Under the pieces are notes generated by a model that did not search any database, was not told the DNA's origin, and worked only from the letters and a program-made list of their open reading frames with translations. Both the position numbers and the translations under genes were made by a program. Shown here piece after piece: positions 1 through 64,000 of a stretch of DNA of 64,000 bases (position 1 is the stretch's first letter; the number at the start of each line of letters is the position of its first letter). The stretch is taken from NCBI RefSeq assembly GCF_013170705.1, contig NZ_CP033334.1:3635501-3699500 (forward strand). The letters are read 5' to 3'. This DNA comes from Mesorhizobium loti (GTDB taxonomy: Bacteria > Pseudomonadota > Alphaproteobacteria > Rhizobiales > Rhizobiaceae).

Positions 1-587
1 CCTACAACACCGAATCCGACTGGGTCCATCATCCCAAGAACAAGACCGAGGAAGGTTTCGAGGAATGCCGCAAGGTGATCGCGGACCTCGCGCAGACGGC
101 TTATGACCACGGCGCGGTCTTCCTGCTCGAAACCTATGTCAACAACGTCGTCGGCTCGGTCGAGGAGACGGTGAGGATGTTCGCGCAGGTCGACCACCCC
201 GGCCTTGGCTTGCTGATGGACCCCACCAATTATTTCGAGACGCACAACATCGACAGGATGGACCAGATCCTGAACCAGGTGTTCGACACGCTGACCGACA
301 AGATCAAGATCGCGCACGCCAAGGACGTCAAGCGCTCGGGCGATGACAAGTCGGAGAAGCACGCCGATATCGGCGACGCCGATGCGATGGAAAGCCATAC
401 GTTCCGCGGCGTCGGCGAGATCGAACTGCCGGCGCCGGGCCTCGGCTCGCTGAACTATGATCTCTATCTCAAGCGGCTGGCTGAGAAGCATCCGAACATC
501 CCGGTGATCATCGAGCATCTGTCGGAGGACGACGTGCCGCGCGCCAAGAAATTCCTCGACGGGAAATTCCGCGCCAACGGCCTTTGA
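1..587 (+). CDS. sugar phosphate isomerase/epimerase-like protein (5' partial)
   Basis: The reading frame is open from base 3 to the stop at 585-587, so the true start lies before the window; the GTG at 75 is internal. The visible roughly 194 residues fit the C-terminal part of a TIM-barrel xylose-isomerase-like protein: MDPTNYFE and KIKIAHAKDVK resemble metal-site strands of this superfamily, and IPVIIEHLSEDDVPRAKKFL is a typical last strand and helix. These enzymes isomerise or epimerise sugars, inososes or ketose phosphates, but the substrate cannot be read from sequence. It sits 56 bases upstream of a ribose-type binding-protein gene on the same strand and is probably the first visible gene of that catabolic operon. 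Confidence 0.8.
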   Translation, partial: YNTESDWVHHPKNKTEEGFEECRKVIADLAQTAYDHGAVFLLETYVNNVVGSVEETVRMFAQVDHPGLGLLMDPTNYFETHNIDRMDQILNQVFDTLTDKIKIAHAKDVKRSGDDKSEKHADIGDADAMESHTFRGVGEIELPAPGLGSLNYDLYLKRLAEKHPNIPVIIEHLSEDDVPRAKKFLDGKFRANGL

Positions 588-643
588 TGATTGTTTCGCG
601 CTGCCGGTTCGCGGCCGCTCGGCTCCAAACAAGGGAGGAAAGA

Positions 644-1588
644 ATGTTGAAATTCGCTTGGAAATTGGCGGCCGCGGCGACGGTGCTCGCCGGCGTGGCC
701 CTCGGCACGACGGCGCAGGCGGCGGAGGGCCAGAAGACCTTTTATCTGCTGTCGCATGGCGGCCCCTCGGATGCGTTCTGGATCGACTGGAACGCCGGCG
801 CGACCAAGGCCTGCGACCAGCTCAAGGTGACCTGCAAGATCTCTTTCAGCGGTGGCGACATGGCGGCGCAGAAAGAGGCGTTCAACTCGGCGCTCGCCGC
901 CAAGCCCGACGGTATCGCCACAACCTCGGCGCAGCCGGGGCTTTGGACAGAGGAGGTCAAGGCTGCAAAGGCTGCCGGCATCCCGATCGTGTTCTTCAAC
1001 ACCGACGATCCGGCGACGGGCCGCCAGGCCTATGTCGGCGCCGACCTCAAGGAAGCCGGCGCGGTCTGGGCCAAGTACCTGGTCGACCACAAGATGGTGA
1101 AGCAGGGCGACAAGGTGTTCCTGCCGGTGGAAGTTCCCGGCGCCAGTTATCAGCAGTTGGAGACGGAAGGCATCGCAAGCGTTTTCGATCCGTTGGGGAT
1201 CAAATACGACGTCGTCGATTGCGGCACCGATCCGGCCGGCATCATCGCCAAGATGACCGACTATATGGTGGCCAACAATCCGCCGGCGATCATCGCGCTC
1301 GGCGATTCCGTGGCGGCCAGCGTGAAGCGGGTGTTCGACGGTGCCGGCGTGCCGGCCGGCAAGATCCCGGTCGTCGGCTGGGGCAATTCCAAGGAGACGG
1401 CGCAGGCCGTCAAGGACGGCTTCGTCAACGCTGCCGCCTGGCAGTACCCGTCGGCGCAAGGCTTCATGCCGGTGGCGTTGCTCGGGCTGGCCGCATCGGG
1501 TGAGCCGATCGGCTACGACATCCACACTTTCGGTCTCTACGACGCCTCCAGCGTCGACCCGATCCTGAAGCTCTACGACAAGAAATGA
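644..1588 (+). CDS. ribose-type ABC transporter substrate-binding protein
   Basis: 314 residues, RbsB-like periplasmic binding protein (PBP1 fold). A Sec signal peptide is evident: positive MLKFAWK start, hydrophobic core, and an AQA-AEG cleavage region near residues 24-27. The start at 644 is chosen because a strong GGGAGGA (633-639) precedes it; an earlier in-frame start at 584 would place the signal peptide internally. The mature protein shows the family pattern SGGDMAAQKEAFNSAL, then VFFNTDDP and VGADLKEAG in the first lobe. It is presumably the substrate receptor of the permease and ATPase encoded next. A perfect stem-loop follows the stop codon, which may raise its mRNA level over the downstream genes. 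Substrate unknown; a sugar or polyol is most likely. Confidence 0.9.
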   Translation: MLKFAWKLAAAATVLAGVALGTTAQAAEGQKTFYLLSHGGPSDAFWIDWNAGATKACDQLKVTCKISFSGGDMAAQKEAFNSALAAKPDGIATTSAQPGLWTEEVKAAKAAGIPIVFFNTDDPATGRQAYVGADLKEAGAVWAKYLVDHKMVKQGDKVFLPVEVPGASYQQLETEGIASVFDPLGIKYDVVDCGTDPAGIIAKMTDYMVANNPPAIIALGDSVAASVKRVFDGAGVPAGKIPVVGWGNSKETAQAVKDGFVNAAAWQYPSAQGFMPVALLGLAASGEPIGYDIHTFGLYDASSVDPILKLYDKK

Positions 1589-1597
1589 TAAAAGCAG

Positions 1598-1626
1598 CGC
1601 CCGCTGCGAAAGCGGCGGGCGTCTTT
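1598..1626 (+). terminator. intra-operon stem-loop after binding-protein gene
   Basis: A 10-bp stem (1598-1607 with 1612-1621, one G-U pair) is closed by a GAAA tetraloop and followed by TCTTT. It lies 9 bases after the binding-protein stop and just before the permease start at 1632. It could be a leaky terminator or a 3'-end stabiliser that makes binding protein in excess. Confidence 0.6.
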
Positions 1627-1631
1627 CAAGC

Positions 1632-2651
1632 ATGGTTCAAACAGTCATGACGATCGCCGCAGAAGACGAGATGCCTGTCGGGAAACGCAGATCGAGCCTG
1701 ATACGCTCGCCGCAATTTTCCTCGCTCGTCATCCTCATTGTCCTGCTGGCGGTGTTCGCCATCGCCGACCGCAACTTCCTGTCGCCGCTCAACATCTCCA
1801 ACATGATGGCGTTCCTGCCCGAGCTCGGCATCATCGCGCTCGGCATGACGCTGCTTCTGACGGCGGGCGAATTCGACCTGTCCGTCGGCGCGGTGTTCGG
1901 ACTGGCGCCGGTGGTGGTGATGCTGCTGGTGCAGAACGGGGGATTGGATATCGGCATCGCCCTTCTGGCCGGCCTTCTCCTGTGCATCGCGATCGGCGCC
2001 ATCAACGGGCTGATCGTCACCAAGATCGGCATTTCGTCTTTCCTGGTGACGCTGTCGATGCTGCTCGTCGTACGCGGCGCGGCCCTCTACATCACGCAAG
2101 GGTTCCCGCTGAAATCCTGGGACCAGCCCGGCTTTTTCGTGACCCTGCTGGCGGGCAGCTTCAATGTCGGTTCGTTCCGCTTCTATACCTCGCTGTGGTG
2201 GTTCATCGGCCTGTCGCTGTTTGCCATCTACATCCTGCGCTACGCCAAGCTCGGCAATTGGATCAGCGCCATCGGCTCCAACCGCAACGCGGCGGTGGCG
2301 CGCGGCGTGCCGGCGGACGCCGTCAAGATCTGGCTGTTCATCGCGACCTCGGTGCTGGCCGGTCTTGCCGGCATGATCAGCGCCTTCCGCATCTCCGCCG
2401 CTTCGCCGGTGGCCGGTACCGGCTACGAACTGGAAGTCATTGCCATGGTGGTGGTCGGCGGCACGGCGCTGACCGGCGGGCGCGGCACCATCCTCGGTAC
2501 CATCGTCGGCGCGCTGATGCTGCGCGCCATCCGCAACGGCATCGTGCTGATCGGCGTGCCGGGGCTGGCCTACAACATCTTCGTCGGCCTCATCATCCTC
2601 GCCATGCTGATCCTGCACGCTTTGCTGCAGAAGAACGCCGCAAGGAGCTGA
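1632..2651 (+). CDS. ribose-type ABC transporter permease
   Basis: 339 residues of the RbsC/BPD_transp_2 family, an inner-membrane protein with about 8-10 hydrophobic segments. Typical motifs are LGIIALGMTLLLTAGEFDLSVG (mid N-terminal half) and GTGYELEVIAMVVVGGTALTGGRGTILG near the C-terminus, the region that contacts the ATPase. Its stop is two bases before the ATPase start at 2654, so the two are cotranslated. It would form the channel for the ligand bound by the protein encoded at 644. Confidence 0.92.
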   Translation: MVQTVMTIAAEDEMPVGKRRSSLIRSPQFSSLVILIVLLAVFAIADRNFLSPLNISNMMAFLPELGIIALGMTLLLTAGEFDLSVGAVFGLAPVVVMLLVQNGGLDIGIALLAGLLLCIAIGAINGLIVTKIGISSFLVTLSMLLVVRGAALYITQGFPLKSWDQPGFFVTLLAGSFNVGSFRFYTSLWWFIGLSLFAIYILRYAKLGNWISAIGSNRNAAVARGVPADAVKIWLFIATSVLAGLAGMISAFRISAASPVAGTGYELEVIAMVVVGGTALTGGRGTILGTIVGALMLRAIRNGIVLIGVPGLAYNIFVGLIILAMLILHALLQKNAARS

Positions 2652-2653
2652 TA

Positions 2654-3430
2654 ATGGACGTGCTTCGGCTGCAGAATTTGCAGAAATCCTTCGGCAGCGT
2701 GCGTGCGCTGAAGAATGCCTCGCTGACGCTCAGGGAAGGCGAAGTGGTGGCGCTGCTCGGCGACAATGGCGCCGGCAAATCGACGCTGATCAAGGCGATC
2801 TCGGGCGTGTTCCCCGTCGACCGAGGCGACATCTATGTGCGCGGCGAAAAGGTCTCGATCCGCTCGACCCGCGATGCGATGGACCTCGGCATCGAGACCA
2901 TCCATCAGGACACGTCGCTGGCGCCGGATCTCAGCATCGCGCGCAATCTTTTCCTCGGTCGCGAGCCGGTCAATTTCGGCTGGCTCGGCGTGTTCGCGCC
3001 GCTCGATCTCGCCAAGCTGCGCAAGGCCGCTTCCGAACTGCTCAAGCGCGTCGGCATCTCGAAGAAACTCGACGCCGATGCGCTGGTTTCGACGCTGTCG
3101 GGCGGCGAACGCCAGTCGATCGCCATATCGCGCGCCATGCAGTTCGCCGCCAAGGTGATCATCCTCGACGAGCCGACCAACAATCTCGGCGTCGAGGAGA
3201 CCCATGGCGTGCTGCGCTTCGTCAAGGAAGTGCGCGACGCCGGCCATTCGGTGCTTTTGATCACCCACAACATCCACCACGTGTTCCAGGTCGCCGACCG
3301 CATCATCGTCATGCGGCGCGGCGAAATCGTCGCCGAACAGATCGTCGCCGACACCGACCTCTTGACCGTGGAAAGCATCATCACCGGCGCCGACATGTCG
3401 GCCTTGCTCAAAGAGGCGAGGGCAAAGTGA
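2654..3430 (+). CDS. ribose-type ABC transporter ATP-binding protein (single domain)
   Basis: 258 residues with Walker A GDNGAGKST (36-44), signature LSGGERQS, Walker B VIILDEPTNNLG and switch-region LLITHN. This is one nucleotide-binding domain, about half the length of RbsA or MglA, so it should work as a homodimer. The start at 2654 is placed by the two-base gap from the permease stop and the AAGGAG just upstream. The frame is open far upstream of this, but that stretch lies over the permease gene. Confidence 0.92.
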   Translation: MDVLRLQNLQKSFGSVRALKNASLTLREGEVVALLGDNGAGKSTLIKAISGVFPVDRGDIYVRGEKVSIRSTRDAMDLGIETIHQDTSLAPDLSIARNLFLGREPVNFGWLGVFAPLDLAKLRKAASELLKRVGISKKLDADALVSTLSGGERQSIAISRAMQFAAKVIILDEPTNNLGVEETHGVLRFVKEVRDAGHSVLLITHNIHHVFQVADRIIVMRRGEIVAEQIVADTDLLTVESIITGADMSALLKEARAK

Positions 3431-3440
3431 AGGGCGTCGC

Positions 3441-4622
3441 ATGGTAGAGCTTTACGGCAAGACGCTGTCGCGGAGGCAAGTGGCGGAGCGATCCGGCATG
3501 CTGTCGCAATTCGCCGGCGTGCGGCTGATGACGCTTGGCGACGGCGTGGAGCGCGGCATCCGCATGCTGGAGTTCCGCACCGGCTCGGGCCTGCGCTTCA
3601 CGGCGCTGGTCGACCGGGCGCTTGATATCGCCGATTGCGAGTTCAAGGGCCAGGCGATCGGCTGGCATTCGCCGAGCGGCTTCCGCCATCCGGGTCTGCA
3701 CGACTATGAGGGAGAGAGCGGACTCGCCTGGGCACGCTCCTTTTCCGGGCTGCTCGTCACTTGCGGCCTCGACCACATATTGGGCCGAGAAGAGGTGCCG
3801 GCCGAAAACTACAACTACCCCGGCAAGAGTACCGTCACCCATTCGCTGCACGGCCGCGTCGGCACCATTCCGGCACGGCTGACCGGCCATGGCGAGCGCT
3901 GGGAGGGCGACCGCTGCGTGCTGTGGGCCGAAGGCATCGTTCAGCAGTCGGCGGTGTTCGGCGAGGATCTGCATCTCATCCGTCGCATCGAAGCCGATGT
4001 CGGCGGCAACGAGATCCGGCTTTCAGACCGTGTCGTCAATCACGGCTTCAACCGCACGCCGCATATGTATTTCTACCACATCAATGTCAGCCATCCCCTG
4101 CTCGACCAGGGTTCGCGCTATCTCGCGCCGATCCGCGACGTGGTGTGGGCCGGTCATGCCGGCGAGCGCTACAAGGCGCAGAAGGTCGGATATCGCACAG
4201 CGCCGGAACCGCGAATGGGGTTCAGCGAGCAGGTCTGGCAGCATGAGATGGGCGCCGACGCAAAGGGCGAGGTTCCGGTGGCGGTGGTCAACGACCGCCT
4301 CGGACTCGGTTTCGAAGTGGTGACGCGCAAGGACCAGCTGCCTTGTGCCTATCAATGGCAGAATTTCCAGGCCGGGCAGTATGCGTTGGGCATGGAGCCT
4401 TCGACCCATCATGTGCTCGGCGATCTCGCCGCGCGCGACCGCGGCGAGATGATCTGGCTGGAGCATGGGGAAAGCCGGGCCTACGATGCGGTGTTCCGGG
4501 TGCTCGACGGTGCGGGTGAGATCGCGGCCGCCGAAAACCGGATCGCGGCCATCGCCCGGCAGCCGGAGCAGGATTACCCGCAGCCTTCCGGCAATTTCCC
4601 AAGACTGGCGGGCAGGGCATGA
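3441..4622 (+). CDS. DUF4432 / aldose-1-epimerase-like protein
   Basis: 393 residues of the DUF4432 family, a galactose-mutarotase-like beta-sandwich. Seen directly: RFTALVDRALDIADCEFKG, a GLLVTCGLDHI segment, a SLHGRVGTIPA block, RMYFYHINVSHPLL-like FYHINV and a late QWQNFQAGQYALGMEPSTHH segment, all characteristic of the family. Family members are thought to anomerise or epimerise sugars, but few have been tested. It begins 10 bases after the ATPase stop and so belongs to the importer operon, which supports a sugar-like substrate. The exact reaction is unknown. Confidence 0.8.
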   Translation: MVELYGKTLSRRQVAERSGMLSQFAGVRLMTLGDGVERGIRMLEFRTGSGLRFTALVDRALDIADCEFKGQAIGWHSPSGFRHPGLHDYEGESGLAWARSFSGLLVTCGLDHILGREEVPAENYNYPGKSTVTHSLHGRVGTIPARLTGHGERWEGDRCVLWAEGIVQQSAVFGEDLHLIRRIEADVGGNEIRLSDRVVNHGFNRTPHMYFYHINVSHPLLDQGSRYLAPIRDVVWAGHAGERYKAQKVGYRTAPEPRMGFSEQVWQHEMGADAKGEVPVAVVNDRLGLGFEVVTRKDQLPCAYQWQNFQAGQYALGMEPSTHHVLGDLAARDRGEMIWLEHGESRAYDAVFRVLDGAGEIAAAENRIAAIARQPEQDYPQPSGNFPRLAGRA

Positions 4623-4698
4623 GCGCTACATTTATCCAAAGCGAGCCTTCCGGCCGGCGGACCGGATTGCCAGCGGTGCATGACGATTGGAGGTCGAT

Positions 4699-5790
4699 GT
4701 GACGACGATGGCAAAAAAGCGCGATTACAGCCTGGTCGGCGAAAGCACACGCAGGGCGATCGAGACCGGCCTGGCCTCGGCCGAGTGGTACCACACCGAC
4801 GTGCCGCGCAAGGCGATGAAGGAACTGATGCAGCGCTCCGATGGCCCGGCGATCCGCGACACGGTGATCTGGCTCGCCGCGATCCTGGGTTCGGCCGCCG
4901 GCATCGTCTGGTTCTGGGGCACTTGGTGGGTGGTGCCGTTCCTGTTCGTCTATGGCGTGCTCTACGGCTCGTCGAGCGATTCGCGCTGGCACGAATGCGG
5001 CCACGGCACGGCCTTCCGCACGCGCTGGATGAACGATGTCGTCTACCACATCGCCTCCTTCATGCTGATGCGCAATCCCGTGCAATGGCGCTGGAGCCAT
5101 GCCCGCCACCATACCGACACCATCATTGTCGGCCGCGACGCCGAGATCGCCGTGATGCGTCCGCCGGATTTGTTGAAGGCGGCGCTCGCCTTCACCGGCA
5201 TTCTCGATTTCCGCTATTCGCTGCCGACGCTGGTGCGCCAGGCCTTCGGCACGCTGTCCGCGGAGGAGAAGAGCTACATCCCCGAAATGGAACAGCACAA
5301 GGCCGTGGTCGCCGCCCGATGGCACGTGGCCATATATCTCGCGACGATCGTTCTTGCGATCGCGCTGAGGTCATGGATACCGCTGGTGCTGATCGGCCTG
5401 CCGCGCCTTTACGGCACCTGGCACATGGTGACGACCGGCCTGCTGCAGCATATCGGCCTTGCCGACAATGTCGTCGACCACCGGCTCAACACGCGCACCG
5501 TCTACATGAACCCAATCAGCCGGTTCATCTACTGGAACATGAATTACCATGTCGAGCACCACATGTTCCCCATGGTGCCGTATCACGCGCTGCCCAGGCT
5601 GCACGAGCTGATCAAGCACGATCTGCCTGAGCCGAACCCGTCGATGTGGCATGCCTATCGCGAGGTCTGGCCGGTCCTGCTCAGGCAGCTGAAATACGAG
5701 GATTTCTACCTCAAGCGCGAATTGCCGCCGACGGCCAGGCCCTATCGCGGCGAGTTCCACGAGGTCGATATGTCGGCGGCCGCCGAATAA
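4699..5790 (+). CDS. fatty-acid-desaturase-like membrane di-iron oxygenase
   Basis: 363 residues. Three histidine boxes of the membrane desaturase/hydroxylase superfamily are present: HECGH (about 98-102), HARHH (about 134-138) and HVEHH (about 284-288), with hydrophobic segments at about 57-90 and 205-240. The GTG at 4699 is preferred because GGAGG (4689-4693) sits five bases upstream; ATG 4708 is possible. The next gene encodes a Rieske ferredoxin that is a natural electron donor. Being inside a sugar importer operon, with no fatty-acid genes near, it is more likely to hydroxylate or desaturate the imported compound than a lipid. That is inference. Confidence 0.85.
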   Translation: MTTMAKKRDYSLVGESTRRAIETGLASAEWYHTDVPRKAMKELMQRSDGPAIRDTVIWLAAILGSAAGIVWFWGTWWVVPFLFVYGVLYGSSSDSRWHECGHGTAFRTRWMNDVVYHIASFMLMRNPVQWRWSHARHHTDTIIVGRDAEIAVMRPPDLLKAALAFTGILDFRYSLPTLVRQAFGTLSAEEKSYIPEMEQHKAVVAARWHVAIYLATIVLAIALRSWIPLVLIGLPRLYGTWHMVTTGLLQHIGLADNVVDHRLNTRTVYMNPISRFIYWNMNYHVEHHMFPMVPYHALPRLHELIKHDLPEPNPSMWHAYREVWPVLLRQLKYEDFYLKRELPPTARPYRGEFHEVDMSAAAE

Positions 5791-5820
5791 CGATCGCGAG
5801 TGTTGGCAGGAGACTGAAAG

Positions 5821-6132
<312 letters not shown>

Positions 6133-6181
6133 CGCGCGGCAACCGACCCAGCACGTGGCAAGCAACAGAGGGGATGTTTTA

Positions 6182-6985
6182 ATGAGCCGAAAGAGACCGA
6201 CCGTCGCCGATCTGCGCGCCATGAAGGGCAAGCGCCAACTGACCATGCTGCGGGTGCTGACGCTCGACGAGGCGGAGGCCGCCGAACGGGCAGGGGTCGA
6301 CATCGTCTCGGTGCCGCCCGAACTGGTGCTTAACCCGCAATATCGCGATGCCGCGCCCAGCCTGTTCACCATGCCGGGCGAGAATTTCTTCGAGATCGGC
6401 ACGGCGGATGATTTCCTGCGCTGGGCGTTCCGGCTCTACAAGGCCGGTGCCGACGCCGTCTATTGCAGCGCCGGCCATGCCACGATCAAACGGATGGCCG
6501 ACGATGCCATTCCCGTCATCGGTCATGTCGGCCTCATTCCATCCCGCGCCACCTGGACCGGCGGCTTCAAGGCGGTCGGCAAGACCGCCGATACCGCTCT
6601 TCAGGTCTTCGAAGCGGTGAAGCAACTGGAGGCCGCCGGCGCCATCGGCGCGGAGATCGAGGTGGTGCCGGTGGAGGTTGCCAAGGCAATCTCGGAGCGG
6701 ACCTCGCTGATCATGCTGTCGATGGGGGCGGGCACCGGCTGCGATGCGCAATATCTGTTCGCCGAGGATATCCTTGGCCAGAACCGGGGTCACATGCCGC
6801 GCCACTCCAAGGTCTATCGCAATTTCGCCGCCGAATATGACCGGCTGCAGGCGGAGCGGGTGGCGGCATTCTCCGAATATGTCGCCGACGTCAACAGTGG
6901 CGCCTATCCGGAGGACAGGCACATCGTGCACATGGACCCGGCCGAGCTCAGCCTGTTCATGAAAAAGGTAGACGCAAGGAGCTGA
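6182..6985 (+). CDS. divergent PanB-like (ketopantoate hydroxymethyltransferase fold) protein
   Basis: 267 residues. The second half clearly matches PanB: VIGHVGLIPSRATWTGGFK, an EAAGAIGAEIEVVPVEVAKAIS block and GAGTGCDAQ. By-eye comparison with E. coli PanB suggests that key residues of the first half are changed: the GDSLG metal-site Asp is replaced in VSVPPEL, the ADLPF Asp is not conserved, and the KIEGG lysine and glutamate become YCSAG. The glutamate of the ECVP motif is kept (IEVVP). It is therefore unlikely to make ketopantoate, and no panC is adjacent. AGAGGGG-type ribosome site precedes ATG 6182. Its stop abuts the stop of the convergent HutH-like gene. Confidence 0.75.
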   Translation: MSRKRPTVADLRAMKGKRQLTMLRVLTLDEAEAAERAGVDIVSVPPELVLNPQYRDAAPSLFTMPGENFFEIGTADDFLRWAFRLYKAGADAVYCSAGHATIKRMADDAIPVIGHVGLIPSRATWTGGFKAVGKTADTALQVFEAVKQLEAAGAIGAEIEVVPVEVAKAISERTSLIMLSMGAGTGCDAQYLFAEDILGQNRGHMPRHSKVYRNFAAEYDRLQAERVAAFSEYVADVNSGAYPEDRHIVHMDPAELSLFMKKVDARS

Positions 6986-8494
6986 TTATTCGGCTTCCTG
7001 GCTGACCATTGCCGCGCCTTGCCACGCTCCATCGGCGAGCATGGCGTGGAGCAGCTCGGCGTCGGTTCCCAGCGGCCGGTCGTCTTTCAGCATCGATACA
7101 TGCGCGCGCACCGCCGCATAGATCGAGCCAGTGCGTGGCCCCAGCGTCGACCCTTCACGCAGGTCGACGGCCTGGGCGGCAGCCATCAGCTCGAAGGCTA
7201 TCAGCCGCCGCCATAGCGCGATCATCCCGGCGCATTTCGCAACGGCGAGGGGGGACTGGGTCGCATGGTCCTCGACACCTTCCGATACCGGCAGGAAGTC
7301 GAGCATCACAGGATTGGCCTTGTGGCGAATGGCGGCCAGGATCGATGTCGCCGTCTTCTGCAGGGGCACGAAGCCGGCCGACGCGCCGCCGACCGGCGAC
7401 AGATATTTCGCCAGGCCGTTGCGTCCCGAGCCGGTGAGCTGAATGAAGCGGGCGACGCTCGCGGCGGCGCATTGCGCGATCGCCAGGCTGAGTGTCTCGA
7501 AAGCGAGCGAAAGGGCGGCCGTGTGGAAATTGCCGGTCGACAGCACCAGTTCGTCATCGCCCAGCACCAGCGGGTTGTCGGCGGCGGCATTAAGCTCGAT
7601 CTCGACGGCACGTTTAGCCTGGCCGATCGCCTCGATCAGCGCGCCGTGGATCGACGGCATGCAGCGGATCGACAGCGGATCCTGCAGGGTGGTCGGCGCC
7701 GGCGGCTCGTCGCGGGCCAGCAGATCATGCAATATCTTGGCGGCTTCCTGTTGGCCGGCCGCCGGGCGTGCCATGTGCAGGCGCGGATCGAGGATGGTGC
7801 GGTTGGCGCCAAAACCTTCCATGGTCAGCGCGCCGGCCTGCTGCTGCTGGGCAAGCGCCGACAGCGCGTCAGTTACCGCAAGCGCGCCGCAGCCGGAGGA
7901 CACCGCCGATGCGTTGATCAGCGACAGCCCGTCCTTGGGTGCCAGGCTGATGGGCGCGAGGCGGCCCATCATCAGCGCCTTGGCCGCCGGCATGCGACGG
8001 CCCTGATAGTCGACTTCGCCTTCGCCGATCAGCACACGGGCAAGCGCGGTCATCAGCACGAGGTCGCCGGCGCCGATCGAGCCGAGTGACGGCATGACCG
8101 GATGGACACCGGCATTGAGCACGTCGACCAGAGCGACGAAGACAGCGGGAGAGAGGCCGGAGCCGCCGGCCGACAGCATCGCCAGGCGAGCGACCATTGT
8201 TGCCCGCACCGCCTCAACCGGCAGCGCCTCTCCGACCGCGCCGCTGCGCCCTTCCAGCAATTGCCGCTGGAAGGCACTGGCGTCGCCCTCGACCGCCGTG
8301 CCGAGATTGGCGCCGAGCCCGGTGTTCAGCCCGTATATGGGCTGGCCGGAGGCAGCGGCCTGGTCGAGCACTTTGCGTGCCTTGTCCAGCCTGCCGAGGA
8401 CATCGGGGCCGATCTCCACCTTGCGGGCTCCGCGGGCGACGGTGGCGATATCGCCGACACTGACGGCGGCTCCGGTGAGGACGAGCGCGCTCAT
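6986..8494 (-). CDS. HutH/PAL-fold ammonia-lyase-like protein lacking the MIO serine
   Basis: 502 residues, full length for the histidine/phenylalanine ammonia-lyase family. Conserved elements: YGLNTGLG (54-61, catalytic Tyr), INAS, SIRCMP with its Arg, ADNPLV, STGNFH and EDHATQ. The segment that normally reads GSxGASGDL is GSIGAGDL (138-145), one residue short, so the Ala-Ser-Gly triad that cyclises into the MIO cofactor has lost its serine; I re-read this on the nucleotide sequence. YSLRC is LSIRC. It overlaps the upstream cyclodeaminase-like gene by four bases (ATGA), showing translational coupling. No hutU, hutI or hutG is nearby, so a role in histidine degradation is unlikely. Confidence 0.85.
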   Translation of the reverse strand: MSALVLTGAAVSVGDIATVARGARKVEIGPDVLGRLDKARKVLDQAAASGQPIYGLNTGLGANLGTAVEGDASAFQRQLLEGRSGAVGEALPVEAVRATMVARLAMLSAGGSGLSPAVFVALVDVLNAGVHPVMPSLGSIGAGDLVLMTALARVLIGEGEVDYQGRRMPAAKALMMGRLAPISLAPKDGLSLINASAVSSGCGALAVTDALSALAQQQQAGALTMEGFGANRTILDPRLHMARPAAGQQEAAKILHDLLARDEPPAPTTLQDPLSIRCMPSIHGALIEAIGQAKRAVEIELNAAADNPLVLGDDELVLSTGNFHTAALSLAFETLSLAIAQCAAASVARFIQLTGSGRNGLAKYLSPVGGASAGFVPLQKTATSILAAIRHKANPVMLDFLPVSEGVEDHATQSPLAVAKCAGMIALWRRLIAFELMAAAQAVDLREGSTLGPRTGSIYAAVRAHVSMLKDDRPLGTDAELLHAMLADGAWQGAAMVSQEAE

Positions 8495-9492
8495 GCGAAA
8501 CGCAGCCTCTGGCCGATGCCTTTTTCTCCTGCCTTGGCCAGCATCGCCTTGCCGAGCGCAATGTCGGACAGCGACAGGCCGCGATGCCAGAACAGGATGG
8601 TCTCGTCGTCGCTTTGCCGGCCCGGCTTGAGGCCGGCGGCGATCTGGCCAAGCTCGGCATGCAGCGTCTTTTCGCTGAGCCGTCCGGTCTCGACATGGGC
8701 GCGCAGCGAACCGAACTTGCCGCCCTTGCACTGGCCCCAGTCGTCGACCACCATCTTCTGCATGATGTCGGTCAGCGACAGCTCCACCGCGCTCATCGTG
8801 CCATAGGGTACGACCAGGGCGCCGGGCTTGATCCATTCGGTCTTGAGCAGCGGCTGAGGCTCCGGCAGCCGCGAGGCCTCGACAACGATGTCGGCGCCTT
8901 CGATGCAGCTCTTCCAGTCGGCGACCGCCGTCACTTTCTTGCCGAGGTCGCCGGAGAGCTTGGCGGCAAAGCCGTCCCGGCTTTCCGGGCGGCGCGAATG
9001 GACGCGGATCTCGTCGAAGTCGAAGAGATGGTCAAGCAGGCGCACGTTCCAATAGGCGGTGCCGCGCGCGCCGATATGGGCGAGCACCTTGGAGTTCTTG
9101 CGTGCCAGATGCTTCGCGCCGATCGCTGTGACGGCGCCGGTGCGCATGTCGGTGATGACGGTGGCATCGAGGATGGCACGCGGCGTGCCGGTGCGCGGAT
9201 CGAACAGGTTCAGAATGCCGAATTCAGAGGGCAGGCCATGCAGATAGTTGTCGACGTAGTCGCCGACGATCTTCACGCCCGCCGCGTCGAGTGGCGCCAC
9301 ATAGCCGCGCAGCACATTGAAATGGCCGTGGAAGGATGGGTCCGGTTCCAGGTGAACACGCGGTTCGATCACGGTCTGGCCCTTGCCCTGAGCGACCAGA
9401 CCGGCCTCGACGGCGGCAATGATTTCGCCGTCGGTCATGGCAAGCGCATCGATGTCTAGAGCATTGAGATAGTCGATGTAGATGGGCTTCAT
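8491..9492 (-). CDS. ornithine cyclodeaminase / mu-crystallin family protein
   Basis: 333 residues, the normal length for the family. N-terminal ligand region includes EPRVHLEPD and HFNVLRGYV; the Rossmann part has AIGAKHLARKNSKV and IGARGTAYWN followed by an acidic-basic VHSRRPES strand end; IVVEASR closes the nucleotide site. Relatives are NAD(P)-dependent ornithine or lysine cyclodeaminases, ketimine reductases, alanine dehydrogenases or opine-type enzymes, so the call is at family level only. It is the first gene of a two-gene minus-strand unit with the HutH-like gene, divergent from the DHA2 transporter at 9613. Confidence 0.88.
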   Translation of the reverse strand: MKPIYIDYLNALDIDALAMTDGEIIAAVEAGLVAQGKGQTVIEPRVHLEPDPSFHGHFNVLRGYVAPLDAAGVKIVGDYVDNYLHGLPSEFGILNLFDPRTGTPRAILDATVITDMRTGAVTAIGAKHLARKNSKVLAHIGARGTAYWNVRLLDHLFDFDEIRVHSRRPESRDGFAAKLSGDLGKKVTAVADWKSCIEGADIVVEASRLPEPQPLLKTEWIKPGALVVPYGTMSAVELSLTDIMQKMVVDDWGQCKGGKFGSLRAHVETGRLSEKTLHAELGQIAAGLKPGRQSDDETILFWHRGLSLSDIALGKAMLAKAGEKGIGQRLRFA

Positions 9493-9612
9493 TTATGCGC
9501 GCCCTTTCCTCGGTCGCCCCGCCCATCCCATAGCAGGCCGCGAGGCGACACGAAAGTTTGTTGCGCTGGCTATGGACGCAGTCGGCCAAATGCTGTTCAA
9601 CCCGGTTCCGAC

Positions 9613-11046
9613 ATGACTGCCATTCCCGAAACTGAAGCCTTGCCGGCAACGGCCACCAGTGCGCGGCGCGTGGCGCTGATCGTCGCCATCGCCTTCTTCA
9701 TGCAATTGCTGGATTCGACGATCATCTCGACCTCGTTGCCGCAGATGGGTGCCTCCTTCGGCGTGCCGGCGGTGGTGATGAGCATCGGCATCACGGTCTA
9801 CATGCTGACCATGGCTGTTTTCGTGCCGCTGTCCGGCTGGCTTGCCGACCGGTTCGGCGCGCGCAACATTTTTCTCGTGGCGATCGCGCTGTTCACGCTG
9901 GCCTCGCTTGCCTGCGGCTTTTCGGAAAACCTGCCCCAATTTGTCGCTGCTCGCGCCGTGCAGGGGCTGGGCAGCGCGCTGATGACGCCGGTCGGCCGCA
10001 TTCTTGTCCTGCGCAATGCGTCGAAGTCCGAGCTGCTCAACGCCACCGCGCTGATCACCTGGCCGGCGCTGTTCGCGCCCGTGGTCGGGCCGGTGCTCGG
10101 CGGCTTCATCACCACCTACCTGTCCTGGCACTGGAATTTCTTCATCAACGTGCCGCTTGGGCTGATCGGGCTGGCGCTGGTCGCCCGCTTCATTCCGGGC
10201 GACCGGGAAGCCGATCCCAAGCCGCTCGACTGGCCGGGGTTTTTCCTGACGTCGCTCGGGCTCGCCTGCCTGCTCTACGGCCTCGAGCGCATCGCGCATC
10301 CCGAGGACGGCCCGCGGCCGACGGTGCTGCTGATCGCGGCGGGCATCGTCATCGGCTGGCTGGCGGTGCGGCATCTGCGGCGCGCGACTCATCCGCTGCT
10401 CGATCTCTCCTCGTTCAAGGTGCTGACCTTCGCCATCTCGACACTCGCCGCGGGCACCATATTCCGGATGGCGATCAACGCCACGCCGTTCCTGCTGCCG
10501 CTTTTGTTCCAGGTTGGCTTCGGCCTCTCGCCCGTCGATGCCGGCTTGATGATCCTGGCCTATTTCCTCGGCAATCTCGGCATGAAGACGATAACGACGC
10601 CAACGCTGCGGCGTTTCGGTTTCCGCCCGGTGATGGTCGTCAACGGCATCATCGCCTCGGCCTCGATCATGGCTTGCGGAGCGATCTCGCCGCAGACGCC
10701 GCAGGCGCTGGTCGTGGTCCTGATGCTGATCGCCGGCCTGTCGCGGTCGATGCAGTTCACCGCGCTCAACACCCTGGCCTTCGCCGATATCGATGCGGCG
10801 CAGCGCAGTTCGGCGGCGACGCTGTCGTCCATGCTGCAGCAGGTGGCGATGCTGTTCGGCGTCGCGGTGGCGGCGGCGATCCTGAACCTGTCGCAGATCG
10901 CCAGGGACCGGCCGGCGCTCGATCTCGTCGATTTTCGAATCGCCTTCCTGGCGATCGGTGTCATCGGCCTGGTCGCGGCATTGCGTTTTCTCGTGCTGCC
11001 GCCCGCCGCGGGAGCCGAGGTTTCCGGCCACGCGCCGGCGAAATGA
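9613..11046 (+). CDS. DHA2-family MFS transporter (EmrB/QacA type)
   Basis: 477 residues with about 14 hydrophobic segments, as expected for DHA2 drug:H+ antiporters. Motif LDSTIISTSLPQMG in the first helix, GWLADRFGARN (motif A) and an AVQGLGSALMTPVGR segment followed by the GPVLGGFITTYLSWHWNFFINVP-type motif C region are clear. It is divergent from the cyclodeaminase-like gene with a 120-base gap that should hold both promoters. It could export a toxic intermediate of the adjacent cluster, or be unrelated to it. Confidence 0.9.
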   Translation: MTAIPETEALPATATSARRVALIVAIAFFMQLLDSTIISTSLPQMGASFGVPAVVMSIGITVYMLTMAVFVPLSGWLADRFGARNIFLVAIALFTLASLACGFSENLPQFVAARAVQGLGSALMTPVGRILVLRNASKSELLNATALITWPALFAPVVGPVLGGFITTYLSWHWNFFINVPLGLIGLALVARFIPGDREADPKPLDWPGFFLTSLGLACLLYGLERIAHPEDGPRPTVLLIAAGIVIGWLAVRHLRRATHPLLDLSSFKVLTFAISTLAAGTIFRMAINATPFLLPLLFQVGFGLSPVDAGLMILAYFLGNLGMKTITTPTLRRFGFRPVMVVNGIIASASIMACGAISPQTPQALVVVLMLIAGLSRSMQFTALNTLAFADIDAAQRSSAATLSSMLQQVAMLFGVAVAAAILNLSQIARDRPALDLVDFRIAFLAIGVIGLVAALRFLVLPPAAGAEVSGHAPAK

Positions 11047-11242
11047 ACTCCAATTTTTCGCCCGATGCGGAGATAAATTCCGCCCCATCCCTTCGCCTTG
11101 ATGCAGCGCTTTCGTAAATGACGGCGATGGCGCAATCGGTTGCCAAAAATGCAGGAGTTTCCGCGCATTGCGCCAGTTTCGGCAATCAATGTGTCCACCC
11201 GGTGAATATCGACATCCGCCGGTGTTCCAAGCGCGGATTCAT

Positions 11243-11272
11243 TTGACGAACCGGCGCTGAGCCGATTAGCTT
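11243..11272 (+). promoter_or_regulatory. candidate sigma70-type promoter for the second importer operon
   Basis: TTGACG at 11243-11248 followed after 18 bases by TAGCTT (11267-11272), a weak -10 match. Transcription would begin just before the palindrome at 11283, a standard repressor geometry. The -10 is poor, so this is tentative. Confidence 0.35.
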
Positions 11273-11282
11273 TTGCTTTCGG

Positions 11283-11300
11283 GATGGCAGCGCTGCCATC
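11283..11300. promoter_or_regulatory. LacI-type operator palindrome
   Basis: GATGGCAGCGCTGCCATC is a perfect 18-bp palindrome with a central CG, the hallmark of LacI-family operators. It lies 15 bases before the permease start at 11316 and downstream of a candidate promoter. It differs from the operator at 42481-42496 by only one symmetric pair of bases (ATGGCAGC versus ATGGTAGC). It could also fold as an RNA hairpin. Confidence 0.7.
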
Positions 11301-11315
11301 GGGGCAAATGCAGAC

Positions 11316-12302
11316 ATGAACACGACCGGCTGGCTAAATCCCAGGAGCCTGAATCAGGAAGGCATTGTCTTTGCCATTGCCGTGGTGCTGTTCGTTGCGG
11401 CGGCAATGGGGCTGCCGGGCTTTATCGATCCCAACAACCTCGTCGCCATTGTCCGCTCGGTGTCGGTGCTGGGCATATTGGCGCTCGGCATGGCTGTCGT
11501 CATCATCGGCCGCGGTATCGACCTGTCCGCGGTGGCGATCATGGCGATGTCGGTCGCCTGGTATCTGCAGCTGCTCAACACGGGGACGTCGGACGGGCTG
11601 GCCTTCGCCTATGTGCTGGCCGGCGTGCTCGCCATCGGGCTGCTCAACGGCTTTCTCGTCGCCTATGCCGACGTGCCGGCGATTTTCGTGACGCTGGCCA
11701 CCGGCTCCTTCGTCTTCGGCTATGTGCGCTCGCAACTGATCACGCAGGATGCGGTGCCGGTGCCGCAGGGACATTGGGTCGAACTGCTCGGCGGCCTGCG
11801 CTTCCTCGATATCCCGATCGAGGTGTTCGTCTTCGCGGGCCTCGCCTTCCTGTTCTTCCTCTTCCTGCGTTACACCAAATGGGGGCGCTACATCTATTTT
11901 GCCGGCGACAACCCGGTCGCGGCCCGCAACATCGGCATCCCGGTGCGGCCGATGCTGGTGCTGCGCTACGTGCTGTCTGCCTTCGTTGCCCTGATCGCCG
12001 GCCTGCTGACGGCGGCCAGCCTGCATTCGATCAACACGCGTGTCGTCAATTCGACGCTGCTCTACGACATCGTGCTGGTGGCTGTGATCGGCGGGATCGG
12101 CCTCTCGGGCGGGCGGGGCGGGGTGCGCAACGTGCTGGTTGGAGCGGCGCTGATCGGCATCCTTCTCAACGCCATGACCATCATCGACATTCCGCTGCTC
12201 TACCAGAACCTGATCAAGGCAGCGATCCTGCTCGGCGCCATCATCGTCGACGGCATCATCAATCCACGCGACGAACAGACCGCGCAACAAGGCGACATTT
12301 AG
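11316..12302 (+). CDS. ribose-type ABC transporter permease
   Basis: 328 residues of the RbsC family with multiple membrane segments. Seen: ALGMAVVIIGRGIDLSAVA, where most homologues have GGIDLSVG, and a late VIGGIGLSGGRGGVRN block. It is the first gene of the operon that runs to 18129 and is one of two permeases there, so the importer core may be a heterodimer with the permease half of the protein encoded at 13464. Regulation by a LacI protein is suggested by the palindrome 15 bases upstream. Confidence 0.9.
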   Translation: MNTTGWLNPRSLNQEGIVFAIAVVLFVAAAMGLPGFIDPNNLVAIVRSVSVLGILALGMAVVIIGRGIDLSAVAIMAMSVAWYLQLLNTGTSDGLAFAYVLAGVLAIGLLNGFLVAYADVPAIFVTLATGSFVFGYVRSQLITQDAVPVPQGHWVELLGGLRFLDIPIEVFVFAGLAFLFFLFLRYTKWGRYIYFAGDNPVAARNIGIPVRPMLVLRYVLSAFVALIAGLLTAASLHSINTRVVNSTLLYDIVLVAVIGGIGLSGGRGGVRNVLVGAALIGILLNAMTIIDIPLLYQNLIKAAILLGAIIVDGIINPRDEQTAQQGDI

Positions 12303-12362
12303 GGGTACCCGGAACGATCGCGACGATCGGCCGGCAATGACAGTCGAAACAGAGGACGTGAC

Positions 12363-13388
12363 ATGAAACTGATCAGAACACTGATGGCCGCCGCCACGGC
12401 GCTGGCCGTTACCGCCTTCGTGGCGCCGACCTTCGCCGCCGATGATCCGGGTCCGGCCGCCTATGCGCAGGCGCTCAAGGGCAAGCGCGTCATGCTGGTG
12501 CCGCTGGCGATGGGCTTCGACCTGGCGCAGGGCTGGGCGCATTACCTGAAGAAGGAAGTCGAGGCCTGGGGCGGCGTGTTCGAGACTCGCGATCCGAACT
12601 GGGTGGTCGATGCGGGCGCGCAGGCTATCACCGACGCTATCTCGTCCGACACCAGGCCCGACGTGCTGATCATCCATGCGCCGGACCTCAACTCCTATTC
12701 CAAGCTGATGAAGAAGGCGCAGGCCGCCGGCACCTATGTGCTTCTGGTCGACAACCCCGCCAACTTCCCGGCCGATGCCTTCGTCGGCAGCGACTGGGAC
12801 AGGCTCGGCCAGCTCGAGGCCGAAGCGGCGATCAAGGGCTGCGGCGAAAACTCGTCGAAGAAGATCGGACTTGTGCAGGGCGACCAGGCGAACTCTTCCA
12901 GCCTCTATCAGTATGCCGGCATCATGAAGGTGCTGGACAAGCATCCTGACTTCAAGGTGGTGGCCAAGCCCGACTCCAACTGGGACGCGACGACCTCGCG
13001 CAACGTGACGACGACGATGCTGCAGCAGAACCCGGACATCTGCTCGATCATCGATTTCTGGGACGGTGACGCCACCGGCGCATCGGCCGCGATCCGAGAC
13101 GCCAAGCTCGACGGCAAGGTGTTCCTCGTCACCACCGGCGGCGGCGAGAAGGCGGCCGATTGCGACAAGCTGCAGGACGGCACCTATGGCGCCGTGGTGA
13201 TGACCGATCTCGCCCGCCAGTCGGGCGACATGAACGCCATCATCAAGTTCCTGCTGCAGAGCGGCCAGCCAGCCGGCACCTCGCACACCTATATCTATAC
13301 GCTCGAGAAGGCGACGACCAAGGCCGATCTCAAGCCCGACAGCTGCTGGGACCTGAAGGCGCTGCAGGCCGAAGCGGCGGCGAAATAA
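12363..13388 (+). CDS. ribose-type ABC transporter substrate-binding protein
   Basis: 341 residues, periplasmic. Signal peptide: MKLIRTLMAAATALAVTAFV with cleavage near FAA-DDP (about 25-27). The body has KRVMLVPLAMGFDLAQGWAHYLKKE, a VLIIHAPDLNS strand, VLLVDNP and VGSDWDRLGQLEAEA, matching the PBP1 sugar-binding fold. It follows the first permease by 60 bases and is followed by a strong stem-loop at 13415. Ligand unknown; the lactonase-like proteins in the same operon suggest a sugar acid, lactone or aldose. Confidence 0.9.
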   Translation: MKLIRTLMAAATALAVTAFVAPTFAADDPGPAAYAQALKGKRVMLVPLAMGFDLAQGWAHYLKKEVEAWGGVFETRDPNWVVDAGAQAITDAISSDTRPDVLIIHAPDLNSYSKLMKKAQAAGTYVLLVDNPANFPADAFVGSDWDRLGQLEAEAAIKGCGENSSKKIGLVQGDQANSSSLYQYAGIMKVLDKHPDFKVVAKPDSNWDATTSRNVTTTMLQQNPDICSIIDFWDGDATGASAAIRDAKLDGKVFLVTTGGGEKAADCDKLQDGTYGAVVMTDLARQSGDMNAIIKFLLQSGQPAGTSHTYIYTLEKATTKADLKPDSCWDLKALQAEAAAK

Positions 13389-13414
13389 ACCGCACGTTCC
13401 CGACAGATATCAAT

Positions 13415-13447
13415 GAGGTGGCCGGATTGCCCGGCCACCTCTTTCTC
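13415..13447 (+). terminator. intra-operon stem-loop after binding-protein gene
   Basis: An 11-bp perfect stem, GAGGTGGCCGG (13415-13425) with CCGGCCACCTC (13431-13441), five-base loop, followed by TTTCTC. It has terminator form but lies between genes that otherwise look cotranscribed, so partial read-through or mRNA 3'-end protection of the upstream binding-protein message is likely. Confidence 0.65.
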
Positions 13448-13463
13448 GTACCGCAGTGAGCCG

Positions 13464-15587
13464 ATGTCCTTTCGCGAACGCCTTCAGTCCTGGCGCTACA
13501 ATCTCGTGCCCGACCATCTGGTCGGCGAGATCCTGACCAAACGCTGGACCGACAATGCCATTCCGTTCCTGGCGCTGGTGGCAACGCTCGGCGTGTTCGG
13601 CTCGATCATTCCGGGTTTCTTCAAACTGACGTCGCTGCAGGAATCGACCCGCCAGCTCGGCGAATTCTCCATGGTGGTCACCGGCATGACGGTGGTGATG
13701 CTGGGCGGCGGCATCGATCTCTCGGTCGGCTCGATCTTCGCGCTGTCCTGCTTCTCGGCTGTCTACGTGTTCTTCATCCTCGAACAGTCGATCTGGCTGG
13801 CGCTGGCCGCTTCGCTCGCCACCGGGCTCGTCTTCGGCGCCATCAACGGCTACCTCGTCGGATATCTCAGGCTTCGCGCCTTCCTCACCACGCTGGTCAC
13901 CTTCATCTTCGGTCGGGCATTGTTCGACATCCTCGTCACCACCTACGCCGCCGACGTGCAGCTTTCGACCGCCACGTCGGATGTGCTGGATTTCATCGGC
14001 GACAGCACCTTCTGGGGCCTCTCGGTCTCGGTCTGGCTGGCGATCATCCTCGCCGTCGTCACCCATATCGCGCTGACGCGCTCGCGGCCGGGATGGCATG
14101 TGCTGGCTGTCGGCGGCTCCCGGCGCTCGGCGCACAATGCCGGCATCCGCGTGCGCCGCACCGTGTTCATGACCTATGTCTTCTCGGGTTTCTGCGCCTC
14201 GATCGGCGGTTTCCTCATTGCCTGCCGCTTGAGCGGTGCAGGGCCGGGCACCGGCCTCAACCTCGAGATCATGGCGCTGACGGCGGCGGTGGTCGGCGGC
14301 GTCAGCCTCGGCGGCGGGCGCGGCTCGGTGATCAAGGGACTGATGGGCGCCATCATCGTCTTGACCATGACCAACGGGCTGATCCGGCTGGGCTACGGCA
14401 CCGGCACCAACCAGATGGTGCTCGGCATCATGCTGGCGGTGGCGGTGACCATCGATATCCGCTGGCTGAAGAACCGCCACAAGGTGCTCAACGAAGTCTA
14501 TGTCGCGCCGGTCTATCTCAAGATGGGCGAGACACAGTCCGCGGTGCCGGGCTCCGGCACGCCTTACGAGCTCGACAACCGCCTGTCCGCGGCCGATCAT
14601 ATCGGGCTCGGTGAGCTGGAAGGGCCCGAGGATGTCATCCTCGACCGTGACGACAATCTCTATTGCGGCACCCGCCATGGCGAGATCGTCCGCTTCTTCG
14701 CGCCGGACTATGTGAAATCTGAAGTGTTTGCCCATATTGGCGGCTTTCCGCTGGGGCTCGCCTTCGACAAATCGGGCAATCTGATCAGCTGCGTCGGTGC
14801 CATGGGGCTTTATTCCGTTTCGCCGGACCGGGAGGTGAAACGCCTTTCGGCCGAGACGTCACGCTCCTGGACCTCGATCGTCGACGATGCACGGCTGCGC
14901 GATCCCAATGATTGCGACATCGCGCCGGATGGCCGCATCTATTTCACGGATTCAACGAAGCGCTACGACGCGCATGACTGGGCGCTGGACTCGATCGAGA
15001 ACCGCGCCACCGGGCGCCTGCTGGTCTACGACCCCAAGGACGGTTCGACGAAGACGCTGCTCGACGGCTATCGCTACACCAATGGTGTGTGCATGGCTCA
15101 TGACGGCAAGTCGCTGTTCTTCGCCGAAAGCTGGGCCTGCCGCGTGCATCGCTATTGGCTGGAAGGGCCGAAGGCCGGCACCGCCGAATGCGTCATCCGC
15201 GACATGCCGGGCTATCCCGACAACATCAACCGGGCGTCGGACGGCAATTACTGGATGGCGTGGCTGGGCATGCGCACGCCAAGCTTCGACCTGTCGCTGC
15301 GCCATCCCGACATGCGCAAGCGCATGACGCGGCGGCTGCCGCAGGACGAGTGGCTGTTCCCCAACATCAACACCGGCGGCGTGGTGAAATTCAACGAGAA
15401 GGGCGGGATCGTGGAGGCACTCGGCGACCTCACCGGCGATGCGCATCCGATGGTCACCTCGATGCGCGAGCACAAGGGATATCTTTTCGTCGGCGGCATC
15501 CTCAACAACCGCATCGGCCGCTACAGGATTTCGGGTGCCGACCCGAACTGGACCAGCCCCGCTTCCTATTGGGGAGCAAAGCCATGA
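13464..15587 (+). CDS. ABC transporter permease fused to an SMP-30/gluconolactonase-like domain
   Basis: 707 residues, about twice a normal permease. Residues 1 to about 345 are an RbsC-type permease (GMTVVMLGGGIDLSVGS, GGVSLGGGRGSVIKG). A linker at about 345-385 leads into a beta-propeller of SMP-30/strictosidine-synthase type: GPEDVILDRDDNLYCGTRHG, DPNDCDIAPDGRIYFTDST, RYTNGVCMAHDGKSLFFAES and a GYPDNINRASDGNYW block, which carry the family's metal-site type acidic residues. The frame is continuous with no stop, so the fusion is real in this sequence. ATG 13464 is preferred over an upstream start that would overlap the stem-loop. The last four bases overlap the next gene. Confidence 0.9.
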   Translation: MSFRERLQSWRYNLVPDHLVGEILTKRWTDNAIPFLALVATLGVFGSIIPGFFKLTSLQESTRQLGEFSMVVTGMTVVMLGGGIDLSVGSIFALSCFSAVYVFFILEQSIWLALAASLATGLVFGAINGYLVGYLRLRAFLTTLVTFIFGRALFDILVTTYAADVQLSTATSDVLDFIGDSTFWGLSVSVWLAIILAVVTHIALTRSRPGWHVLAVGGSRRSAHNAGIRVRRTVFMTYVFSGFCASIGGFLIACRLSGAGPGTGLNLEIMALTAAVVGGVSLGGGRGSVIKGLMGAIIVLTMTNGLIRLGYGTGTNQMVLGIMLAVAVTIDIRWLKNRHKVLNEVYVAPVYLKMGETQSAVPGSGTPYELDNRLSAADHIGLGELEGPEDVILDRDDNLYCGTRHGEIVRFFAPDYVKSEVFAHIGGFPLGLAFDKSGNLISCVGAMGLYSVSPDREVKRLSAETSRSWTSIVDDARLRDPNDCDIAPDGRIYFTDSTKRYDAHDWALDSIENRATGRLLVYDPKDGSTKTLLDGYRYTNGVCMAHDGKSLFFAESWACRVHRYWLEGPKAGTAECVIRDMPGYPDNINRASDGNYWMAWLGMRTPSFDLSLRHPDMRKRMTRRLPQDEWLFPNINTGGVVKFNEKGGIVEALGDLTGDAHPMVTSMREHKGYLFVGGILNNRIGRYRISGADPNWTSPASYWGAKP

Positions 15588-16633
15588 TCCTCGATCCGAT
15601 CCTGGATATGTTTCGCGGCAAGGCGGTCACCATCCCGCCGCTCGACGGCGCCTTCCGGCCCAACACGCGGCTCGATGACGAGCCTGCGTTTGCCGAACTG
15701 ACCGAGCCGGACAATCTGCTGGCCTCCGGTGAGAGGTTGCTCGCCTCAAGCGGCAACGCCGTCTGTTCGCTTGGCGCCGGAGCCGAGCCCAAGGTTGTCG
15801 AGACCTTTGCGTCCCCCGTCTCGGCACTGGCGCTGTCGCCGTCGGGTGAACTGACGGTGGCGCTCGAGAGCGGCAAGCTGCTGATATCGGGCAAGGAGGT
15901 ATCGCTGCCGACGGATGTGCGTTGCATCACGGCACTTGCCTATGCCGATGACGGCACGCTCTGGCTGGCCAATGGTTCGGCTGAGCATGCGCCATCGCAA
16001 TGGGCCGCCGACCTGATGAAGAAGGGGGCGTCCGGTTCGCTGTGGCGATGTGGCCCGGGAGCGATCGGCTTCCAGAAAGTTGCCGGCGACATCGCGTTCC
16101 CCAACGGTCTGCATCCGGCGGGCGAGGGCGTTCTGGTGAGCGAAAGCTGGCGCCACCAGCTCATCCGTTTCAGCAGCGCGACACGTAATCGTTCGACGGT
16201 GCTGACACATCTGCCCGGCTATCCCGCGCGACTCGCGCCGGCGCGCGATGGCGGGGCGTGGCTGACCTTGTTCGCGCCGCGCAACCGGCTGATCGAGTTC
16301 GTCTTGCAGGAGACGCATTACCGGCAGGACATGATTGACCAGGTCCCGCCGGCCTACTGGATCGCGCCGGCGCTGGCCTCCAACCGCAGCTTCCTCGAAC
16401 CACTGCAATGCGGCGGCATCCGCACCATGGGCATCCACAAGCCATGGTCGCCGAGCCGCTCCTACGGGCTGGTGGTCAGACTGGATCAGAACATGCAGCC
16501 GCAGTTCAGCCTGCACAGCCGCGCCAATGGCACGCGCCACGGCATCTGCAGCGTGGTGGAAAAGGACGGCAAGTTGTTCATCGCCTCCAGGGGCGGCGAC
16601 TGTGTGCTTGCCGTCGATACGGGAGGTTTCTGA
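15584..16633 (+). CDS. SMP-30/gluconolactonase-like beta-propeller protein
   Basis: 349 residues, starting in an ATGA overlap with the fused permease gene. Motifs such as VRCITALAYADDGTLWLANGS, GDIAFPNGLHPAGEGVLVSES and GYPARLAPARDGGAWLTLF repeat the propeller pattern of the domain fused to the permease, so the operon encodes two related propellers. No signal peptide is obvious, which puts it in the cytoplasm. SMP-30 proteins are often metal-dependent lactonases acting on gluconolactone or other aldonolactones; activity here is inferred. The start of the ATPase gene overlaps its stop by one base. Confidence 0.8.
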   Translation: MILDPILDMFRGKAVTIPPLDGAFRPNTRLDDEPAFAELTEPDNLLASGERLLASSGNAVCSLGAGAEPKVVETFASPVSALALSPSGELTVALESGKLLISGKEVSLPTDVRCITALAYADDGTLWLANGSAEHAPSQWAADLMKKGASGSLWRCGPGAIGFQKVAGDIAFPNGLHPAGEGVLVSESWRHQLIRFSSATRNRSTVLTHLPGYPARLAPARDGGAWLTLFAPRNRLIEFVLQETHYRQDMIDQVPPAYWIAPALASNRSFLEPLQCGGIRTMGIHKPWSPSRSYGLVVRLDQNMQPQFSLHSRANGTRHGICSVVEKDGKLFIASRGGDCVLAVDTGGF

Positions 16634-18129
16634 TGGAACCGATCGTTCGCCTGGAGAATGTCACCAAGAATTATCGCGGCGTGCCGGCGGTGAAAAATGT
16701 CAGCTTCGACCTGCGCAAGGGCGAGATCCACGCGCTGCTCGGCGAGAATGGTGCCGGGAAATCGACGCTGACCAAGATCATCGCCGGCGTCGTCGACGCC
16801 ACCTCCGGCAAGATGTTCCACAAGGGGCGCGAGATCGCCTACGCCTCGCCGCATGCGGCACTCGAGGCCGGTATCGCCATGGTGTTCCAGGAGACCAGCC
16901 TGGTGCCGTCGATGACGGTGGCACAAAATCTTTATCTCGGTACTGAAAAATTCCTCAACCGGCTGCGCGGCACGTATATTTCAGCACAACAGTTCCTGCA
17001 GTCGCTGAATTTCCCGGTCGATCCGAACGCGATGGTGGCGACGCTGGGCGCGGCCAAGAGGCAAATGGTGGAGATCGCGCGTGCAGTGCACCACAATGCC
17101 GAGATCATCATCTTCGACGAGCCGACGGCAACGCTGACGCCGGAGGAGAAGCGGCATTTCTTCGCGCTGATCCGCCGGCTGAAAGCGAATGGGGTCTCGA
17201 TCGTCTTCATCAGCCATGCGCTGGAAGAGGCGCTTGCCATCGCGGACCGCATCACCATTTTGCGCGACGGCGAACTGGTCGTCACCGACGATACATCCGC
17301 CTTCGACCGCGACAAGATCGTTGCCGCCATGGTCGGGCGCACCTTGTCGGGCCAGATCTACCGACAGCGCGACGAAGCCAGGCTGCGCAAGGCGGGCAAG
17401 AAGGTGTTGTCGGTGCAGGACATTTCGATGAGCAATGTCGTGCGCAACAATTCCTTCTCGATCTTCGAGGGCCAGATCACCGGTGTGTTCGGTCTCATCG
17501 GCTCCGGCCGCACCGAGACCTTCAAGATCGTGTCCGGTATCTACAAGCGGGATTTCTTGCGGGGTGGGGCGATCGAGCTCGATGACAGACCGGTGCGCTA
17601 TCTCGTGCCGAGCGAAGCGGTGGCCGACGGGATCGTGTACGTAACCGAAGACCGCAAGAGCGAAGGCATTTTCGAGACGATGGGCATTGCCGAGAACCTT
17701 TTCGGCGGGCTGCTGGCGGCGGGCCGCGAAAAGGCCTGGGTGATCAATGCGCAGGAGATGCGGCAGCTGTCGGCGGAATGGACGAAGACGCTGAACATCA
17801 AGGCGATCAACGACAATGCGCGCGTGGTCGAGCTTTCCGGCGGCAACCAGCAGAAGGTGGTGATCGGCAAGGGGCTGGTGCAAAAGCCGCGCATTGTCAT
17901 CTTCGACGAGCCGACGCGGGGCGTCGATGTCGGCGCCATCGCCGAGATCCACCAGATCATCAACCGGCTGGCCGACGAGGGACTGGCCGTCGTGGTGATC
18001 TCGTCCTACCTGCCGGAGATCATGAACCTGTCCGACCGGATCTTGGTCTGCCGCCAGGGCCGTATCGTCGAGGAGTTTTCGCCGGCGGAGGCGACGGAGG
18101 AGAAGATCATGTACGCGGCGGTGCATTAG
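16633..18129 (+). CDS. ribose-type ABC transporter ATP-binding protein (two domains)
   Basis: 498 residues, RbsA/MglA architecture. First domain: GENGAGKST at 37-45, a degenerate signature LGAAKRQMVEIARAV and IIIFDEPTATLTPEE. Second domain: degenerate Walker A GLIGSGRTETF, proper signature LSGGNQQKVVIGKGL and IVIFDEPTRGVDVG. This asymmetry is normal for the family. ATG 16633 overlaps the stop of the lactonase-like gene (TGATG). It closes the operon and supplies the energy for the two permeases upstream. Confidence 0.92.
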   Translation: MEPIVRLENVTKNYRGVPAVKNVSFDLRKGEIHALLGENGAGKSTLTKIIAGVVDATSGKMFHKGREIAYASPHAALEAGIAMVFQETSLVPSMTVAQNLYLGTEKFLNRLRGTYISAQQFLQSLNFPVDPNAMVATLGAAKRQMVEIARAVHHNAEIIIFDEPTATLTPEEKRHFFALIRRLKANGVSIVFISHALEEALAIADRITILRDGELVVTDDTSAFDRDKIVAAMVGRTLSGQIYRQRDEARLRKAGKKVLSVQDISMSNVVRNNSFSIFEGQITGVFGLIGSGRTETFKIVSGIYKRDFLRGGAIELDDRPVRYLVPSEAVADGIVYVTEDRKSEGIFETMGIAENLFGGLLAAGREKAWVINAQEMRQLSAEWTKTLNIKAINDNARVVELSGGNQQKVVIGKGLVQKPRIVIFDEPTRGVDVGAIAEIHQIINRLADEGLAVVVISSYLPEIMNLSDRILVCRQGRIVEEFSPAEATEEKIMYAAVH

Positions 18130-18329
18130 GGTTCTGGCTGGTGTGTGCGTCGACAATTGGCCGAGGCGTCTCTCCCTTCGTCATCCACGGGCGACGCTGG
18201 GTTGCTCTGCCAACCTCGGCGTCCGTGCTGTTCCGAGCCAAAAACTGAATCGGACAAACCGGTTAGCCGTCTATGCGCATCACTTGATTCAACGACCTAA
18301 TTCATCGATCGAAACGGAAGGACCACACC

Positions 18330-18737
18330 ATGGCAACGACAAGACTCCTCAGCGATGCCGAGGTCGAAAAAATCCCTGATGTGAAGGCCGTGTTCGACGA
18401 TATCCGGGCGACGCGCAAATCCGACTTCGTCAACAATTTCTGGCGTGGGCTGGCCAATGATCCGGTGTCGCTGAAGCGGGTTTGGGAGCAGCTCAAGGTG
18501 GTGATGGTGGCCGACAGCGCCATCGATCCACTGACCAAGGAGATGATCTATATCGCCGTCTCGACCGCCAATGGCTGCTCCTACTGCGTCCATTCGCACA
18601 CGGCGGCGGCGCGGGCCAAGGGGATGACCGATGCGCAGCATGGCGAGCTGGTGTCGATCATCGGGCTGGCGGGGCAGACCAACCATCTGGTCACGGCGAT
18701 GCAGATCCCGGTCGACCCGCAATTCGAGGTGAGGTGA
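18330..18737 (+). CDS. AhpD-like carboxymuconolactone decarboxylase family protein
   Basis: 135 residues of the CMD/AhpD fold. The redox motif Cys83-Ser-Tyr-Cys86 with nearby histidines (88, 90) and the preceding KEMIYIAVSTANGC helix are typical of AhpD-type thiol peroxidase partners. GGAAGGACCACACC precedes the start. It lies 200 bases after the importer operon and 247 bases before the phosphodiesterase gene, so it appears to be transcribed alone. Partner peroxidase genes are not nearby; a general peroxide or thiol role is the safest reading. Confidence 0.85.
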   Translation: MATTRLLSDAEVEKIPDVKAVFDDIRATRKSDFVNNFWRGLANDPVSLKRVWEQLKVVMVADSAIDPLTKEMIYIAVSTANGCSYCVHSHTAAARAKGMTDAQHGELVSIIGLAGQTNHLVTAMQIPVDPQFEVR

Positions 18738-18984
18738 GCGTGATTTCCCGCCGCGCCGCCGCAAGATCGTGAGCGCGGCTGTTCTGTAGCCTAGCAGTGG
18801 TAAGTGGCTGAAATCCGGTCGCTTTCCACGCTGCGCCGGTTGCCGCCGGCTACCCTTCGCCAGCCGCTGCCCGCAATTGCGCGGTTTATCCCAGCGGCTG
18901 TTAAGGAAGTGACATGGAACGGCACTAAGGAAGCCCCATGCGATGCCGCTCGCCGGGGGGCTCGGCTCGCATGCTGGAGCCGAC
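18738..18984. other. intergenic region, 247 bases
   Basis: No gene was recognised. It must hold the promoter for the phosphodiesterase-Ugp-like operon that starts at 18985, but no convincing -35/-10 pair or operator stood out. The sequence GCTGGAG just before 18985 is the probable ribosome site. Confidence 0.5.
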
Positions 18985-19821
18985 ATGAAAATCGTTCAGA
19001 TCACAGACACCCATTTCAGCCCGACCAAACCGCACTTCAACGGCAATTGGCAGCCGCTGGCCGCCTGGATCGAGCAGAGCGGCGCCGACCTTGTCATCCA
19101 CACGGGCGACCTCAGCGTCGACGGTGCCGACCGGGACGACGACATCGCCTTCTGCATGGATCTGATGCGGGAGATCCCGAAGCCGATGCTGCTGGTGCCC
19201 GGCAATCACGATGTCGGCCATCTGCCCGGCTCGCTGCAGCCGGTCAATGCCGGACGCCTCGAGCGCTGGCGCCGGCTGGTTGGCCCCGACTACTGGATGG
19301 AGGACACCGGCACCTGGCGTCTCATCGGGCTCGACAGCCTGCTGATGGGTTTTGACGATGCCGAGGAAGAGGCGCAGTTCGAATGGCTGCGGAGCGCGCT
19401 GGAAAGCCGCGCCGGCCGGCGCGTCGCGCTCTTTGCCCACAAGCCGCTCTTCATCGACGAGCCCGGCGAGGGCGACACGGGTTACTGGAGTGTCAGGCCG
19501 GCGCAGCGGCAGCGTCTCTATGACCTGATCGGCGCCCACGATGTCGCGCTGTTCGCCAGTGGTCACCTGCACCGGGCATGGCAGGGCGAATATGAAAACA
19601 CGTCGCTTGTATGGGGTCCGTCGGCGGCCTTCGTCGTCGGCGACATGGAGCGTGATATGCCGGGCGAGCGGCTGCTTGGCGCCGTTGTGCATCAATTCGG
19701 CGACACGGTCGCCAGCGAGATCGTCGCCATCCCGGGCATGACGGCCCATGTCCTGGATGACGTAGTCGAGGAGGTCTATCCGCACGAGGCGCACAAGGTT
19801 CGCAAGAAGGTCGCGTCATGA
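18985..19821 (+). CDS. calcineurin-type phosphodiesterase (GpdQ/CpdA-like)
   Basis: 278 residues with a full class III phosphodiesterase metal site: Asp8-Thr-His10, GDLS (Asp42), GNHD (Asn74-His75), His152 in AHKPL and GHLH (His194/His196). Relatives hydrolyse cyclic nucleotides, glycerophosphodiesters or other phosphodiesters. The stop overlaps by four bases the ATPase gene of a Ugp-like importer, whose usual substrates are glycerol-3-phosphate and glycerophosphodiesters, so cleavage of an imported phosphodiester is the favoured role. ATG 18985 is chosen over an upstream start at 18943 because it begins the conserved first strand MKIVQITDTH and has a GGAG. Confidence 0.85.
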   Translation: MKIVQITDTHFSPTKPHFNGNWQPLAAWIEQSGADLVIHTGDLSVDGADRDDDIAFCMDLMREIPKPMLLVPGNHDVGHLPGSLQPVNAGRLERWRRLVGPDYWMEDTGTWRLIGLDSLLMGFDDAEEEAQFEWLRSALESRAGRRVALFAHKPLFIDEPGEGDTGYWSVRPAQRQRLYDLIGAHDVALFASGHLHRAWQGEYENTSLVWGPSAAFVVGDMERDMPGERLLGAVVHQFGDTVASEIVAIPGMTAHVLDDVVEEVYPHEAHKVRKKVAS

Positions 19822-20969
19822 GCGCGCTTTCGCTTCGCGGCGTCAAAAAGTCGTTTGGCGGCAATGCCATTCTGAACGGCATCAGCCTTGATGTGGAGCC
19901 CGGCGAGCTCATCGCGCTTGTCGGTCCCTCCGGATGCGGCAAGAGCACCTTGCTGCGCATCCTGGCGGGGCTCGACCATGCGGACAGCGGCGAGATCTTC
20001 GTCGGCGACAGGGACATGTCGCCGGTTGCCGCGGCCGACCGCAACATCGCCATGGTGTTCCAGTCCTACGCGCTCTATCCGCATCTGACGGCCGGCCAGA
20101 ATATCGCCGTGCCGCTTGCCATGAAGCGGCTGAGCCGGTCGCAGCGCCTGCCGCTCGTTGGCTCGCTGCTGCCCGGCCAGAAAGAGATCCGCACCGGCAT
20201 TGCGCGCGATGTGCGCGAGATGGCGGGTCTGCTGAAGATCGATCATCTGCTTGACCGCAAGCCGGGGCAGATGTCCGGCGGCCAGCGGCAGCGTGTCGCC
20301 TTGGCGCGTGCGATGGTGCGCCATCCCAGCATCTTTCTGATGGACGAGCCGCTCTCCAATCTCGATGCCAATCTGCGCGTCCATGCCCGCGGCGAGATCG
20401 TCGAACTGCACCGCCGCGCCGGCGTGCCGACGCTCTATGTGACGCACGACCAGGCCGAGGCGCTTTCGATGGCTGACCGTGTGGCGGTGATGATCGGCGG
20501 CAATCTGCTGCAACTCGCCGCGCCCGACGTGATCTACAACGATCCCGCCCATATCGAGGTCGCGCGCTTCGTCGGCCAACCGAGGATCAACATCATCCAA
20601 GCACAGGCCGAAAGCGGCCGTGTCGGCTTCGAGGGCATCCGGCTGGCCCTGCTGGAAAAGGTTGCGACCGGGCCGGTCAGTCTCGGCATCCGGCCCGAAT
20701 TCGTAAGACTTTCCCCCAGCGGCAGGAGCGGCCTTGCCGGACGGATCGAGCGCCTCGAATTCCTCGGCTCGGAAGTCATTGCCCATTGCCGCCTCGACGC
20801 CTCCGGCGACATCATCGTCGCCAAGCTGGCGCCGCACGAGGCGAGGGACCTGATTGCCGGAATGAAGGTGGGCATCCTTCTGGCCCCTGAACAGGCGATG
20901 GTCTTCGGGCCGGAGGGAAAGCGGCTGCGCATCGCGGCGGGCGCGCGGCAGGAGCCGGCCTATGTCTAG
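19818..20969 (+). CDS. Ugp/Msm-type ABC transporter ATP-binding protein
   Basis: 383 residues of the MalK/UgpC/MsmK group: Walker A GPSGCGKST, Q-loop VFQSYALYPHLT, signature MSGGQRQRVALARAMVRHP, Walker B IFLMDEPLSNLDANLR and switch VTHDQAEA, then a C-terminal TOBE-like regulatory domain (about 240-383). An extra stretch of roughly 15 residues (LSRSQRLPLVGSLLPGQ) sits between Q-loop and signature, longer than in most MalK proteins. Starts within ATGA of the phosphodiesterase gene and ends inside the next permease gene, so all are translationally coupled. Confidence 0.92.
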   Translation: MSALSLRGVKKSFGGNAILNGISLDVEPGELIALVGPSGCGKSTLLRILAGLDHADSGEIFVGDRDMSPVAAADRNIAMVFQSYALYPHLTAGQNIAVPLAMKRLSRSQRLPLVGSLLPGQKEIRTGIARDVREMAGLLKIDHLLDRKPGQMSGGQRQRVALARAMVRHPSIFLMDEPLSNLDANLRVHARGEIVELHRRAGVPTLYVTHDQAEALSMADRVAVMIGGNLLQLAAPDVIYNDPAHIEVARFVGQPRINIIQAQAESGRVGFEGIRLALLEKVATGPVSLGIRPEFVRLSPSGRSGLAGRIERLEFLGSEVIAHCRLDASGDIIVAKLAPHEARDLIAGMKVGILLAPEQAMVFGPEGKRLRIAAGARQEPAYV

Positions 20970-21885
20970 CGTTGCGCTGGCCGGCAATGTCCGGAGCGCG
21001 GCGGCGCTGCGCGCGCGCAGCGAGGACCGGACCGCCTGGCTGCTGGCGGCGCCGGCCATCGTGCTGTTGCTGCTGTTCGTGCTGTTGCCGGTGGCTGCCG
21101 TCATCTTTCTCGGCTTCACCGATTTCGAGCTCGGCTACGGCAAGTTCCGCTTCGTCGGCTTCGAGAATTACGCACATCTCCTGAACGACCGCACCTTCCG
21201 CCGGTCGTTGTGGAACACCTCGGTCTATACGGCCATTGTCGCGCCGGTCTCGATCGTGCTTGGCCTGGGCGTTGCCCTGCTGATCGAAGGCGAGGGCCGG
21301 GCGCGCGGCTTTTTCCGCACCGTCTATTTCCTGCCGGTCGCCTCGCTGATCGTCGCCATGGCGACCGTCTGGCAATACATCTTCCACCCGACGATCGGGC
21401 CGCTCAACGCGCTGCTTTCGCTAGCCGGCATTCCCGGCCCGAACTGGCTCGGCGCGTCGAACACCGTGCTTTACAGCCTGTCGATCATCGGCATCTGGCA
21501 GTCGGTCGGCTTCAACATGGTGCTGTTCCTGGCGGGCCTGACGGCGATCCCGCGCGAACTCTATGCCGCCGCTCACGTCGACGGCGCGAAATCGGCGCTC
21601 GACCGGTTCTTCCTCGTCACCTGGCCGATGCTCGGGCCGACGACGCTGTTCGTCGTCACCATCAGCATCACCAATGCGGTGAAGGTTTTCGAAACGGTGA
21701 AGATGCTGACCGATGGCGGCCCCAACAAGGCCTCCGAAGTGCTGCTTTTCACTATTTACCAGGAAGGTTTCGTCTATCTGCGCGTCGGCTACGCCTCGGC
21801 GATGACGGTCGTCTTCCTCGCGATCCTGGTCGTGCTGATGCTGCTGCAATACCGCGTCCTCGACCGGCGGGTGCACTACACATGA
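20962..21885 (+). CDS. Ugp-type ABC transporter permease (UgpA/MalF-like)
   Basis: 307 residues, six predicted membrane helices after a short polar N-terminus. The ATPase-contacting EAA loop reads ELYAAAHVDGAKSALDRFFLVTWPMLGPT, a good match to the family consensus. It overlaps the ATPase gene by eight bases and the second permease gene by four. It would form a heterodimeric channel with the protein encoded at 21882. Confidence 0.92.
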   Translation: MSSVALAGNVRSAAALRARSEDRTAWLLAAPAIVLLLLFVLLPVAAVIFLGFTDFELGYGKFRFVGFENYAHLLNDRTFRRSLWNTSVYTAIVAPVSIVLGLGVALLIEGEGRARGFFRTVYFLPVASLIVAMATVWQYIFHPTIGPLNALLSLAGIPGPNWLGASNTVLYSLSIIGIWQSVGFNMVLFLAGLTAIPRELYAAAHVDGAKSALDRFFLVTWPMLGPTTLFVVTISITNAVKVFETVKMLTDGGPNKASEVLLFTIYQEGFVYLRVGYASAMTVVFLAILVVLMLLQYRVLDRRVHYT

Positions 21886-22712
21886 GCAGCGTTCCGGCCG
21901 GCCGCGTCATCCGCTTCGCGCTGCTTTCGCTCGGCGCGCTGATGATCCTTGCGCCCTACATCTTCATGATCTCGACAGCGGGCAAGACGCAGAGCGATAT
22001 CTTCACCTCGTCGCTGTCGCTCGTTCCGCGGCATTTCTACTTCGCCGAGAATTTCGCCAAGGCGTTTGCCAAGGTGCCGATGGCGACACTGCTGTGGAAC
22101 GGCGTTGTCGTGTGCGGCGTGATCTTCTTCTTCCAGGTCGTGGTGGCGATTCCGTGCGCCTATGCGATGGCCAAGCTGAAGTTCCGGGCCGCGCGGCTGA
22201 TGATGGTGCTGGTCATGCTCGGCCTGCTGGTCCCGATCCACGCGACGGCGCTGCCGCTCTATGTCGCCTTCGACAGGATGTCGCTGCTCAACAGCTACAC
22301 CTCGCTGGTCGCGCCTTTCACCATATCGGTGTTCGCGATCTTCATGTTCCTGCAGTTCTTCCGCGCCATGCCCGACGACCTGCTGCACGCCGCACGGCTC
22401 GACGGCATGTCCGAACTCGGCATCGTCGCCCGCGTCATCGTCCCCAATGCGTGGCCGGCGGTCACGGCCTTTGCGATCTTTTCCGTCGTCGCGCACTGGA
22501 ACGATCTCTACTGGCCGCTGATCGTCGTCAGCAAGCAGGCTTACGCGACGCCGCCGCTCGGCCTGATGTATTTCCGCGCCGCCGAGGCCGGCGACGACTA
22601 CGGCGCGCTGATGGCCGCCACGCTGATCATCACCCTTCCTCTCGTCGCCGCGTTCCTGCTGGCGCAGAAGCGTTTCGTCGAGGGCATCACCATGACCGGT
22701 CTCAAAGGCTGA
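21882..22712 (+). CDS. Ugp-type ABC transporter permease (UgpE/MalG-like)
   Basis: 276 residues, about six membrane helices. The EAA loop reads DLLHAARLDGMSELGIVARVIVPNAWPA, and the C-terminus RFVEGITMTGLKG is the classic ending of MalG/UgpE-type permeases. The start is in the ATGA overlap with the preceding permease. Longer in-frame sequence upstream lies over that permease gene and is not used. Confidence 0.92.
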   Translation: MSSVPAGRVIRFALLSLGALMILAPYIFMISTAGKTQSDIFTSSLSLVPRHFYFAENFAKAFAKVPMATLLWNGVVVCGVIFFFQVVVAIPCAYAMAKLKFRAARLMMVLVMLGLLVPIHATALPLYVAFDRMSLLNSYTSLVAPFTISVFAIFMFLQFFRAMPDDLLHAARLDGMSELGIVARVIVPNAWPAVTAFAIFSVVAHWNDLYWPLIVVSKQAYATPPLGLMYFRAAEAGDDYGALMAATLIITLPLVAAFLLAQKRFVEGITMTGLKG

Positions 22713-22752
22713 GCTTGCCAACAACTGACTGGGCCAACAAGGAGCACGAGCA

Positions 22753-24018
22753 ATGAAGCATTTTTCCAGGATTTTCGCCGCGGCGGCGGTGTCGCTGGCG
22801 ACGGCCATTCCGGCCTATGCCGAGACGACGCTGACGGTTCACTACCCGATGCCCGGCTTCTTCAAGAACGTGATGGACACGATCTCGAAGAAGTTCATGG
22901 AGGAAAACCCCGATATCAAGATCCAGTTCGCCAGCCCGTCGGCGACCTATGAAGAAGGCATCCAGACCATTCTTCGCCAGGCCGGCACCGACGAGATGCC
23001 CGACATCACCTTCATCGGCCTCAACCGCCTGCGCATGCTGAACGAACGCGACGTTGCCGTCGATCTCGGCCCGTTGGTCAAGAAGGAAGGCAACATGGCG
23101 GAGCTCGGCTTCTCCGACACGATCCTGAAGCTGGCGCAGGTCAACGGCAAGCAGGTCGGCCTGGCCTTCGCCACCTCCAACCCGATCATGTATTACAACG
23201 CCGACCTGGTGAAGGCGGCCGGCGGCGATCCGGACAATCCGCCCAAGACCTGGGACGAGGTGATCGCGCTCGGCGGCAAGATCAAGGCGCTCGGCAATGG
23301 TGTCGACGGCATCGACTTCCGCTGGCAGGGCGATGACTGGATGTTCTCGGCGCTGCTGTTCGGCGCCGGTGGCAAGATGCTGAACGAGGACGAAAGCAAG
23401 GTCGCCTTCAACGGACCCGAAGGCGAGAAGGCGGTGGAGATCCTGGAACGGATGGTGAAGGAGGGCGGCATGCCGGTCTTCACCAAGCCGGCGGGCGAGC
23501 AGGCTTTCGCGGCCGGCAAGGTCGGCTTCGAATTCCAGACCACCGGTGCGCTGGTCAACACCATCAAGAATGTGGGCGACAAGTTCACGCTGCGCACCGC
23601 CAAGATCCCGCTGATCGATCCGGTCAACGGCCGTCTGCCGACCGGCGGCAACGCCGTGGTCATCCTGACCAAGGATACGGCCAAGCAGGAGGCTGCCTGG
23701 AAGTTCGCGAAATTCGCCGCCGGCCCCTATGGCGCTTCCGTCGTCGTGCCGGGCACCGGCTATGTCCCCAACAACGAGCTGGCGGCGAAATCTTCAGACT
23801 ATCTCGGCGATTTCTACAAGAAGAACCCGCTGTTCCAGGCCGGGCTCAGCCAGATGCCGCTGATGGTTCCGTGGTACGCCTTCCCGGGCACCAACGGGGT
23901 GAAGGTCACGCAGACGATCGTCGACAATCTGTCGCGCATCGTCGACCAGTCGGCCTCGCCCAAGGAAGCGCTCACGGACGCGGCCAGCGACGTCGAAGGC
24001 ATGCTGCCGACGCAGTAA
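22753..24018 (+). CDS. Ugp-type extracellular substrate-binding protein
   Basis: 421 residues, family 1 extracellular solute-binding protein (UgpB/MalE-like). Signal peptide MKHFSRIFAAAAVSLATAIPAYA with cleavage before ETT (about residue 23). Typical elements are TITHYP-like TVHYPMPGFF at the mature N-terminus, DIKIQFASPSATYEEGIQTILRQAG, a MYYNADLVKAAGGDP ligand-cleft segment, and GGNAVVILTKD. It closes the operon 40 bases after the second permease. The presence of a phosphodiesterase in the operon suggests a glycerol-phosphate-like or phosphodiester ligand, but sugars remain possible. Confidence 0.9.
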   Translation: MKHFSRIFAAAAVSLATAIPAYAETTLTVHYPMPGFFKNVMDTISKKFMEENPDIKIQFASPSATYEEGIQTILRQAGTDEMPDITFIGLNRLRMLNERDVAVDLGPLVKKEGNMAELGFSDTILKLAQVNGKQVGLAFATSNPIMYYNADLVKAAGGDPDNPPKTWDEVIALGGKIKALGNGVDGIDFRWQGDDWMFSALLFGAGGKMLNEDESKVAFNGPEGEKAVEILERMVKEGGMPVFTKPAGEQAFAAGKVGFEFQTTGALVNTIKNVGDKFTLRTAKIPLIDPVNGRLPTGGNAVVILTKDTAKQEAAWKFAKFAAGPYGASVVVPGTGYVPNNELAAKSSDYLGDFYKKNPLFQAGLSQMPLMVPWYAFPGTNGVKVTQTIVDNLSRIVDQSASPKEALTDAASDVEGMLPTQ

Positions 24019-24037
24019 GGGCTTAGGCGGGGACTTA

Positions 24038-24185
24038 CCTTCTCCCCTTGTGGGAGAAGGTGGCCTCGCGAAGCGAGGTCGGATGAGGGGTGCTCCAGGG
24101 AACGCCAACGTCTCACTTCGCTGGAACACCCCTCATCCGTCTCGGCGCTGCGCGCCGATCCACCTTCCCCCACAAGGGGGGAAGG
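24038..24185. repeat. RIME-like intergenic mosaic element
   Basis: Two inverted units face each other: CCTTCTCCCCTTGTGGGAGA..CGGATGAGGGGTG on the left and CACCCCTCATCCG..CCCCCACAAGGGGGGAAGG on the right, each with its own small hairpin. The same CGGATGAGGGG core occurs in the repeat at 58894-59080. This is the form of the Rhizobium-type intergenic mosaic elements. It sits between convergent genes and could act as a bidirectional terminator. Confidence 0.75.
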
Positions 24186-24194
24186 AAGAGAGTG

Positions 24195-25082
24195 CTACAC
24201 TGGCCGGTAAACCCGCTCCGCCGTGTTCCAGAAGATATCGGCCTCGGCGGTCGCGCCGTGCTTCGCCACCGCGTCACGGTGCGCCTTGATCAGCTCGGCG
24301 TGGCTGGTCCAGAGCTTCTCGATCGGGAAGTTGGAACCGAACATCAGATGATCGGAGCCCAGGATATCGATCGCGTTGTCGACGATATAGGCGATCAGCG
24401 CCGGATCGTTGCGGTGGACGAAGGTGCCGAGGCCGGAGAGCTTGGCGTAGAGATTGGGTGCCGCCGAGAGCGTGCGCAGCCCCGCCTTCCAGGCCTCGGT
24501 GGTTTCCTGATCCGTGCCGGTCAGCATGCCGGCATGGGTGAGGATGAAGCTGGTATCGGGATTCTCACCGACCAGCGTCAGCCCGTCCTTCATCTGGGCG
24601 GGGAAAAGCTGCAGGTCGAAGGACAGGCCATAGTCCCTCAGCCTCGCGACGTTGGCGCGCACCTTGGGATCGATGACCTGGTCGGCCGAAGCGGCGAAGC
24701 GGAAGGCCGGCGTTTCGTGCCAGTGCAGTTGCATGCGCACGCCGCGCAGCAGTTTGTACTTCATCAGCCGGTCGATCTGGGGCCTGACGTCATCCACCGT
24801 CATGTCGGCATAGCCGACGATGGCGTGCGGCCAGCCGGTTTCACCCGCTGTCTTCTGCAGGAAGGCGACCTCTTTCTCGAAATCCTCCTTCGCCCAGTTG
24901 GTCTGGACATAGACGGCCTTCTCGACGCCTGATCCCTTCTGGTCGTCGAGGAATTCGCCGATCGGATAGTCGCGGCGGATCGGCTCGTAAGGGCCGAAGA
25001 TGCGCGGCACCATCGGCCCGACCAGCCAGGGTTGGTCCTTCTGGCGCCAAATGTGGAAATGCGCGTCGATGGCTTTTTGCAT
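24195..25082 (-). CDS. amidohydrolase family protein (amidohydrolase 2 / fuconolactonase-like)
   Basis: 295 residues of the Amidohydro_2 TIM-barrel group. Motifs: DAHFHIW near the N-terminus, GVRMQLHWH, FILTHAGM and SDHLMFGSNFPIE near the C-terminus, the last carrying the catalytic-type Asp region. Relatives hydrolyse sugar lactones, 2-pyrone-dicarboxylate or other cyclic esters. It is the last gene of the molybdenum hydroxylase operon and its start overlaps the stop of the VWA gene (TGATG), so it probably opens a ring or lactone made by the hydroxylase. The precise substrate is unknown. Confidence 0.85.
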   Translation of the reverse strand: MQKAIDAHFHIWRQKDQPWLVGPMVPRIFGPYEPIRRDYPIGEFLDDQKGSGVEKAVYVQTNWAKEDFEKEVAFLQKTAGETGWPHAIVGYADMTVDDVRPQIDRLMKYKLLRGVRMQLHWHETPAFRFAASADQVIDPKVRANVARLRDYGLSFDLQLFPAQMKDGLTLVGENPDTSFILTHAGMLTGTDQETTEAWKAGLRTLSAAPNLYAKLSGLGTFVHRNDPALIAYIVDNAIDILGSDHLMFGSNFPIEKLWTSHAELIKAHRDAVAKHGATAEADIFWNTAERVYRPV

Positions 25083-26209
25083 CAGGAAACCCTCTTCCAG
25101 ATTGTCGATGCCGCGGGGGCGGGACGGGCGAGCGACAGGATGAAATCGATGAGGCTGGTCAACGACGAGCCGTCGATGAGGTCGTCGAGGTCAGGCAGGA
25201 TGGCGCGCAGTGCCGCCGTCACCGGGCGGAAGCGCGGGTCGCCGGCCAAGGGTGTTGCCAGCGACAGCCGGAAGGCACGGGCGCTCAGCCTGCGTATGGC
25301 CGTCTCCAGCTCGGCATGGTCGCCACGTTCCAGAGCGTCCGACAGGACAACGACCGCCGCACCGCGGGCAAAGGACGAAAAGCGCGGAACGGAGAGGAAG
25401 GCGAGCAGTGTCGGTCCCATGCGGGTGCCGCCGTCCCAGTCGTCGACCTGGGCCGCCGCGCGCGCCAGCGCCTGGTCGCGGTCGCGGATGCGCAATGCCG
25501 TGGTGATGCGGGTGAGCCGCGTGCCGAAGGTGAAGATCTCGGCGCGGTCGGCGCCTTGCACGATGGCGTGCGCGAGCTTGAGATAGTCCGCCGTGTGCAG
25601 CTTCATCGAGCCGGAGACGTCTATCAAGAGCAGCAGCTTGCGTGGCACGGTCTGGCGGCGGCGCAGCAGCGGTGAGGGGACGTCGCCGTCGGCGCTGACG
25701 ATTTCGCGCAGCGAACGGCGCAGGTCGAGCTTGCCGCGCGAAGGGGTGCGCACGGTGCGGAAGGAACGGCGGGCGGGCAGGGCGGACGGTAGCTTGCGTT
25801 GAAAGGCGGTCAGCCTGTCGTCGTCGCGCTGGAAATCGCGAGTGCTCAACTGCTCCAGGGCCGAGGACAGTTCGCCGCCTTCCTGGCTGTGCTCGGCTTC
25901 GATCCGCTGGTCGTCAGCGCCGCCATCATCCTTGATGCGGGTTTCCTCGTCCGCGTCACCTTCGACCACGGCTGACGTGCTGCCGTAGAAATGGCTCTGG
26001 AAATGCGCTTCGAATTCGTCGCGGCGATCGGGCGGCGGCGCCAGCGTGGCAAGGGCGGCCTCGCGGATGTCGGCCATCGAGCGTGGTCCGAGCAGTGTGA
26101 CCGCCTGCATGAAGCCGGAGACTTGTTCGGGGGCGATGGCGAAGCCGTAGCGGCGCAGCAGGCGGCCGAAGCCGAGGAAGGGCGAAGCGGCGTTGGGCAA
26201 CGCGCTCAT
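25082..26209 (-). CDS. CoxE-like VWA domain protein
   Basis: 375 residues. A CoxE-type von Willebrand A domain follows a charged, acidic middle region (about 80-130); the MIDAS motif is Asp197-x-Ser199-x-Ser201 in LLLIDVSGSMK, with GGTRMGPTL further on. In the CO dehydrogenase system CoxE works with the AAA protein CoxD in maturing the molybdenum active site. Here the AAA gene overlaps by four bases (ATGA), and the hydroxylase genes lie directly upstream, so a maturation role is well supported by context. Confidence 0.88.
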   Translation of the reverse strand: MSALPNAASPFLGFGRLLRRYGFAIAPEQVSGFMQAVTLLGPRSMADIREAALATLAPPPDRRDEFEAHFQSHFYGSTSAVVEGDADEETRIKDDGGADDQRIEAEHSQEGGELSSALEQLSTRDFQRDDDRLTAFQRKLPSALPARRSFRTVRTPSRGKLDLRRSLREIVSADGDVPSPLLRRRQTVPRKLLLLIDVSGSMKLHTADYLKLAHAIVQGADRAEIFTFGTRLTRITTALRIRDRDQALARAAAQVDDWDGGTRMGPTLLAFLSVPRFSSFARGAAVVVLSDALERGDHAELETAIRRLSARAFRLSLATPLAGDPRFRPVTAALRAILPDLDDLIDGSSLTSLIDFILSLARPAPAASTIWKRVS

Positions 26210-27087
26210 GCAAGCGCCTCCTCGACAATCCGGCCAAGCTCAGGCGCGATGTAGGACAGGTCCTCCTCGTCCTTGATCAGCACGCCGATGGCGCGGCGGA
26301 AGGCTTCGGGCCATGGGCTGCCACCTTTTTCAAGGATGGTGGCCGCATTGGCCCATTCGACGGCCTCGGCGATGCCGGGCGGCTTGGCCAGCGGGCGGGC
26401 GCGGATGGTCTGCACGGCTGCCGCAACGGCGCGTGCGGTGCCTTCAGCGACATCGCCGGCGCGTAGCATGATTATGGCGGCCTCGCGCTCGGCATCGGGA
26501 TAACCGATCCAGTGATAGACGCAACGCCGGCGCAGGGCTTCGGCAAGTTCGCGGGTGCGGTTGGAGGTCAGGATGACGATCGGTTGCGCGGTGGCACGGA
26601 TGGTGCCGCGCTCGGGGATGCTGATCTGGAAATCGGAGAGGAATTCCAGCAGCAGCGCCTCGAATTCATGATCCGAACGGTCGATCTCGTCGACCAAAAG
26701 CACGCGCTGCTCCGGTGCCCGCAACACCTGCAGCAGCGGTCGGGCGATCAGGAAGCGGTCGTCGTAAATGTCGATTTCGTGTTCGCCGGCATGGCGGATA
26801 GCGAGCAACTGGCGCTGGTAGTTCCATTCGTAGAGCGCATGCGCGGCGTCGATGCCTTCATAGCATTGCAGGCGCACCAGATCGCGGCCGAGCAGCTCGG
26901 CGACAGCCTTCGCGGCCTCGGTCTTGCCGACGCCCGGCGCGCCTTCCAGCAGCAGCGGCTTGCCGAGCCGGATCGCCAGGAAGATGGCGGTGGCCAGGCT
27001 GTCGTCGGCCAGATAGCGCGAGGTGGCGAGATGCGACGCCACCGCCTCCGGCGAGGTCGCGACAGTCTCGGCGTTCACCTCGGGCAT
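26206..27087 (-). CDS. MoxR/CoxD-like AAA ATPase
   Basis: 293 residues. Walker A GAPGVGKT at 49-56, Walker B VLLVDEID at about 128-135, sensor-type ILTSNRTRELAEALRRRC arginine-finger region. ATG 27087 begins right after the hydroxylase gene stop with one base between them; a longer in-frame start at 27183 would overlap that gene and adds an arginine-rich non-family stretch, so it was rejected. It is expected to act with the VWA protein as a chaperone pair that completes the molybdenum enzyme. Confidence 0.9.
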   Translation of the reverse strand: MPEVNAETVATSPEAVASHLATSRYLADDSLATAIFLAIRLGKPLLLEGAPGVGKTEAAKAVAELLGRDLVRLQCYEGIDAAHALYEWNYQRQLLAIRHAGEHEIDIYDDRFLIARPLLQVLRAPEQRVLLVDEIDRSDHEFEALLLEFLSDFQISIPERGTIRATAQPIVILTSNRTRELAEALRRRCVYHWIGYPDAEREAAIIMLRAGDVAEGTARAVAAAVQTIRARPLAKPPGIAEAVEWANAATILEKGGSPWPEAFRRAIGVLIKDEEDLSYIAPELGRIVEEALA

Positions 27088-27088
27088 T

Positions 27089-28093
27089 TCAGTTCGCCGC
27101 TTGCGCCTTGAGCGCGCGCAGGATGCGCTCCGGCGTGATCGGCAGCGTGTCGATGCGCACGCCGACGGCGTCGAAGACGGCATTGGCGACCGCCGGTATC
27201 TGCGGATTGGCGCACATTTCGCCCGGCCCCTTGGCGCCGTAGGGCCCGTCCGCCGAGGGCCGCTCCAGAACGATGATCTCGGTCTCGGCGAGGTCGCCTG
27301 GCCCCGGCATCAGATACTGGTTGAAGTCGGTGCCGCCATGATCGCGGTTGGGGTAGTAGGGTTCTGTCGTCTCGTAGAGCGCGTGGCTGATGCCCATCCA
27401 GGAGCCGCCGACCAGCTGCTGCTCGACCATTTTCGGGTTCAGCGCCCGGCCGATCTCGAAGACGTTCTTGACCGTCAGCACGGTGACCTCGCCGGTCTCG
27501 TCGTCGACTTCGACCTCTGCCACCGTGCAGGCATGCGCGTAGCAGGTCGACGGTTTCATCGCGCCGGTTTCCTTCTCGGGATAGGAGCGCGGGATCAGGA
27601 ACATGCCGCGGCCCGAGATCGAGCGCCCGCGCTTGAAATGTGCCGACAGCGCGACGTCGAAGATCGAGATCGATTTCTGCGGCGCGCCCTTGACCAGTAT
27701 GTTGCCCTGGCCGTCGGTCTCGAGGTCGGAAGCGTTGACCTCCAGTTCTTCCGCCGCCACTTCCAGCATCACCTGGCGGGCTTCCTTGGCGGCCTGGATG
27801 ACGGCATTGCCGGCGCGATGCGTGCCGCGCGAGGCGAAGGTGCCCATGCAATGCGGGCCGGTGTCGGTGTCGGCGGTGTCGACGACGACGCGGTCGGTCG
27901 GCACGCCGATGGTTTCGGCACAGATCTGCGCCATGATCTGCTTCATGCCCTGGCCGAGGTCGACCGAGGACAGCGTCACCATGAAATTGCCGGTCGGTGT
28001 CGAGTGGACCAGCGCCTGAGTCGGATCGCCGCCGAGATTCATGCCGGTGGGATAGTTGATCGCGGCGACGCCGCGTCCGCGCCTGATCGCCAT
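27089..28093 (-). CDS. molybdenum hydroxylase large subunit, C-terminal half (separate gene)
   Basis: 334 residues corresponding to the second molybdopterin-binding domain of xanthine dehydrogenase/CO dehydrogenase-type large subunits. Seen: DLGQGMKQIMAQICAE, a GTFASRGTHRAGNA block, VFEIGRALNP and the catalytic-Glu loop KGPGEMCANP (Glu292). It has its own ATG preceded by AAAGGAG six bases upstream and begins one base after the stop of the N-terminal-half gene. The two proteins together make about 790 residues, the usual size of a single large subunit, so they must assemble to give an active enzyme. Confidence 0.88.
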   Translation of the reverse strand: MAIRRGRGVAAINYPTGMNLGGDPTQALVHSTPTGNFMVTLSSVDLGQGMKQIMAQICAETIGVPTDRVVVDTADTDTGPHCMGTFASRGTHRAGNAVIQAAKEARQVMLEVAAEELEVNASDLETDGQGNILVKGAPQKSISIFDVALSAHFKRGRSISGRGMFLIPRSYPEKETGAMKPSTCYAHACTVAEVEVDDETGEVTVLTVKNVFEIGRALNPKMVEQQLVGGSWMGISHALYETTEPYYPNRDHGGTDFNQYLMPGPGDLAETEIIVLERPSADGPYGAKGPGEMCANPQIPAVANAVFDAVGVRIDTLPITPERILRALKAQAAN

Positions 28094-28094
28094 C

Positions 28095-29462
28095 TCAAGC
28101 TCCTTTCACGTAGGACGACATCGCCATGTATTTCTCCGCCACCGGCCAGTTGGCGGCGCGCGAGGCTTCCTGCATGCACTCGATGAGCGCTGCCCCTTCC
28201 GTCGGCTGGCGATGCGCCTTCATGTCGCCGTCGCGATAGGCGTTGATGAAGCGGAATTCGAGCGGGTCCATGCCGATCAGCCGCGCCAGCTTGTCCATCT
28301 GCACCTCCAGCGCGAAGTCGCCGATGGTGACGCCGAAGCCGCGCATGGCCGACGACGGCGTGCGGTTGGTGTAGACGCAGTAGGTGTCGATCCAGACGTT
28401 CGGGATCGTGTAGGGACCGGGATAGTGGCCGGCACCCTTCTGCGCGCCATAGGGCGAGTGGCGCGAATAGGCGCCGGCGTCGGTGTAGCCGGTGACCTTG
28501 CGCGCGACGATGCGGCCGTCCTTCATCACGCCGTCCTTGATGACCACCTTTTCGGCCGCGCGAGGTGACGAGATCTGCATCTCTTCCTCGCGGCTGTAGA
28601 TGAAACAGACCGGTCGCCCGGTCAGCTTGGCGCCGAGGATGGCGATCGGCTCGACGATGACGTCGACCTTGCCGCCAAAGCCGCCGCCGACCGTGCCGCC
28701 GACGAAATGCAGCTTCGAGCCCGGCATCTGCAGGATGATCGACGTGTTGTCGAGGGTGAAGAACATTGCCTGCGTGTTGGTGTAGCAGGTAAAGCGGTCA
28801 TTGCCCTCGGGCGCCACCACGCAGCCGGTGGTCTCGGTCGGCGCATGCTCGATCGGCGAGGACTGATAGCTCTGTTCCAAGATGTGGTCGGCGCCGGCGA
28901 AGCCGGCCTCGACATCGCCGAAGCGAACCTTGCGGCACTCGCCACTGTCATAGAGATAGTAGTTCTGGCCGTGATATTCGTTGACCAAAGGCGCGCCGGG
29001 CTTCAGCGCTTCCTCCATGTCGAAGACGGCCGGCAGCACGTCATAGTCGACCTTGACCTTCGCCGCGGCTTCCTGCGCGGCGCGCTCCGTCTCGGCCAGC
29101 ACCGCAACCACGGCCTCGCCCTTCCAGCGCACCTTGCCGTCGGCCAGCACGGTCTCGTCCTCGGGGCCGATCTGGATCAGGATCAGGATGGTGTAGACAT
29201 TGTGCGGCACGTCCTTGGCGGTCAGCACCTTGACCACACCTGGATGTTTCTCAGCCTCGGACGTGTCGATCGAGCGGATGCGGGCGTGGTGGTGCGGGCT
29301 GCGCACCATCTTCAGGTGCAGCATGCCGGGAAAGTTGCGGTCGGCGAAAAAGGCTGTCTTGCCGGTGACATGGCCGGGCGAATCCGAACGGGGCCGGGGC
29401 TGGCCGATCTCATGCAGATCGTCCTTGCGGACATCGGCGAAGTAGTTCTTGCGCAGTTCCAT
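28095..29462 (-). CDS. molybdenum hydroxylase large subunit, N-terminal half (separate gene)
   Basis: 455 residues covering the a/b hammerhead domain (GKTAFFADRNFPGMLHLKMV, RSPHHHARI, VRWKGEAVVAVLAE) and the first molybdopterin-binding domain (FVGGTVGGGFGGK, SSAMRGFGVTIGDFALEVQMD). It ends in MSSYVKGA, before the usual GRG start of the second domain, which is in the next gene. The active-site loop around AMRGFG is of the general xanthine dehydrogenase/hydroxylase type, not the CO dehydrogenase cysteine type, so CO oxidation is unlikely. Substrate unknown; an N-heterocycle or aldehyde is plausible. Confidence 0.88.
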   Translation of the reverse strand: MELRKNYFADVRKDDLHEIGQPRPRSDSPGHVTGKTAFFADRNFPGMLHLKMVRSPHHHARIRSIDTSEAEKHPGVVKVLTAKDVPHNVYTILILIQIGPEDETVLADGKVRWKGEAVVAVLAETERAAQEAAAKVKVDYDVLPAVFDMEEALKPGAPLVNEYHGQNYYLYDSGECRKVRFGDVEAGFAGADHILEQSYQSSPIEHAPTETTGCVVAPEGNDRFTCYTNTQAMFFTLDNTSIILQMPGSKLHFVGGTVGGGFGGKVDVIVEPIAILGAKLTGRPVCFIYSREEEMQISSPRAAEKVVIKDGVMKDGRIVARKVTGYTDAGAYSRHSPYGAQKGAGHYPGPYTIPNVWIDTYCVYTNRTPSSAMRGFGVTIGDFALEVQMDKLARLIGMDPLEFRFINAYRDGDMKAHRQPTEGAALIECMQEASRAANWPVAEKYMAMSSYVKGA

Positions 29463-29475
29463 TCTCTTGATCCCC

Positions 29476-29958
29476 TCAGGCGGCGTTCTGCGAATTGGAG
29501 CGCGCGGCCGTCAGCACCGCCTGGATGATCGGCTCGTAGCCAGTGCAGCGGCAGATGTTGCCCGACAGCGCCTCGACCACGTCGTCGCGGGTGGGGTTGG
29601 GCGTGTGGTCGAGCAGCACCTTGGCCGCCATGATCATGCCCGGCGTGCAGAAGCCGCATTGCGTGGCGAACGTGTCGAGGAATGCGCGCTGCAGCGGATG
29701 CAGGACGCCGCCCTCGGCGAGGCCCGATGTCGTGGTGATGGCTGTTCCGTTGCAAGTTTCAGCCAAGGTCAGGCAAGACAGCCGGAGCTCGCCGTCGATG
29801 ATGACGGAGCAGGCGCCGCAGGTGCCCTGGTGGCAGCCGCCTTTCGGCGAAGTGTCGCCGATCTTGTCGCGCAAGGCGTTGAGCAGCGTCGTGCCACTGT
29901 CGATGAATTCGGCTTTTTCTGAGCCGTTGAGCGTGAATTGAACCGGGACCTTCGCCAT
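29476..29958 (-). CDS. molybdenum hydroxylase [2Fe-2S] small subunit
   Basis: 160 residues with both clusters intact: Cys42, Cys47, Cys50, Cys62 for the ferredoxin-like N-terminal cluster and Cys101, Cys104, Cys136, Cys138 (CGFC, CRC) for the helical cluster. It passes electrons from the molybdenum site to the FAD subunit. It lies 13 bases upstream of the large-subunit gene and 61 bases after the FAD subunit gene on the same strand. Confidence 0.95.
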   Translation of the reverse strand: MAKVPVQFTLNGSEKAEFIDSGTTLLNALRDKIGDTSPKGGCHQGTCGACSVIIDGELRLSCLTLAETCNGTAITTTSGLAEGGVLHPLQRAFLDTFATQCGFCTPGMIMAAKVLLDHTPNPTRDDVVEALSGNICRCTGYEPIIQAVLTAARSNSQNAA

Positions 29959-30019
29959 GTTTCCTCCTTGCGCGTCCGCCCGAAGGATCGGACAGACGCG
30001 CGCCCCCCAACTCGTGATT

Positions 30020-30814
30020 TCAACTCAGCAGCAGCCGGCCGAGATGGACCGGCAGCACTTCGGCGCGATACCAGGCGCTGGCGATCGGATCGGTGATGGG
30101 CGTGGTGCCTTCGGCGGCGGCGGCCAGCGCCAGTGCGATGCCTTCCTGGTCAAGCGTCTTTCCCTCGAGCGCCTCTTCCGCCGCCTTGGCACGCACGGGC
30201 CGATCGGCCATGCAGCCGAGCGCGATCCGTGCCGAAGAGACGGTGCCGTCCGCGGCCCGCTCCAGAACGATGGCGATGCTCAGCACCGAGACGCCCTTGG
30301 GCTTGATCCGCGACACTTTCAGGAAGCGGAAGCCGTCGGCCTTCGGCAGCGTGAAGCCGACCGACGTGACGATGGCGCGGCTGCCGTCCCGCCCGGCCAG
30401 GAAGGTCTCGATCGGCAATTCGCCGTCATCGGTGCCGACCGTGGCGTCGAGCGCCAGCAAGGCGACGGTGAAATCGCCGTAGGGCGCGGGCGCGAACAGA
30501 TTGCCGCCGACGCTCGCCATGTTGCGCACCGCCGGGCCGCCGACGGCGCGCGCGGCCTTGGCGAGCGTGCCGAGTTCCGGATGTCGCGCGATCGCCGCCA
30601 TGGTCACCGAGGCGCCGATGCGGATCTTGCCATCGGCGACCGTGATGGCCGACAGGGTCGGGTCGGTCGACCTGACAAGGCCGGAGACCGAGACATCGCC
30701 TTCATTGGCCGCGCGGACCACGAGTGTGCCGCCACCGAGATAGCGGGTACCGGCCGTCTTCAGCGCCGCATTGGCGTCCTTCACGGTCGGGAATGTCTGG
30801 AGGGCAAGCGCCAT
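30020..30814 (-). CDS. molybdenum hydroxylase FAD-binding medium subunit
   Basis: 264 residues, CoxM/XdhB-type. FAD-site motifs: YLGGGTLVVRAANEG near the N-terminus (the family usually shows AGGTDLL) and a conserved VRNMASVGGNLFAPAPYGD loop, followed by the C-terminal CO_deh_flav_C region with RIALGCMADRPVRA. It receives electrons from the 2Fe-2S subunit encoded downstream. Length is at the short end of the family but no truncation is apparent. It follows the SRPBCC gene by 25 bases. Confidence 0.92.
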   Translation of the reverse strand: MALALQTFPTVKDANAALKTAGTRYLGGGTLVVRAANEGDVSVSGLVRSTDPTLSAITVADGKIRIGASVTMAAIARHPELGTLAKAARAVGGPAVRNMASVGGNLFAPAPYGDFTVALLALDATVGTDDGELPIETFLAGRDGSRAIVTSVGFTLPKADGFRFLKVSRIKPKGVSVLSIAIVLERAADGTVSSARIALGCMADRPVRAKAAEEALEGKTLDQEGIALALAAAAEGTTPITDPIASAWYRAEVLPVHLGRLLLS

Positions 30815-30839
30815 GGAACACTCCTGTTCTCAGCCCGAT

Positions 30840-31283
30840 TCAGCTCTGGCCGGCAAAGTGGCTCTTCAGGGCGTTGAAGCCGCCCTGGAAGACATTGGCG
30901 CCCATGCCCTCGGCCAGCTTGTCCGCATCCTCCGGGGCGGCGTCGAAGCTGGCTGTCCACTCGGCATAGGTGCGGTCGCCATCGGTGACGCGCCGAAGCT
31001 GCAGCGTCGCCTTGTGGTTGGTGAGCGGCTGCGGCGTTTCCAGGATGGAATAGCTGACGAGGAAATTGTCGTCGGAGAAGTCGAGCAGTTTTTCACGGAT
31101 GCGCGCGCCGCTGGCGAGCTGGAAGTTGCGCACGCAGCCGATCGCGGCGGCGTCCTTGCCATCCTCGATATGGCTTTCGACCATGCGCGGGTGCCAGCCC
31201 GGCAGGTCGTTGAAGTCGCGTATGCGCGCCCAGACTTTTTCGACCGGCGCGTCGATGACGCTGGAGATGGTGACCTTGGCCAT
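30840..31283 (-). CDS. SRPBCC family protein
   Basis: 147 residues with the START/Bet v1-like ligand-binding pattern: VTISSVIDAPVEKVWARIRDFNDLPGWHP at the N-terminus and a C-terminal amphipathic helix. ATG 31283 is chosen because AAGGGA stands seven bases before it; the longer frame to 31370 runs through the regulatory repeats. As the first gene of the molybdenum hydroxylase operon it could bind substrate or product, or play the membrane-anchor role of CoxG, but the sequence alone does not decide. Confidence 0.85.
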   Translation of the reverse strand: MAKVTISSVIDAPVEKVWARIRDFNDLPGWHPRMVESHIEDGKDAAAIGCVRNFQLASGARIREKLLDFSDDNFLVSYSILETPQPLTNHKATLQLRRVTDGDRTYAEWTASFDAAPEDADKLAEGMGANVFQGGFNALKSHFAGQS

Positions 31284-31340
31284 ATGATGTTCCCTTGCGA
31301 ATGAGCGTTGCGGCAAGGGTAGGGGGCTGACCCGGGTGAC

Positions 31341-31377
31341 GCTTATCAATGCGTCTTGAGCGCGTATCAAGGAGTCT
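31341..31377. promoter_or_regulatory. tandem direct repeats, probable AraC-family operator
   Basis: GCTTATCAATGCGTCT (31341-31356) and GCGTATCAAGGAGTCT (31362-31377) match at 13 of 16 positions and start exactly 21 bases apart, two helical turns. They lie between an AraC-type regulator gene and the molybdenum hydroxylase operon, which is the standard site for AraC-family binding. Confidence 0.6.
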
Positions 31378-31397
31378 GAAAAACAAGCGGCTGGAGC

Positions 31398-32225
31398 TCA
31401 GGCCGTTGCCCGCGCCGCCTCACGGTAGAGTGTCGGCGGCACGCCGACATGGTCGCGGAAGAAGCGCGAGAAATTGCCCTGCGTGGTGAAGCCGAGATTG
31501 CAGGCGACAGAGATCAGCGGCTCCTGCGACCACTGCAGCTGGCGCACCGCTTCTTCCATGCGCAGCGTGTTCCAGTAGACGTTGGGCGTCAGATTGGTCT
31601 GTTCCTTGAACAAGGCAAAGAAATGCGGCCGCGACAGCCCGACGCTGCGCGCCACGTCATCGAACGAGATGCGTTCGCAGACATTGGCCTTCATCAACTG
31701 GATCGCCTTGCGGACGCGGAAGTCCTGCATCGTGCTGATGCGGATGCGGGTGTCCTGCGGCGCCGAGGCGTCGGCGGCATCGAGCACGCTGTCGATGAAG
31801 CGCTCGATCTCGTAATTGGCGACGTCGTCGACGCTTTCATTGTCGGTCAGATGGTCGAGCAGGCTTGCGGCGGCCTGATGCAGCCAGGGCTCCAGCGTGA
31901 TCGCCGCCTGGGCAAACAATGGCGCGGAGGAGGGCAGGTCGCGGCGCCTGCGCGCCCAGTCGGGATCGATGTAGAAGGCCAGGAACAGGCCCGGCCTGCC
32001 ATCCTGCGACAGGACGTGGCTGTGCGGCTGCAGCGAATTGATGCCGGCGGCGGTGTGTGGTCCCAGCCTGACCGTCTCGCGGCCGATCGTCATTTCGCCG
32101 GCCGTGCCTTCCAGCCAGATGATCAGGTGTGCCTCGACATGGGCATGGGTGACGAAGTCGCTTGCGACATTCAGGATAGAAACATGTCCGAACCGGCCCC
32201 AGTAGAGCCTGATCGCTTCCGTCAT
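31398..32225 (-). CDS. AraC-family transcriptional regulator
   Basis: 275 residues. An N-terminal cupin-like sensor (HAHVEAHLIIWLEG, GINSLQPHSHV) is followed by the two helix-turn-helix units of AraC proteins at about 175-272: ISFDDVARSVGLSRPHFFALFKEQ and PLISVACNLGFTTQGNFSRFFRDHVGVPPTLYR. It is encoded directly upstream of and on the same strand as the molybdenum hydroxylase operon, and the tandem repeats in between are its likely target. The effector is probably the hydroxylase substrate. Confidence 0.93.
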   Translation of the reverse strand: MTEAIRLYWGRFGHVSILNVASDFVTHAHVEAHLIIWLEGTAGEMTIGRETVRLGPHTAAGINSLQPHSHVLSQDGRPGLFLAFYIDPDWARRRRDLPSSAPLFAQAAITLEPWLHQAAASLLDHLTDNESVDDVANYEIERFIDSVLDAADASAPQDTRIRISTMQDFRVRKAIQLMKANVCERISFDDVARSVGLSRPHFFALFKEQTNLTPNVYWNTLRMEEAVRQLQWSQEPLISVACNLGFTTQGNFSRFFRDHVGVPPTLYREAARATA

Positions 32226-32402
32226 GGGTATATCCTCCCGCAGGCGACTGGCCTCCCTTCGCCTGCACCGGGATTGTGCGGCCGGTTTCCGGTTTCCGTC
32301 AAGGCATCGGCTCGCGGCCGGTGCCGATGGCGGGTCGCCCCGGCCGATTTTCAGACTGAGCGATAGGAACCGGAACGAATAGCGCTTCGACGGCGGCGGC
32401 TC

Positions 32403-33401
32403 TCAATCGCTGCGGCGGAAGTTGCGGATGCGGTCGAACAGCACCGCCAGCAGGATGGCGCCGCCGATGAAGGTGCCCTGCCAGAAGGCGTTGATGCCGA
32501 GCAGGCCAAGGCTGTTGCGGATCACCTCGATGAGGGCGGCGCCGACGATGGCGCCGAAGGCGGTGCCGACGCCGCCGGCCAGGTTGGCGCCGCCGATGAC
32601 GGTGGCCGCGATGACCTGCAGTTCCATGCCGGTGCCGAGATTGGTGGTGACGGCGCCCAGCCATCCGGTCTGGATGATGCCGGCAATGCCGGCCGACAGC
32701 GCCGAGATCATGTAGACGGCGACCTTGATCTGGCGCACCGGCACGCCGGTCAGCGTTGCAGCGTGCTCGTTGCCGCCGATGGCGAAGATGTGGCGGCCGA
32801 ACTTGGTCCAGCGCAGGACGAAGCCGGTGATAAGCGCCAGCAGGATCATGTAGAGCACCGGATTGGCGATGCCGAACAGCCAGGCGCCGCCGCCCAACGC
32901 CAGCAGCTTGTTGTGGTCCGGCCCGAACTGGAAGACGACGGTGTTGTTGGAGGCGACCATGGCCAGGCTGCGGGCAATCGACAGCATGCCGAGCGTCACC
33001 ACGAAGGGCGGGAATCCGAGATAGGCGATCATGACCCCGTTGAAGGCGCCGATGGCAAGCGCGGTGGCGATCGAAGCCAGGATGCCGATTTCGATCGAAT
33101 AGCCGGCATGCATGGTGACGGCCAGCACCATCGACGACAGGCACAGCACCGAGCCGACCGACAGGTCGATACCGCCGGTGATGATGACGAAGGTCATGCC
33201 GAGCGCGACGATGGCGACGAAGGTGACGTTGCGGGTGATGTTGTAGAGGTTCTTCGAGGTGGCGAAGGCGTCGGTGGCAAACGACAGGAAAATGCAGGCG
33301 AGGATGACGGCGATCACCACCCAGAACGTCTGGCTGGAGAATATCCGCGACAGGAAAGTGTGCTGCTTCTGCGCGATCGTCTGGTCAAGGGTGACTGCCA
33401 T
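32403..33401 (-). CDS. ribose-type ABC transporter permease
   Basis: 332 residues, RbsC family, about 8-10 membrane segments. Motifs ALGMTFVIITGGIDLSVGS and AATVIGGANLAGGVGTAFGA, the latter the ATPase-contact region. It follows the ATPase gene by 61 bases on the same strand. The matching binding-protein gene (34658) is divergent, so this importer is made from two transcripts controlled from one shared intergenic region. Confidence 0.92.
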   Translation of the reverse strand: MAVTLDQTIAQKQHTFLSRIFSSQTFWVVIAVILACIFLSFATDAFATSKNLYNITRNVTFVAIVALGMTFVIITGGIDLSVGSVLCLSSMVLAVTMHAGYSIEIGILASIATALAIGAFNGVMIAYLGFPPFVVTLGMLSIARSLAMVASNNTVVFQFGPDHNKLLALGGGAWLFGIANPVLYMILLALITGFVLRWTKFGRHIFAIGGNEHAATLTGVPVRQIKVAVYMISALSAGIAGIIQTGWLGAVTTNLGTGMELQVIAATVIGGANLAGGVGTAFGAIVGAALIEVIRNSLGLLGINAFWQGTFIGGAILLAVLFDRIRNFRRSD

Positions 33402-33462
33402 TATCGACCTTTCCTGCCGGCGGCGATGCGCGCCAGCGTGGTGAAATACGGGTTTTGCGCCC

Positions 33463-34206
33463 TCATGCCGCCTGCTCGATGGCGCCAGTGATCAGCCCGG
33501 TTACTTCCTCGGGCGAACTCGATGCGATCGTCTTGTCGGCGACCTTCCTGCCGCGCCGCATGACGATGACGCGATCGGCGACGTCGAAGACGTCGGGCAT
33601 GCGGTGGCTGATCAGCACCACCGCTATGCCCTGGTTGCGCAGATTGCGGATCAGGTTGAGCACTTCGGCGACCTGCCTGACCGAGATCGCCGCCGTCGGT
33701 TCGTCCATCAGCACGATCTTGGCCTGCGACAGCATGGTGCGGGCGATGGCCACCGCCTGGCGTTGGCCACCCGACATCTGCTTGACCAGGTCGCGCGGCC
33801 GGGTCTCGGACTTGAGCTCGGCGAAGATCTGGCCGGCGCGCTTGTACATCGCCGCATAGTCGAGAATGCGGAACGGACCGACGCCGCGCCGCAACTCGCG
33901 CCCGAGATAGACGTTCGCCGCCGCGGTCAGATTGTTGCAGAGCGCCAGGTCCTGGTGGACGATCTCGATTCCGTGCTGGCGCGCCTCGACCGGCTTGTGC
34001 AGGATCAGCTCCTTGTCGTCCATGCGCATCGCGCCATGGCTCGGCCGGAAATTGCCGGCGATCATCTTGACCAGCGTCGACTTGCCGGCGCCGTTATCGC
34101 CCATCAGGCCGACGACCTGGCCGGGCTCGATCGACAGCGACACGTCGTTGACCGCCTGGATGGCGCCGAAATGCTTCGAGATGTTGGTGAGTTCGAGAAC
34201 CGCCAC
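33463..34206 (-). CDS. ribose-type ABC transporter ATP-binding protein (single domain)
   Basis: About 247 residues with Walker A GDNGAGKST, signature MSGGQRQAVAIARTM, Walker B IVLMDEPTAAIS and switch VLISHRM; one nucleotide-binding domain. The start is uncertain: GTG 34206 has GGGAGG nine bases upstream and begins right at the conserved VLELTNISKHFGAIQAV strand, while ATG 34302 would add 32 residues with no family similarity. The GTG start is preferred. Confidence 0.88.
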   Translation of the reverse strand: MAVLELTNISKHFGAIQAVNDVSLSIEPGQVVGLMGDNGAGKSTLVKMIAGNFRPSHGAMRMDDKELILHKPVEARQHGIEIVHQDLALCNNLTAAANVYLGRELRRGVGPFRILDYAAMYKRAGQIFAELKSETRPRDLVKQMSGGQRQAVAIARTMLSQAKIVLMDEPTAAISVRQVAEVLNLIRNLRNQGIAVVLISHRMPDVFDVADRVIVMRRGRKVADKTIASSSPEEVTGLITGAIEQAA

Positions 34207-34657
34207 CAGCCTTTGCCTCCCTGTGCTTGCCGCATGCCCCGGGACAGGGGCGGCTTTCGCGTCGCTCTCCCAGCTCCTCCCGGAAACAGCGATATCAGTC
34301 ATTTACGCAAATGCCCGTGCGGGCGTCAATTGTCCGATGAATAGGAAATAGACCATTTGTCAGACGAATAGTGGATGGCGGTTCCGAAAAATCCGTTTTG
34401 TAGGACAAATAGCAATTGACGTTGGCGGCTTGCCGTTATTAGCTGAGGGTCGGAGGAAGATTTGCCGGTCCCGGGCCATGATCGACGGCGGGGTCGGCGG
34501 GAGATCATCGATCGTGCCGGCAATGCCGGTCCGGTCGCATCTGGAAATGCTTATCGGTCTTGCCAGGCGGCATGGGCATTCGCCCTGCCATCTCGCGTTG
34601 GGGCCGATCTGTGTGGCGGGCACGCCGTGTCCGTCTGTTTTTCAAGGGAGGACTGAT
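34207..34657. other. divergent control region of the third importer
   Basis: This 451-base gap separates the ATPase-permease genes (minus) from the binding-protein gene (plus). It holds three TTGTC-N-GACAA-like sites at 34330, 34357 and 34398. Nothing else coding was recognised; an open frame running into the binding-protein gene from 34430 has no family features and precedes the signal peptide. Confidence 0.6.
34330..34408. promoter_or_regulatory. three FCD-GntR-type operator-like sites
   Basis: TTGTCCGATGA (34330-34340), TTGTCAGACGA (34357-34367) and TTGTAGGACAA (34398-34408) are imperfect versions of the palindrome TTGTC-N-GACAA found perfectly at 37643-37653. Their centres are 27 and 41 bases apart. 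Each is followed by AATAG or ATAG. They are probable targets of the two FCD-type GntR regulators encoded nearby. Confidence 0.6.
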
Positions 34658-35647
34658 ATGAGGAAAACAGTTTTGCTCGCCGCCGTCGCCGCCATGGCGT
34701 TGGGCGCCGGGCCGGCCTTGGCCAAGAAGCAGCTCGTCATCGTGGTGAAAGGTCTCGACAATCCGTTCTTCGAGGCCATCCACCAGGGCTGCGAGAAATG
34801 GAACAAGGAAAACGCCAGCTCGGAATATGAATGCTTCTACACGGGTCCGGCGTCGACTTCCGACGAGGCCGGCGAGGCCCAGATCCTTCAGGATATACTG
34901 AGCAAGCCTGACACGGCGGCGGTGGCGATCTCGCCGTCCAACGCGCCGCTGATCGCGCAGACGCTCAAGACCGCCAATCCGACGGTCCCGATCATGACTG
35001 TCGACGCCGACCTGGCCAAGGAGGACGCAGCCCTTCGCAAGACCTATCTCGGTACCGACAACTACCTGATGGGCAAGAAGATCGGCGAATACATCAAGAA
35101 GGCCAAGCCGAATGGCGGCACGATCTGCACCATCGAGGGCAACCCGGCAGCCGATAACATCCTGCGCCGCGCGCAAGGCATGCGCGACGCCCTGACGGGC
35201 AAGGAAGGGCTTGCGGCACTAGCCGGTGAAGGCGGCTGGACCGAAGTCGCCGGCTGCCCGGTCTTCACCAATGACGACGGTGCCAAGGGCGTGCAGGCAA
35301 TGACCGATATCCTTGCCGCCAACCCCAAGCTCGATGCTTTCGGCATCATGGGCGGCTGGCCGCTGTTCGGCGCGCCGCAGCCTTATCGCGACCTGGTTGG
35401 ACCGTTGAAGGACCGGCTGGCCAAGAACGACTTTGTCATCGGCGCCGCCGACACGATCGGCGACGAGGTGGCGATCGCCAGGGATGGCCTTGTCACCGCG
35501 CTGGTCGGCCAGCGGCCGTTTGAAATGGGCTACAAGGCGCCGTCGGTGATGATCGACCTGATCACGGGCAAGAAGGTCGCCGATCCGGTCTTCACCGGCC
35601 TCGACGAATGCACCAAGGATACGGTCGACACCTGTATCCAAAAGTAG
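34658..35647 (+). CDS. ribose-type ABC transporter substrate-binding protein
   Basis: 329 residues. Signal peptide MRKTVLLAAVAAMALGAGPALA (cleavage near residue 22). The mature N-terminus KKQLVIVVKGLDNPFFEAIHQGCEKWNKE is the standard RbsB-type first strand and helix; PIMTVDADL and YLGTDNYLMGKKIGEYIK follow. GGGAGGA stands just upstream of ATG 34658. It serves the permease and ATPase encoded divergently. A stem-loop follows the stop. Ligand unknown, presumably a sugar processed by the dehydrogenases downstream. Confidence 0.93.
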   Translation: MRKTVLLAAVAAMALGAGPALAKKQLVIVVKGLDNPFFEAIHQGCEKWNKENASSEYECFYTGPASTSDEAGEAQILQDILSKPDTAAVAISPSNAPLIAQTLKTANPTVPIMTVDADLAKEDAALRKTYLGTDNYLMGKKIGEYIKKAKPNGGTICTIEGNPAADNILRRAQGMRDALTGKEGLAALAGEGGWTEVAGCPVFTNDDGAKGVQAMTDILAANPKLDAFGIMGGWPLFGAPQPYRDLVGPLKDRLAKNDFVIGAADTIGDEVAIARDGLVTALVGQRPFEMGYKAPSVMIDLITGKKVADPVFTGLDECTKDTVDTCIQK

Positions 35648-35656
35648 TTTTCGATC

Positions 35657-35683
35657 CGGGGCGCTCGGCCAACGGGCGCCCCG
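35657..35683 (+). terminator. stem-loop after binding-protein gene
   Basis: CGGGGCGC (35657-35664) pairs with GCGCCCCG (35676-35683) around an 11-base loop; the T-run after it is poor. It could terminate the binding-protein transcript or protect its 3' end, leaving the GntR gene at 35829 partly uncoupled. Confidence 0.5.
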
Positions 35684-35828
35684 TCAATTCCTGAGCGAGA
35701 CGCCGTGGCGAGGGGCAACAGGCTCCGGCCTTGTCGCGTCCATGGTTTGGATTTTCGGCAACGGGATCGGCGCGCCACGCAGATACGGATCCATCCGGGC
35801 GACAGGCAGCCGACCTACTGGAACGTGG

Positions 35829-36611
35829 ATGCCGCACGAGAAGGCAGAAAGAAAAGCCAGCCGGGCCAAGGCGAAAGCCAGCCGCGATCCGGCGGCCATG
35901 CGCAGGGCCGACGCGGCGCACTTTCCCGGATCCAGTGTTCATGCCTCGCTCGCCAGCGAGATCGGTCTGCGGATCGTGCGCGGCGATTATCCGCCCGGCA
36001 GCATCCTGCCCAACGAGGCCAAATGGGCCGAAACCTTCAATGTCAGCCGCTCGGCGGTGCGCGAGGCGATCAAGATGCTTATGGCCAAGAGCCTTTTGGC
36101 GTCACGCCCCAAGATCGGCAGCTGGGTCGAGCCGAAGGAGCGCTGGAACCTGCTCGACCGCGACGTGCTTGCCTGGTACGCGACCGCGCCCGACCGCGAG
36201 GCCTTCCTGCGCACCGTGCAAGAGTTCCGCCATATCATCGAACCGGAAGCGTCGGCCTTTGCCGCCATGCGGCGCAGCGACGAGCAGATGGCCGAGATCA
36301 GCCTCGCCTGCCGCGAAATGGGCGAGGCGGCCAACCTGCCGGAACGCATCCGCGCCGACACACGCTTTCACCTCGCCATCCTGCGGGCCTCTGGCAATGA
36401 CCTTCTGGTGCCGCTCGGCGTGCTGATCGAGTCCGCGCTCGACCATCTCTTCGTCTTCACCACGCGGCAGGTCGGCGACCAGCGGCGAGCGCAGAAACTG
36501 CATGAGGCGATCGAGAAGAACATCCGCCTGCAACGGCCGGCGGCGGCCCGCAATGCCGTACACAAGCTGCTCGCCGACACCGATGAAGGGATTGGAAGCA
36601 GGCGGCGGTGA
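35829..36611 (+). CDS. FCD-domain GntR-family transcriptional regulator
   Basis: 260 residues from ATG 35829. Winged helix at about 38-105 (SLASEIGLRIVRGDYPPGSILPNEAKW, NVSRSAVREAIKMLMAKSLL) and an FCD ligand domain with metal-type residues (FRHIIEPEAS, DTRFHLAILRASGN, LHEAIEKNIR). The start is uncertain; this one leaves 34 residues before the conserved PG, exactly as in its close paralogue at 38689. FadR-type regulators of this kind respond to sugar acids and bind TTGTC-N-GACAA-like sites, which occur in two adjacent promoter regions. Confidence 0.9.
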   Translation: MPHEKAERKASRAKAKASRDPAAMRRADAAHFPGSSVHASLASEIGLRIVRGDYPPGSILPNEAKWAETFNVSRSAVREAIKMLMAKSLLASRPKIGSWVEPKERWNLLDRDVLAWYATAPDREAFLRTVQEFRHIIEPEASAFAAMRRSDEQMAEISLACREMGEAANLPERIRADTRFHLAILRASGNDLLVPLGVLIESALDHLFVFTTRQVGDQRRAQKLHEAIEKNIRLQRPAAARNAVHKLLADTDEGIGSRRR

Positions 36612-36631
36612 GCCGTGCGGCCGTTTGAACC

Positions 36632-37570
36632 TCAAATCGTCTGCTTCTTGCCATCCTTCATCGGCATCAGGTCGACGCCGTTGACCTTGGCGATATGGGT
36701 CGCCAGCATCGGTACGAACTGCTCGGCCGGACCGGTGGCATGGGCGCCGGCAAAGGAATTCTTGGTGGCGTTGCCGAGCGGGTTGGCGATGCCGGCCGCA
36801 CCCGCCATGGACTCCAGATAGGTCAGGTCCTTGAAGGCGTTGGCGATGGTGAATTTGTGGGCGTCGCGGTCGCCTTCCAGCGTCCAGCGCATGAAGGTCT
36901 GGTAGAAGCCGCAATCCATGCGGCCGTTACGGATGACGCTGTCGAAACGCGGCGGCGAGATGCCGACCTTTTGAGCCAGGGCCAGTGCTTCGGAATAGAT
37001 GGCGGCATAGCCCAGCGAGATGAAGTTGTTGAGCAGCTTCATGCGGTGGCCGTCGCCGGTGTCGCCGATGTGGACGATGCGGCCGGCCCAGGTCTCGATC
37101 ACCGGTTTCACCCTGGCAAAGACGGCGTCCGGCGCGCCGACCATGGCATCGAGCGTGCCTTCCCAGGCCTCCTTCGGCGTGCGGCTCAATGGCGCGTCGA
37201 CATAGTCGATGCCAAGCGCGTTGAGTTCGGCCGCGAGCGCGACGGTCGAGACCGGGTCCGAGGTCGAGCAGTCGACGACGACCGAACCTTTCTTCAAGCC
37301 TTCCTTGAGGCCATCGGGGCCGCGGATGATGGCTTCCACTTCGCGCGACCCGGTGACGCAGATGAAGACAATGTCAGATGCCGCCGCGACATCGCGCGAG
37401 GTCGATGCTTCCCTGGCGCCTCGGCCAAGGAGGTCCTCCGCCGGCTTGCGGTTCTTGCGGCCAAGGAATGTCAGGGGATAGCCCTTGTCGACGATGTTCT
37501 TGGCAATGCCGTGCCCCATCAGGCCAAGGCCGATGAAGCCGATCGTCTCGCGCGCGGCGGAGGTGTTCAT
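36632..37570 (-). CDS. beta-hydroxyacid dehydrogenase (3-hydroxyisobutyrate/tartronate-semialdehyde reductase family)
   Basis: 312 residues. N-terminal NAD(P) site IGFIGLGLMGHGIAKN, then FICVTGSREVEAI, the substrate-binding DAPLSRTPKEAWEGTLDAMVGA (DAPVSGG-like) and the catalytic lysine in HRMKLLNNF. Family enzymes oxidise beta-hydroxyacids such as hydroxyisobutyrate, threonate or glycerate. It is divergent from the epimerase/dehydratase gene, sharing a 119-base control region with two palindromes, so it likely belongs to the same sugar-acid pathway. Confidence 0.92.
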   Translation of the reverse strand: MNTSAARETIGFIGLGLMGHGIAKNIVDKGYPLTFLGRKNRKPAEDLLGRGAREASTSRDVAAASDIVFICVTGSREVEAIIRGPDGLKEGLKKGSVVVDCSTSDPVSTVALAAELNALGIDYVDAPLSRTPKEAWEGTLDAMVGAPDAVFARVKPVIETWAGRIVHIGDTGDGHRMKLLNNFISLGYAAIYSEALALAQKVGISPPRFDSVIRNGRMDCGFYQTFMRWTLEGDRDAHKFTIANAFKDLTYLESMAGAAGIANPLGNATKNSFAGAHATGPAEQFVPMLATHIAKVNGVDLMPMKDGKKQTI

Positions 37571-37589
37571 GTCGTCTGTCCTATCCAGG

Positions 37590-37601
37590 ATTATCGATAA
37601 T
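37590..37601. promoter_or_regulatory. 12-bp palindrome ATTATCGATAAT
   Basis: A perfect 12-bp palindrome with a central CG, 20 bases upstream of the beta-hydroxyacid dehydrogenase start. Short, so chance is not excluded, but an AT-rich dyad is notable in this high-GC context and its position suits an operator. Confidence 0.35.
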
Positions 37602-37640
37602 TGCGCCGCCGTTTTAGCCCTATGTGGTTGCGGAATGCAA

Positions 37641-37655
37641 TATTGTCTGACAATA
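37641..37655. promoter_or_regulatory. perfect FCD-GntR-type operator TATTGTCTGACAATA
   Basis: Seven-base arms around a single T give a perfect palindrome, matching the TTGTC-N-GACAA pattern of FadR-type regulators and the three sites at 34330-34408. It is 35 bases before the epimerase/dehydratase start at 37690 and in the divergent promoter region with the dehydrogenase gene. Confidence 0.7.
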
Positions 37656-37689
37656 GACGGGAATTCCAGAGCCTGTCATGGAGACCAGA

Positions 37690-38586
37690 ATGACGAAGCG
37701 GATCATGTTCACCGGCGGCAGCGGCAAGGCTGGGCGCCATGTCGTGCAATATCTTGTCGAGCACGGCTGCCAGGTGCTCAACATCGACACCAAGCCGCTC
37801 GACAATCCCAAGGTGCGTACGCTGATCACCGACATCACCGACAGCGGGCAGGTGTTCAACGCACTGTCGAGCTATATGGGCCTGCACGAATTCGATCCGT
37901 CGCTGCGCCCGCAGCCGGTGGATGCGGTGGTGCATTTCGCCGCCATCCCGCGCATCATGATCACGCCCGACAACGAGGTGTTCCGCATCAATGCGATGGG
38001 CACCTACAATGTCATCGAGGCGGCGGTGAAGCTCGGCATCCGCAAGGTCATCATCGCGTCCTCGGAGACAACCTATGGCCTGGTGTTCGCCAACGAGCCG
38101 CGCGATCCCAGATATTTCCCGCTCGACGAGGCGTATGATGTCGATCCGATGGACAGCTACGCGCTGTCGAAGGTCGTCAACGAGAAGACCGCGCGGGCCT
38201 TCGCGCAACGCAACGGCACCGACATCTATGCCTTGCGCATCGGCAATGTCATCGAGCCGCACGAATATTCGCTGTTTCCGAAATGGTTCGCCGACCCCGG
38301 TTTTCGCAAGCGCATTGCCTGGAGCTATGTTGACGCGCGCGATCTCGGCCAGATCACGCTACGCGCCATCGAGAAGGACGGCCTCGGCTACCAGGTGTTC
38401 AACGCGGCCAACGACGATACTTCGTCCGACCTGCCGACGGCGGAACTCTTGAAGCGCTTCTATCCGGGCGTGCCGGTCAAGGCCGAACTCGGTGAATACG
38501 AGACGCTGCTGTCGAACCGCAAGGCGCGCGACATGCTCGGCTTCCGCCCGGAACACAGCTGGCGCAAATACGTCAAAACGGCCTGA
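37690..38586 (+). CDS. NAD-dependent epimerase/dehydratase (extended SDR)
   Basis: 298 residues. NAD site IMFTGGSGKAGRH at the N-terminus (GxxGxxG), VVHFAAIPRI, IIASSETTYG and the catalytic YALSK (Tyr-x3-Lys) in the middle. Uronate dehydrogenases, erythronate dehydrogenases and sugar epimerases share this fold, so the reaction is not fixed. ATG 37690 is preferred because GGAG stands six bases upstream; ATG 37678 is an alternative. Its promoter carries a perfect GntR-type site, and the regulator paralogue follows at 38689. Confidence 0.88.
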   Translation: MTKRIMFTGGSGKAGRHVVQYLVEHGCQVLNIDTKPLDNPKVRTLITDITDSGQVFNALSSYMGLHEFDPSLRPQPVDAVVHFAAIPRIMITPDNEVFRINAMGTYNVIEAAVKLGIRKVIIASSETTYGLVFANEPRDPRYFPLDEAYDVDPMDSYALSKVVNEKTARAFAQRNGTDIYALRIGNVIEPHEYSLFPKWFADPGFRKRIAWSYVDARDLGQITLRAIEKDGLGYQVFNAANDDTSSDLPTAELLKRFYPGVPVKAELGEYETLLSNRKARDMLGFRPEHSWRKYVKTA

Positions 38587-38688
38587 GCGAGCGGGCAAAT
38601 GCGGTTGGGCTGTGCATAGCGGGGCGCTTTGCGGCGCAACCGTTCCGTGGTGCTTGACAGCTTCCGCAAACCGGCCTTTCTGAAGCGT

Positions 38689-39465
38689 ATGCGGGACGCG
38701 AAGCCGAACAAGGAAAAATCGCCGGACAAGGCGGCCGCCGTCGAGCGCTCGACCGGTGTTCGACGGCCCGACGCGGCACGTATTCCCGGCGCCAGCGTGC
38801 ACACGTCGCTGGCCAGCGAGATCGGTCTGCGGATCGTGCGCGGCGACTATCCGCCCGGCACCATCCTGCCCAACGAAGCCAAATGGTCGGAGACCTTCAG
38901 CGTCAGCCGCTCGGCGGTGCGCGAGGCGATCAAGATGCTGATGGCCAAGAGCCTGCTTGCCTCCCGCCCCAAGATCGGCAGCTGGGTGGAGCCGAAAGAA
39001 CGCTGGAACCTGCTCGACCGCGATGTGCTCGCCTGGTACGCGACGTCGCCGGACCGCGAGGTGTTCCTGAAGACTGTGCAGGAGTTCCGCCACATCATCG
39101 AGCCCGAAGCGACCGCTTTCGCGGCGATGCGGCGGACCGACGAACAGATGGCCGAGATCAGCCAGGCCTGCCGCGAGATGGGGGAGGCCGCGAGCCTGCA
39201 GGAGCGCACCCGCGCCGACACACGATTCCACCTTGCCATTTTGCGCGCCTCCGGCAACGATCTTCTGGTGCCGCTCGGCGTGCTGATCGAATCCGCCTTC
39301 GATCACCTGTTCACCTTCACCACCCGGGAAGTCGATGATCTCAACCACGTGCAAAAGCTGCATGAGGCGATCGAGAAGAACATCCGGCTGCAACGTCCGG
39401 ACGCGGCGCGCGCCGCGGTTCGCAAGCTGCTGGCCAACACCGACCACGTGATCAAGTCGCGCTAG
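38689..39465 (+). CDS. FCD-domain GntR-family transcriptional regulator (paralogue)
   Basis: 258 residues, nearly identical by eye to the regulator at 35829 from the winged helix to the C-terminus (for example RPKIGSWVEPKERWNLLDRD and DTRFHLAILRASGNDLLVP are unchanged), while the first 34 residues differ. The same domain order applies: winged helix, then FCD. The start was set by matching the paralogue; a TTG at 38629 and GTG at 38647 are possible. It probably controls the epimerase/dehydratase and the importer; duplication suggests different effectors or a fine-tuned response. Confidence 0.9.
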   Translation: MRDAKPNKEKSPDKAAAVERSTGVRRPDAARIPGASVHTSLASEIGLRIVRGDYPPGTILPNEAKWSETFSVSRSAVREAIKMLMAKSLLASRPKIGSWVEPKERWNLLDRDVLAWYATSPDREVFLKTVQEFRHIIEPEATAFAAMRRTDEQMAEISQACREMGEAASLQERTRADTRFHLAILRASGNDLLVPLGVLIESAFDHLFTFTTREVDDLNHVQKLHEAIEKNIRLQRPDAARAAVRKLLANTDHVIKSR

Positions 39466-39574
39466 GGATGCTGAGCTTCAGGCGATCCGGCCCTGCGCAC
39501 GGCACTTTATGGCCCGCTCCGGTTCTCAAAAAGCCATCGGCTCGGCCTGACCTGAATCTCAACATGGGCCGGCG

Positions 39575-39865
39575 CTAGTCTTCCTTCTCGCGGCCGAAGG
39601 CCAGGCGCAGTTCGTCCTTGGCGTGCTCAAGCACTTGTCTGCGCGCGGCCGGCAGGTTCTTGCCGGCGCGGTTGATGTAAAAATTCAGCATCGACATGGC
39701 TGACTGGAAGGGTTCGGCCTTGCGGCGATGGCTGTGCTCGGCCGACCGCTTGAGCGAGGCGGCGATCTTTTTGGCGTCGTCGGATTCGAAGACGTGATCC
39801 TCAAGATCCATCGCGTCGCTGTGCTCGGTCACCTCGGCCGACCATTTCTTCCTGGCGGTGGTCAT
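39575..39865 (-). CDS. DUF3175 small conserved protein
   Basis: 96 residues, strongly charged and mostly helical. KKWSAEVTEHSDAMDLEDHVF at the start and SAMSMLNFYINRAGKNLP in the middle match the DUF3175 family, which is common in Proteobacteria and has no assigned function. AAAGGAG lies eight bases upstream of ATG 39865; longer in-frame sequence to 40081 overlaps the MFS gene start and is not used. It is transcribed alone, divergent from the MFS gene. Confidence 0.85.
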   Translation of the reverse strand: MTTARKKWSAEVTEHSDAMDLEDHVFESDDAKKIAASLKRSAEHSHRRKAEPFQSAMSMLNFYINRAGKNLPAARRQVLEHAKDELRLAFGREKED

Positions 39866-40043
39866 GGCTGGGACTCCTTTGCGGGTTCGCTGATCGGAAA
39901 ACTCCAGACATTGGCCTCGGTTCCCGCCTTCGTGCCCGCTCTGGAGCCACGGATTTGCCCGCCGTGGCGCTGCTGTGGGCTGGGAATGTGCCGATAGTGG
40001 CCAAAACGGCAGCCGATTTCGAGACCGCCGACAGGAAACGCCT

Positions 40044-41273
40044 TTGACCCGAACCGACTTGAACCGGCCCAGTCCCGGCATCGACAGTTCCTACGCGTGG
40101 ATGCGGCTGGCCATCTCGATGCTGCTGGCGACGATCGGCGCTGTCGGCATGTGGGCGGTGGTCGTGGTGCTGCCCGCCGTGCAGGCCGAGTTCGGCGTCG
40201 ACCGTGCAGATGCTTCGATGCCCTACACCGCGACCATGATTGGCTTTGCCGCCGGCAATGTCCTGGTCGGCCGCGCCATCGATCGCATGGGCTATTGGAT
40301 CCCGGCGCTGTTCTCTTCCGTGGCGCTCTCCGCTGGCCTGCTGCTCGCCGCGTTTTCGACCTCGATCCTGCAATTCACCCTTGCCCAGGGGGTGCTGATC
40401 GGTGTCGGCACGTCGGTGATCTTCGGGCCGCTGATCGCCGACATCTCGCACTGGTTCAACCGCCGGCGCGGCGTCGCTGTGACAGCGGCTGCGGCCGGCA
40501 ACTATCTCGCCGGCGCGCTCTGGCCAACCATCATGCCGACGCTGATCAAGGCGGAAGGCTGGCGCTTCACCTACGCGGCGATCGGTGTCTTCTGCCTTGT
40601 CACCATGGTGCCCCTGGTGCTGTTGCTGCGACGCGGTGCTCCTGACGCGGCCGCCGCCGGCTCGCCCGGGAGCCGGCCGGTGCAGCCGATTCCCATGTCG
40701 CCGGCGGCGCTGCAGACGCTGCTGGTTGTTGCCGGCCTCGGCTGTTGCGTGGCGATGTCGATGCCACAGGTGCACATCGTCGCCTATTGCATGGATCTTG
40801 GCTACGGCATGGCGCATGGCGCCGACATGCTGTCGATCATGATGGCGGCGGGCGTCGTCAGCCGGCTTGCCTCAGGCTTCATCGCCGATCGCATCGGCGG
40901 TGCGAAAACCCTGCTGATCGGTTCGGTGCTGCAGTGCCTGTCGCTGCTGTTCTACATTCCGTTCGACGGGCTCGCCTCGCTCTATGTCGTGTCGCTGGTG
41001 TTCGGCCTGTCGCAAGGCGGCATCGTGCCTTGCTATGCGATCATCGTGCGCGAGTACCTGCCCGCCAAGGAGGCCGGCCAGCGTATCGGCATCGTCATGA
41101 TGGCGACGATCTTCGGCATGGCGATCGGCGGCTGGATGTCGGGTTGGATCTACGACCTGACCGGTTCCTACGCCGCCGCCTTCCTCAACGGCATCGCGTG
41201 GAATCTGCTGAACATAGTGGCGATCGGGCTGTTCATGTGGAAGGCAAGGCAAAGGACCGCCATAGCGGCCTGA
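40044..41273 (+). CDS. MFS transporter
   Basis: About 409 residues with 12 hydrophobic segments. GRAIDRMGYWIPALF is a motif-A-like loop, followed by LIGVGTSVIFGPLIADISHWFNRRRGVAV, characteristic of monocarboxylate/oxalate-type carriers, and a second-half SGFIADRIGGAKT loop. The probable start is TTG 40044, preceded by AGGAAA; an earlier in-frame start at 39975 lacks a ribosome site. It may import a carboxylate or sugar acid related to the LacI-controlled genes that follow. Confidence 0.85.
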   Translation: MTRTDLNRPSPGIDSSYAWMRLAISMLLATIGAVGMWAVVVVLPAVQAEFGVDRADASMPYTATMIGFAAGNVLVGRAIDRMGYWIPALFSSVALSAGLLLAAFSTSILQFTLAQGVLIGVGTSVIFGPLIADISHWFNRRRGVAVTAAAAGNYLAGALWPTIMPTLIKAEGWRFTYAAIGVFCLVTMVPLVLLLRRGAPDAAAAGSPGSRPVQPIPMSPAALQTLLVVAGLGCCVAMSMPQVHIVAYCMDLGYGMAHGADMLSIMMAAGVVSRLASGFIADRIGGAKTLLIGSVLQCLSLLFYIPFDGLASLYVVSLVFGLSQGGIVPCYAIIVREYLPAKEAGQRIGIVMMATIFGMAIGGWMSGWIYDLTGSYAAAFLNGIAWNLLNIVAIGLFMWKARQRTAIAA

Positions 41274-41407
41274 GCACCTCGGCTTGACAACAGGCGGGCA
41301 CTGCGCGACCCCAGAGCCGAAGGGTGCGGTAAGGCCGGTGAAATGGCGACAGCTCAGATGATCATGTTGCGGGCGCGTTCCGGTGATGGCGCGCATGGGC
41401 CGTGGCC

Positions 41408-42436
41408 ATGATCAAGCCACGCTCGCGCCGGGGCGGAGGCCGCCCGACCATATCGGATGTCGCGCGCAAGGCCGGCGTCGGCGCCATCACGGTGTCGCGC
41501 GCGCTGCGCGAGCCAGAGCGTGTCAGCCTGGATTTGCGCCGCCAGATCCAGGCCGCCGTCGACGAGCTTGGCTATGTGCCGGACCCCAATGCGCGGGCTC
41601 TGGCCTCGGCGCGCGCCGAAGTGTTCGGCGTGCTGGTGCCCTCGCTCACCAACAACGTCTTCGCCGAGGTGGTGCGCGGCATCTATGACAGCCTATCGGA
41701 CAGCCCGTTCCGCATCCAAATGGGCAACACGCATTATTCGGGACTGGAGGAGGAGCGGCTCCTGCAGGTGTTCGGCTCGCAGCGGCCGGCGGCACTGATC
41801 GTGGCCGGCATCGACCAGACGCCAACCTCGCGAAAACTGCTGGAAAATGCCGGTTGCCCGGTGGTGCAAGTGATGGAGACCGGGCCGGACCCCGTCGACA
41901 TGATGGTCGGCTTCTCGCATCTCGACGGCGGCAGGACGGCGACCGAGCACCTGATCGAGGTGGGTTATCGCCGCATCGGCTTCATCGGCGCGCGCATGGA
42001 TCCGCGCTCGCAGCGGCGCCTGGCCGGTTATCGCGCCGCGATGGAGAAGGCCGGCCTGTTCGACCCGCGCCTGATCACCACCACGCCGGTGCTGTCCAGC
42101 GTATCGCTCGGCCGCGAAATGTTTCGCGATGCCCTGGCCAAGATGCCGACGCTCGACGGCGTGTTCTGCAACAATGACGATATCGCGCTCGGCGTGCTGT
42201 TCGAATGCCATCGCGCCGCGATCGATGTGCCGAAGACGATAGGCATCGTCGGCTTCAACGATCTCGATATGATGCAGGTGGCCTTTCCCTCGATCACCAG
42301 CATCCGCACCCATCGCTACGAAATCGGCAGGCGCGCGGTGGCCATGGCGCTGGCCGCGATCGCCGGCGACCGGCCGGAGCAACGCATCGTCAACCTCGGC
42401 TTCGAGCTCAAGCGCCGCGAGAGCACGGCCCGCTGA
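41408..42436 (+). CDS. LacI-family transcriptional regulator (GntR-like gluconate type)
   Basis: 342 residues (a GTG at 41402 is an alternative start). Helix-turn-helix TISDVARKAGVGAITVSRALREPERVS, hinge helix ELGYVPDPNARALAS and a PBP1 effector domain. The arrangement with a downstream gluconokinase resembles gluconate repressors of the LacI family. A perfect LacI-type operator lies 45 bases after its stop, before the binding-protein gene, and an almost identical one lies at 11283; it is the only LacI protein in the window and so the leading candidate for both. Confidence 0.93.
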   Translation: MIKPRSRRGGGRPTISDVARKAGVGAITVSRALREPERVSLDLRRQIQAAVDELGYVPDPNARALASARAEVFGVLVPSLTNNVFAEVVRGIYDSLSDSPFRIQMGNTHYSGLEEERLLQVFGSQRPAALIVAGIDQTPTSRKLLENAGCPVVQVMETGPDPVDMMVGFSHLDGGRTATEHLIEVGYRRIGFIGARMDPRSQRRLAGYRAAMEKAGLFDPRLITTTPVLSSVSLGREMFRDALAKMPTLDGVFCNNDDIALGVLFECHRAAIDVPKTIGIVGFNDLDMMQVAFPSITSIRTHRYEIGRRAVAMALAAIAGDRPEQRIVNLGFELKRRESTAR

Positions 42437-42480
42437 ACACACTTTCGAGAACGACCGCAAATGGCGCTTTACACAACATC

Positions 42481-42496
42481 ATGGTAGCGCTACCAT
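42481..42496. promoter_or_regulatory. LacI-type operator palindrome
   Basis: ATGGTAGCGCTACCAT, perfect 16-bp palindrome with central CG, just downstream of the LacI gene and about 250 bases before the binding-protein start. Same sequence pattern as 11283-11300 with one symmetric base change. Confidence 0.8.
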
Positions 42497-42534
42497 TTTC
42501 TCTGAACGGGCATTGCCAGCAAAGGCGTTGAACC

Positions 42535-42581
42535 TGTTTATTATATATAAGCAACAGCTCATGCTTGTTTATTATGTATAA
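42535..42581. repeat. AT-rich direct repeats with 31-base spacing
   Basis: TGTTTATTATATATAA (42535-42550) and TGTTTATTATGTATAA (42566-42581) differ at one base and start 31 bases apart, about three helical turns. Each contains an ATTAT-NN-ATAAT-like dyad. The island is strikingly AT-rich for this genome and may hold the promoter plus a second regulator or IHF site. Confidence 0.55.
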
Positions 42582-42744
42582 TATGATAAATTTCCCCCCG
42601 ATCGATGGGGACGGCAAGGGGAGGGATCGCGGAGGTCTTCGGCACCTGGCAGGCGTGACTGGGCAAGGCGGAGGGGCCAGCCGGAAACGCCAAAATTCCA
42701 TAAACTGAACCGACAAATCAGAACTGCAATCGGGAGGATTATCG

Positions 42745-43872
42745 ATGATCAAGTCACTTGTCGGTGGCATTGTTGCCGCCAGCGCATTCGTCATGCTCAA
42801 CTCGGCCGCCATGGCCGCCGGCCCGGAAATCGTATCCGGACCCGCCGCCCAGGCCGACTGCTTCGCGCCGTGGGGCGCGGACACGAAATTCTTCAAATAT
42901 CCGAAGAAGGAAGGCCCGTTCCGCATCGCCTTCGCCAATGGCTATATCGCCAATACCTGGCGCATCCAGATGGTGCAGACGGCCAAGGCCTATGCGGCCC
43001 AGCCCGACGTCAAGGCCAAGATCAAGGAATTCAAGGTCGTCTCGACCGGCGAGGACGTGCCGGCGCAGATCTCGGCGATCAACAATTTCATCGATTCCGG
43101 CTATGACGCCATCGTCACCGACGCGCAGAACCCGACCGCTTTCGGTCCGGTCATCAAGCGCGCCAAGGAAGCCGGCATCGTGCTGGTCGCCTTCGACAAC
43201 ATCCTCGACACCAAGGATGCCATCAACGTCAATGTCGACCAGAAGGGTCTTGGCGAATTGTGGGCCAAGTGGCTGGTCGAGAAGGTGCCGAATGGCGGCA
43301 AGATCCTCGAGGTGCGCGGCGTGGCCGGTACCTCCGTCGATACCGATCGCCACAATGGCATCCATGAGGTGTTCGACGCCTCCGGCAAAAAATGGGACGT
43401 CACCGAAGTCGCCGGCAAATGGGATGACGGCGTGGCGCAGAAGGTGACGGCCGACGCCATCGCCACCAACGGTCCGTTCGACGGCATCACCGGCCAGGGC
43501 GGCGATACCGGCATCGTTCAGGCGATGATCGATGCCAAGCACCCGTTCGTGCCGTTCGGCGGCGAAACCGAAAACGGCTTCCGCAAGTTCTGCGCGGCCC
43601 ATTCCGCCGATGGTCTGAAATGCACCTCCGCCGGCTCCGGTCCGGCCCAGGTTGCCGTCGCCATCAAGACCGCGATCGCGGCACTCGAAGGCGAGGTGGT
43701 GCCACAGGAAGTGAAGCTGCCGCTGGCTGTCGCCACGGATCCTGACATGAAGGAAGGTACCGATTACTTCCCGAAGGAATCCGACAATTTCTTCGTCGGC
43801 AATTCCTTCCCGACCTGCGGCATCAATTTCAGTGCCCAGGAAATCATGGGGCAGACCAAGGAAAACCAGTAA
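42745..43872 (+). CDS. ribose-type ABC transporter substrate-binding protein
   Basis: 375 residues. Signal peptide MIKSLVGGIVAASAFVMLNSAAMA (cleavage about 24-25). The mature protein has an extra N-terminal segment (about 25-55, including a Cys) before the first PBP1 strand PFRIAFANGYIANTWRIQMVQTA. YDAIVTDAQNP, VLVAFDNILD and VNVDQKGLGELWAKWLV follow. Long for the family (300-340 is usual) because of the N-terminal segment and an extended C-terminus with a second Cys. First gene of the LacI-linked importer operon. Confidence 0.92.
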   Translation: MIKSLVGGIVAASAFVMLNSAAMAAGPEIVSGPAAQADCFAPWGADTKFFKYPKKEGPFRIAFANGYIANTWRIQMVQTAKAYAAQPDVKAKIKEFKVVSTGEDVPAQISAINNFIDSGYDAIVTDAQNPTAFGPVIKRAKEAGIVLVAFDNILDTKDAINVNVDQKGLGELWAKWLVEKVPNGGKILEVRGVAGTSVDTDRHNGIHEVFDASGKKWDVTEVAGKWDDGVAQKVTADAIATNGPFDGITGQGGDTGIVQAMIDAKHPFVPFGGETENGFRKFCAAHSADGLKCTSAGSGPAQVAVAIKTAIAALEGEVVPQEVKLPLAVATDPDMKEGTDYFPKESDNFFVGNSFPTCGINFSAQEIMGQTKENQ

Positions 43873-43884
43873 TCGCTGGCCAAT

Positions 43885-43918
43885 GGCTGGCGCCGCGGCT
43901 TACCCTGCGGCGCCAGCC
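43885..43918 (+). terminator. strong stem-loop after binding-protein gene
   Basis: A perfect 12-bp stem, GGCTGGCGCCGC (43885-43896) with GCGGCGCCAGCC (43907-43918), ten-base loop and no T-run. Without a T-run it is more likely an mRNA stabiliser protecting the binding-protein message than a terminator. Confidence 0.6.
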
Positions 43919-43947
43919 TGCAATCCCTTAATGGCCCTGGAGGGTTG

Positions 43948-45495
43948 ATGGACGGTGCGGCTCCTCTCTTTCGCATGGAAGGCATATCCAAGCGCTATGG
44001 CGGCGTGCGGGCGCTGGAAAAGGCCGAGCTTGCGGTCGAAGCCGGCAGCATCCACGCCATTCTCGGTGAAAACGGCGCCGGCAAATCGACGCTGATCAAG
44101 GTCATGGCCGGTGTCGTGGCGCCCGACGAGGGCCGCATGATGCTGGATGGCCGCGAAGTGGCCTTCGCTTCGCCCGGCGCGGCGAACAAGGCCGGCATCG
44201 TCTGTATCTTCCAGGAACTGTCGCTGATCCCCGAACTCAGCGTTGCCGACAATATCGTCATTTCCGATCCGCCCAAACGCTTCGGCATGATCGACCGCAA
44301 GGCGCAGCGCCGCATCGCGGAGGAAGCCCTTGCCCGCGCCGGCGCGGCCGACATCCATCCGCTGGCGCTGGTCAAGGACCTGCCGTTGTCGCGCCGGCAG
44401 ATGGTCGAGATCGCCAAGGCGTTGGCCAGAAAACCGCGCATCCTGATCCTCGACGAGGCAACCTCGGCGCTGACGGCGGCGGATGTCTCGAAGATATTCG
44501 GCGTCTTGAAGCGGCTGCGCTCGGAAGGGCTGGCGCTGCTCTACATCTCGCACCGCATGAACGAGATCGCCGAACTTGCCGATCAGTGCACGGTGTTCCG
44601 CAACGGCCGCAACGTCGCCAGCTACAAGGCTGGCTCGAAGAGCGACAATGAGGTGGTCGAACTGATGATCGGCCGCGAATACAGCCACATCTTTCCGCCC
44701 AAACCGGTGGCGGCAGCGGCCAGCGCCGCCCCCAGGCTCGAAGCGCGCAAGCTCTCCTGGGCCGACCGGCTGCACGATATTTCGCTGACCGTCAGGGCGG
44801 GCGAGGTGGTCGGCCTCGGCGGTCTTGACGGCCAGGGCCAGCGCGAATTGCTGCTTGCCTTCTTCGGTGTGCTGCGCGGCCTTGCCGGCGAGGTGTTGAT
44901 CGACGGCAAGCCGGTGGCCATCAGCAGTCCCGCCGTGGCCCGACAGGACGGCGTCGGCATGGCGCTCATCCCGGAGGACCGCAAGACGGAAGGCTTGATG
45001 CTGCCAATGACGGTGCGCGAGAACCTGTCCTTTGCCGCGCTCGACCGGTTGTCCAGGAGCGGCATCATCGACCGCGCGGCCGAGCAGCGGCTGATCGACG
45101 ACATGGTTGGTCTGCTGGCGATCAAGACGGCGGGTCTCGACATTCCGGTCGGCGCGCTGTCGGGCGGCAACCAGCAGAAGGTGGTTATCGCCAAATGGCT
45201 GATGCGCCAGCCGCGCATCATCCTGCTCAACGATCCGACGCGCGGCATCGATGTCGGCACCAAGCAGGAGATCTACCAGCTGATGCGCAAGCTGGCGGAT
45301 GCCGGTGCGGCGATCCTGTTCTATTCGACCGACTATGACGAGCTGATCGGGTGCTGCGACCGTGTGCTGGTGCTTTACGATGGCGCGGTCAAGCGCGAAC
45401 TGGTCGGCGCCGAGATCACCGAGCGGGCGCTGATATCGAGCGCGCTCAACATCCATGGCGAGGAGAGCCCGGTGGGCCTGGGAGCAAGCGTGTGA
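43948..45495 (+). CDS. ribose-type ABC transporter ATP-binding protein (two domains)
   Basis: 515 residues, RbsA-like tandem domains. First domain GENGAGKST near residue 40 and LPLSRRQMVEIAKAL, DEATSAL; second domain degenerate Walker A GLDGQGQREL, signature LSGGNQQKVVIAKWL and LLNDPTRGIDVG. The Walker B acidic residue region of the second half reads NDPTRG where DEPTRG is usual, a notable substitution. ATG 43948 follows GGAGGG; TTG 43945 is a weaker option. The last bases overlap the first permease gene. Confidence 0.92.
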   Translation: MDGAAPLFRMEGISKRYGGVRALEKAELAVEAGSIHAILGENGAGKSTLIKVMAGVVAPDEGRMMLDGREVAFASPGAANKAGIVCIFQELSLIPELSVADNIVISDPPKRFGMIDRKAQRRIAEEALARAGAADIHPLALVKDLPLSRRQMVEIAKALARKPRILILDEATSALTAADVSKIFGVLKRLRSEGLALLYISHRMNEIAELADQCTVFRNGRNVASYKAGSKSDNEVVELMIGREYSHIFPPKPVAAAASAAPRLEARKLSWADRLHDISLTVRAGEVVGLGGLDGQGQRELLLAFFGVLRGLAGEVLIDGKPVAISSPAVARQDGVGMALIPEDRKTEGLMLPMTVRENLSFAALDRLSRSGIIDRAAEQRLIDDMVGLLAIKTAGLDIPVGALSGGNQQKVVIAKWLMRQPRIILLNDPTRGIDVGTKQEIYQLMRKLADAGAAILFYSTDYDELIGCCDRVLVLYDGAVKRELVGAEITERALISSALNIHGEESPVGLGASV

Positions 45496-46472
45496 AAGAT
45501 TGGCGCTACTGGCTGGCCGAGCAGCGCGGAACGCTGCTTGCGCTCGGCATCTTCATCGTCATGTTCGTCATCTACACCTCGAACCATCCGGCCGGATTCA
45601 CAGCCAATGTGGTGCAGACGGCGGCCAACAAGGGCGTGCTGCTCGCCTTCGTCGCCATGGCGCAGACGCTGGTGGTGATCACCGCCGGCATCGACCTGTC
45701 CGTCGGCATGATCTTCCTGCTCACCAACTGCCTGGCTTCCTGGCTGGTGGTAGGCACGCCGGCGCAGACGGCGCTCGGCGTCATCGCCGTGCTGGCTGTC
45801 GGCCTTCTGTGCGGCGCCATCAACGGCGCGATTGTCATCTATGGACGACTGCAGCCGATCGTTGCCACTATCGCCACGGGCGCCGTCTATTACGGCATCG
45901 GTCTTTTGCTACGGCCATTCCCGGGCGGCTCGGTCAATGAGGATCTTGCCGATGCGCTGACCGGCCGCGTGTTCGGCGTGGTGCCGGCGAGCCTCGTCGT
46001 GCTGCTCGCCATCGTGCTGGTGGTCTGGGTGCCGTTCAGCCGCTCGGTGCTTGGCCGGGCGGCCTACGCGGCGGGATCGTCGGAGACGGCGGCCTACATG
46101 TCGGGCGTGCCGATCCGGCGCGGCAAGTTCGCCGCCTACACGCTGGCCGGGCTGCTGGCATCGATCGGCGGCCTGTTCCTGACCTTCTTCACCTATACGG
46201 GCGAGGCGGCCTATGCCAGCGGCAATTCCTACACGCTGTTCTCGATCGCCGCCGTGGTGCTTGGCGGCGTCTCGCTGTTCGGCGGCAAGGGCAGCGCCAT
46301 TGGCGCCATCTTCGGGGCACTCGCTTTCCGCACCATTGGCGATCTGTTGTTCGTGTTCGATTTCGATCCGCTCTGGCAGCCTTTGTTCCAGGGCGTTATC
46401 CTGCTGGTCGCCGTCAGCCTCGGCGCCTTCGCCCTGTTTCGGGTCCGCAACCGGCTGGAGTGGTTCCTGTGA
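45492..46472 (+). CDS. ribose-type ABC transporter permease
   Basis: 326 residues starting at GTG 45492 within a GTGA overlap with the ATPase gene. RbsC-type motifs: AMAQTLVVITAGIDLSVGM and VVLGGVSLFGGKGSAIGA. About 8-10 membrane segments. The operon encodes two permeases, so a heterodimeric channel is expected. Confidence 0.92.
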   Translation: MKDWRYWLAEQRGTLLALGIFIVMFVIYTSNHPAGFTANVVQTAANKGVLLAFVAMAQTLVVITAGIDLSVGMIFLLTNCLASWLVVGTPAQTALGVIAVLAVGLLCGAINGAIVIYGRLQPIVATIATGAVYYGIGLLLRPFPGGSVNEDLADALTGRVFGVVPASLVVLLAIVLVVWVPFSRSVLGRAAYAAGSSETAAYMSGVPIRRGKFAAYTLAGLLASIGGLFLTFFTYTGEAAYASGNSYTLFSIAAVVLGGVSLFGGKGSAIGAIFGALAFRTIGDLLFVFDFDPLWQPLFQGVILLVAVSLGAFALFRVRNRLEWFL

Positions 46473-47473
46473 GCGAAACGACGCCGATGGTTGGGAAGAG
46501 CGACGGCGGCATTGCCGGCCGCATGCCTAAATTCATCCGCCGCGCCGATCCGGCGGTGCTGACGGCTTTTGCCTGCATCGTGGTGCTGCTATTGCTGGGC
46601 AGCCTCTATTCGCGCAGCTTCCTGTCGCCTGAATATCTGCTGCAGCAGCTCAAGGTGGCCTCGTTCCTCGGTGTCATCGCCACCGGCATGATGCTGGTCA
46701 TCCTGCTGGGCCAGATCGACCTTTCGGTGCCCTGGGCGGTGGCGGCGGGCGCCATGATGGCATGCGCGGCCGCCGCCTACGGTCCGGTCGGCGTCGCGCT
46801 GGCCATCCCGTTCGGCATCTTCTGCGGCGTGCTGATCGGCGTCGTCAACGGCATCGGCGTTGCCTATCTGCGCATCCCCTCGATGATCATCACGCTTGCC
46901 ACCAACGCCGTCGCGCAAGGGCTGATGGTGGTCTACACCGGCGGCTTCTCGCCGCAGGATTCGGCCACCGGCGCCATGCGTTACCTCGCCACCGGCTTCG
47001 CCATTCCCGGCGTCCCCAACGCGGTCATCATCTGGGCGCTGATCGGGGCCGCGATGGTATTCGTGCTGACCCGCACCGGCTTCGGCCGCACCGTCTACGG
47101 CATCGGTAACCGCGAGCGCGCCGCCTATCTCTCGGGCATCGACACAAGGCGCGTGGTGATGATCGCCTTCGCCGTCTCCGGCGGGCTCTCCGCTTTCGGC
47201 GGCGTGCTTCTGGCCGGTTATGCCTCCAAGGCGGCGCAGTCGATGGGCGATGCCTATCTCTTGCCGTCGATCGCCGCGGTCGTGCTTGGCGGCACTTCGA
47301 TCCTCGGCGGGCGCGGGTCCTATCTCGGCACCGTTGCCGGCGTCATCCTGATCACGCTCCTGCAATCCATCCTGTCGGTCATGCAGATGCCGGAGGCGGG
47401 GCGGCAGATCATCTATGGCGTCGTCATCGTCGCCATGCTGTTGCTCTACGGCCGCGCGCCGGCAAGCCGCTAG
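46469..47473 (+). CDS. ribose-type ABC transporter permease
   Basis: 334 residues starting at GTG 46469, again in a GTGA overlap with the preceding permease gene. Motifs: ATGMMLVILLGQIDLSVPW (GxIDLSV type) and AAVVLGGTSILGGRGSYLG. About 8-10 membrane segments after a polar N-terminus of about 35 residues. Consecutive GTGA couplings point to tight stoichiometry of the two permeases. Confidence 0.92.
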   Translation: MSETTPMVGKSDGGIAGRMPKFIRRADPAVLTAFACIVVLLLLGSLYSRSFLSPEYLLQQLKVASFLGVIATGMMLVILLGQIDLSVPWAVAAGAMMACAAAAYGPVGVALAIPFGIFCGVLIGVVNGIGVAYLRIPSMIITLATNAVAQGLMVVYTGGFSPQDSATGAMRYLATGFAIPGVPNAVIIWALIGAAMVFVLTRTGFGRTVYGIGNRERAAYLSGIDTRRVVMIAFAVSGGLSAFGGVLLAGYASKAAQSMGDAYLLPSIAAVVLGGTSILGGRGSYLGTVAGVILITLLQSILSVMQMPEAGRQIIYGVVIVAMLLLYGRAPASR

Positions 47474-47481
47474 GGCCGGAT

Positions 47482-47586
47482 GATTTCAGGTCGAATTGAC
47501 CTGAAATCTGAAACCGCCTCCAGATCAAGGAGATAGAGCATGATGTCGTCCGAAAACCGCTTCACACTTTTCGGCATCATGCTCTA
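47482..47586. repeat. rhizobial intergenic palindromic mosaic
   Basis: Two inverted repeats in tandem: GATTTCAGGTC..GACCTGAAATC (about 47482-47508) and AGAGCATGATG..CATCATGCTCT (about 47535-47586), the latter around CCGAAAACCGCTTCACACTT. This is a familiar class of short palindromes between genes of rhizobia and related bacteria. It separates the last permease from the gluconokinase gene. Confidence 0.7.
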
Positions 47587-47589
47587 GCC

Positions 47590-48138
47590 ATGGACCAAGA
47601 AACAGCGCAGGCGCCGACGCGCCCCCCCGTCTCAGTGCCTCCGGCCATCGTGGTGATGGGCGTCGCCGGCTGCGGCAAGTCGGCCGTCGGCACCGCGCTG
47701 GCGGCCGCGCTGGGCGCCATCTTCATCGAGGGCGACAGGCTGCACCCGCCCGAGAATGTCGCCCGCATGGCAAGCGGCGAGCCGCTCACCGATCAACTGC
47801 GCGAAGGCTGGCTCGATGCGATCGGCGAGCACATCGCGGCATCGGCCAGCAAAGGGGAGGGCGTGGTCGCGGCCTGCTCGGCGCTGAAGCGCGGCTATCG
47901 CGAACGTCTGCGCGGTTTTTGCCGTGATATCACCTTCCTCTACCTGGAGATCGACCCGGCGACGGCGAGCGCGCGGGTCGCCAGCCGGAAGGGGCATTTC
48001 ATGCCGGCCAGCCTGGTCGGCAGCCAGTTCGCCATACTGGAGCCGCCGGGCAGGGATGAGCGGGCCCTGACGATCGACGCGACGAGACCCGTCGCCGATG
48101 TCGTTGCCGAAGCGATCCGGCTGCTGGCCAAGTCATGA
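47590..48138 (+). CDS. gntK: gluconokinase
   Basis: 182 residues. P-loop GVAGCGKS at 24-31, then EGDRLHPPENVARMASGEPLTD, a perfect gluconokinase signature, SALKRGYRERLR and KGHFMPASLVGSQFAILEPP. It phosphorylates D-gluconate to 6-phosphogluconate in the cytoplasm. It comes 116 bases after the importer operon with a palindromic mosaic in between, and the LacI protein upstream is of the gluconate-repressor type, so import and phosphorylation of gluconate or a related sugar acid is the best model. It overlaps the convergent next gene by six bases. Confidence 0.93.
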   Translation: MDQETAQAPTRPPVSVPPAIVVMGVAGCGKSAVGTALAAALGAIFIEGDRLHPPENVARMASGEPLTDQLREGWLDAIGEHIAASASKGEGVVAACSALKRGYRERLRGFCRDITFLYLEIDPATASARVASRKGHFMPASLVGSQFAILEPPGRDERALTIDATRPVADVVAEAIRLLAKS

Positions 48139-49284
48139 GCCGGCATCGTCGGTTGTCATGGCATCGTCCGGGGCATCCGTCAGCCTTCGGCTGCTGGACC
48201 AGATCAGCATCTGTTCGGGAAACTGTTTCAGCGCTTCCAGCAGCCGGTCGCGCTTGAGCAGGATATAGCGTGCCTGCAGCACCATGTCCTTGGCTCCGTC
48301 CCGTCCCGTTTCCGCTTCAGCCGGCAACAACTCCGGGCTGATGACGGCCCGGTATTCGCGGAAGGGAAGGGTCTCGAAGGTCGACATGGCAAACAGCGCC
48401 GCCTTGCCTCTTGCGGCGAAGTTCGCCGGCGCGGAAGCAAGGTGCGTCCAGCCGCCTTCGCCGATCGCGACCTCGGTGAAGGTCGAGCCCGCATGGATGG
48501 TGTTGGTCATCAGCACCACGCCATTGCGCTTCAGGATCTTCTGGATGCGGATGGTGACCTGATAGGCATCGTCGCGCTCGAAGACGATACGGCTCTTGAG
48601 GTAGCGGTTCTCGACCTTGACCATCGGCGGGTTCAGGAAACGCAGACCGAACCTCGATTCCGAGACACCATGTGAATTGACACTCACCTGATGCGCCTCG
48701 ATGCCCGCCTCGTGCAGGGCGCGCTTGCCGAAGATGGTCTGGGAGGTGAACTGATCGCACCAGATGATGGCGCCGTGGCCGCGCCGCAGTGCCGCCTGCA
48801 GTCCTTCCTGTCCCTCCAGCCGGACAATCGGGGACCACCGGAAACCGGCGATGTGCGCTGCAAGCTGCAGCCGGCGGCGGTGGCGTGCCACGAGCAATGC
48901 CTCGAACAGCTTGCGTGCGTCGATGCCGCCGCCAAGCACCGCGCGCGTCGCGGCCGCGTAGCCTGGAAATTGCTTGCGCATGTGGCGTTTGAGGCGAAGC
49001 CTGGACATCCGATCGCAAATCGGTGCCCACCAGCGCACCGGCACTGAGGCCGCGACCATGAGATAAAAGGCGGCCAGGAGGGTTTCGCGCAGATCCTGGT
49101 TCGAGAACCGGCGCACCTTGCCGGGGCGGACGATCCTGCGGCTGAAGAAGCGCACGTCCTCAGCCCTTTCCGGCACGGGGACATCGGCGATGATTTCAGT
49201 CTGGAACCTGGCCGTGGGGGTCGGTCCGCGGGCAGCGTTTCGGGATTTCGCGAACGTCGACAGCCTCATCCTGCGGGCGTCCAT
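48133..49284 (-). CDS. lysophospholipid acyltransferase-like protein with altered active site
   Basis: About 383 residues from ATG 49284 (GTG 49338 possible). A membrane-associated segment ETLLAAFYLMVAASVPVRWW lies near residues 60-80. The middle resembles LpxL/HtrB-type acyltransferases: LEGQEGLQAALRRGHGAIIW, then CDQFTSQTIFGKRAL where the catalytic HxxxxD/E motif would be; histidine appears replaced by Gln. The remainder (VVLMTNTIHAGST, PANFAARGKAALFAMSTF) also fits the superfamily. It may be an inactive or differently acting relative, perhaps in surface polysaccharide or lipid A assembly. It overlaps the convergent gluconokinase gene by six bases. Confidence 0.6.
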   Translation of the reverse strand: MDARRMRLSTFAKSRNAARGPTPTARFQTEIIADVPVPERAEDVRFFSRRIVRPGKVRRFSNQDLRETLLAAFYLMVAASVPVRWWAPICDRMSRLRLKRHMRKQFPGYAAATRAVLGGGIDARKLFEALLVARHRRRLQLAAHIAGFRWSPIVRLEGQEGLQAALRRGHGAIIWCDQFTSQTIFGKRALHEAGIEAHQVSVNSHGVSESRFGLRFLNPPMVKVENRYLKSRIVFERDDAYQVTIRIQKILKRNGVVLMTNTIHAGSTFTEVAIGEGGWTHLASAPANFAARGKAALFAMSTFETLPFREYRAVISPELLPAEAETGRDGAKDMVLQARYILLKRDRLLEALKQFPEQMLIWSSSRRLTDAPDDAMTTDDAGS

Positions 49285-49368
49285 CTGTTCCTGTTGCAGG
49301 ACCGCTTTAATGCGCCTGCGCGCATCGCGCAATCTCACGGGGATGAACGGTGTTCGCCAGCCGTCGGT

Positions 49369-49818
49369 CTAGATCTGCGAGGACAGTTCGACCGGGAAAT
49401 CGTCGTTATCGGCATCGCGCATGGCGGCGAGGCTTCTGTTGTCGAGCACCTCGGCGATCGCCTGGCGCACTTCCAGCATCATGTGCCGGACCTGGCAGGT
49501 CGCTTCGTCGCAATCCTCGCAGCGCTGGTACTGCGTGCGGCTGGCGCAGGGAATGGGCGCCAGCGGCCCGTCGAGCACGCGCACGACGTGGCCGATCTTG
49601 ATCTCCGAGGCGGGGCGGGCGAGGCGATAGCCGCCTTCCTTGCCCTTGCGGCTCTGGACGAAGCCGGCATTGCGCAGTTCGCCCAGAATGGCATCCAGGA
49701 ATTTCTTCGGGATGTTGTTGGCGACGGCGATGTCGTTGACGAAGGCCAATTGGCCAATCGGGAGACTGGAAAGATGCACGAGGGCCTTGAGGCCGTATTT
49801 GCCTTTTTTTGTCAGCAT
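49369..49818 (-). CDS. Rrf2-family transcriptional regulator (CymR/IscR-like)
   Basis: 149 residues. Rrf2 winged helix: LTKKGKYGLKALVHLSS, NDIAVANNIPKKFLDAILGELRNAGFVQSRKGKEGGYRLAR, a strong family match. The C-terminal part has four cysteines in CASRTQYQRCEDCDEATC, enough for an Fe-S cluster or thiol sensing. ATG 49818 is chosen because MLTKKGKYG begins the family. Lying next to a sulfate uptake locus, it could regulate sulfate or cysteine genes, as CymR does, but this is by position only. Confidence 0.9.
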   Translation of the reverse strand: MLTKKGKYGLKALVHLSSLPIGQLAFVNDIAVANNIPKKFLDAILGELRNAGFVQSRKGKEGGYRLARPASEIKIGHVVRVLDGPLAPIPCASRTQYQRCEDCDEATCQVRHMMLEVRQAIAEVLDNRSLAAMRDADNDDFPVELSSQI

Positions 49819-50002
49819 GCCCGAGTCAACCCGTTGAAACCCCAACCACCCCGCATCTGGCGGCTGTTTGTGTGCAAATAATGACGGTTCTGCCGCGCAG
49901 TGGTATTTTGCGAAAACGAGACGCCAAATGGCACGTTAGGCACGAACGCGTTGATTCTTTGTAACGTTTCGCAGGGTTGGCGCCGGCGAAGGCAAAAACG
50001 AA

Positions 50003-50026
50003 GAAAGCCGGCTCATTGCCGGCTGT
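50003..50026 (-). terminator. terminator of the first sulfate-binding protein gene
   Basis: Seven-base perfect arms AGCCGGC (50006-50012) and GCCGGCT (50018-50024), five-base loop; on the minus strand it is followed by TTCTTCGTTTTT. It lies 33 bases downstream of the sulfate-binding protein stop on that strand. Confidence 0.65.
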
Positions 50027-50056
50027 CTTTGTCTGCTCAATATGTGCCGCGAGCCT

Positions 50057-51043
50057 TCAGCGGCTGCCATAGGCCTGGTCGAGCAGGCCGCCGGCGGCGA
50101 AATGCTCTTTCTGGATCTTGTCCCAGCCGCCGAAGACGTCTTCCACGGTCAGCAGGCGCACCTCGGGGAAGTCGGCCTTGTATTTGGCGGCGACGGTCGC
50201 GTCGCGCACGCGGTTGCCGTTCTGTGCGAGGATGTCCTGGCCTTCGGGCGTGTAGAGGAAGTTGAGATAGGTCTTGGCCAGGTCGCGCGTGCCGTGTTCG
50301 TCGGCGACCTTGTCGACGATCGCCACCGGGAATTCGGCCAGCAGGCTGACCGAAGGCGTGACCTGCTCGAACTTGTCGTCGCCATACTCCTTGCGGATGC
50401 CGCGCGTCTCGGATTCGAAGGTGATCAGCACGTCGCCGATTTCGCGCTGCACGAAAGTGGTGGTCGCGGCGCGACCGCCCGTGTCGAAGATCGGAACATT
50501 GTTGAACAGCTTGGTGATGAACTCCTTCACCTTGGCGTCGTCGCCCTTGAAGGCTTCCTTGGCGTAGGCCGTGGCCGCCAGATAGGTGTAGCGCGCATTG
50601 CCGGAGGTCTTCGGGTTGGGGAAGATCACCTGCACGTCGTCGCGCACCAGATCGTTCCAGTCCTTGATGTGCTTGGGGTTGCCCGCGCGGACAAGGAACG
50701 AGGGCAGCGAGTAGAAGGGCGAGGCGTTGTCGGGAAAATCCTTCTGCCAGTCGGCGGATACGAACCCCTTCTTGACCAGGAAATCGATGTCGGTGACCTG
50801 GTTGAAGGTGACGACATCGGCGCCAAGGCCCTCGGCGATGGCGCGCGCTTGCGCCGAGGTGCCCGCATGCGACTGGTCGACGGTCACGCCCGGATGCCCT
50901 GATATGAAGGCCTTGTTGACCTGAACGAACAGTTCGCGGCCGACGTCATAGGAGGCATTGAGCAGCTTGTCGGCCGACCAGGCTTGGGAGGACGCGAGGA
51001 ACAGGCCGGCGACCGTGGCAATGCCGAGGAAAAATCGCTTCAT
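50057..51043 (-). CDS. sulfate ABC transporter substrate-binding protein
   Basis: 328 residues. Signal peptide MKRFFLGIATVAGLFLASSQAWS (cleavage near SA-DKL). Sulfate-binding protein hallmarks: NASYDVGRELFVQVNKAF, DQSHAGTSAQARAIAEGLGADVVTFNQ, FLVRAGNPKHIKDWNDLV, IFPNPKTSGNARYTYL and GGRAATTTFVQREIGDVLI. The second copy at 54824 is more typical ([22 protein letters not shown]), so this may be a divergent paralogue with a different anion or affinity. It is separated from cysA by the vapBC pair and must have its own promoter. Confidence 0.92.
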   Translation of the reverse strand: MKRFFLGIATVAGLFLASSQAWSADKLLNASYDVGRELFVQVNKAFISGHPGVTVDQSHAGTSAQARAIAEGLGADVVTFNQVTDIDFLVKKGFVSADWQKDFPDNASPFYSLPSFLVRAGNPKHIKDWNDLVRDDVQVIFPNPKTSGNARYTYLAATAYAKEAFKGDDAKVKEFITKLFNNVPIFDTGGRAATTTFVQREIGDVLITFESETRGIRKEYGDDKFEQVTPSVSLLAEFPVAIVDKVADEHGTRDLAKTYLNFLYTPEGQDILAQNGNRVRDATVAAKYKADFPEVRLLTVEDVFGGWDKIQKEHFAAGGLLDQAYGSR

Positions 51044-51140
51044 GAAAAGGGCTCCGGATGCAATGTGTTAATCGCGCAACCATAGCCGTGGCGCATGGGG
51101 CACGGCGAGGCATGCATCAGGGTTCCGCGCCCTTACTTCG

Positions 51141-51158
51141 AGAAAAGATATGATCGAC
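51141..51158 (-). promoter_or_regulatory. possible shared upstream element of sulfate-binding genes
   Basis: Read on the minus strand GTCGATCATATCTTTTCT, 98 bases upstream of the sulfate-binding protein start. A similar GTCGAATATTTTCT stands 84 bases upstream of the second sulfate-binding gene (55936-55949). Weak evidence from two sites only. Confidence 0.3.
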
Positions 51159-51230
51159 AGAACGAGTCCTTAGAATTTTATTTCAGGTGACAATTGTTTC
51201 GGTCTGTATTCCTTGTGCAGGGCGATCATT

Positions 51231-51253
51231 TGGCATATACATATGGCATATAC
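51231..51253. promoter_or_regulatory. direct repeats in the vapBC promoter
   Basis: TGGCATATAC occurs at 51231-51240 and again at 51244-51253, 13 bases apart, and overlaps the expected promoter 15 bases before the antitoxin start. Autoregulation by the toxin-antitoxin complex is typical and these repeats are the likely operator. Confidence 0.5.
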
Positions 51254-51267
51254 AAACGGAGGCAACC

Positions 51268-51543
51268 GTGCCACAGCACCGGCATACAACCGCGTCGCCT
51301 CCGAAGGAGGCCAAGCTCTTCCGCAACAACCGCAGCCAGGCGGTGCGTATTCCCGTCGAATTCGAGCTCCCCGGTGACAAGGTTCTGATCAGCCGCGAAG
51401 GCGACCGCCTTGTCATCGAGCCGCTCCGCAAACCAGGCCTTGCCGCGCTGCTCGCCCAATGGGCGAAAGAGCCACCGCTTGGTCCTGAGGACGACTTTCC
51501 CGGGATCAGGGATGCGCCTGTTGAAGCCGAGGACATTTTCTGA
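51268..51543 (+). CDS. vapB: VapB-type antitoxin
   Basis: 91 residues. An AbrB/SpoVT-like DNA-binding beta-hairpin KLFRNNRSQAVRIPVEFELPGDKVLISREGDRLVIEP is followed by a C-terminal tail that should wrap the toxin. GTG 51268 is preferred because GGAGG (51258-51262) is five bases upstream; the frame extends to 51187, but that part lacks similarity. The stop overlaps the toxin start by one base. It neutralises VapC and represses the operon. Confidence 0.9.
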   Translation: MPQHRHTTASPPKEAKLFRNNRSQAVRIPVEFELPGDKVLISREGDRLVIEPLRKPGLAALLAQWAKEPPLGPEDDFPGIRDAPVEAEDIF

Positions 51544-51941
51544 TGCGGTTCATGTTGGATACAAACGTCATTAGCGACATGATCCGAAACCCGGCCGGCA
51601 AGGCTGCCAGTGCAATGGTGCGCGAAGGTGACGCCGCTGTTTGCACCAGCATCGTCGTCGCCTCTGAATTGCGATATGGGTGCGCCAGGAAGGGATCGGC
51701 CAAGCTGCTCAAGAAGGTCGAGGATCTGCTGGCCGAGATCCCTGTATTGCCGCTCGACGTATCGGTGGACGCTGAATACGGCGCGCTTCGCGCCGAGTTG
51801 GAGGCCGCTGACCAACCCATTGGCCACAATGACCTTTTTATTGCCGCTCACGCCTGCGTGTTGGGCACTACATTGGTGACGGCCAATGTGGGGAAGTTCG
51901 CCCGGATACGGAAGCTGAAGGTCGAGAACTGGCTGGAATAG
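51543..51941 (+). CDS. vapC: VapC-type PIN-domain toxin
   Basis: 132 residues, PIN ribonuclease. Acidic residues in FMLDTNVISD (near residue 6), VVASELRYG (Glu), HNDLFIAAHA (Asp) and a late position coordinate the catalytic metal; TLVTANVGKFARIRKLKVENW is the usual C-terminal PIN signature. Translation is coupled to the antitoxin by a one-base TGATG overlap. The pair stands between cysA and a sulfate-binding protein gene, both on the opposite strand, which suggests insertion of a mobile cassette. Confidence 0.93.
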   Translation: MRFMLDTNVISDMIRNPAGKAASAMVREGDAAVCTSIVVASELRYGCARKGSAKLLKKVEDLLAEIPVLPLDVSVDAEYGALRAELEAADQPIGHNDLFIAAHACVLGTTLVTANVGKFARIRKLKVENWLE

Positions 51942-51957
51942 CGCCTGACCCGAAAGA

Positions 51958-52998
51958 TCAGGCCGCCGGAAACAGCTTCCAGCGCCCCGGACGGAACGCC
52001 ACCCGGCTTTTCTGTGCCGCCGGGTGATCGACGGGCAGTTCGATCTCGACCCGCTGGCGGTCGCCGCCGATCTCGAGCTCCACCCGGCGCGTGCCGGCGA
52101 CGCGGCGGCTGGCGGCGACCGTGCCGGCGATGCAGCCGCTGCAGCCGTCCAGCAACTCGACGTCGTGCGGGCGAAAATAGAGCGTTGCATCACCCTCGGG
52201 CGCGTGCGGCGCCGCAAGCCCGATGGGGCGATCAGCGAGCCAGATCTCGCCATTCTCGACCTTGACGGGAAGCGAACTCGATTCACCAATGAAGCCGTAG
52301 ACGAAGGGCGAGTTCGGCGTGTCGTAGATATCGTCCGCCGTGCCGACCTGCTCGATGCGGCCCTGGCTCATCACCACGACGCGGTCGGCAAGCTCCAGCG
52401 CCTCTTCCTGGTCGTGGGTGACGAAGACGGTGGTGTGGCCGGTGCGATCGTGGATCTCGCGCAGCCAGCGGCGCAGTTCCCGGCGGACCTGCGCATCGAG
52501 TGCGCCGAACGGCTCGTCGAGCAGCAGCACCTTGGGCTCGATCGCCATGGCGCGGGCAAGCGCGACACGCTGGCGCTGGCCGCCGGACAATTGGGCCGGA
52601 TAACGCTTTTCGAGGCCGGAAAGCTGAACGAGATCGAGAAGCTCGGAGGCGCGGCGGCGGATTTCCTGCGCCGGCGGCCGCGAGGAGCCATGCCGGACCT
52701 TGAGCCCGAAGCCGATATTGTCGGCCACCGTCATGTGTCGGAACAGTGCATAGTGCTGGAACACGAAGCCGACATTGCGCTCCTGGATCGACTTCTGCGA
52801 AGCGTCCTCGTCGCCGAAGAAGATCTTGCCGCGCGTCGGCCGTTCCAGCCCTGCGATCAGCCTGAGCAGCGTCGTCTTGCCGGAGCCGGACGGGCCCAGC
52901 AGCGCGATCAGTTCACCCGACTTGATGTCGAGCGATACGTCATGGAGCGCTGGAAACCGCTCAAACTCCTTGCGCACGTTGGCAACGCGAACTTCCAT
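51958..52998 (-). CDS. cysA: sulfate ABC transporter ATP-binding protein
   Basis: 346 residues, a typical CysA. Walker A GPSGSGKTT near 36-44, FVFQHYALFRHMTVADNIGFGL, signature LSGGQRQRVALARAM, VLLLDEPFGALDAQVRRELRRWL and VTHDQEEA, then a C-terminal TOBE-like domain that is distinctive of CysA (YFRPHDVELL). It energises sulfate or thiosulfate uptake. Downstream of cysW with a 13-base gap. Confidence 0.95.
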   Translation of the reverse strand: MEVRVANVRKEFERFPALHDVSLDIKSGELIALLGPSGSGKTTLLRLIAGLERPTRGKIFFGDEDASQKSIQERNVGFVFQHYALFRHMTVADNIGFGLKVRHGSSRPPAQEIRRRASELLDLVQLSGLEKRYPAQLSGGQRQRVALARAMAIEPKVLLLDEPFGALDAQVRRELRRWLREIHDRTGHTTVFVTHDQEEALELADRVVVMSQGRIEQVGTADDIYDTPNSPFVYGFIGESSSLPVKVENGEIWLADRPIGLAAPHAPEGDATLYFRPHDVELLDGCSGCIAGTVAASRRVAGTRRVELEIGGDRQRVEIELPVDHPAAQKSRVAFRPGRWKLFPAA

Positions 52999-53011
52999 AC
53001 AAATCCCTCTG

Positions 53012-53896
53012 TCAGTGTCCGCGCGTCGCGGCGAGTTCGGCGCCGTAGCGCATCTCGAGCAGTGTTTTCAAGACCAGCGTGACGAGCGCCAGCCCGGCAA
53101 GCAGTGAGGCGACGGCGAAGGCGCCGACGGCATTGTACTCGTTGTAGAGGATTTCGACATGCAGCGGCATGGTGTTGGTCAGGCCGCGTATGTGACCCGA
53201 AACCACCGAAACCGCGCCGAATTCGCCCATGGCACGGGCGTTGCAAAGCAAGACGCCGTAGAGCAGCCCCCATTTGACGTTGGGCAGCGTGACGTACCAG
53301 AAGGTCTGCCAGCCATTGGCGCCGAGCGAGAGCGCCGCTTCCTCATCGCCATTGCCTTGCTCCTGCATCAGCGGGATCAGTTCGCGGGCGACGAAGGGGA
53401 AGGTGACGAACACGGTGGCCAGCACGATGCCGGGCACGGCGAACAGGATCTGGATGCCATGTGCCTTCAGCCACTCTCCGAGCAGCCCCTGGGCGCCGAA
53501 CAGAAGCACGTAGACCAGACCCGAGATGACCGGCGAGACCGAGAAGGGCAGGTCGATCAGCGTGGTCAGGAAGGCCTTGCCCTTGAACTCGAACTTGGCG
53601 ATGGCCCAGGCGGCGGAGATGCCGAAGACGACGTTGAGCGGCACCGAGATAGCCGCGACGAGCAGTGTCAGGTGAATGGCCGAACGCGCATCCGGTTCGC
53701 CCAGCGCTTGCGTATAGGCACCGATGCCTTTCGCCAGCGCCTCATGGAAGACAATGATCAGCGGCAGGAGCAGAAAGACGCCGAGGAAGGCAAAAACGAT
53801 CGCCATCAGCACGGCCTGTGCCGGCCGGCTTTCGGTCACCGCCGCCGAGCGGCTCTCATGGTAGGGCTCGTAGGATTTGATTTCGGGATCAGCCAT
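53012..53896 (-). CDS. cysW: sulfate ABC transporter permease CysW
   Basis: 294 residues with about six membrane helices. EAA-like loop [30 protein letters not shown] and the CysW-typical [36 protein letters not shown]. The first 8 bases overlap the end of cysT, so both permeases are coupled. Together they form the sulfate channel. Confidence 0.95.
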
Positions 53897-54740
53897 AGCG
53901 CTTGCGGCTCCATGTCTGCACGAGATTGACGACCAGAAGCATGACGAACGACAGAGCGAGCATGATCGCCGCGATCGCGGTCGCCGCCGGATAATTGTAC
54001 TCCTCCAGCCGGATGACGATCAAAAGCGGAGCGATCTCGGATCTGTAGGGCAAGTTGCCGGCGATGAAGATGACCGAGCCGTATTCACCGACGCCGCGCG
54101 CGAAGGCCAGCGAAAAGCCGGTGATGATGGCCGGCGCCAGGCCCGGGAACAGCACGCGGGTGATGATCTGGAAGCGGTTGGCGCCAAGCGTCGCGGCGGC
54201 CTCCTCCACCTCCTTGTCGATTTCTTCCATGATCGGCTGCACGGTGCGCACGACGAAGGGCAGGCCGATGAAGACCAATGCGATGACGATGCCGAGCGGC
54301 GTGTAGGCGACCTTGATGCCGAGCGGCATCAGCAGTTTGCCGATCCAGCCGTTCGGCGCGTAGAGCGTGGTCAGCGCGATACCGGCGACCGCGGTCGGCA
54401 GCGCGAAGGGCAGGTCGACCATGGCGTCGACGATGCGGCGGCCGGGGAAGCGGTAGCGCACCAGCACCCAGGCGACGAGCGTGCCGAAGACGACATTGAC
54501 GGCGGCCGCCAGAAAGGCGGTGCCGAAGCTGATTTCCAGCGCATTGATGGTGCGCCGATCGCTCGCGATCGCCCAGAATTCAACCCAGCCGAGAGAGGCC
54601 GAGCGCCAGATCAGCCCGGACAGCGGAATGAGGATGATGAGGGTGAGGTAGGCAAGCGAGAAGCCGAGCGTCAATCCGAAACCCGGAATGACACTCGGCT
54701 GCTTGAACCGCCACCCCGCCTGCGCGGGTGCTGTCGTCAT
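53889..54740 (-). CDS. cysT: sulfate ABC transporter permease CysT
   Basis: 283 residues, about six membrane helices. N-terminal [31 protein letters not shown] is characteristic of CysT/CysU, and the EAA-type loop reads [44 protein letters not shown] matches the sulfate permease signature. It follows the sulfate-binding protein gene by 83 bases. Confidence 0.95.
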
Positions 54741-54823
54741 GAAGCTCTGGATTGTCCCTTCTTATTCAACCGGACTCTGCCTGAAGAAAGCCCATTGGCG
54801 AGCTTCCTCAGCACAACCGAACC

Positions 54824-55852
54824 TTACTGGGCCGGCTTGTAGATCTGGTCGAATATACCACCGTCGCCGAAATGATAAGGCTGCGCCTTCTTCCAGCCGC
54901 CGAAAAGCGGATCGTCGATCGAGATCAGCTTGATATCGGGGGTCTTGGGCAGATCCGCCGGTGCGACGAGTTCTGGCTTGGCCGGACGATAATGGTTCTT
55001 TGCGATGATCGTCTGGCCTTCCTTGGAATAGAGCCAGCCGAGATAGGCTTCGGCCACCTTGCGCGTGCCCTTGGCATCGACATTGGCGTCGACGATCGCC
55101 ACCGGCGGCTCGGCTAGGATCGACGTCGGCGGATAGACGATCTCGAAATTGTCGGCGCCGAATTCGTCGAGCGCCAGATAGGCATCGTTTTCCCAGCCGA
55201 TCAGCACGTCGCCGATGCCCTTTTGCGCGAAGGTGACGGTCGAGCCGCGCGCACCGGTGTCGAGAACCGGGGCATTGGCGTAGAGCTTGCCGACGAATTC
55301 CTTGGTCTTGGCCTCGTCGCCGCCGTCATGGGCGTTGGCGTAGGCCCAGGCGGCCAGGTAGTTCCAGCGTGCGCCACCCGAGGTCTTGGGGTTGGGGGTG
55401 ATCACCTGGGTGCCGTCCTTGACGAGGTCATTCCAGTCGTGGATCCCCTTGGGATTGCCCTTGCGAACGAGGAAGATGATGGTCGAGGTGTAAGGCGCTG
55501 AATTGTTTTCGAATTTCTTGCGCCAGTCGGGATTGATCTTCTTCGACTTCGAGACGATCGCGTTGATGTCGCCCTCGAGCGCCAGCGTGACCACATCGGC
55601 ATCGAGGCCGTCGATCACGGCGCGGGCCTGGGCGCCCGATCCGCCATGCGACTGCTGGATCGTCACCGTTTCGCCGGTCTCGGCTTTCCAATGGGCGACG
55701 AAAGCCTCGTCATAGGCCTTGTAGAGCTCGCGTGTCGGATCGTAGGACACGTTGAGGATGGTGGTGTCGGCGAACGCGAAACCGAGCGTGCCGAACTGGA
55801 CAGATGTGGCGACCAGTGCGCCGAGCAGTTTCCTGAAATGAGGTTTGGTCAT
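54824..55852 (-). CDS. sulfate ABC transporter substrate-binding protein
   Basis: 342 residues. N-terminal signal peptide up to about AFA-DTT. Classic sulfate-binding signatures: [96 protein letters not shown] and [23 protein letters not shown]. It heads the cysT-cysW-cysA operon and is the main receptor; it is a paralogue of the protein encoded at 50057. Confidence 0.95.
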
Positions 55853-55935
55853 TTCTGCCTCCGTTGAACCCGCGCCAAATCTAGCGAATTGATAGAAATT
55901 AGATGCACCGAATGTTCCCTTTTTTGCCCTCCTGA

Positions 55936-55980
55936 AGAAAATATTCGACGGTCTTCCGCCATGTCGGGAAATATTTTCCT
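55936..55980. promoter_or_regulatory. imperfect AT-rich inverted repeat upstream of the sulfate operon
   Basis: AGAAAATATTCGAC (55936-55949) faces GTCGGGAAATATTTTCCT (55963-55980) across 13 bases, with small insertions. It is 84 bases before the sulfate-binding protein start and AT-rich relative to its surroundings, so it may be an operator for a sulfur regulator. Confidence 0.35.
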
Positions 55981-56063
55981 CGCCGACACTCCGCGCGGAC
56001 TCGACGTCCTATCTAGGGATGCCCGATGCCGAGGCAAGGCCGCATTCGGTTCGATCCCGCGGG

Positions 56064-56786
56064 TTATTCGGCGCTTACCGGAAAATCGAAACGCTGGTTT
56101 GGAAAGGGCTCGTGCCCGAGCGTAAAATGCCACCATTCGCGGGCGTAGTTCTTGAAGCCGCCGGTGCGCATGGCATCGACGAGCATCTTGCGGTTTGCCG
56201 CCGCTTCATTGCCGAGCGGACGGTGCGCGGTCTCGCTCATTGGGTCGAAACAGTCGAAACCGGTGCCGAAATCGAGCGTATGGGCATCGGTGGCGCCACA
56301 GGCCGGTTTGGAGACCGCCGGACCGCCGGCCCGCGCAATCGCGACATCGACGGTTGAGCCGCGCGAATGGGTCGACAGCTCACCGACATAGCCCTTGGCG
56401 ATGAGGTCGCCGCGCTTGACCTTCGGATACCATTGCGGATCGGGCGGACCGCCCGCGCGCGTCCATTCGCCCATGTCGGCGACGGCGCGGGCAGGGCGGT
56501 AGCAATCGAACACGACCAGGGTCAGGCCTTTCGCGGCCATCGCCTGCTGGATACCGGCAAGAGCTTGCGCCGCCTGCAAGGTGAGAATGCAGACCGGCGC
56601 CTCGTAGCCATTCACCTTGCGGTGAAGGAAATCGTCGGGTCCGGCGTAACGGATGTCCTGGCGGATGGACGGATCGATATCGGCGAGCCGAACGAAGCCG
56701 GCGGAAAGGGTATCGGCATGTGCCTGGGGAACTGAAGCCCCAAGCGCCAGTGCGCAAAAGCCAACGCGCTGAATCGCCTGGCGCAT
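56064..56786 (-). CDS. D-alanyl-D-alanine dipeptidase (VanX/DdpX-like, peptidase M15D)
   Basis: 240 residues from ATG 56786 (TTG 56795 possible). An N-terminal signal peptide (QAIQRVGFCALALGASVPQAHA) sends it to the periplasm. Zinc-site motifs STHSRGSTVDVA (SxHxxGxxxD) and EWWHF and the CYRPARAVADM helix identify the VanX family, which cleaves D-Ala-D-Ala. It is 19 bases after the penicillin-binding protein gene on the same strand, giving a cell-wall cluster. In a soil bacterium it more likely recycles peptidoglycan than confers glycopeptide resistance. Confidence 0.9.
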   Translation of the reverse strand: MRQAIQRVGFCALALGASVPQAHADTLSAGFVRLADIDPSIRQDIRYAGPDDFLHRKVNGYEAPVCILTLQAAQALAGIQQAMAAKGLTLVVFDCYRPARAVADMGEWTRAGGPPDPQWYPKVKRGDLIAKGYVGELSTHSRGSTVDVAIARAGGPAVSKPACGATDAHTLDFGTGFDCFDPMSETAHRPLGNEAAANRKMLVDAMRTGGFKNYAREWWHFTLGHEPFPNQRFDFPVSAE

Positions 56787-56804
56787 TCTATTCAAGGAGT
56801 GCGT

Positions 56805-58895
56805 TCACTCGACGAACACCTTTACGCTGGCCGCCCGCCCCACGGCGTCGATGACAGTCAGCGTCGAATAGCCCGCGCCGTCGGGCAGCCAGGTCGCGGT
56901 GCGGCGGCGGTCGATGCCAGTGAGCGGCTTGCCGTTGGCCAGCCAGCGGAATGGCGCACGGCCGCCTTGCAGTTTCAGCACAAGCGGCGAGGCATCTGCC
57001 GAATTCGTGGCGAGATCGACGCGGGCGCCGTCCGGCGGGAAGATGATGGTTGGGGCGGGCTCGGTGGGCGTGGCCTGCACCAGCCCGTCGGCACCGGCGC
57101 CAAAGCGGGCGAGCGTCACCGGCAGATCCTCGCGCTTGGGGGTGAAGGCACCGGGCGGCTTGCCCGGCAGCGGCACGGTGGCGAGGCCGGAACGGACAAA
57201 GCCCTCGAACAGGATCGGGGCGGCCGAGACATAGCCGGAGAGGCCCGGCACGGCGCTGGCATCGGGGCGGCCGACCCAGACGCCCAGCACATAGCGGCCG
57301 TCGAAGCCGACCGACCATGCGTCGCGGTAGCCGTAGGATGTGCCGGTCTTGTAGGCGATACCGCGCTGCAAGGCGCCTTCCGGCGGTTTCACGCCCGACA
57401 ATATGTCGATGATCTGCCAGTTCGCCTGCTCGTTGAGGATGGTGGCAGTGGTGCGTTCGGCATTGGCCGGCTCGGTGCCGTCATGCAGCGTGTGCGTCTT
57501 GCCGCCATTGGCGAGGCCCGTATAAAGCTGGACGAGATCGCGCAGCGTCACGCCAACGCCGCCAAGGCCGATGGCCAGGCCGGGCGCCTCGTTGATCGGC
57601 AGGATCGGGTTGACCCCGGCCTGGCGGAAGCGTGCTGTCAGCCGGGCCGGGCCGACCGCGTCGAGCACGCGGATCGCCGGCACGTTGAGCGACAGTTGCA
57701 GCGCCTGGCGGATCGAGACATCGCCTTGGTAGCCCATGTCGAAGTTCTTGGGCCTGTAGCCGCCGAAATCGACCGGGCTGTCCTCGATCAACATTTCCTG
57801 CGCCACCAGTCCCTGCTCGAAGGCGAGGCCATAGATGAACGGCTTCAGCGTCGAGCCGGGCGAACGCACGATCTTGGTCATGTCGATCCAGCCGGAGCGG
57901 CTGGAATCGAAGAAATTGGCCGAGCCGACTTCGCCGAGGATGTCGCCGGTTCGGGAATCGGCCAGCACCATGGCGACGGAGAGGCGCGGCCCGAGCTTGG
58001 CGGCGGCGTCGCGTGCCACCTGCTCCAGTCCTTGCTGGACGCTTTTGCGGATCGTCAGCTTGAGCGGCTGGCCGGGAACGGCCCGGGGCAGCATCGCATA
58101 GGCGGCGTGCGCGGCGAGTGCCGGCAGAGTCCGGCGCAGGCCCGACACGTCGTCGAGGGCGGCGCGTGCCGCCTCGCGTTCGCCGATCAGGCCTGACGAA
58201 ACCATGCGGGTCAGCACCCGGTCGCGGGCGGCGTGAGCGATTTCGAGATTGCGGTCGGGCCGCCGCCTTTCCGGCAATTGCGGCAGCGCGACGAGCAAGG
58301 CGGCTTCGGAGACGGTGAGCCGCTTTGGCTCCTTGCCGAAATAGGCGAGCGAAGCGGCGCGCACGCCTTCGAGATTGCCGCCATAGGGCGCCAGCGTGAG
58401 ATAGCGTTCGAGGATCTCGCGCTTGGACAGCCGCCGCTCGATCTGGATGGCGCGCAGCATCTGCTTGACCTTGGAGCCGAGGCTGCGGCTTTCGCGCGGC
58501 TCGATCAGGCGCGCAAGCTGCATCGACAGGGTCGAGCCGCCGGAGACGATGTGGCCGCTGGTTGCGAACTGGCCGGCGGCTCTGCAAAGCGCCAGCACGT
58601 CGACACCCTCATGGTCCCAGAAGCGCTTGTCCTCATAGGTGACCAGCATGTCGACGAACTGCTTGTCGACCTGGTCGAGACGGGTTTCGAGCCGCCAGTA
58701 GCCGTCCGGCGTGGCGAAGGCGCGCAACAGTTGGCCGTCACGATCCTGGACTTCGGTGGAGACAGTCAGCGTCGCGGGCAATGGCGGCGGGAAAGCGCGG
58801 TCGAGTTCCCAGAGAGAGGCGACGGAAAGGGCGAGAATGCCGGTGACGGTTGCTACGGTTATGGCGGCACGGCGGAGAAGTTTTCTTGAAAGCAT
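56805..58895 (-). CDS. pbpC: penicillin-binding protein 1C
   Basis: 696 residues. N-terminal membrane anchor (about 6-28), transglycosylase GT51 domain with VTYEDKRFWDHEGVD and GGSTLSMQLARLIEP, transpeptidase domain with SxxK in SPGSTLKPFIYG and KTGTSYGYRDAWSVGF, and a C-terminal BiPBP_C-type beta domain (about 600-696). It polymerises and cross-links peptidoglycan in the periplasm. ATG 58895 is preferred; the sequence before it is a repeat element that also supplies the GAGGGG ribosome site. Upstream on the same strand is the alpha-2-macroglobulin-like gene, the usual partner of PBP1C. Confidence 0.95.
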   Translation of the reverse strand: MLSRKLLRRAAITVATVTGILALSVASLWELDRAFPPPLPATLTVSTEVQDRDGQLLRAFATPDGYWRLETRLDQVDKQFVDMLVTYEDKRFWDHEGVDVLALCRAAGQFATSGHIVSGGSTLSMQLARLIEPRESRSLGSKVKQMLRAIQIERRLSKREILERYLTLAPYGGNLEGVRAASLAYFGKEPKRLTVSEAALLVALPQLPERRRPDRNLEIAHAARDRVLTRMVSSGLIGEREAARAALDDVSGLRRTLPALAAHAAYAMLPRAVPGQPLKLTIRKSVQQGLEQVARDAAAKLGPRLSVAMVLADSRTGDILGEVGSANFFDSSRSGWIDMTKIVRSPGSTLKPFIYGLAFEQGLVAQEMLIEDSPVDFGGYRPKNFDMGYQGDVSIRQALQLSLNVPAIRVLDAVGPARLTARFRQAGVNPILPINEAPGLAIGLGGVGVTLRDLVQLYTGLANGGKTHTLHDGTEPANAERTTATILNEQANWQIIDILSGVKPPEGALQRGIAYKTGTSYGYRDAWSVGFDGRYVLGVWVGRPDASAVPGLSGYVSAAPILFEGFVRSGLATVPLPGKPPGAFTPKREDLPVTLARFGAGADGLVQATPTEPAPTIIFPPDGARVDLATNSADASPLVLKLQGGRAPFRWLANGKPLTGIDRRRTATWLPDGAGYSTLTVIDAVGRAASVKVFVE

Positions 58896-59080
58896 GGCGC
58901 TGCCCCTCATTGCCCTGCCGGGCATTTCTCCCCGTATAGAGACGGGGAGAAAGAGGCCTGCGCGGAGGTTTTCGCCAATTTCCAAAGTTGCAGAACAGTT
59001 GCCGACGATCGGGACAGTTCCCTTCTCCCCGTCACTATACGGGGAGAAGGTGCCGGCAGGCGGATGAGGGGCAGCGCCAT
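58894..59080. repeat. RIME-like element overlapping the pbpC start
   Basis: ATGGCGCTGCCCCTCAT..TTCTCCCCGTATAGAGACGG (from 58894 to about 58951) is repeated inverted at about 59023-59080, with only scattered mismatches over about 58 bases, separated by about 70 bases. Each unit carries its own CTCCCCGT..ACGGGGAG hairpin. It fills the gap between the macroglobulin and pbpC genes and touches the pbpC start codon. Confidence 0.75.
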
Positions 59081-59108
59081 CGTCCTGTTCATGTTCGTCG
59101 GCAACATC

Positions 59109-62100
59109 TTACGGCGCCTTGATCTCCATCATGCCGGTGGCGGTGCGGGCCGAATATCGCGGCCGGTACATGTCTTCCACCGTCGCCGCCGGATGGGCGT
59201 AGGTACCCGGGGTCACGGCGCGCACGACATAGGCGAGCGTCAGATTGTGGTCATGGTCGCCGTCGGCCGGGTTGAATGCCGCGACGAAACGGTCGTCGCG
59301 GAATTCGAGGTGAGCGGCGTCGGTCTGTGCCAGCCAGGAGAAGTTCATCAATTGGGCGCTGGAGACCAGGCCGGGATTGTCGATCTCGAAGCCGGCCGGC
59401 AAGAGGTCGGTGACCAGCAGGCGCGACGGCCAGCTGTTCTGCTCGGTGACCTTGAGCACGACGACATAGCGCTCGTTCTGGGTTGCCTCCGTCACATTGG
59501 CTTCCGTGCCATCGAGCTTGTAGTAGGTACGGCTGATGGTGAAGCCGTCGCCGCCGGCCGGCAAGGGCTGGATCGGCGACGCCACGCTGGTGACGACGGC
59601 CTGCAGCGGGGTCTTGCCGGTGTTGGCGATTTCGAGCGGGCTGTCCACCAGCTCGGAGCCGTTGACCTGGTTGGAATAGCCGCCTGAATGCGGCGCGCCG
59701 TTGACGGTCAGGGTGATCGAATCATTGCCTTCCTTCAGCGCGCGGGCCGCCAGCAGCATCCAGGAATCGTCCTGGGTGCTGGTCCAGCGGGCTTCGGCGC
59801 GTTCCCTGGTCACCAGCTTGACCAGCTCCGGCACGATCGTCGACACGGGCTTCGATTCCGCCGCCAGCGACAGCATCGCCGCGCCGTCACGCAGCGCCGA
59901 GCCGTAGTCGGAGCGGTACCAGTCGTAGTCGCTGCTCGACTTGGCGAGCTGCAGCGCGGTCTTGAACGTCGCTTCCGAGCGCTGCGTGTCGCCATAGAGC
60001 GCAAGGCTCGCCGCCAGCTGGGCAACGGCCATCGGGCTCGAGAAGGCCTCGAGCTGGGTGTCGGCATAGTAGCGCAGGTCGCCGATCGAGGCCTTCTTGT
60101 TGCGGGCCAGAACGTAGAGGGCGTAGGCGATCTCGCTGCCGCGGTCCTGTACGCTCTGGTCATAGCCGAGCGAGTTCTGCAGATTGCTCAGCGCCTGGTT
60201 CATGGCCAGAGCCGGCACGTCGTATTTCTGCTCGCGCGCCCTGGTCAGGAACTCGCTGACATAGGCGTCCAGCCACAGATCGCCGGAGCCCGGGCCCCAC
60301 AGGCCGAAGCTGCCGCTCGAGGACTGATAGCTCAGCACCTTGTAGATGGCATCCTGGATGCGGCCGTGAAGGTCGGGGTCGCTTTCCATGCCGATGCCCG
60401 AGGCCAGCTCGTTGACATAGAGAAGCGGCATGGCGCGGCTGGTGGTCTGCTCGGCGCAACCATAGGGGTAGCGGTCGAGCGTCATCAGGAGCGAGGGCAC
60501 GTCGAAGGCTGCCGCCTGCGATACGCCGACGCTGACGGAAGCGCCGTCGAGCAGGCTTGCCGCAAGCAGTTCCTTGTCGACACGCAGCGCGCCGCCATTG
60601 CCCTTGAGGTCGACCACAAGCCGCGTGGTGACCGGCAATTGCGCCGGACGTACCGGCACATAAAGCGTCTGCTCGACCTTGGTGCCGTCGGCGTGCGCAA
60701 GCCTGATGGTGAGCGAGGCATTGCCCGCCGTCTTCGCGATCAGCGGCACGGTCAGCGTCTGGCGCTTGCCCTGGGCGAGCGTCAGCTTCTGGGGCAGGGG
60801 CTTGTCGCCGGTCGACAGGTCGCCGGTCGTGTCGATCGAGAAGGCATAGTCGCCGGCCGGACCGTCGGTGTCGGCCACGTCGAGCCGCATGACGGCGTTG
60901 TCGCCAGGCGCCAGGAAGCGTGGCAGGCCGGCGGTGATGACCACGGGGTCCCGCACGATCACGTCCGACTGGGCATGGCCGACCGCTTCCTTGGTCCAGG
61001 CGACGGCCATGACGCGCACGGTGCCGTTGAACTGCGGGATATCGAAGTCGATCCGTGCCTTGCCGTCGGCGTCGAGCTCGACCGGGCCGGAGAAGAAGGC
61101 GACCAGCTTTTCGGTCGGCGGGCTGCCTTGCGCCTGCATGTTGGCGCCGTCACCGCCGGTCCTGAGCTTGCCGGTGGTGCCGAGCGACCCATCGATCAGG
61201 CGGCCATAGATGTCGCGGATCTCCATGCCCAGCATGCGCTGGCCGAAGAACCAGTTCTCCGGATCCGGCGCCTTGTAGTTGGTCAGGTTGAGGATGCCGA
61301 CATCGACGGCGGCAACCATGACATAGGCGTTGGTGCCCGGCTGCACGCCGGCCACGGAAACCGGGATCGACAGTTGCTGGCGCGGCATCGTCTTGTCCGG
61401 CGGTGTCAGGGTGACGGCGAGCTTCTTCGAGCCCGGATCGACCGTCAGCCATTTCACGCCGATGGCGCGGGCCGGCATGCGCGTCTCCTGCGCATCGCCC
61501 GGCCGGAACAGGGTCGCCGTGACATAGGCGCCGGCGCCCCAATCGTCGCCAACCGGAATGTCGACGGTACCGCCGCCGGCCGGAACGGTCGCCGTGATGG
61601 TCTTCAAGAGCTTGTCGGAACCGATATTGACCAGAAGTTCGCCGGCAAAATGCGGCGAGACTTTCAGCTTGGCCACTTCGCCCGCGGCATAGTTGTCCTT
61701 GTCGAGGGCGATCTCCAGTCCGTCAGGCGTTTCGGTGGTCGTCGAGGCGACATACCAGCCGGCGTCGAATTCATAGCTGGTCGCCGGCCCCTCGGGGTCC
61801 GAGGTCTCGACCTCGAGCCGGTACTGGCCCCAGTCGACCGGCACGGAGACGGTGGCGTCGCCATCGGCGTTGAGGTCGACCTGGCCGTTGGCGATCGACT
61901 TGGTGAAGGTAACCGGCTCGTAGTTCCACGAATTGTTGGAGCGGTACCATTGGTAATTGCGTTCGACCTTGACCAGCGTCCACTGCGCGCCCTTCAGCGC
62001 CTCGCGCTTGCCATCAGGGTCGACGGCGATCAGGCTGAACTTGGCCGTGCCGCCCTGCGGCACTTCACCATCGGCGAAGTCCGGTCTGATGCCGATCATA

Positions 62101-64000
62101 TGGCCTTGCGGACGGATGCCGATGTTGAGCGAGCGTTCGATGGCGCGGCCACCGGTTTCGCGCATGCGCACCGCCACCTTGCCGTCGACCAGCTTGGTGG
62201 TCGAGGGCAATTGATCGACGGAGATCGGGAAGGTCGCCTTGCCGTCATCGCCAACCACGGGCAGGTTGGTGAGCGGCGTTACCGTCGGCTCCGCCGACTG
62301 CTCGTCGGCGAGGCCGAAGGAAAAGTTGGGGAAGCGGTCCCAGTCGCGCGACGTCGACAGCGTCAACTCGCCTTCCAGCGCCAGGCCCGCCGCCGGCGCG
62401 CCATAGAGGAAGCGGCCGTCAATGTTGATGTTGGCGGTTTCTCCCCGCGCGATTTCCTGCTTGTCGGCCTTCATGTCGAATTCGATGCGATCCGGCACGA
62501 AATCCTCGACCAGGAACATCTGGCTGGCGACCGCCGTCTGCTTCGGGTCGGTGTGGATCGATACCGACCAGGTGCCGCGCATGGCGTTGGGTTCAAGCGG
62601 CAGGTCGACGGCATGGCCGCCGGCCGAGGCGCCGTCGCTGACGATGCGGCGATCCTCGACGCCGTCGGGGCGCGAGAAGATGAAGGTGAGCGGCAGGTTC
62701 TCGACCGCCTTGGCGGCGCCGTCGCGGGCAAGGGCCGCGACATGGACATCCTCGCCGGCGCGGTAGATGCCGCGCTCGGTCCAGGCGTAGACGTCCAGCG
62801 CACCGGGCGCCGCGCGCCCGGTGACGCCGCGGTCGGACAGGTCGAAGCCGGCCTTGGACATGTCGAGGAAGACGAAATCATTGTCGCCCTGCTTGGCCAT
62901 CAGCACGGCCGGCACCATGCCGCCGTCGCCGCGGGTGAGGCCGGGATTGAAGACGGCGTGACCGTCGGCATCCGACGTCGCGGTGCCGAGAACCTCGTTG
63001 TTGCGGGCAACCAGCGTCAGTTCGGCGCCGGCGATCGGCTTGGCGGAACCCAGCGAACGGGCAAAGACGTTGAGCCCGTCCTGGCCGGTATAGGTCGACA
63101 GGCCGATGTCGGAGACGACGAACCACTGCGTGGCCATCGAATTGTAGTCGTCGCTCTTGCCGTTGACGGCCTGGGCGGTCAGCACATAGACGCCGGGCTT
63201 GCGTTGCGGCAGCGCTTCGTCGACCGGAAAGGAGGTGGTGACCTCCTTGTTGAGGTCGTTGACGATGTCGAGCTGACCTTGCCAGACCGGCGCGCCCATC
63301 TGCTCGGAAATGTTGGAGATGTCATAGCCGTCGAGCTGGTGCAGGAACTGGTAGCCCGACAGAAGCTGCGCGAGCGACCGGTCGCCGATGCGGTAGAGCT
63401 TCATTTCGGCGGCGTTCATGTTGACGGTGACGACCGGAATGCCACGGCGCGCGCCGGCCGGCAGCACGAAGCTGTCGCCGGTGAAGCGGGCGGACGGAGC
63501 GCGATCCTGCACATAGATCGACAGCACCACGGGTGCGGCGGTCACTTCGCCAATTGCCGCCGGCAGGCCGGCGCGGAAGGTAACGTCGTAGTGCTGGCCG
63601 TGTTCGAGCCCTTCGATGCAGATCTGCTTGTCCTTGGCCTCGACGCCCTTCGGCGGAGCGTTGTCGACGGTCACGAACTGCGCGTAGTCGACACCGGTCT
63701 TGACCAGTTCCTCGGAGAATTGCGCGCAGATGCGCGGCGCGCTTGTGTCGGCATCGACGCTGTGGTCGATCACGCGGAAACCCTTGCGGGCCTTCAGATC
63801 GGCATAGTCGGCCTGGACGGCCGGCGACGTCACCAGCGCAAGGCTCGCCTCATAGGCCTGCAGCGCCGGCCGGTAGAGATCGCGCTTGTCGAGGCCGGCG
63901 CCGAGCTGTGCCAGCACGTCGGCGCGGGTCTTGGTGGTGCGCAAGAGCTTGTAGGCGTTGAAGGCGGCCGAAGTGGCGTTCATCGGCAAGGTAGACGTTT
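59109..64000 (-). CDS. alpha-2-macroglobulin-like protein (5' partial)
   Basis: About 1630 residues visible; the frame is still open at the window end, so the N-terminus (signal and perhaps PAN/apple domains) is missing. MG1/MG2-like beta-sandwich domains are followed by a bait-region area, then CAEQ (DNA 60448-60459), the thioester motif of active macroglobulins, within YPYGCAEQTTSRAMPLLYV, a thioester-domain alpha/alpha toroid and a C-terminal receptor-type domain (PAGFEIDNPGL, ending in IKAP). The protein traps proteases in the periplasm. Its gene is paired with pbpC, a combination conserved in many Gram-negative bacteria, thought to defend a breached cell wall. Confidence 0.93.
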   Translation of the reverse strand, partial: TSTLPMNATSAAFNAYKLLRTTKTRADVLAQLGAGLDKRDLYRPALQAYEASLALVTSPAVQADYADLKARKGFRVIDHSVDADTSAPRICAQFSEELVKTGVDYAQFVTVDNAPPKGVEAKDKQICIEGLEHGQHYDVTFRAGLPAAIGEVTAAPVVLSIYVQDRAPSARFTGDSFVLPAGARRGIPVVTVNMNAAEMKLYRIGDRSLAQLLSGYQFLHQLDGYDISNISEQMGAPVWQGQLDIVNDLNKEVTTSFPVDEALPQRKPGVYVLTAQAVNGKSDDYNSMATQWFVVSDIGLSTYTGQDGLNVFARSLGSAKPIAGAELTLVARNNEVLGTATSDADGHAVFNPGLTRGDGGMVPAVLMAKQGDNDFVFLDMSKAGFDLSDRGVTGRAAPGALDVYAWTERGIYRAGEDVHVAALARDGAAKAVENLPLTFIFSRPDGVEDRRIVSDGASAGGHAVDLPLEPNAMRGTWSVSIHTDPKQTAVASQMFLVEDFVPDRIEFDMKADKQEIARGETANINIDGRFLYGAPAAGLALEGELTLSTSRDWDRFPNFSFGLADEQSAEPTVTPLTNLPVVGDDGKATFPISVDQLPSTTKLVDGKVAVRMRETGGRAIERSLNIGIRPQGHMIGIRPDFADGEVPQGGTAKFSLIAVDPDGKREALKGAQWTLVKVERNYQWYRSNNSWNYEPVTFTKSIANGQVDLNADGDATVSVPVDWGQYRLEVETSDPEGPATSYEFDAGWYVASTTTETPDGLEIALDKDNYAAGEVAKLKVSPHFAGELLVNIGSDKLLKTITATVPAGGGTVDIPVGDDWGAGAYVTATLFRPGDAQETRMPARAIGVKWLTVDPGSKKLAVTLTPPDKTMPRQQLSIPVSVAGVQPGTNAYVMVAAVDVGILNLTNYKAPDPENWFFGQRMLGMEIRDIYGRLIDGSLGTTGKLRTGGDGANMQAQGSPPTEKLVAFFSGPVELDADGKARIDFDIPQFNGTVRVMAVAWTKEAVGHAQSDVIVRDPVVITAGLPRFLAPGDNAVMRLDVADTDGPAGDYAFSIDTTGDLSTGDKPLPQKLTLAQGKRQTLTVPLIAKTAGNASLTIRLAHADGTKVEQTLYVPVRPAQLPVTTRLVVDLKGNGGALRVDKELLAASLLDGASVSVGVSQAAAFDVPSLLMTLDRYPYGCAEQTTSRAMPLLYVNELASGIGMESDPDLHGRIQDAIYKVLSYQSSSGSFGLWGPGSGDLWLDAYVSEFLTRAREQKYDVPALAMNQALSNLQNSLGYDQSVQDRGSEIAYALYVLARNKKASIGDLRYYADTQLEAFSSPMAVAQLAASLALYGDTQRSEATFKTALQLAKSSSDYDWYRSDYGSALRDGAAMLSLAAESKPVSTIVPELVKLVTRERAEARWTSTQDDSWMLLAARALKEGNDSITLTVNGAPHSGGYSNQVNGSELVDSPLEIANTGKTPLQAVVTSVASPIQPLPAGGDGFTISRTYYKLDGTEANVTEATQNERYVVVLKVTEQNSWPSRLLVTDLLPAGFEIDNPGLVSSAQLMNFSWLAQTDAAHLEFRDDRFVAAFNPADGDHDHNLTLAYVVRAVTPGTYAHPAATVEDMYRPRYSARTATGMMEIKAP

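Follow-up and report, generated by a model that had tools for sequence, protein, structure and literature searches.

A predicted O-demethylation operon with a PanB-like protein in Mesorhizobium loti

Introduction

What would a rhizobium break down with a sugar importer, a MocD-type oxygenase, a Rieske ferredoxin and a protein resembling PanB? Genes of these kinds lie together at the start of a 64,000-nucleotide stretch of Mesorhizobium loti DNA (contig NZ_CP033334.1, positions 3,635,501 to 3,699,500; hereafter, the window), and genes for an ornithine-cyclodeaminase-family (OCD-family) protein and a HutH-like protein converge on them. The original prediction, made from the sequence, joined all ten genes in a single pathway, in which a sugar-like compound would be imported, oxygenated and then cleaved.

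Results

All ten genes were found where they had been predicted, each matching the family assigned to it (Table 1). They constitute two modules rather than a single pathway, module A on the + strand and module B on the - strand, and the predicted convergence without a gap was borne out, the stop of the PanB-like gene (position 6985) touching that of the HutH-like gene (6986). The part of module A in the window is the 3' half of an operon that starts approximately 7 kb upstream of the window; in the extended locus (L005), the TIM-barrel gene, which is truncated by the window start, is whole (L005:11673-12587). The complete module encodes sugar importers, a Gfo/Idh/MocA dehydrogenase, the TIM-barrel protein, an optional importer and DUF4432 protein, a MocD-type di-iron oxygenase, a MocE ferredoxin and the PanB-like protein. 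A LacI-like regulator in L005 was assigned by eye. Gene calls in GC-rich loci were script-made and heuristic.

Table 1. Features of modules A and B, numbered from the first nucleotide of the window
Feature	Position	Strand	Family or fold
TIM-barrel (xylose-isomerase-like, IolE/IolO/MocC-type), C-terminal part	3..587	+	PF01261
Periplasmic sugar-binding protein, ribose-type (CUT2) ABC importer	644..1588	+	PF13407
ABC permease	1632..2651	+	PF02653
ABC ATPase, single-domain	2654..3430	+	PF00005
DUF4432 protein, probable mutarotase, optional	3441..4622	+	PF14486
Predicted demethylase: membrane di-iron oxygenase of MocD type, with fatty-acid-desaturase fold	4708..5790	+	PF00487
MocE family Rieske 2Fe-2S ferredoxin, predicted electron donor	5821..6132	+	TIGR02377
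PanB-like protein, proposed C1/tetrahydrofolate enzyme	6182..6985	+	PanB fold
HutH-fold lyase without MIO triad, ergothionase-like (module B)	6986..8494	-	Lyase_aromatic
Ornithine-cyclodeaminase/alanine-dehydrogenase-family NAD(P) enzyme (module B)	8491..9492	-	PF02423

The MocD-type protein, so called from its match to PF00487 above the cut-off (the model libraries used held no MocD-specific model), adjoins MocE and contains three histidine boxes, HECGH, HARHH and HVEHH. The Rieske protein exceeded the cut-off of the MocE-family model TIGR02377 (184.4 vs 136.15 bits), and the expected CxH...CxxH motif is present as CTH...CPKH. No gene for a MocF reductase adjoins MocDE within the window. At a second LacI-MocDEF site in this genome (L168), which has no PanB-like neighbor, we found a match 83% identical to the reductase of M. 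huakuii.

Of the remaining proteins of module A, the TIM-barrel protein matched PF01261 with 54.8 bits and the IolO model weakly (25.5 of 300 bits), and the DUF4432 protein, which we take to be aldose-1-epimerase-like, matched PF14486 with 311.1 bits. With 92.4 bits, the Gfo/Idh/MocA dehydrogenase fell far short of the 355 bits set as cut-off for IolG, which puts methyl sugars and methyl-inositols on an equal footing as possible substrates. The top NCBIfam match of the binding protein was the rhizopine-binding protein model NF052284, at 68.9 bits far under the cut-off of 420; as this cut-off was missed, we rejected rhizopine as the substrate of module A. Elsewhere in this genome, beyond the window, one gene does reach it (438.5 bits), and binding proteins over the cut-off were found in eight genomes. 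No bona fide moc locus was found at the seven places inspected in seven of these genomes (not G1100), none of which has MocD, MocE or a PanB-like gene nearby; one of them (L207) contains a weak, 28% match to MocF.

The predicted model of the PanB-like protein keeps the PanB fold, and after PanB its list of similar structures continues with enzymes of the isocitrate-lyase/PEP-mutase superfamily. The protein reached 104.9 bits against the TIGR00222 cut-off of 207.55, a cut-off that two true PanB genes elsewhere in the genome do attain. Among the residues D45, D84, K112 and E114, which we presume to form the metal and keto-acid site of PanB, the last three are all replaced in the alignment, and the GDS motif bearing D45 falls in a gap; E181 is conserved. 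On these grounds (replaced residues, unaligned motif and missed cut-off), an active PanB was rejected. A separate set of acidic residues (E30, D91, E158, E160, D188 and D196) is invariant in the family, whose current source label is 3-methyl-2-oxobutanoate hydroxymethyltransferase. We regard the protein as a newly recognized element whose role seems undescribed: no publication naming a PanB-like demethylase partner was found in the literature searched (mostly the top of longer result lists), and a term search of the main text of a SAR11 one-carbon paper returned neither PanB, ketopantoate, desaturase, Rieske nor PurU (PMC3160333).

Conservation was examined in the best 80 of 457 candidate loci, nearly all from Mesorhizobium, a set that tests synteny in close relatives only. 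Loss of the gene set in relatives had been named in advance as the refutation of the predicted system; the + strand genes proved to be conserved together, well above chance. The MocD-type oxygenase was present in 80/80 of these best loci and an intact MocE in 74/80, the other six having none between MocD and the PanB-like gene. Among the same best 80, 74 Mesorhizobium-type loci had enough flanking sequence, and tblastn matches to the TIM-barrel gene occurred in all 74, to the DUF4432 gene in 54 and to the binding protein, permease and ATPase in 42 each. True PanB genes of the same genomes had MocE or a desaturase nearby in 0/30 cases, the desaturase and MocE matches being taken only from contigs carrying true PanB. 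The corresponding neighborhood count used all 45 MocE matches and 36 desaturase matches chosen by eye, a procedure that can only lower the PanB-like count. In drawn samples of genomes, with E-value limits set by the analyst, 11 of 68 genomes with MocE had no PanB-like match and 6 of 63 with a PanB-like protein had no MocE match; as the sampled genomes are related, the Fisher p-values overstate independence.

In relatives, the PanB-like gene adjoins several unrelated families of iron oxygenase, and sometimes PurU and FolD; the type of oxygenase varies while the PanB-like protein stays. The PanB-like gene is immediately followed by PurU in 14 of the 74 loci (among the best 80 of 457) and not in the other 60, PurU and FolD both accompany it in M. 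huakuii, and PurU is present in a further genome, G177; loci with PurU or FolD are thus a minority. Among the 33 PanB-like loci that were fetched (L120-L136 and L141-L156), a hand count gave seven with none of the tested oxygenases nearby, one of them at a contig end; these seven were checked against the query set and in part by Pfam, rather than gene by gene. One further locus had MocE only. FA_hydroxylase was found at L122 and L150 only once these loci were extended, L151 was fetched without the side where it would lie, and the RO and PhyH assignments at L130, L133, L135 and L148 were made from matches to a single query at 25-30% identity.

The two genes of module B overlap by 4 nt (8491-8494). 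That the HutH-like protein belongs to the Lyase_aromatic family was correctly predicted; ammonia-lyase chemistry was not supported, as the MIO-forming ASG is replaced by the loop GSIGAGD. The pattern S-x-G-A-G-D recurred in 120/120 relatives among the matches listed. We therefore rejected an MIO ammonia-lyase (HutH, PAL or TAL), the Ala-Ser-Gly triad being missing, and proteins of this group named 'histidine ammonia-lyase' need re-annotation. The closest PDB sequence was ergothionase (6s7j, 5.6e-70). For the OCD-family protein it was alanine dehydrogenase (1omo), also the top NCBIfam match (185.3 of 409.15 bits); the cut-off of ornithine cyclodeaminase proper was not reached, and all 13 models among the matches listed were below theirs.

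Modules A and B are convergent neighbors in 66/74 loci with enough downstream sequence (among the best 80 of 457), and the OCD/HutH-like pair is absent from the other eight. We found no match to either gene in L006-L008, the three moc-type clusters with annotation, nor in any of the 33 PanB-like loci fetched; the plasmid annotations of six comparison loci are incomplete, and these were checked by tblastn. In other settings the two genes accompany betaine-type importers, without oxygenase and PanB-like genes. Module B probably serves betaine breakdown, separately from module A; the pair would eliminate an amine from an amino acid resembling a betaine, working without MIO in the manner of ergothionase.

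Discussion

We favor, with moderate confidence, the reading that module A is an operon for removing the O-methyl group of a cyclitol or sugar, in which the PanB-like protein passes the C1 unit to tetrahydrofolate (THF). Gene content, layout, conservation, the fold (in a predicted model), residue loss and the association with oxygenases and PurU/FolD were observed; the demethylation, THF binding, substrate class and order of steps are inferred. The ABC importers would bring the substrate in, and the dehydrogenase and TIM-barrel protein, with DUF4432 where present, would oxidize or isomerize its ring. Hydroxylation of the O-methyl group by MocD, with electrons from MocE, would then give a hemiacetal; the reductase for MocE would come from elsewhere, probably from the MocF gene at the second MocDEF site. 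The PanB-like protein is proposed to bind THF and take the formaldehyde-level carbon, yielding methylene-THF and thereby keeping free formaldehyde from accumulating, and FolD and PurU would turn this carbon into formate. Among predicted substrates, methyl-inositols (e.g., pinitol or ononitol) rank first.

Two other readings of the PanB-like protein, and one of the locus as a whole, must be weighed. The protein could retain aldol-type C-C chemistry, with a keto-sugar or keto-acid from the oxygenase reaction as its substrate for retro-aldol cleavage or hydroxymethyl transfer; the PanB fold with the superfamily next in its structure list, the retained E181, the sugar-type neighboring genes and the family's own invariant acidic residues, which leave room for another metal site, are all consistent with this. 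We nonetheless consider it unlikely, given the replaced D84, K112 and E114, the unaligned motif of D45 and a partnership with oxygenases, MocE, PurU and FolD; the residues needed for the retro-aldol or ammonia-lyase step first proposed are missing in each case. Improbable to the same degree is that MocDE acts on a ring carbon, by hydroxylation or desaturation, the PanB-like protein being an unrelated hydrolase or isomerase and no one-carbon unit arising. Enzymes of the FA_desaturase fold do include many desaturases and C-H hydroxylases, and in most loci the PanB-like gene is not followed by PurU; against this stand the loci with PurU, among them those of M. huakuii and G177, and the changing oxygenase type beside a constant PanB-like protein, more easily explained by a shared product such as formaldehyde than by any one ring product.

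The original idea of one pathway for all ten genes stood in part: the import and oxygenation genes for a sugar-type compound belong together, but the OCD/HutH-like pair is separable. Such a pathway might degrade a methylated nitrogen compound (e.g., a betaine), the HutH-like lyase freeing a methylated amine, from which MocDE and the PanB-like protein would transfer the methyl carbon to folate. The frequent convergent adjacency of the modules argues for it, as does one genome (G054) in which a Rieske oxygenase, two DAO + GCV_T proteins (dimethylglycine/sarcosine-dehydrogenase type), GcvP, GcvH and GcvT, all one-carbon enzymes, are encoded near the pair. We rejected it, keeping it as a quite improbable rival, as the pair is missing from eight loci, gives no match in the moc-type and fetched PanB-like loci and occurs without MocDE and PanB-like genes, while the importers of module A are sugar-type and transcription of the modules is convergent.

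Beyond this operon, we suggest more tentatively, and with less than even confidence, that PanB-like proteins may be a new family of demethylase-coupled formaldehyde:tetrahydrofolate transferases, derived from PanB by loss of the metal/keto-acid site. They might serve as interchangeable partners of unrelated iron oxygenases (MocD, FA_hydroxylase, Rieske oxygenases and PhyH) in oxidative O- or N-demethylation across the class (presumably Alphaproteobacteria), small-genome members included, and provide a formaldehyde-free folate C1 route for methylated plant cyclitols. Pinitol, ononitol and similar methylated inositols are reported to accumulate in legume nodules (PMC8730688), and the top-listed results of the open-access literature described no bacterial pathway in which these methyl groups are taken off with folate capture. 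If true, our proposal would (i) explain MocD and MocE genes in clusters other than rhizopine loci, (ii) assign a function to a family now labeled as a hydroxymethyltransferase, and (iii) indicate an enzymatic means by which cells keep formaldehyde from being set free during demethylation.

We know of no PanB-like folate step in the P450-dependent demethylation of 6-O-methyl-D-galactose. In that system, a cytochrome P450 of porphyran-degrading bacteria is reported to O-demethylate the methoxy sugar to sugar and formaldehyde (PMC10033563); this resembles module A as proposed in being an oxidative O-demethylation of a methoxy sugar and differs in using a P450 in place of a di-iron desaturase-type oxygenase. 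The lyase of module B shares with ergothionase of Treponema denticola (6s7j) a HutH fold without MIO (here by sequence), and the loop alignment is ungapped. Unlike ergothionase, its gene is linked to an OCD-family dehydrogenase, and the relationship is distant (240 bits). Absence of MIO in ergothionase is reported in PMC13405746.

The nearest precedent is the catabolism of rhizopine (3-O-methyl-scyllo-inosamine), whose proteins include a Gfo/Idh-type dehydrogenase (MocA), a binding protein (MocB) and a TIM-barrel protein (MocC). It speaks against the earlier claim that no named pathway combines such genes: moc genes, mocRABCDEF and thus mocA, mocB and mocC among them, are described in Sinorhizobium meliloti L5-30 and Rhizobium leguminosarum (PMC10107442), and MocDEF as the ferredoxin-oxygenase complex of the pathway (PMC10107442, PMC5132102). 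Module A shares with it the MocD oxygenase and MocE ferredoxin, and moc too acts on an inositol derivative. Module A differs in that neither MocR nor an adjoining MocF was found, in a binding protein far under the rhizopine cut-off, and in its LacI-like regulator and PanB-like protein, joined in relatives by PurU/FolD.

Gene organization of the locus

The window (G000:C1:3635501-3699500) lies in a 6.87-Mb genome (G000) consisting of a single contig (C1), and its nearest relatives, judged by the PanB-like gene, belong to Mesorhizobium. Gene calls and family models recovered every gene of the original prediction at the place and in the family it had been assigned. The plus-strand genes from the TIM-barrel gene through the PanB-like gene are spaced 2-85 nt apart; the stops of the PanB-like and HutH-like genes abut (6985/6986), and the latter overlaps the ornithine-cyclodeaminase family (OCD) gene by 4 nt, an overlap annotated identically in Rhizobium acidisoli (L196). 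The plus-strand operon (module A) extends upstream beyond the window, with co-directional genes beginning 7.3 kb before window base 1. In this upstream DNA (L005), a second ABC importer, made up of a binding protein and a pair each of permeases and ATPases, was read by eye, and scanning revealed a full TIM-barrel gene and a Gfo/Idh/MocA dehydrogenase, whose best model was inositol 2-dehydrogenase (92.4 of 355 bits).

Positions of features in the window, in its upstream DNA (L005) and elsewhere in the genome
Feature	Position	Strand	Remark
Binding protein	start 644	+	refined from reading frames
ATPase	start 2654	+	refined from reading frames
MocD	start 4708	+	refined from reading frames
PanB-like	start 6182	+	refined from reading frames
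HutH-like	start 8494	-	refined from reading frames
Permease	11316-12302		ahead of the 724-aa ORF
Binding protein	12363-13388		ahead of the 724-aa ORF
Single 724-aa ORF	13413-15587		by eye, sugar-ABC permease fused to SMP-30/gluconolactonase-like domain
LacI-like regulator	L005:3366-4394	divergent	by eye only
Second LacI-MocD-MocE-MocF site	G000:C1 about 533250-537200 (L168:7255-11200)		outside the window
Second, divergent PanB-like gene	G000:C1:3221304-3222083 (L136)
HutH-like paralogue	G000:C1:6035916-6037382 (L157)		41% identical, MIO-less, loop GSIGAAD

Conservation of module A

Among the best 80 of 457 candidate PanB-like loci, nearly all from Mesorhizobium, MocD was present in 80 and MocE in 74. 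Between MocD and the PanB-like gene, which all six remaining loci keep, MocE is absent from L018, L045, L053, L067 and L075 and broken in L022; a different MocE may stand in. Where at least 8.5 kb of upstream DNA was available (74 loci), the dehydrogenase and TIM genes were invariably found, the ribose-type importer in 42 loci and DUF4432 in 54. In five examples from the 20 loci with neither importer nor DUF4432, the TIM and MocD matches are 24-45 nt apart; importer and DUF4432 are therefore optional. In two loci of another genus (L145, L146), an importer 47-55% identical to that of the window is found next to MocDE and the PanB-like gene in a different arrangement, which supports the view that importer and oxygenase are connected. 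Of the 74 loci with downstream DNA of 4.5 kb or more, 14 have a PurU match 51-57 nt behind that of the PanB-like gene.

Oxygenase partners of PanB-like genes

LacI, MocD, MocE, an FAD-type reductase in the MocF position and a PanB-like gene are found in Rhizobium johnstonii 3841, S. meliloti RCAM1115 and M. huakuii 7653R, the last cluster additionally including purU and folD. Across 247 genomes sampled from the window's family, 63 encode PanB-like proteins and 68 MocE (both, 57; PanB-like only, 6; MocE only, 11; neither, 173), and MocE lies within 4 kb of 63 of 84 PanB-like loci. In 33 genomes from class and phylum samples, selected for carrying PanB-like genes, MocE or a desaturase lies within 4 kb of 29/44 PanB-like loci versus 0/30 true PanB loci, while 20 of 45 MocE genes have no PanB-like gene inside that distance. 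As the sampled genomes are related, formal p-values for these associations are too small.

Other oxygenases also accompany PanB-like genes. FA_hydroxylase proteins neighbor them in L126, L152, L153 and L155, and in L161/L122 and L164/L150 they are found farther up the same run of genes. Nearby Rieske ring-hydroxylating oxygenases occur in L124 and L125 (weaker in L130 and L148), and PhyH proteins in L127 (weaker in L133 and L135). Pfam confirmed the oxygenases of L120 (PhyH), L124, L126, L127 and L164, the others being assigned by similarity to these. By hand count, 25 of the 33 fetched loci (L120-L136, L141-L156) have at least one such oxygenase or MocD and one has MocE alone; no tested oxygenase was found in seven (L121, at a contig end, L129, L131, L132, L134, L136 and L156). 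In a tree rooted with the genome's two true PanBs, a fully supported branch set the 31 PanB-like rows apart, and partner type switched at least six times over 22 labelled rows.

Small genomes of the window's class also carry these genes, four in G221 (1.6 Mb; L126, L127, L128) and one each in G090 and G319 (1.4 Mb; L124, L125), beside desaturase-type, Rieske, FA_hydroxylase or PhyH oxygenases. In the window's own genome, the divergent PanB-like gene lies near a ribose-type importer and near genes of the D-ribose pyranase family and of PfkB-like type; none of the tested oxygenases was found close to it.

No MocF gene adjoins the window's MocDE. At the second site (L168), which has no PanB-like neighbor, the MocF match shares 83% identity with the reductase of M. 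huakuii; we infer that each site could supply what the other lacks.

The convergent OCD/HutH-like pair

The original prediction had joined both strands in a single pathway. Convergent OCD and HutH-like genes occur in 66 of the 74 loci whose downstream DNA reaches 4.5 kb. The pair was matched neither in three annotated moc-type clusters (L006-L008) nor in the remaining PanB-like loci (L120-L136, L141-L156), and is therefore not tied to module A but part of something else. By sequence comparison, the closest solved structure to the HutH-like protein is ergothionase, an enzyme without MIO (PMC13405746). The HutH-like loop reads GSIGAGD, and S-x-G-A-G-D was present in 120/120 relatives among the matches listed. 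Outside Mesorhizobium, a HutH-like gene adjoins the OCD match in 3 of 11 order-sample loci (L179, GSIGTSD; L181 and L183, ASIGAGD), and a HutH-like fragment (38.5% identical) lies at the edge of L188. Three Rhizobium plasmid loci combine both genes with 'glycine betaine' ABC importers (loops GSIGAGD in L196 and L198, GSIGAAD in L197), and in L165 the pair shares its neighborhood with GcvP, GcvH, GcvT, a Rieske oxygenase and two DAO+GCV_T proteins. The simplest reading is that the pair acts on a betaine.

Substrate of module A and likeness to rhizopine catabolism

In genome G177, the surroundings of the PanB-like gene encode a dehydrogenase resembling IolG (268.6 of 540 bits), a PfkB+DUF2090 protein resembling IolC, PurU and, with a 651-aa gene between it and PurU, a member of the KduI/IolB family, which is also represented in L120. 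Lotus nodules contain pinitol and ononitol (PMC8730688). Together with the precedent of the moc (rhizopine) pathway (PMC10107442, PMC5132102), these neighbors and compounds are pointers to a cyclitol substrate; a methyl sugar is a possible alternative. The claim of an unnamed pathway is half right: the frame of module A is moc-like, and its proposed PanB-like folate partner is, as far as the literature matches listed go, new.
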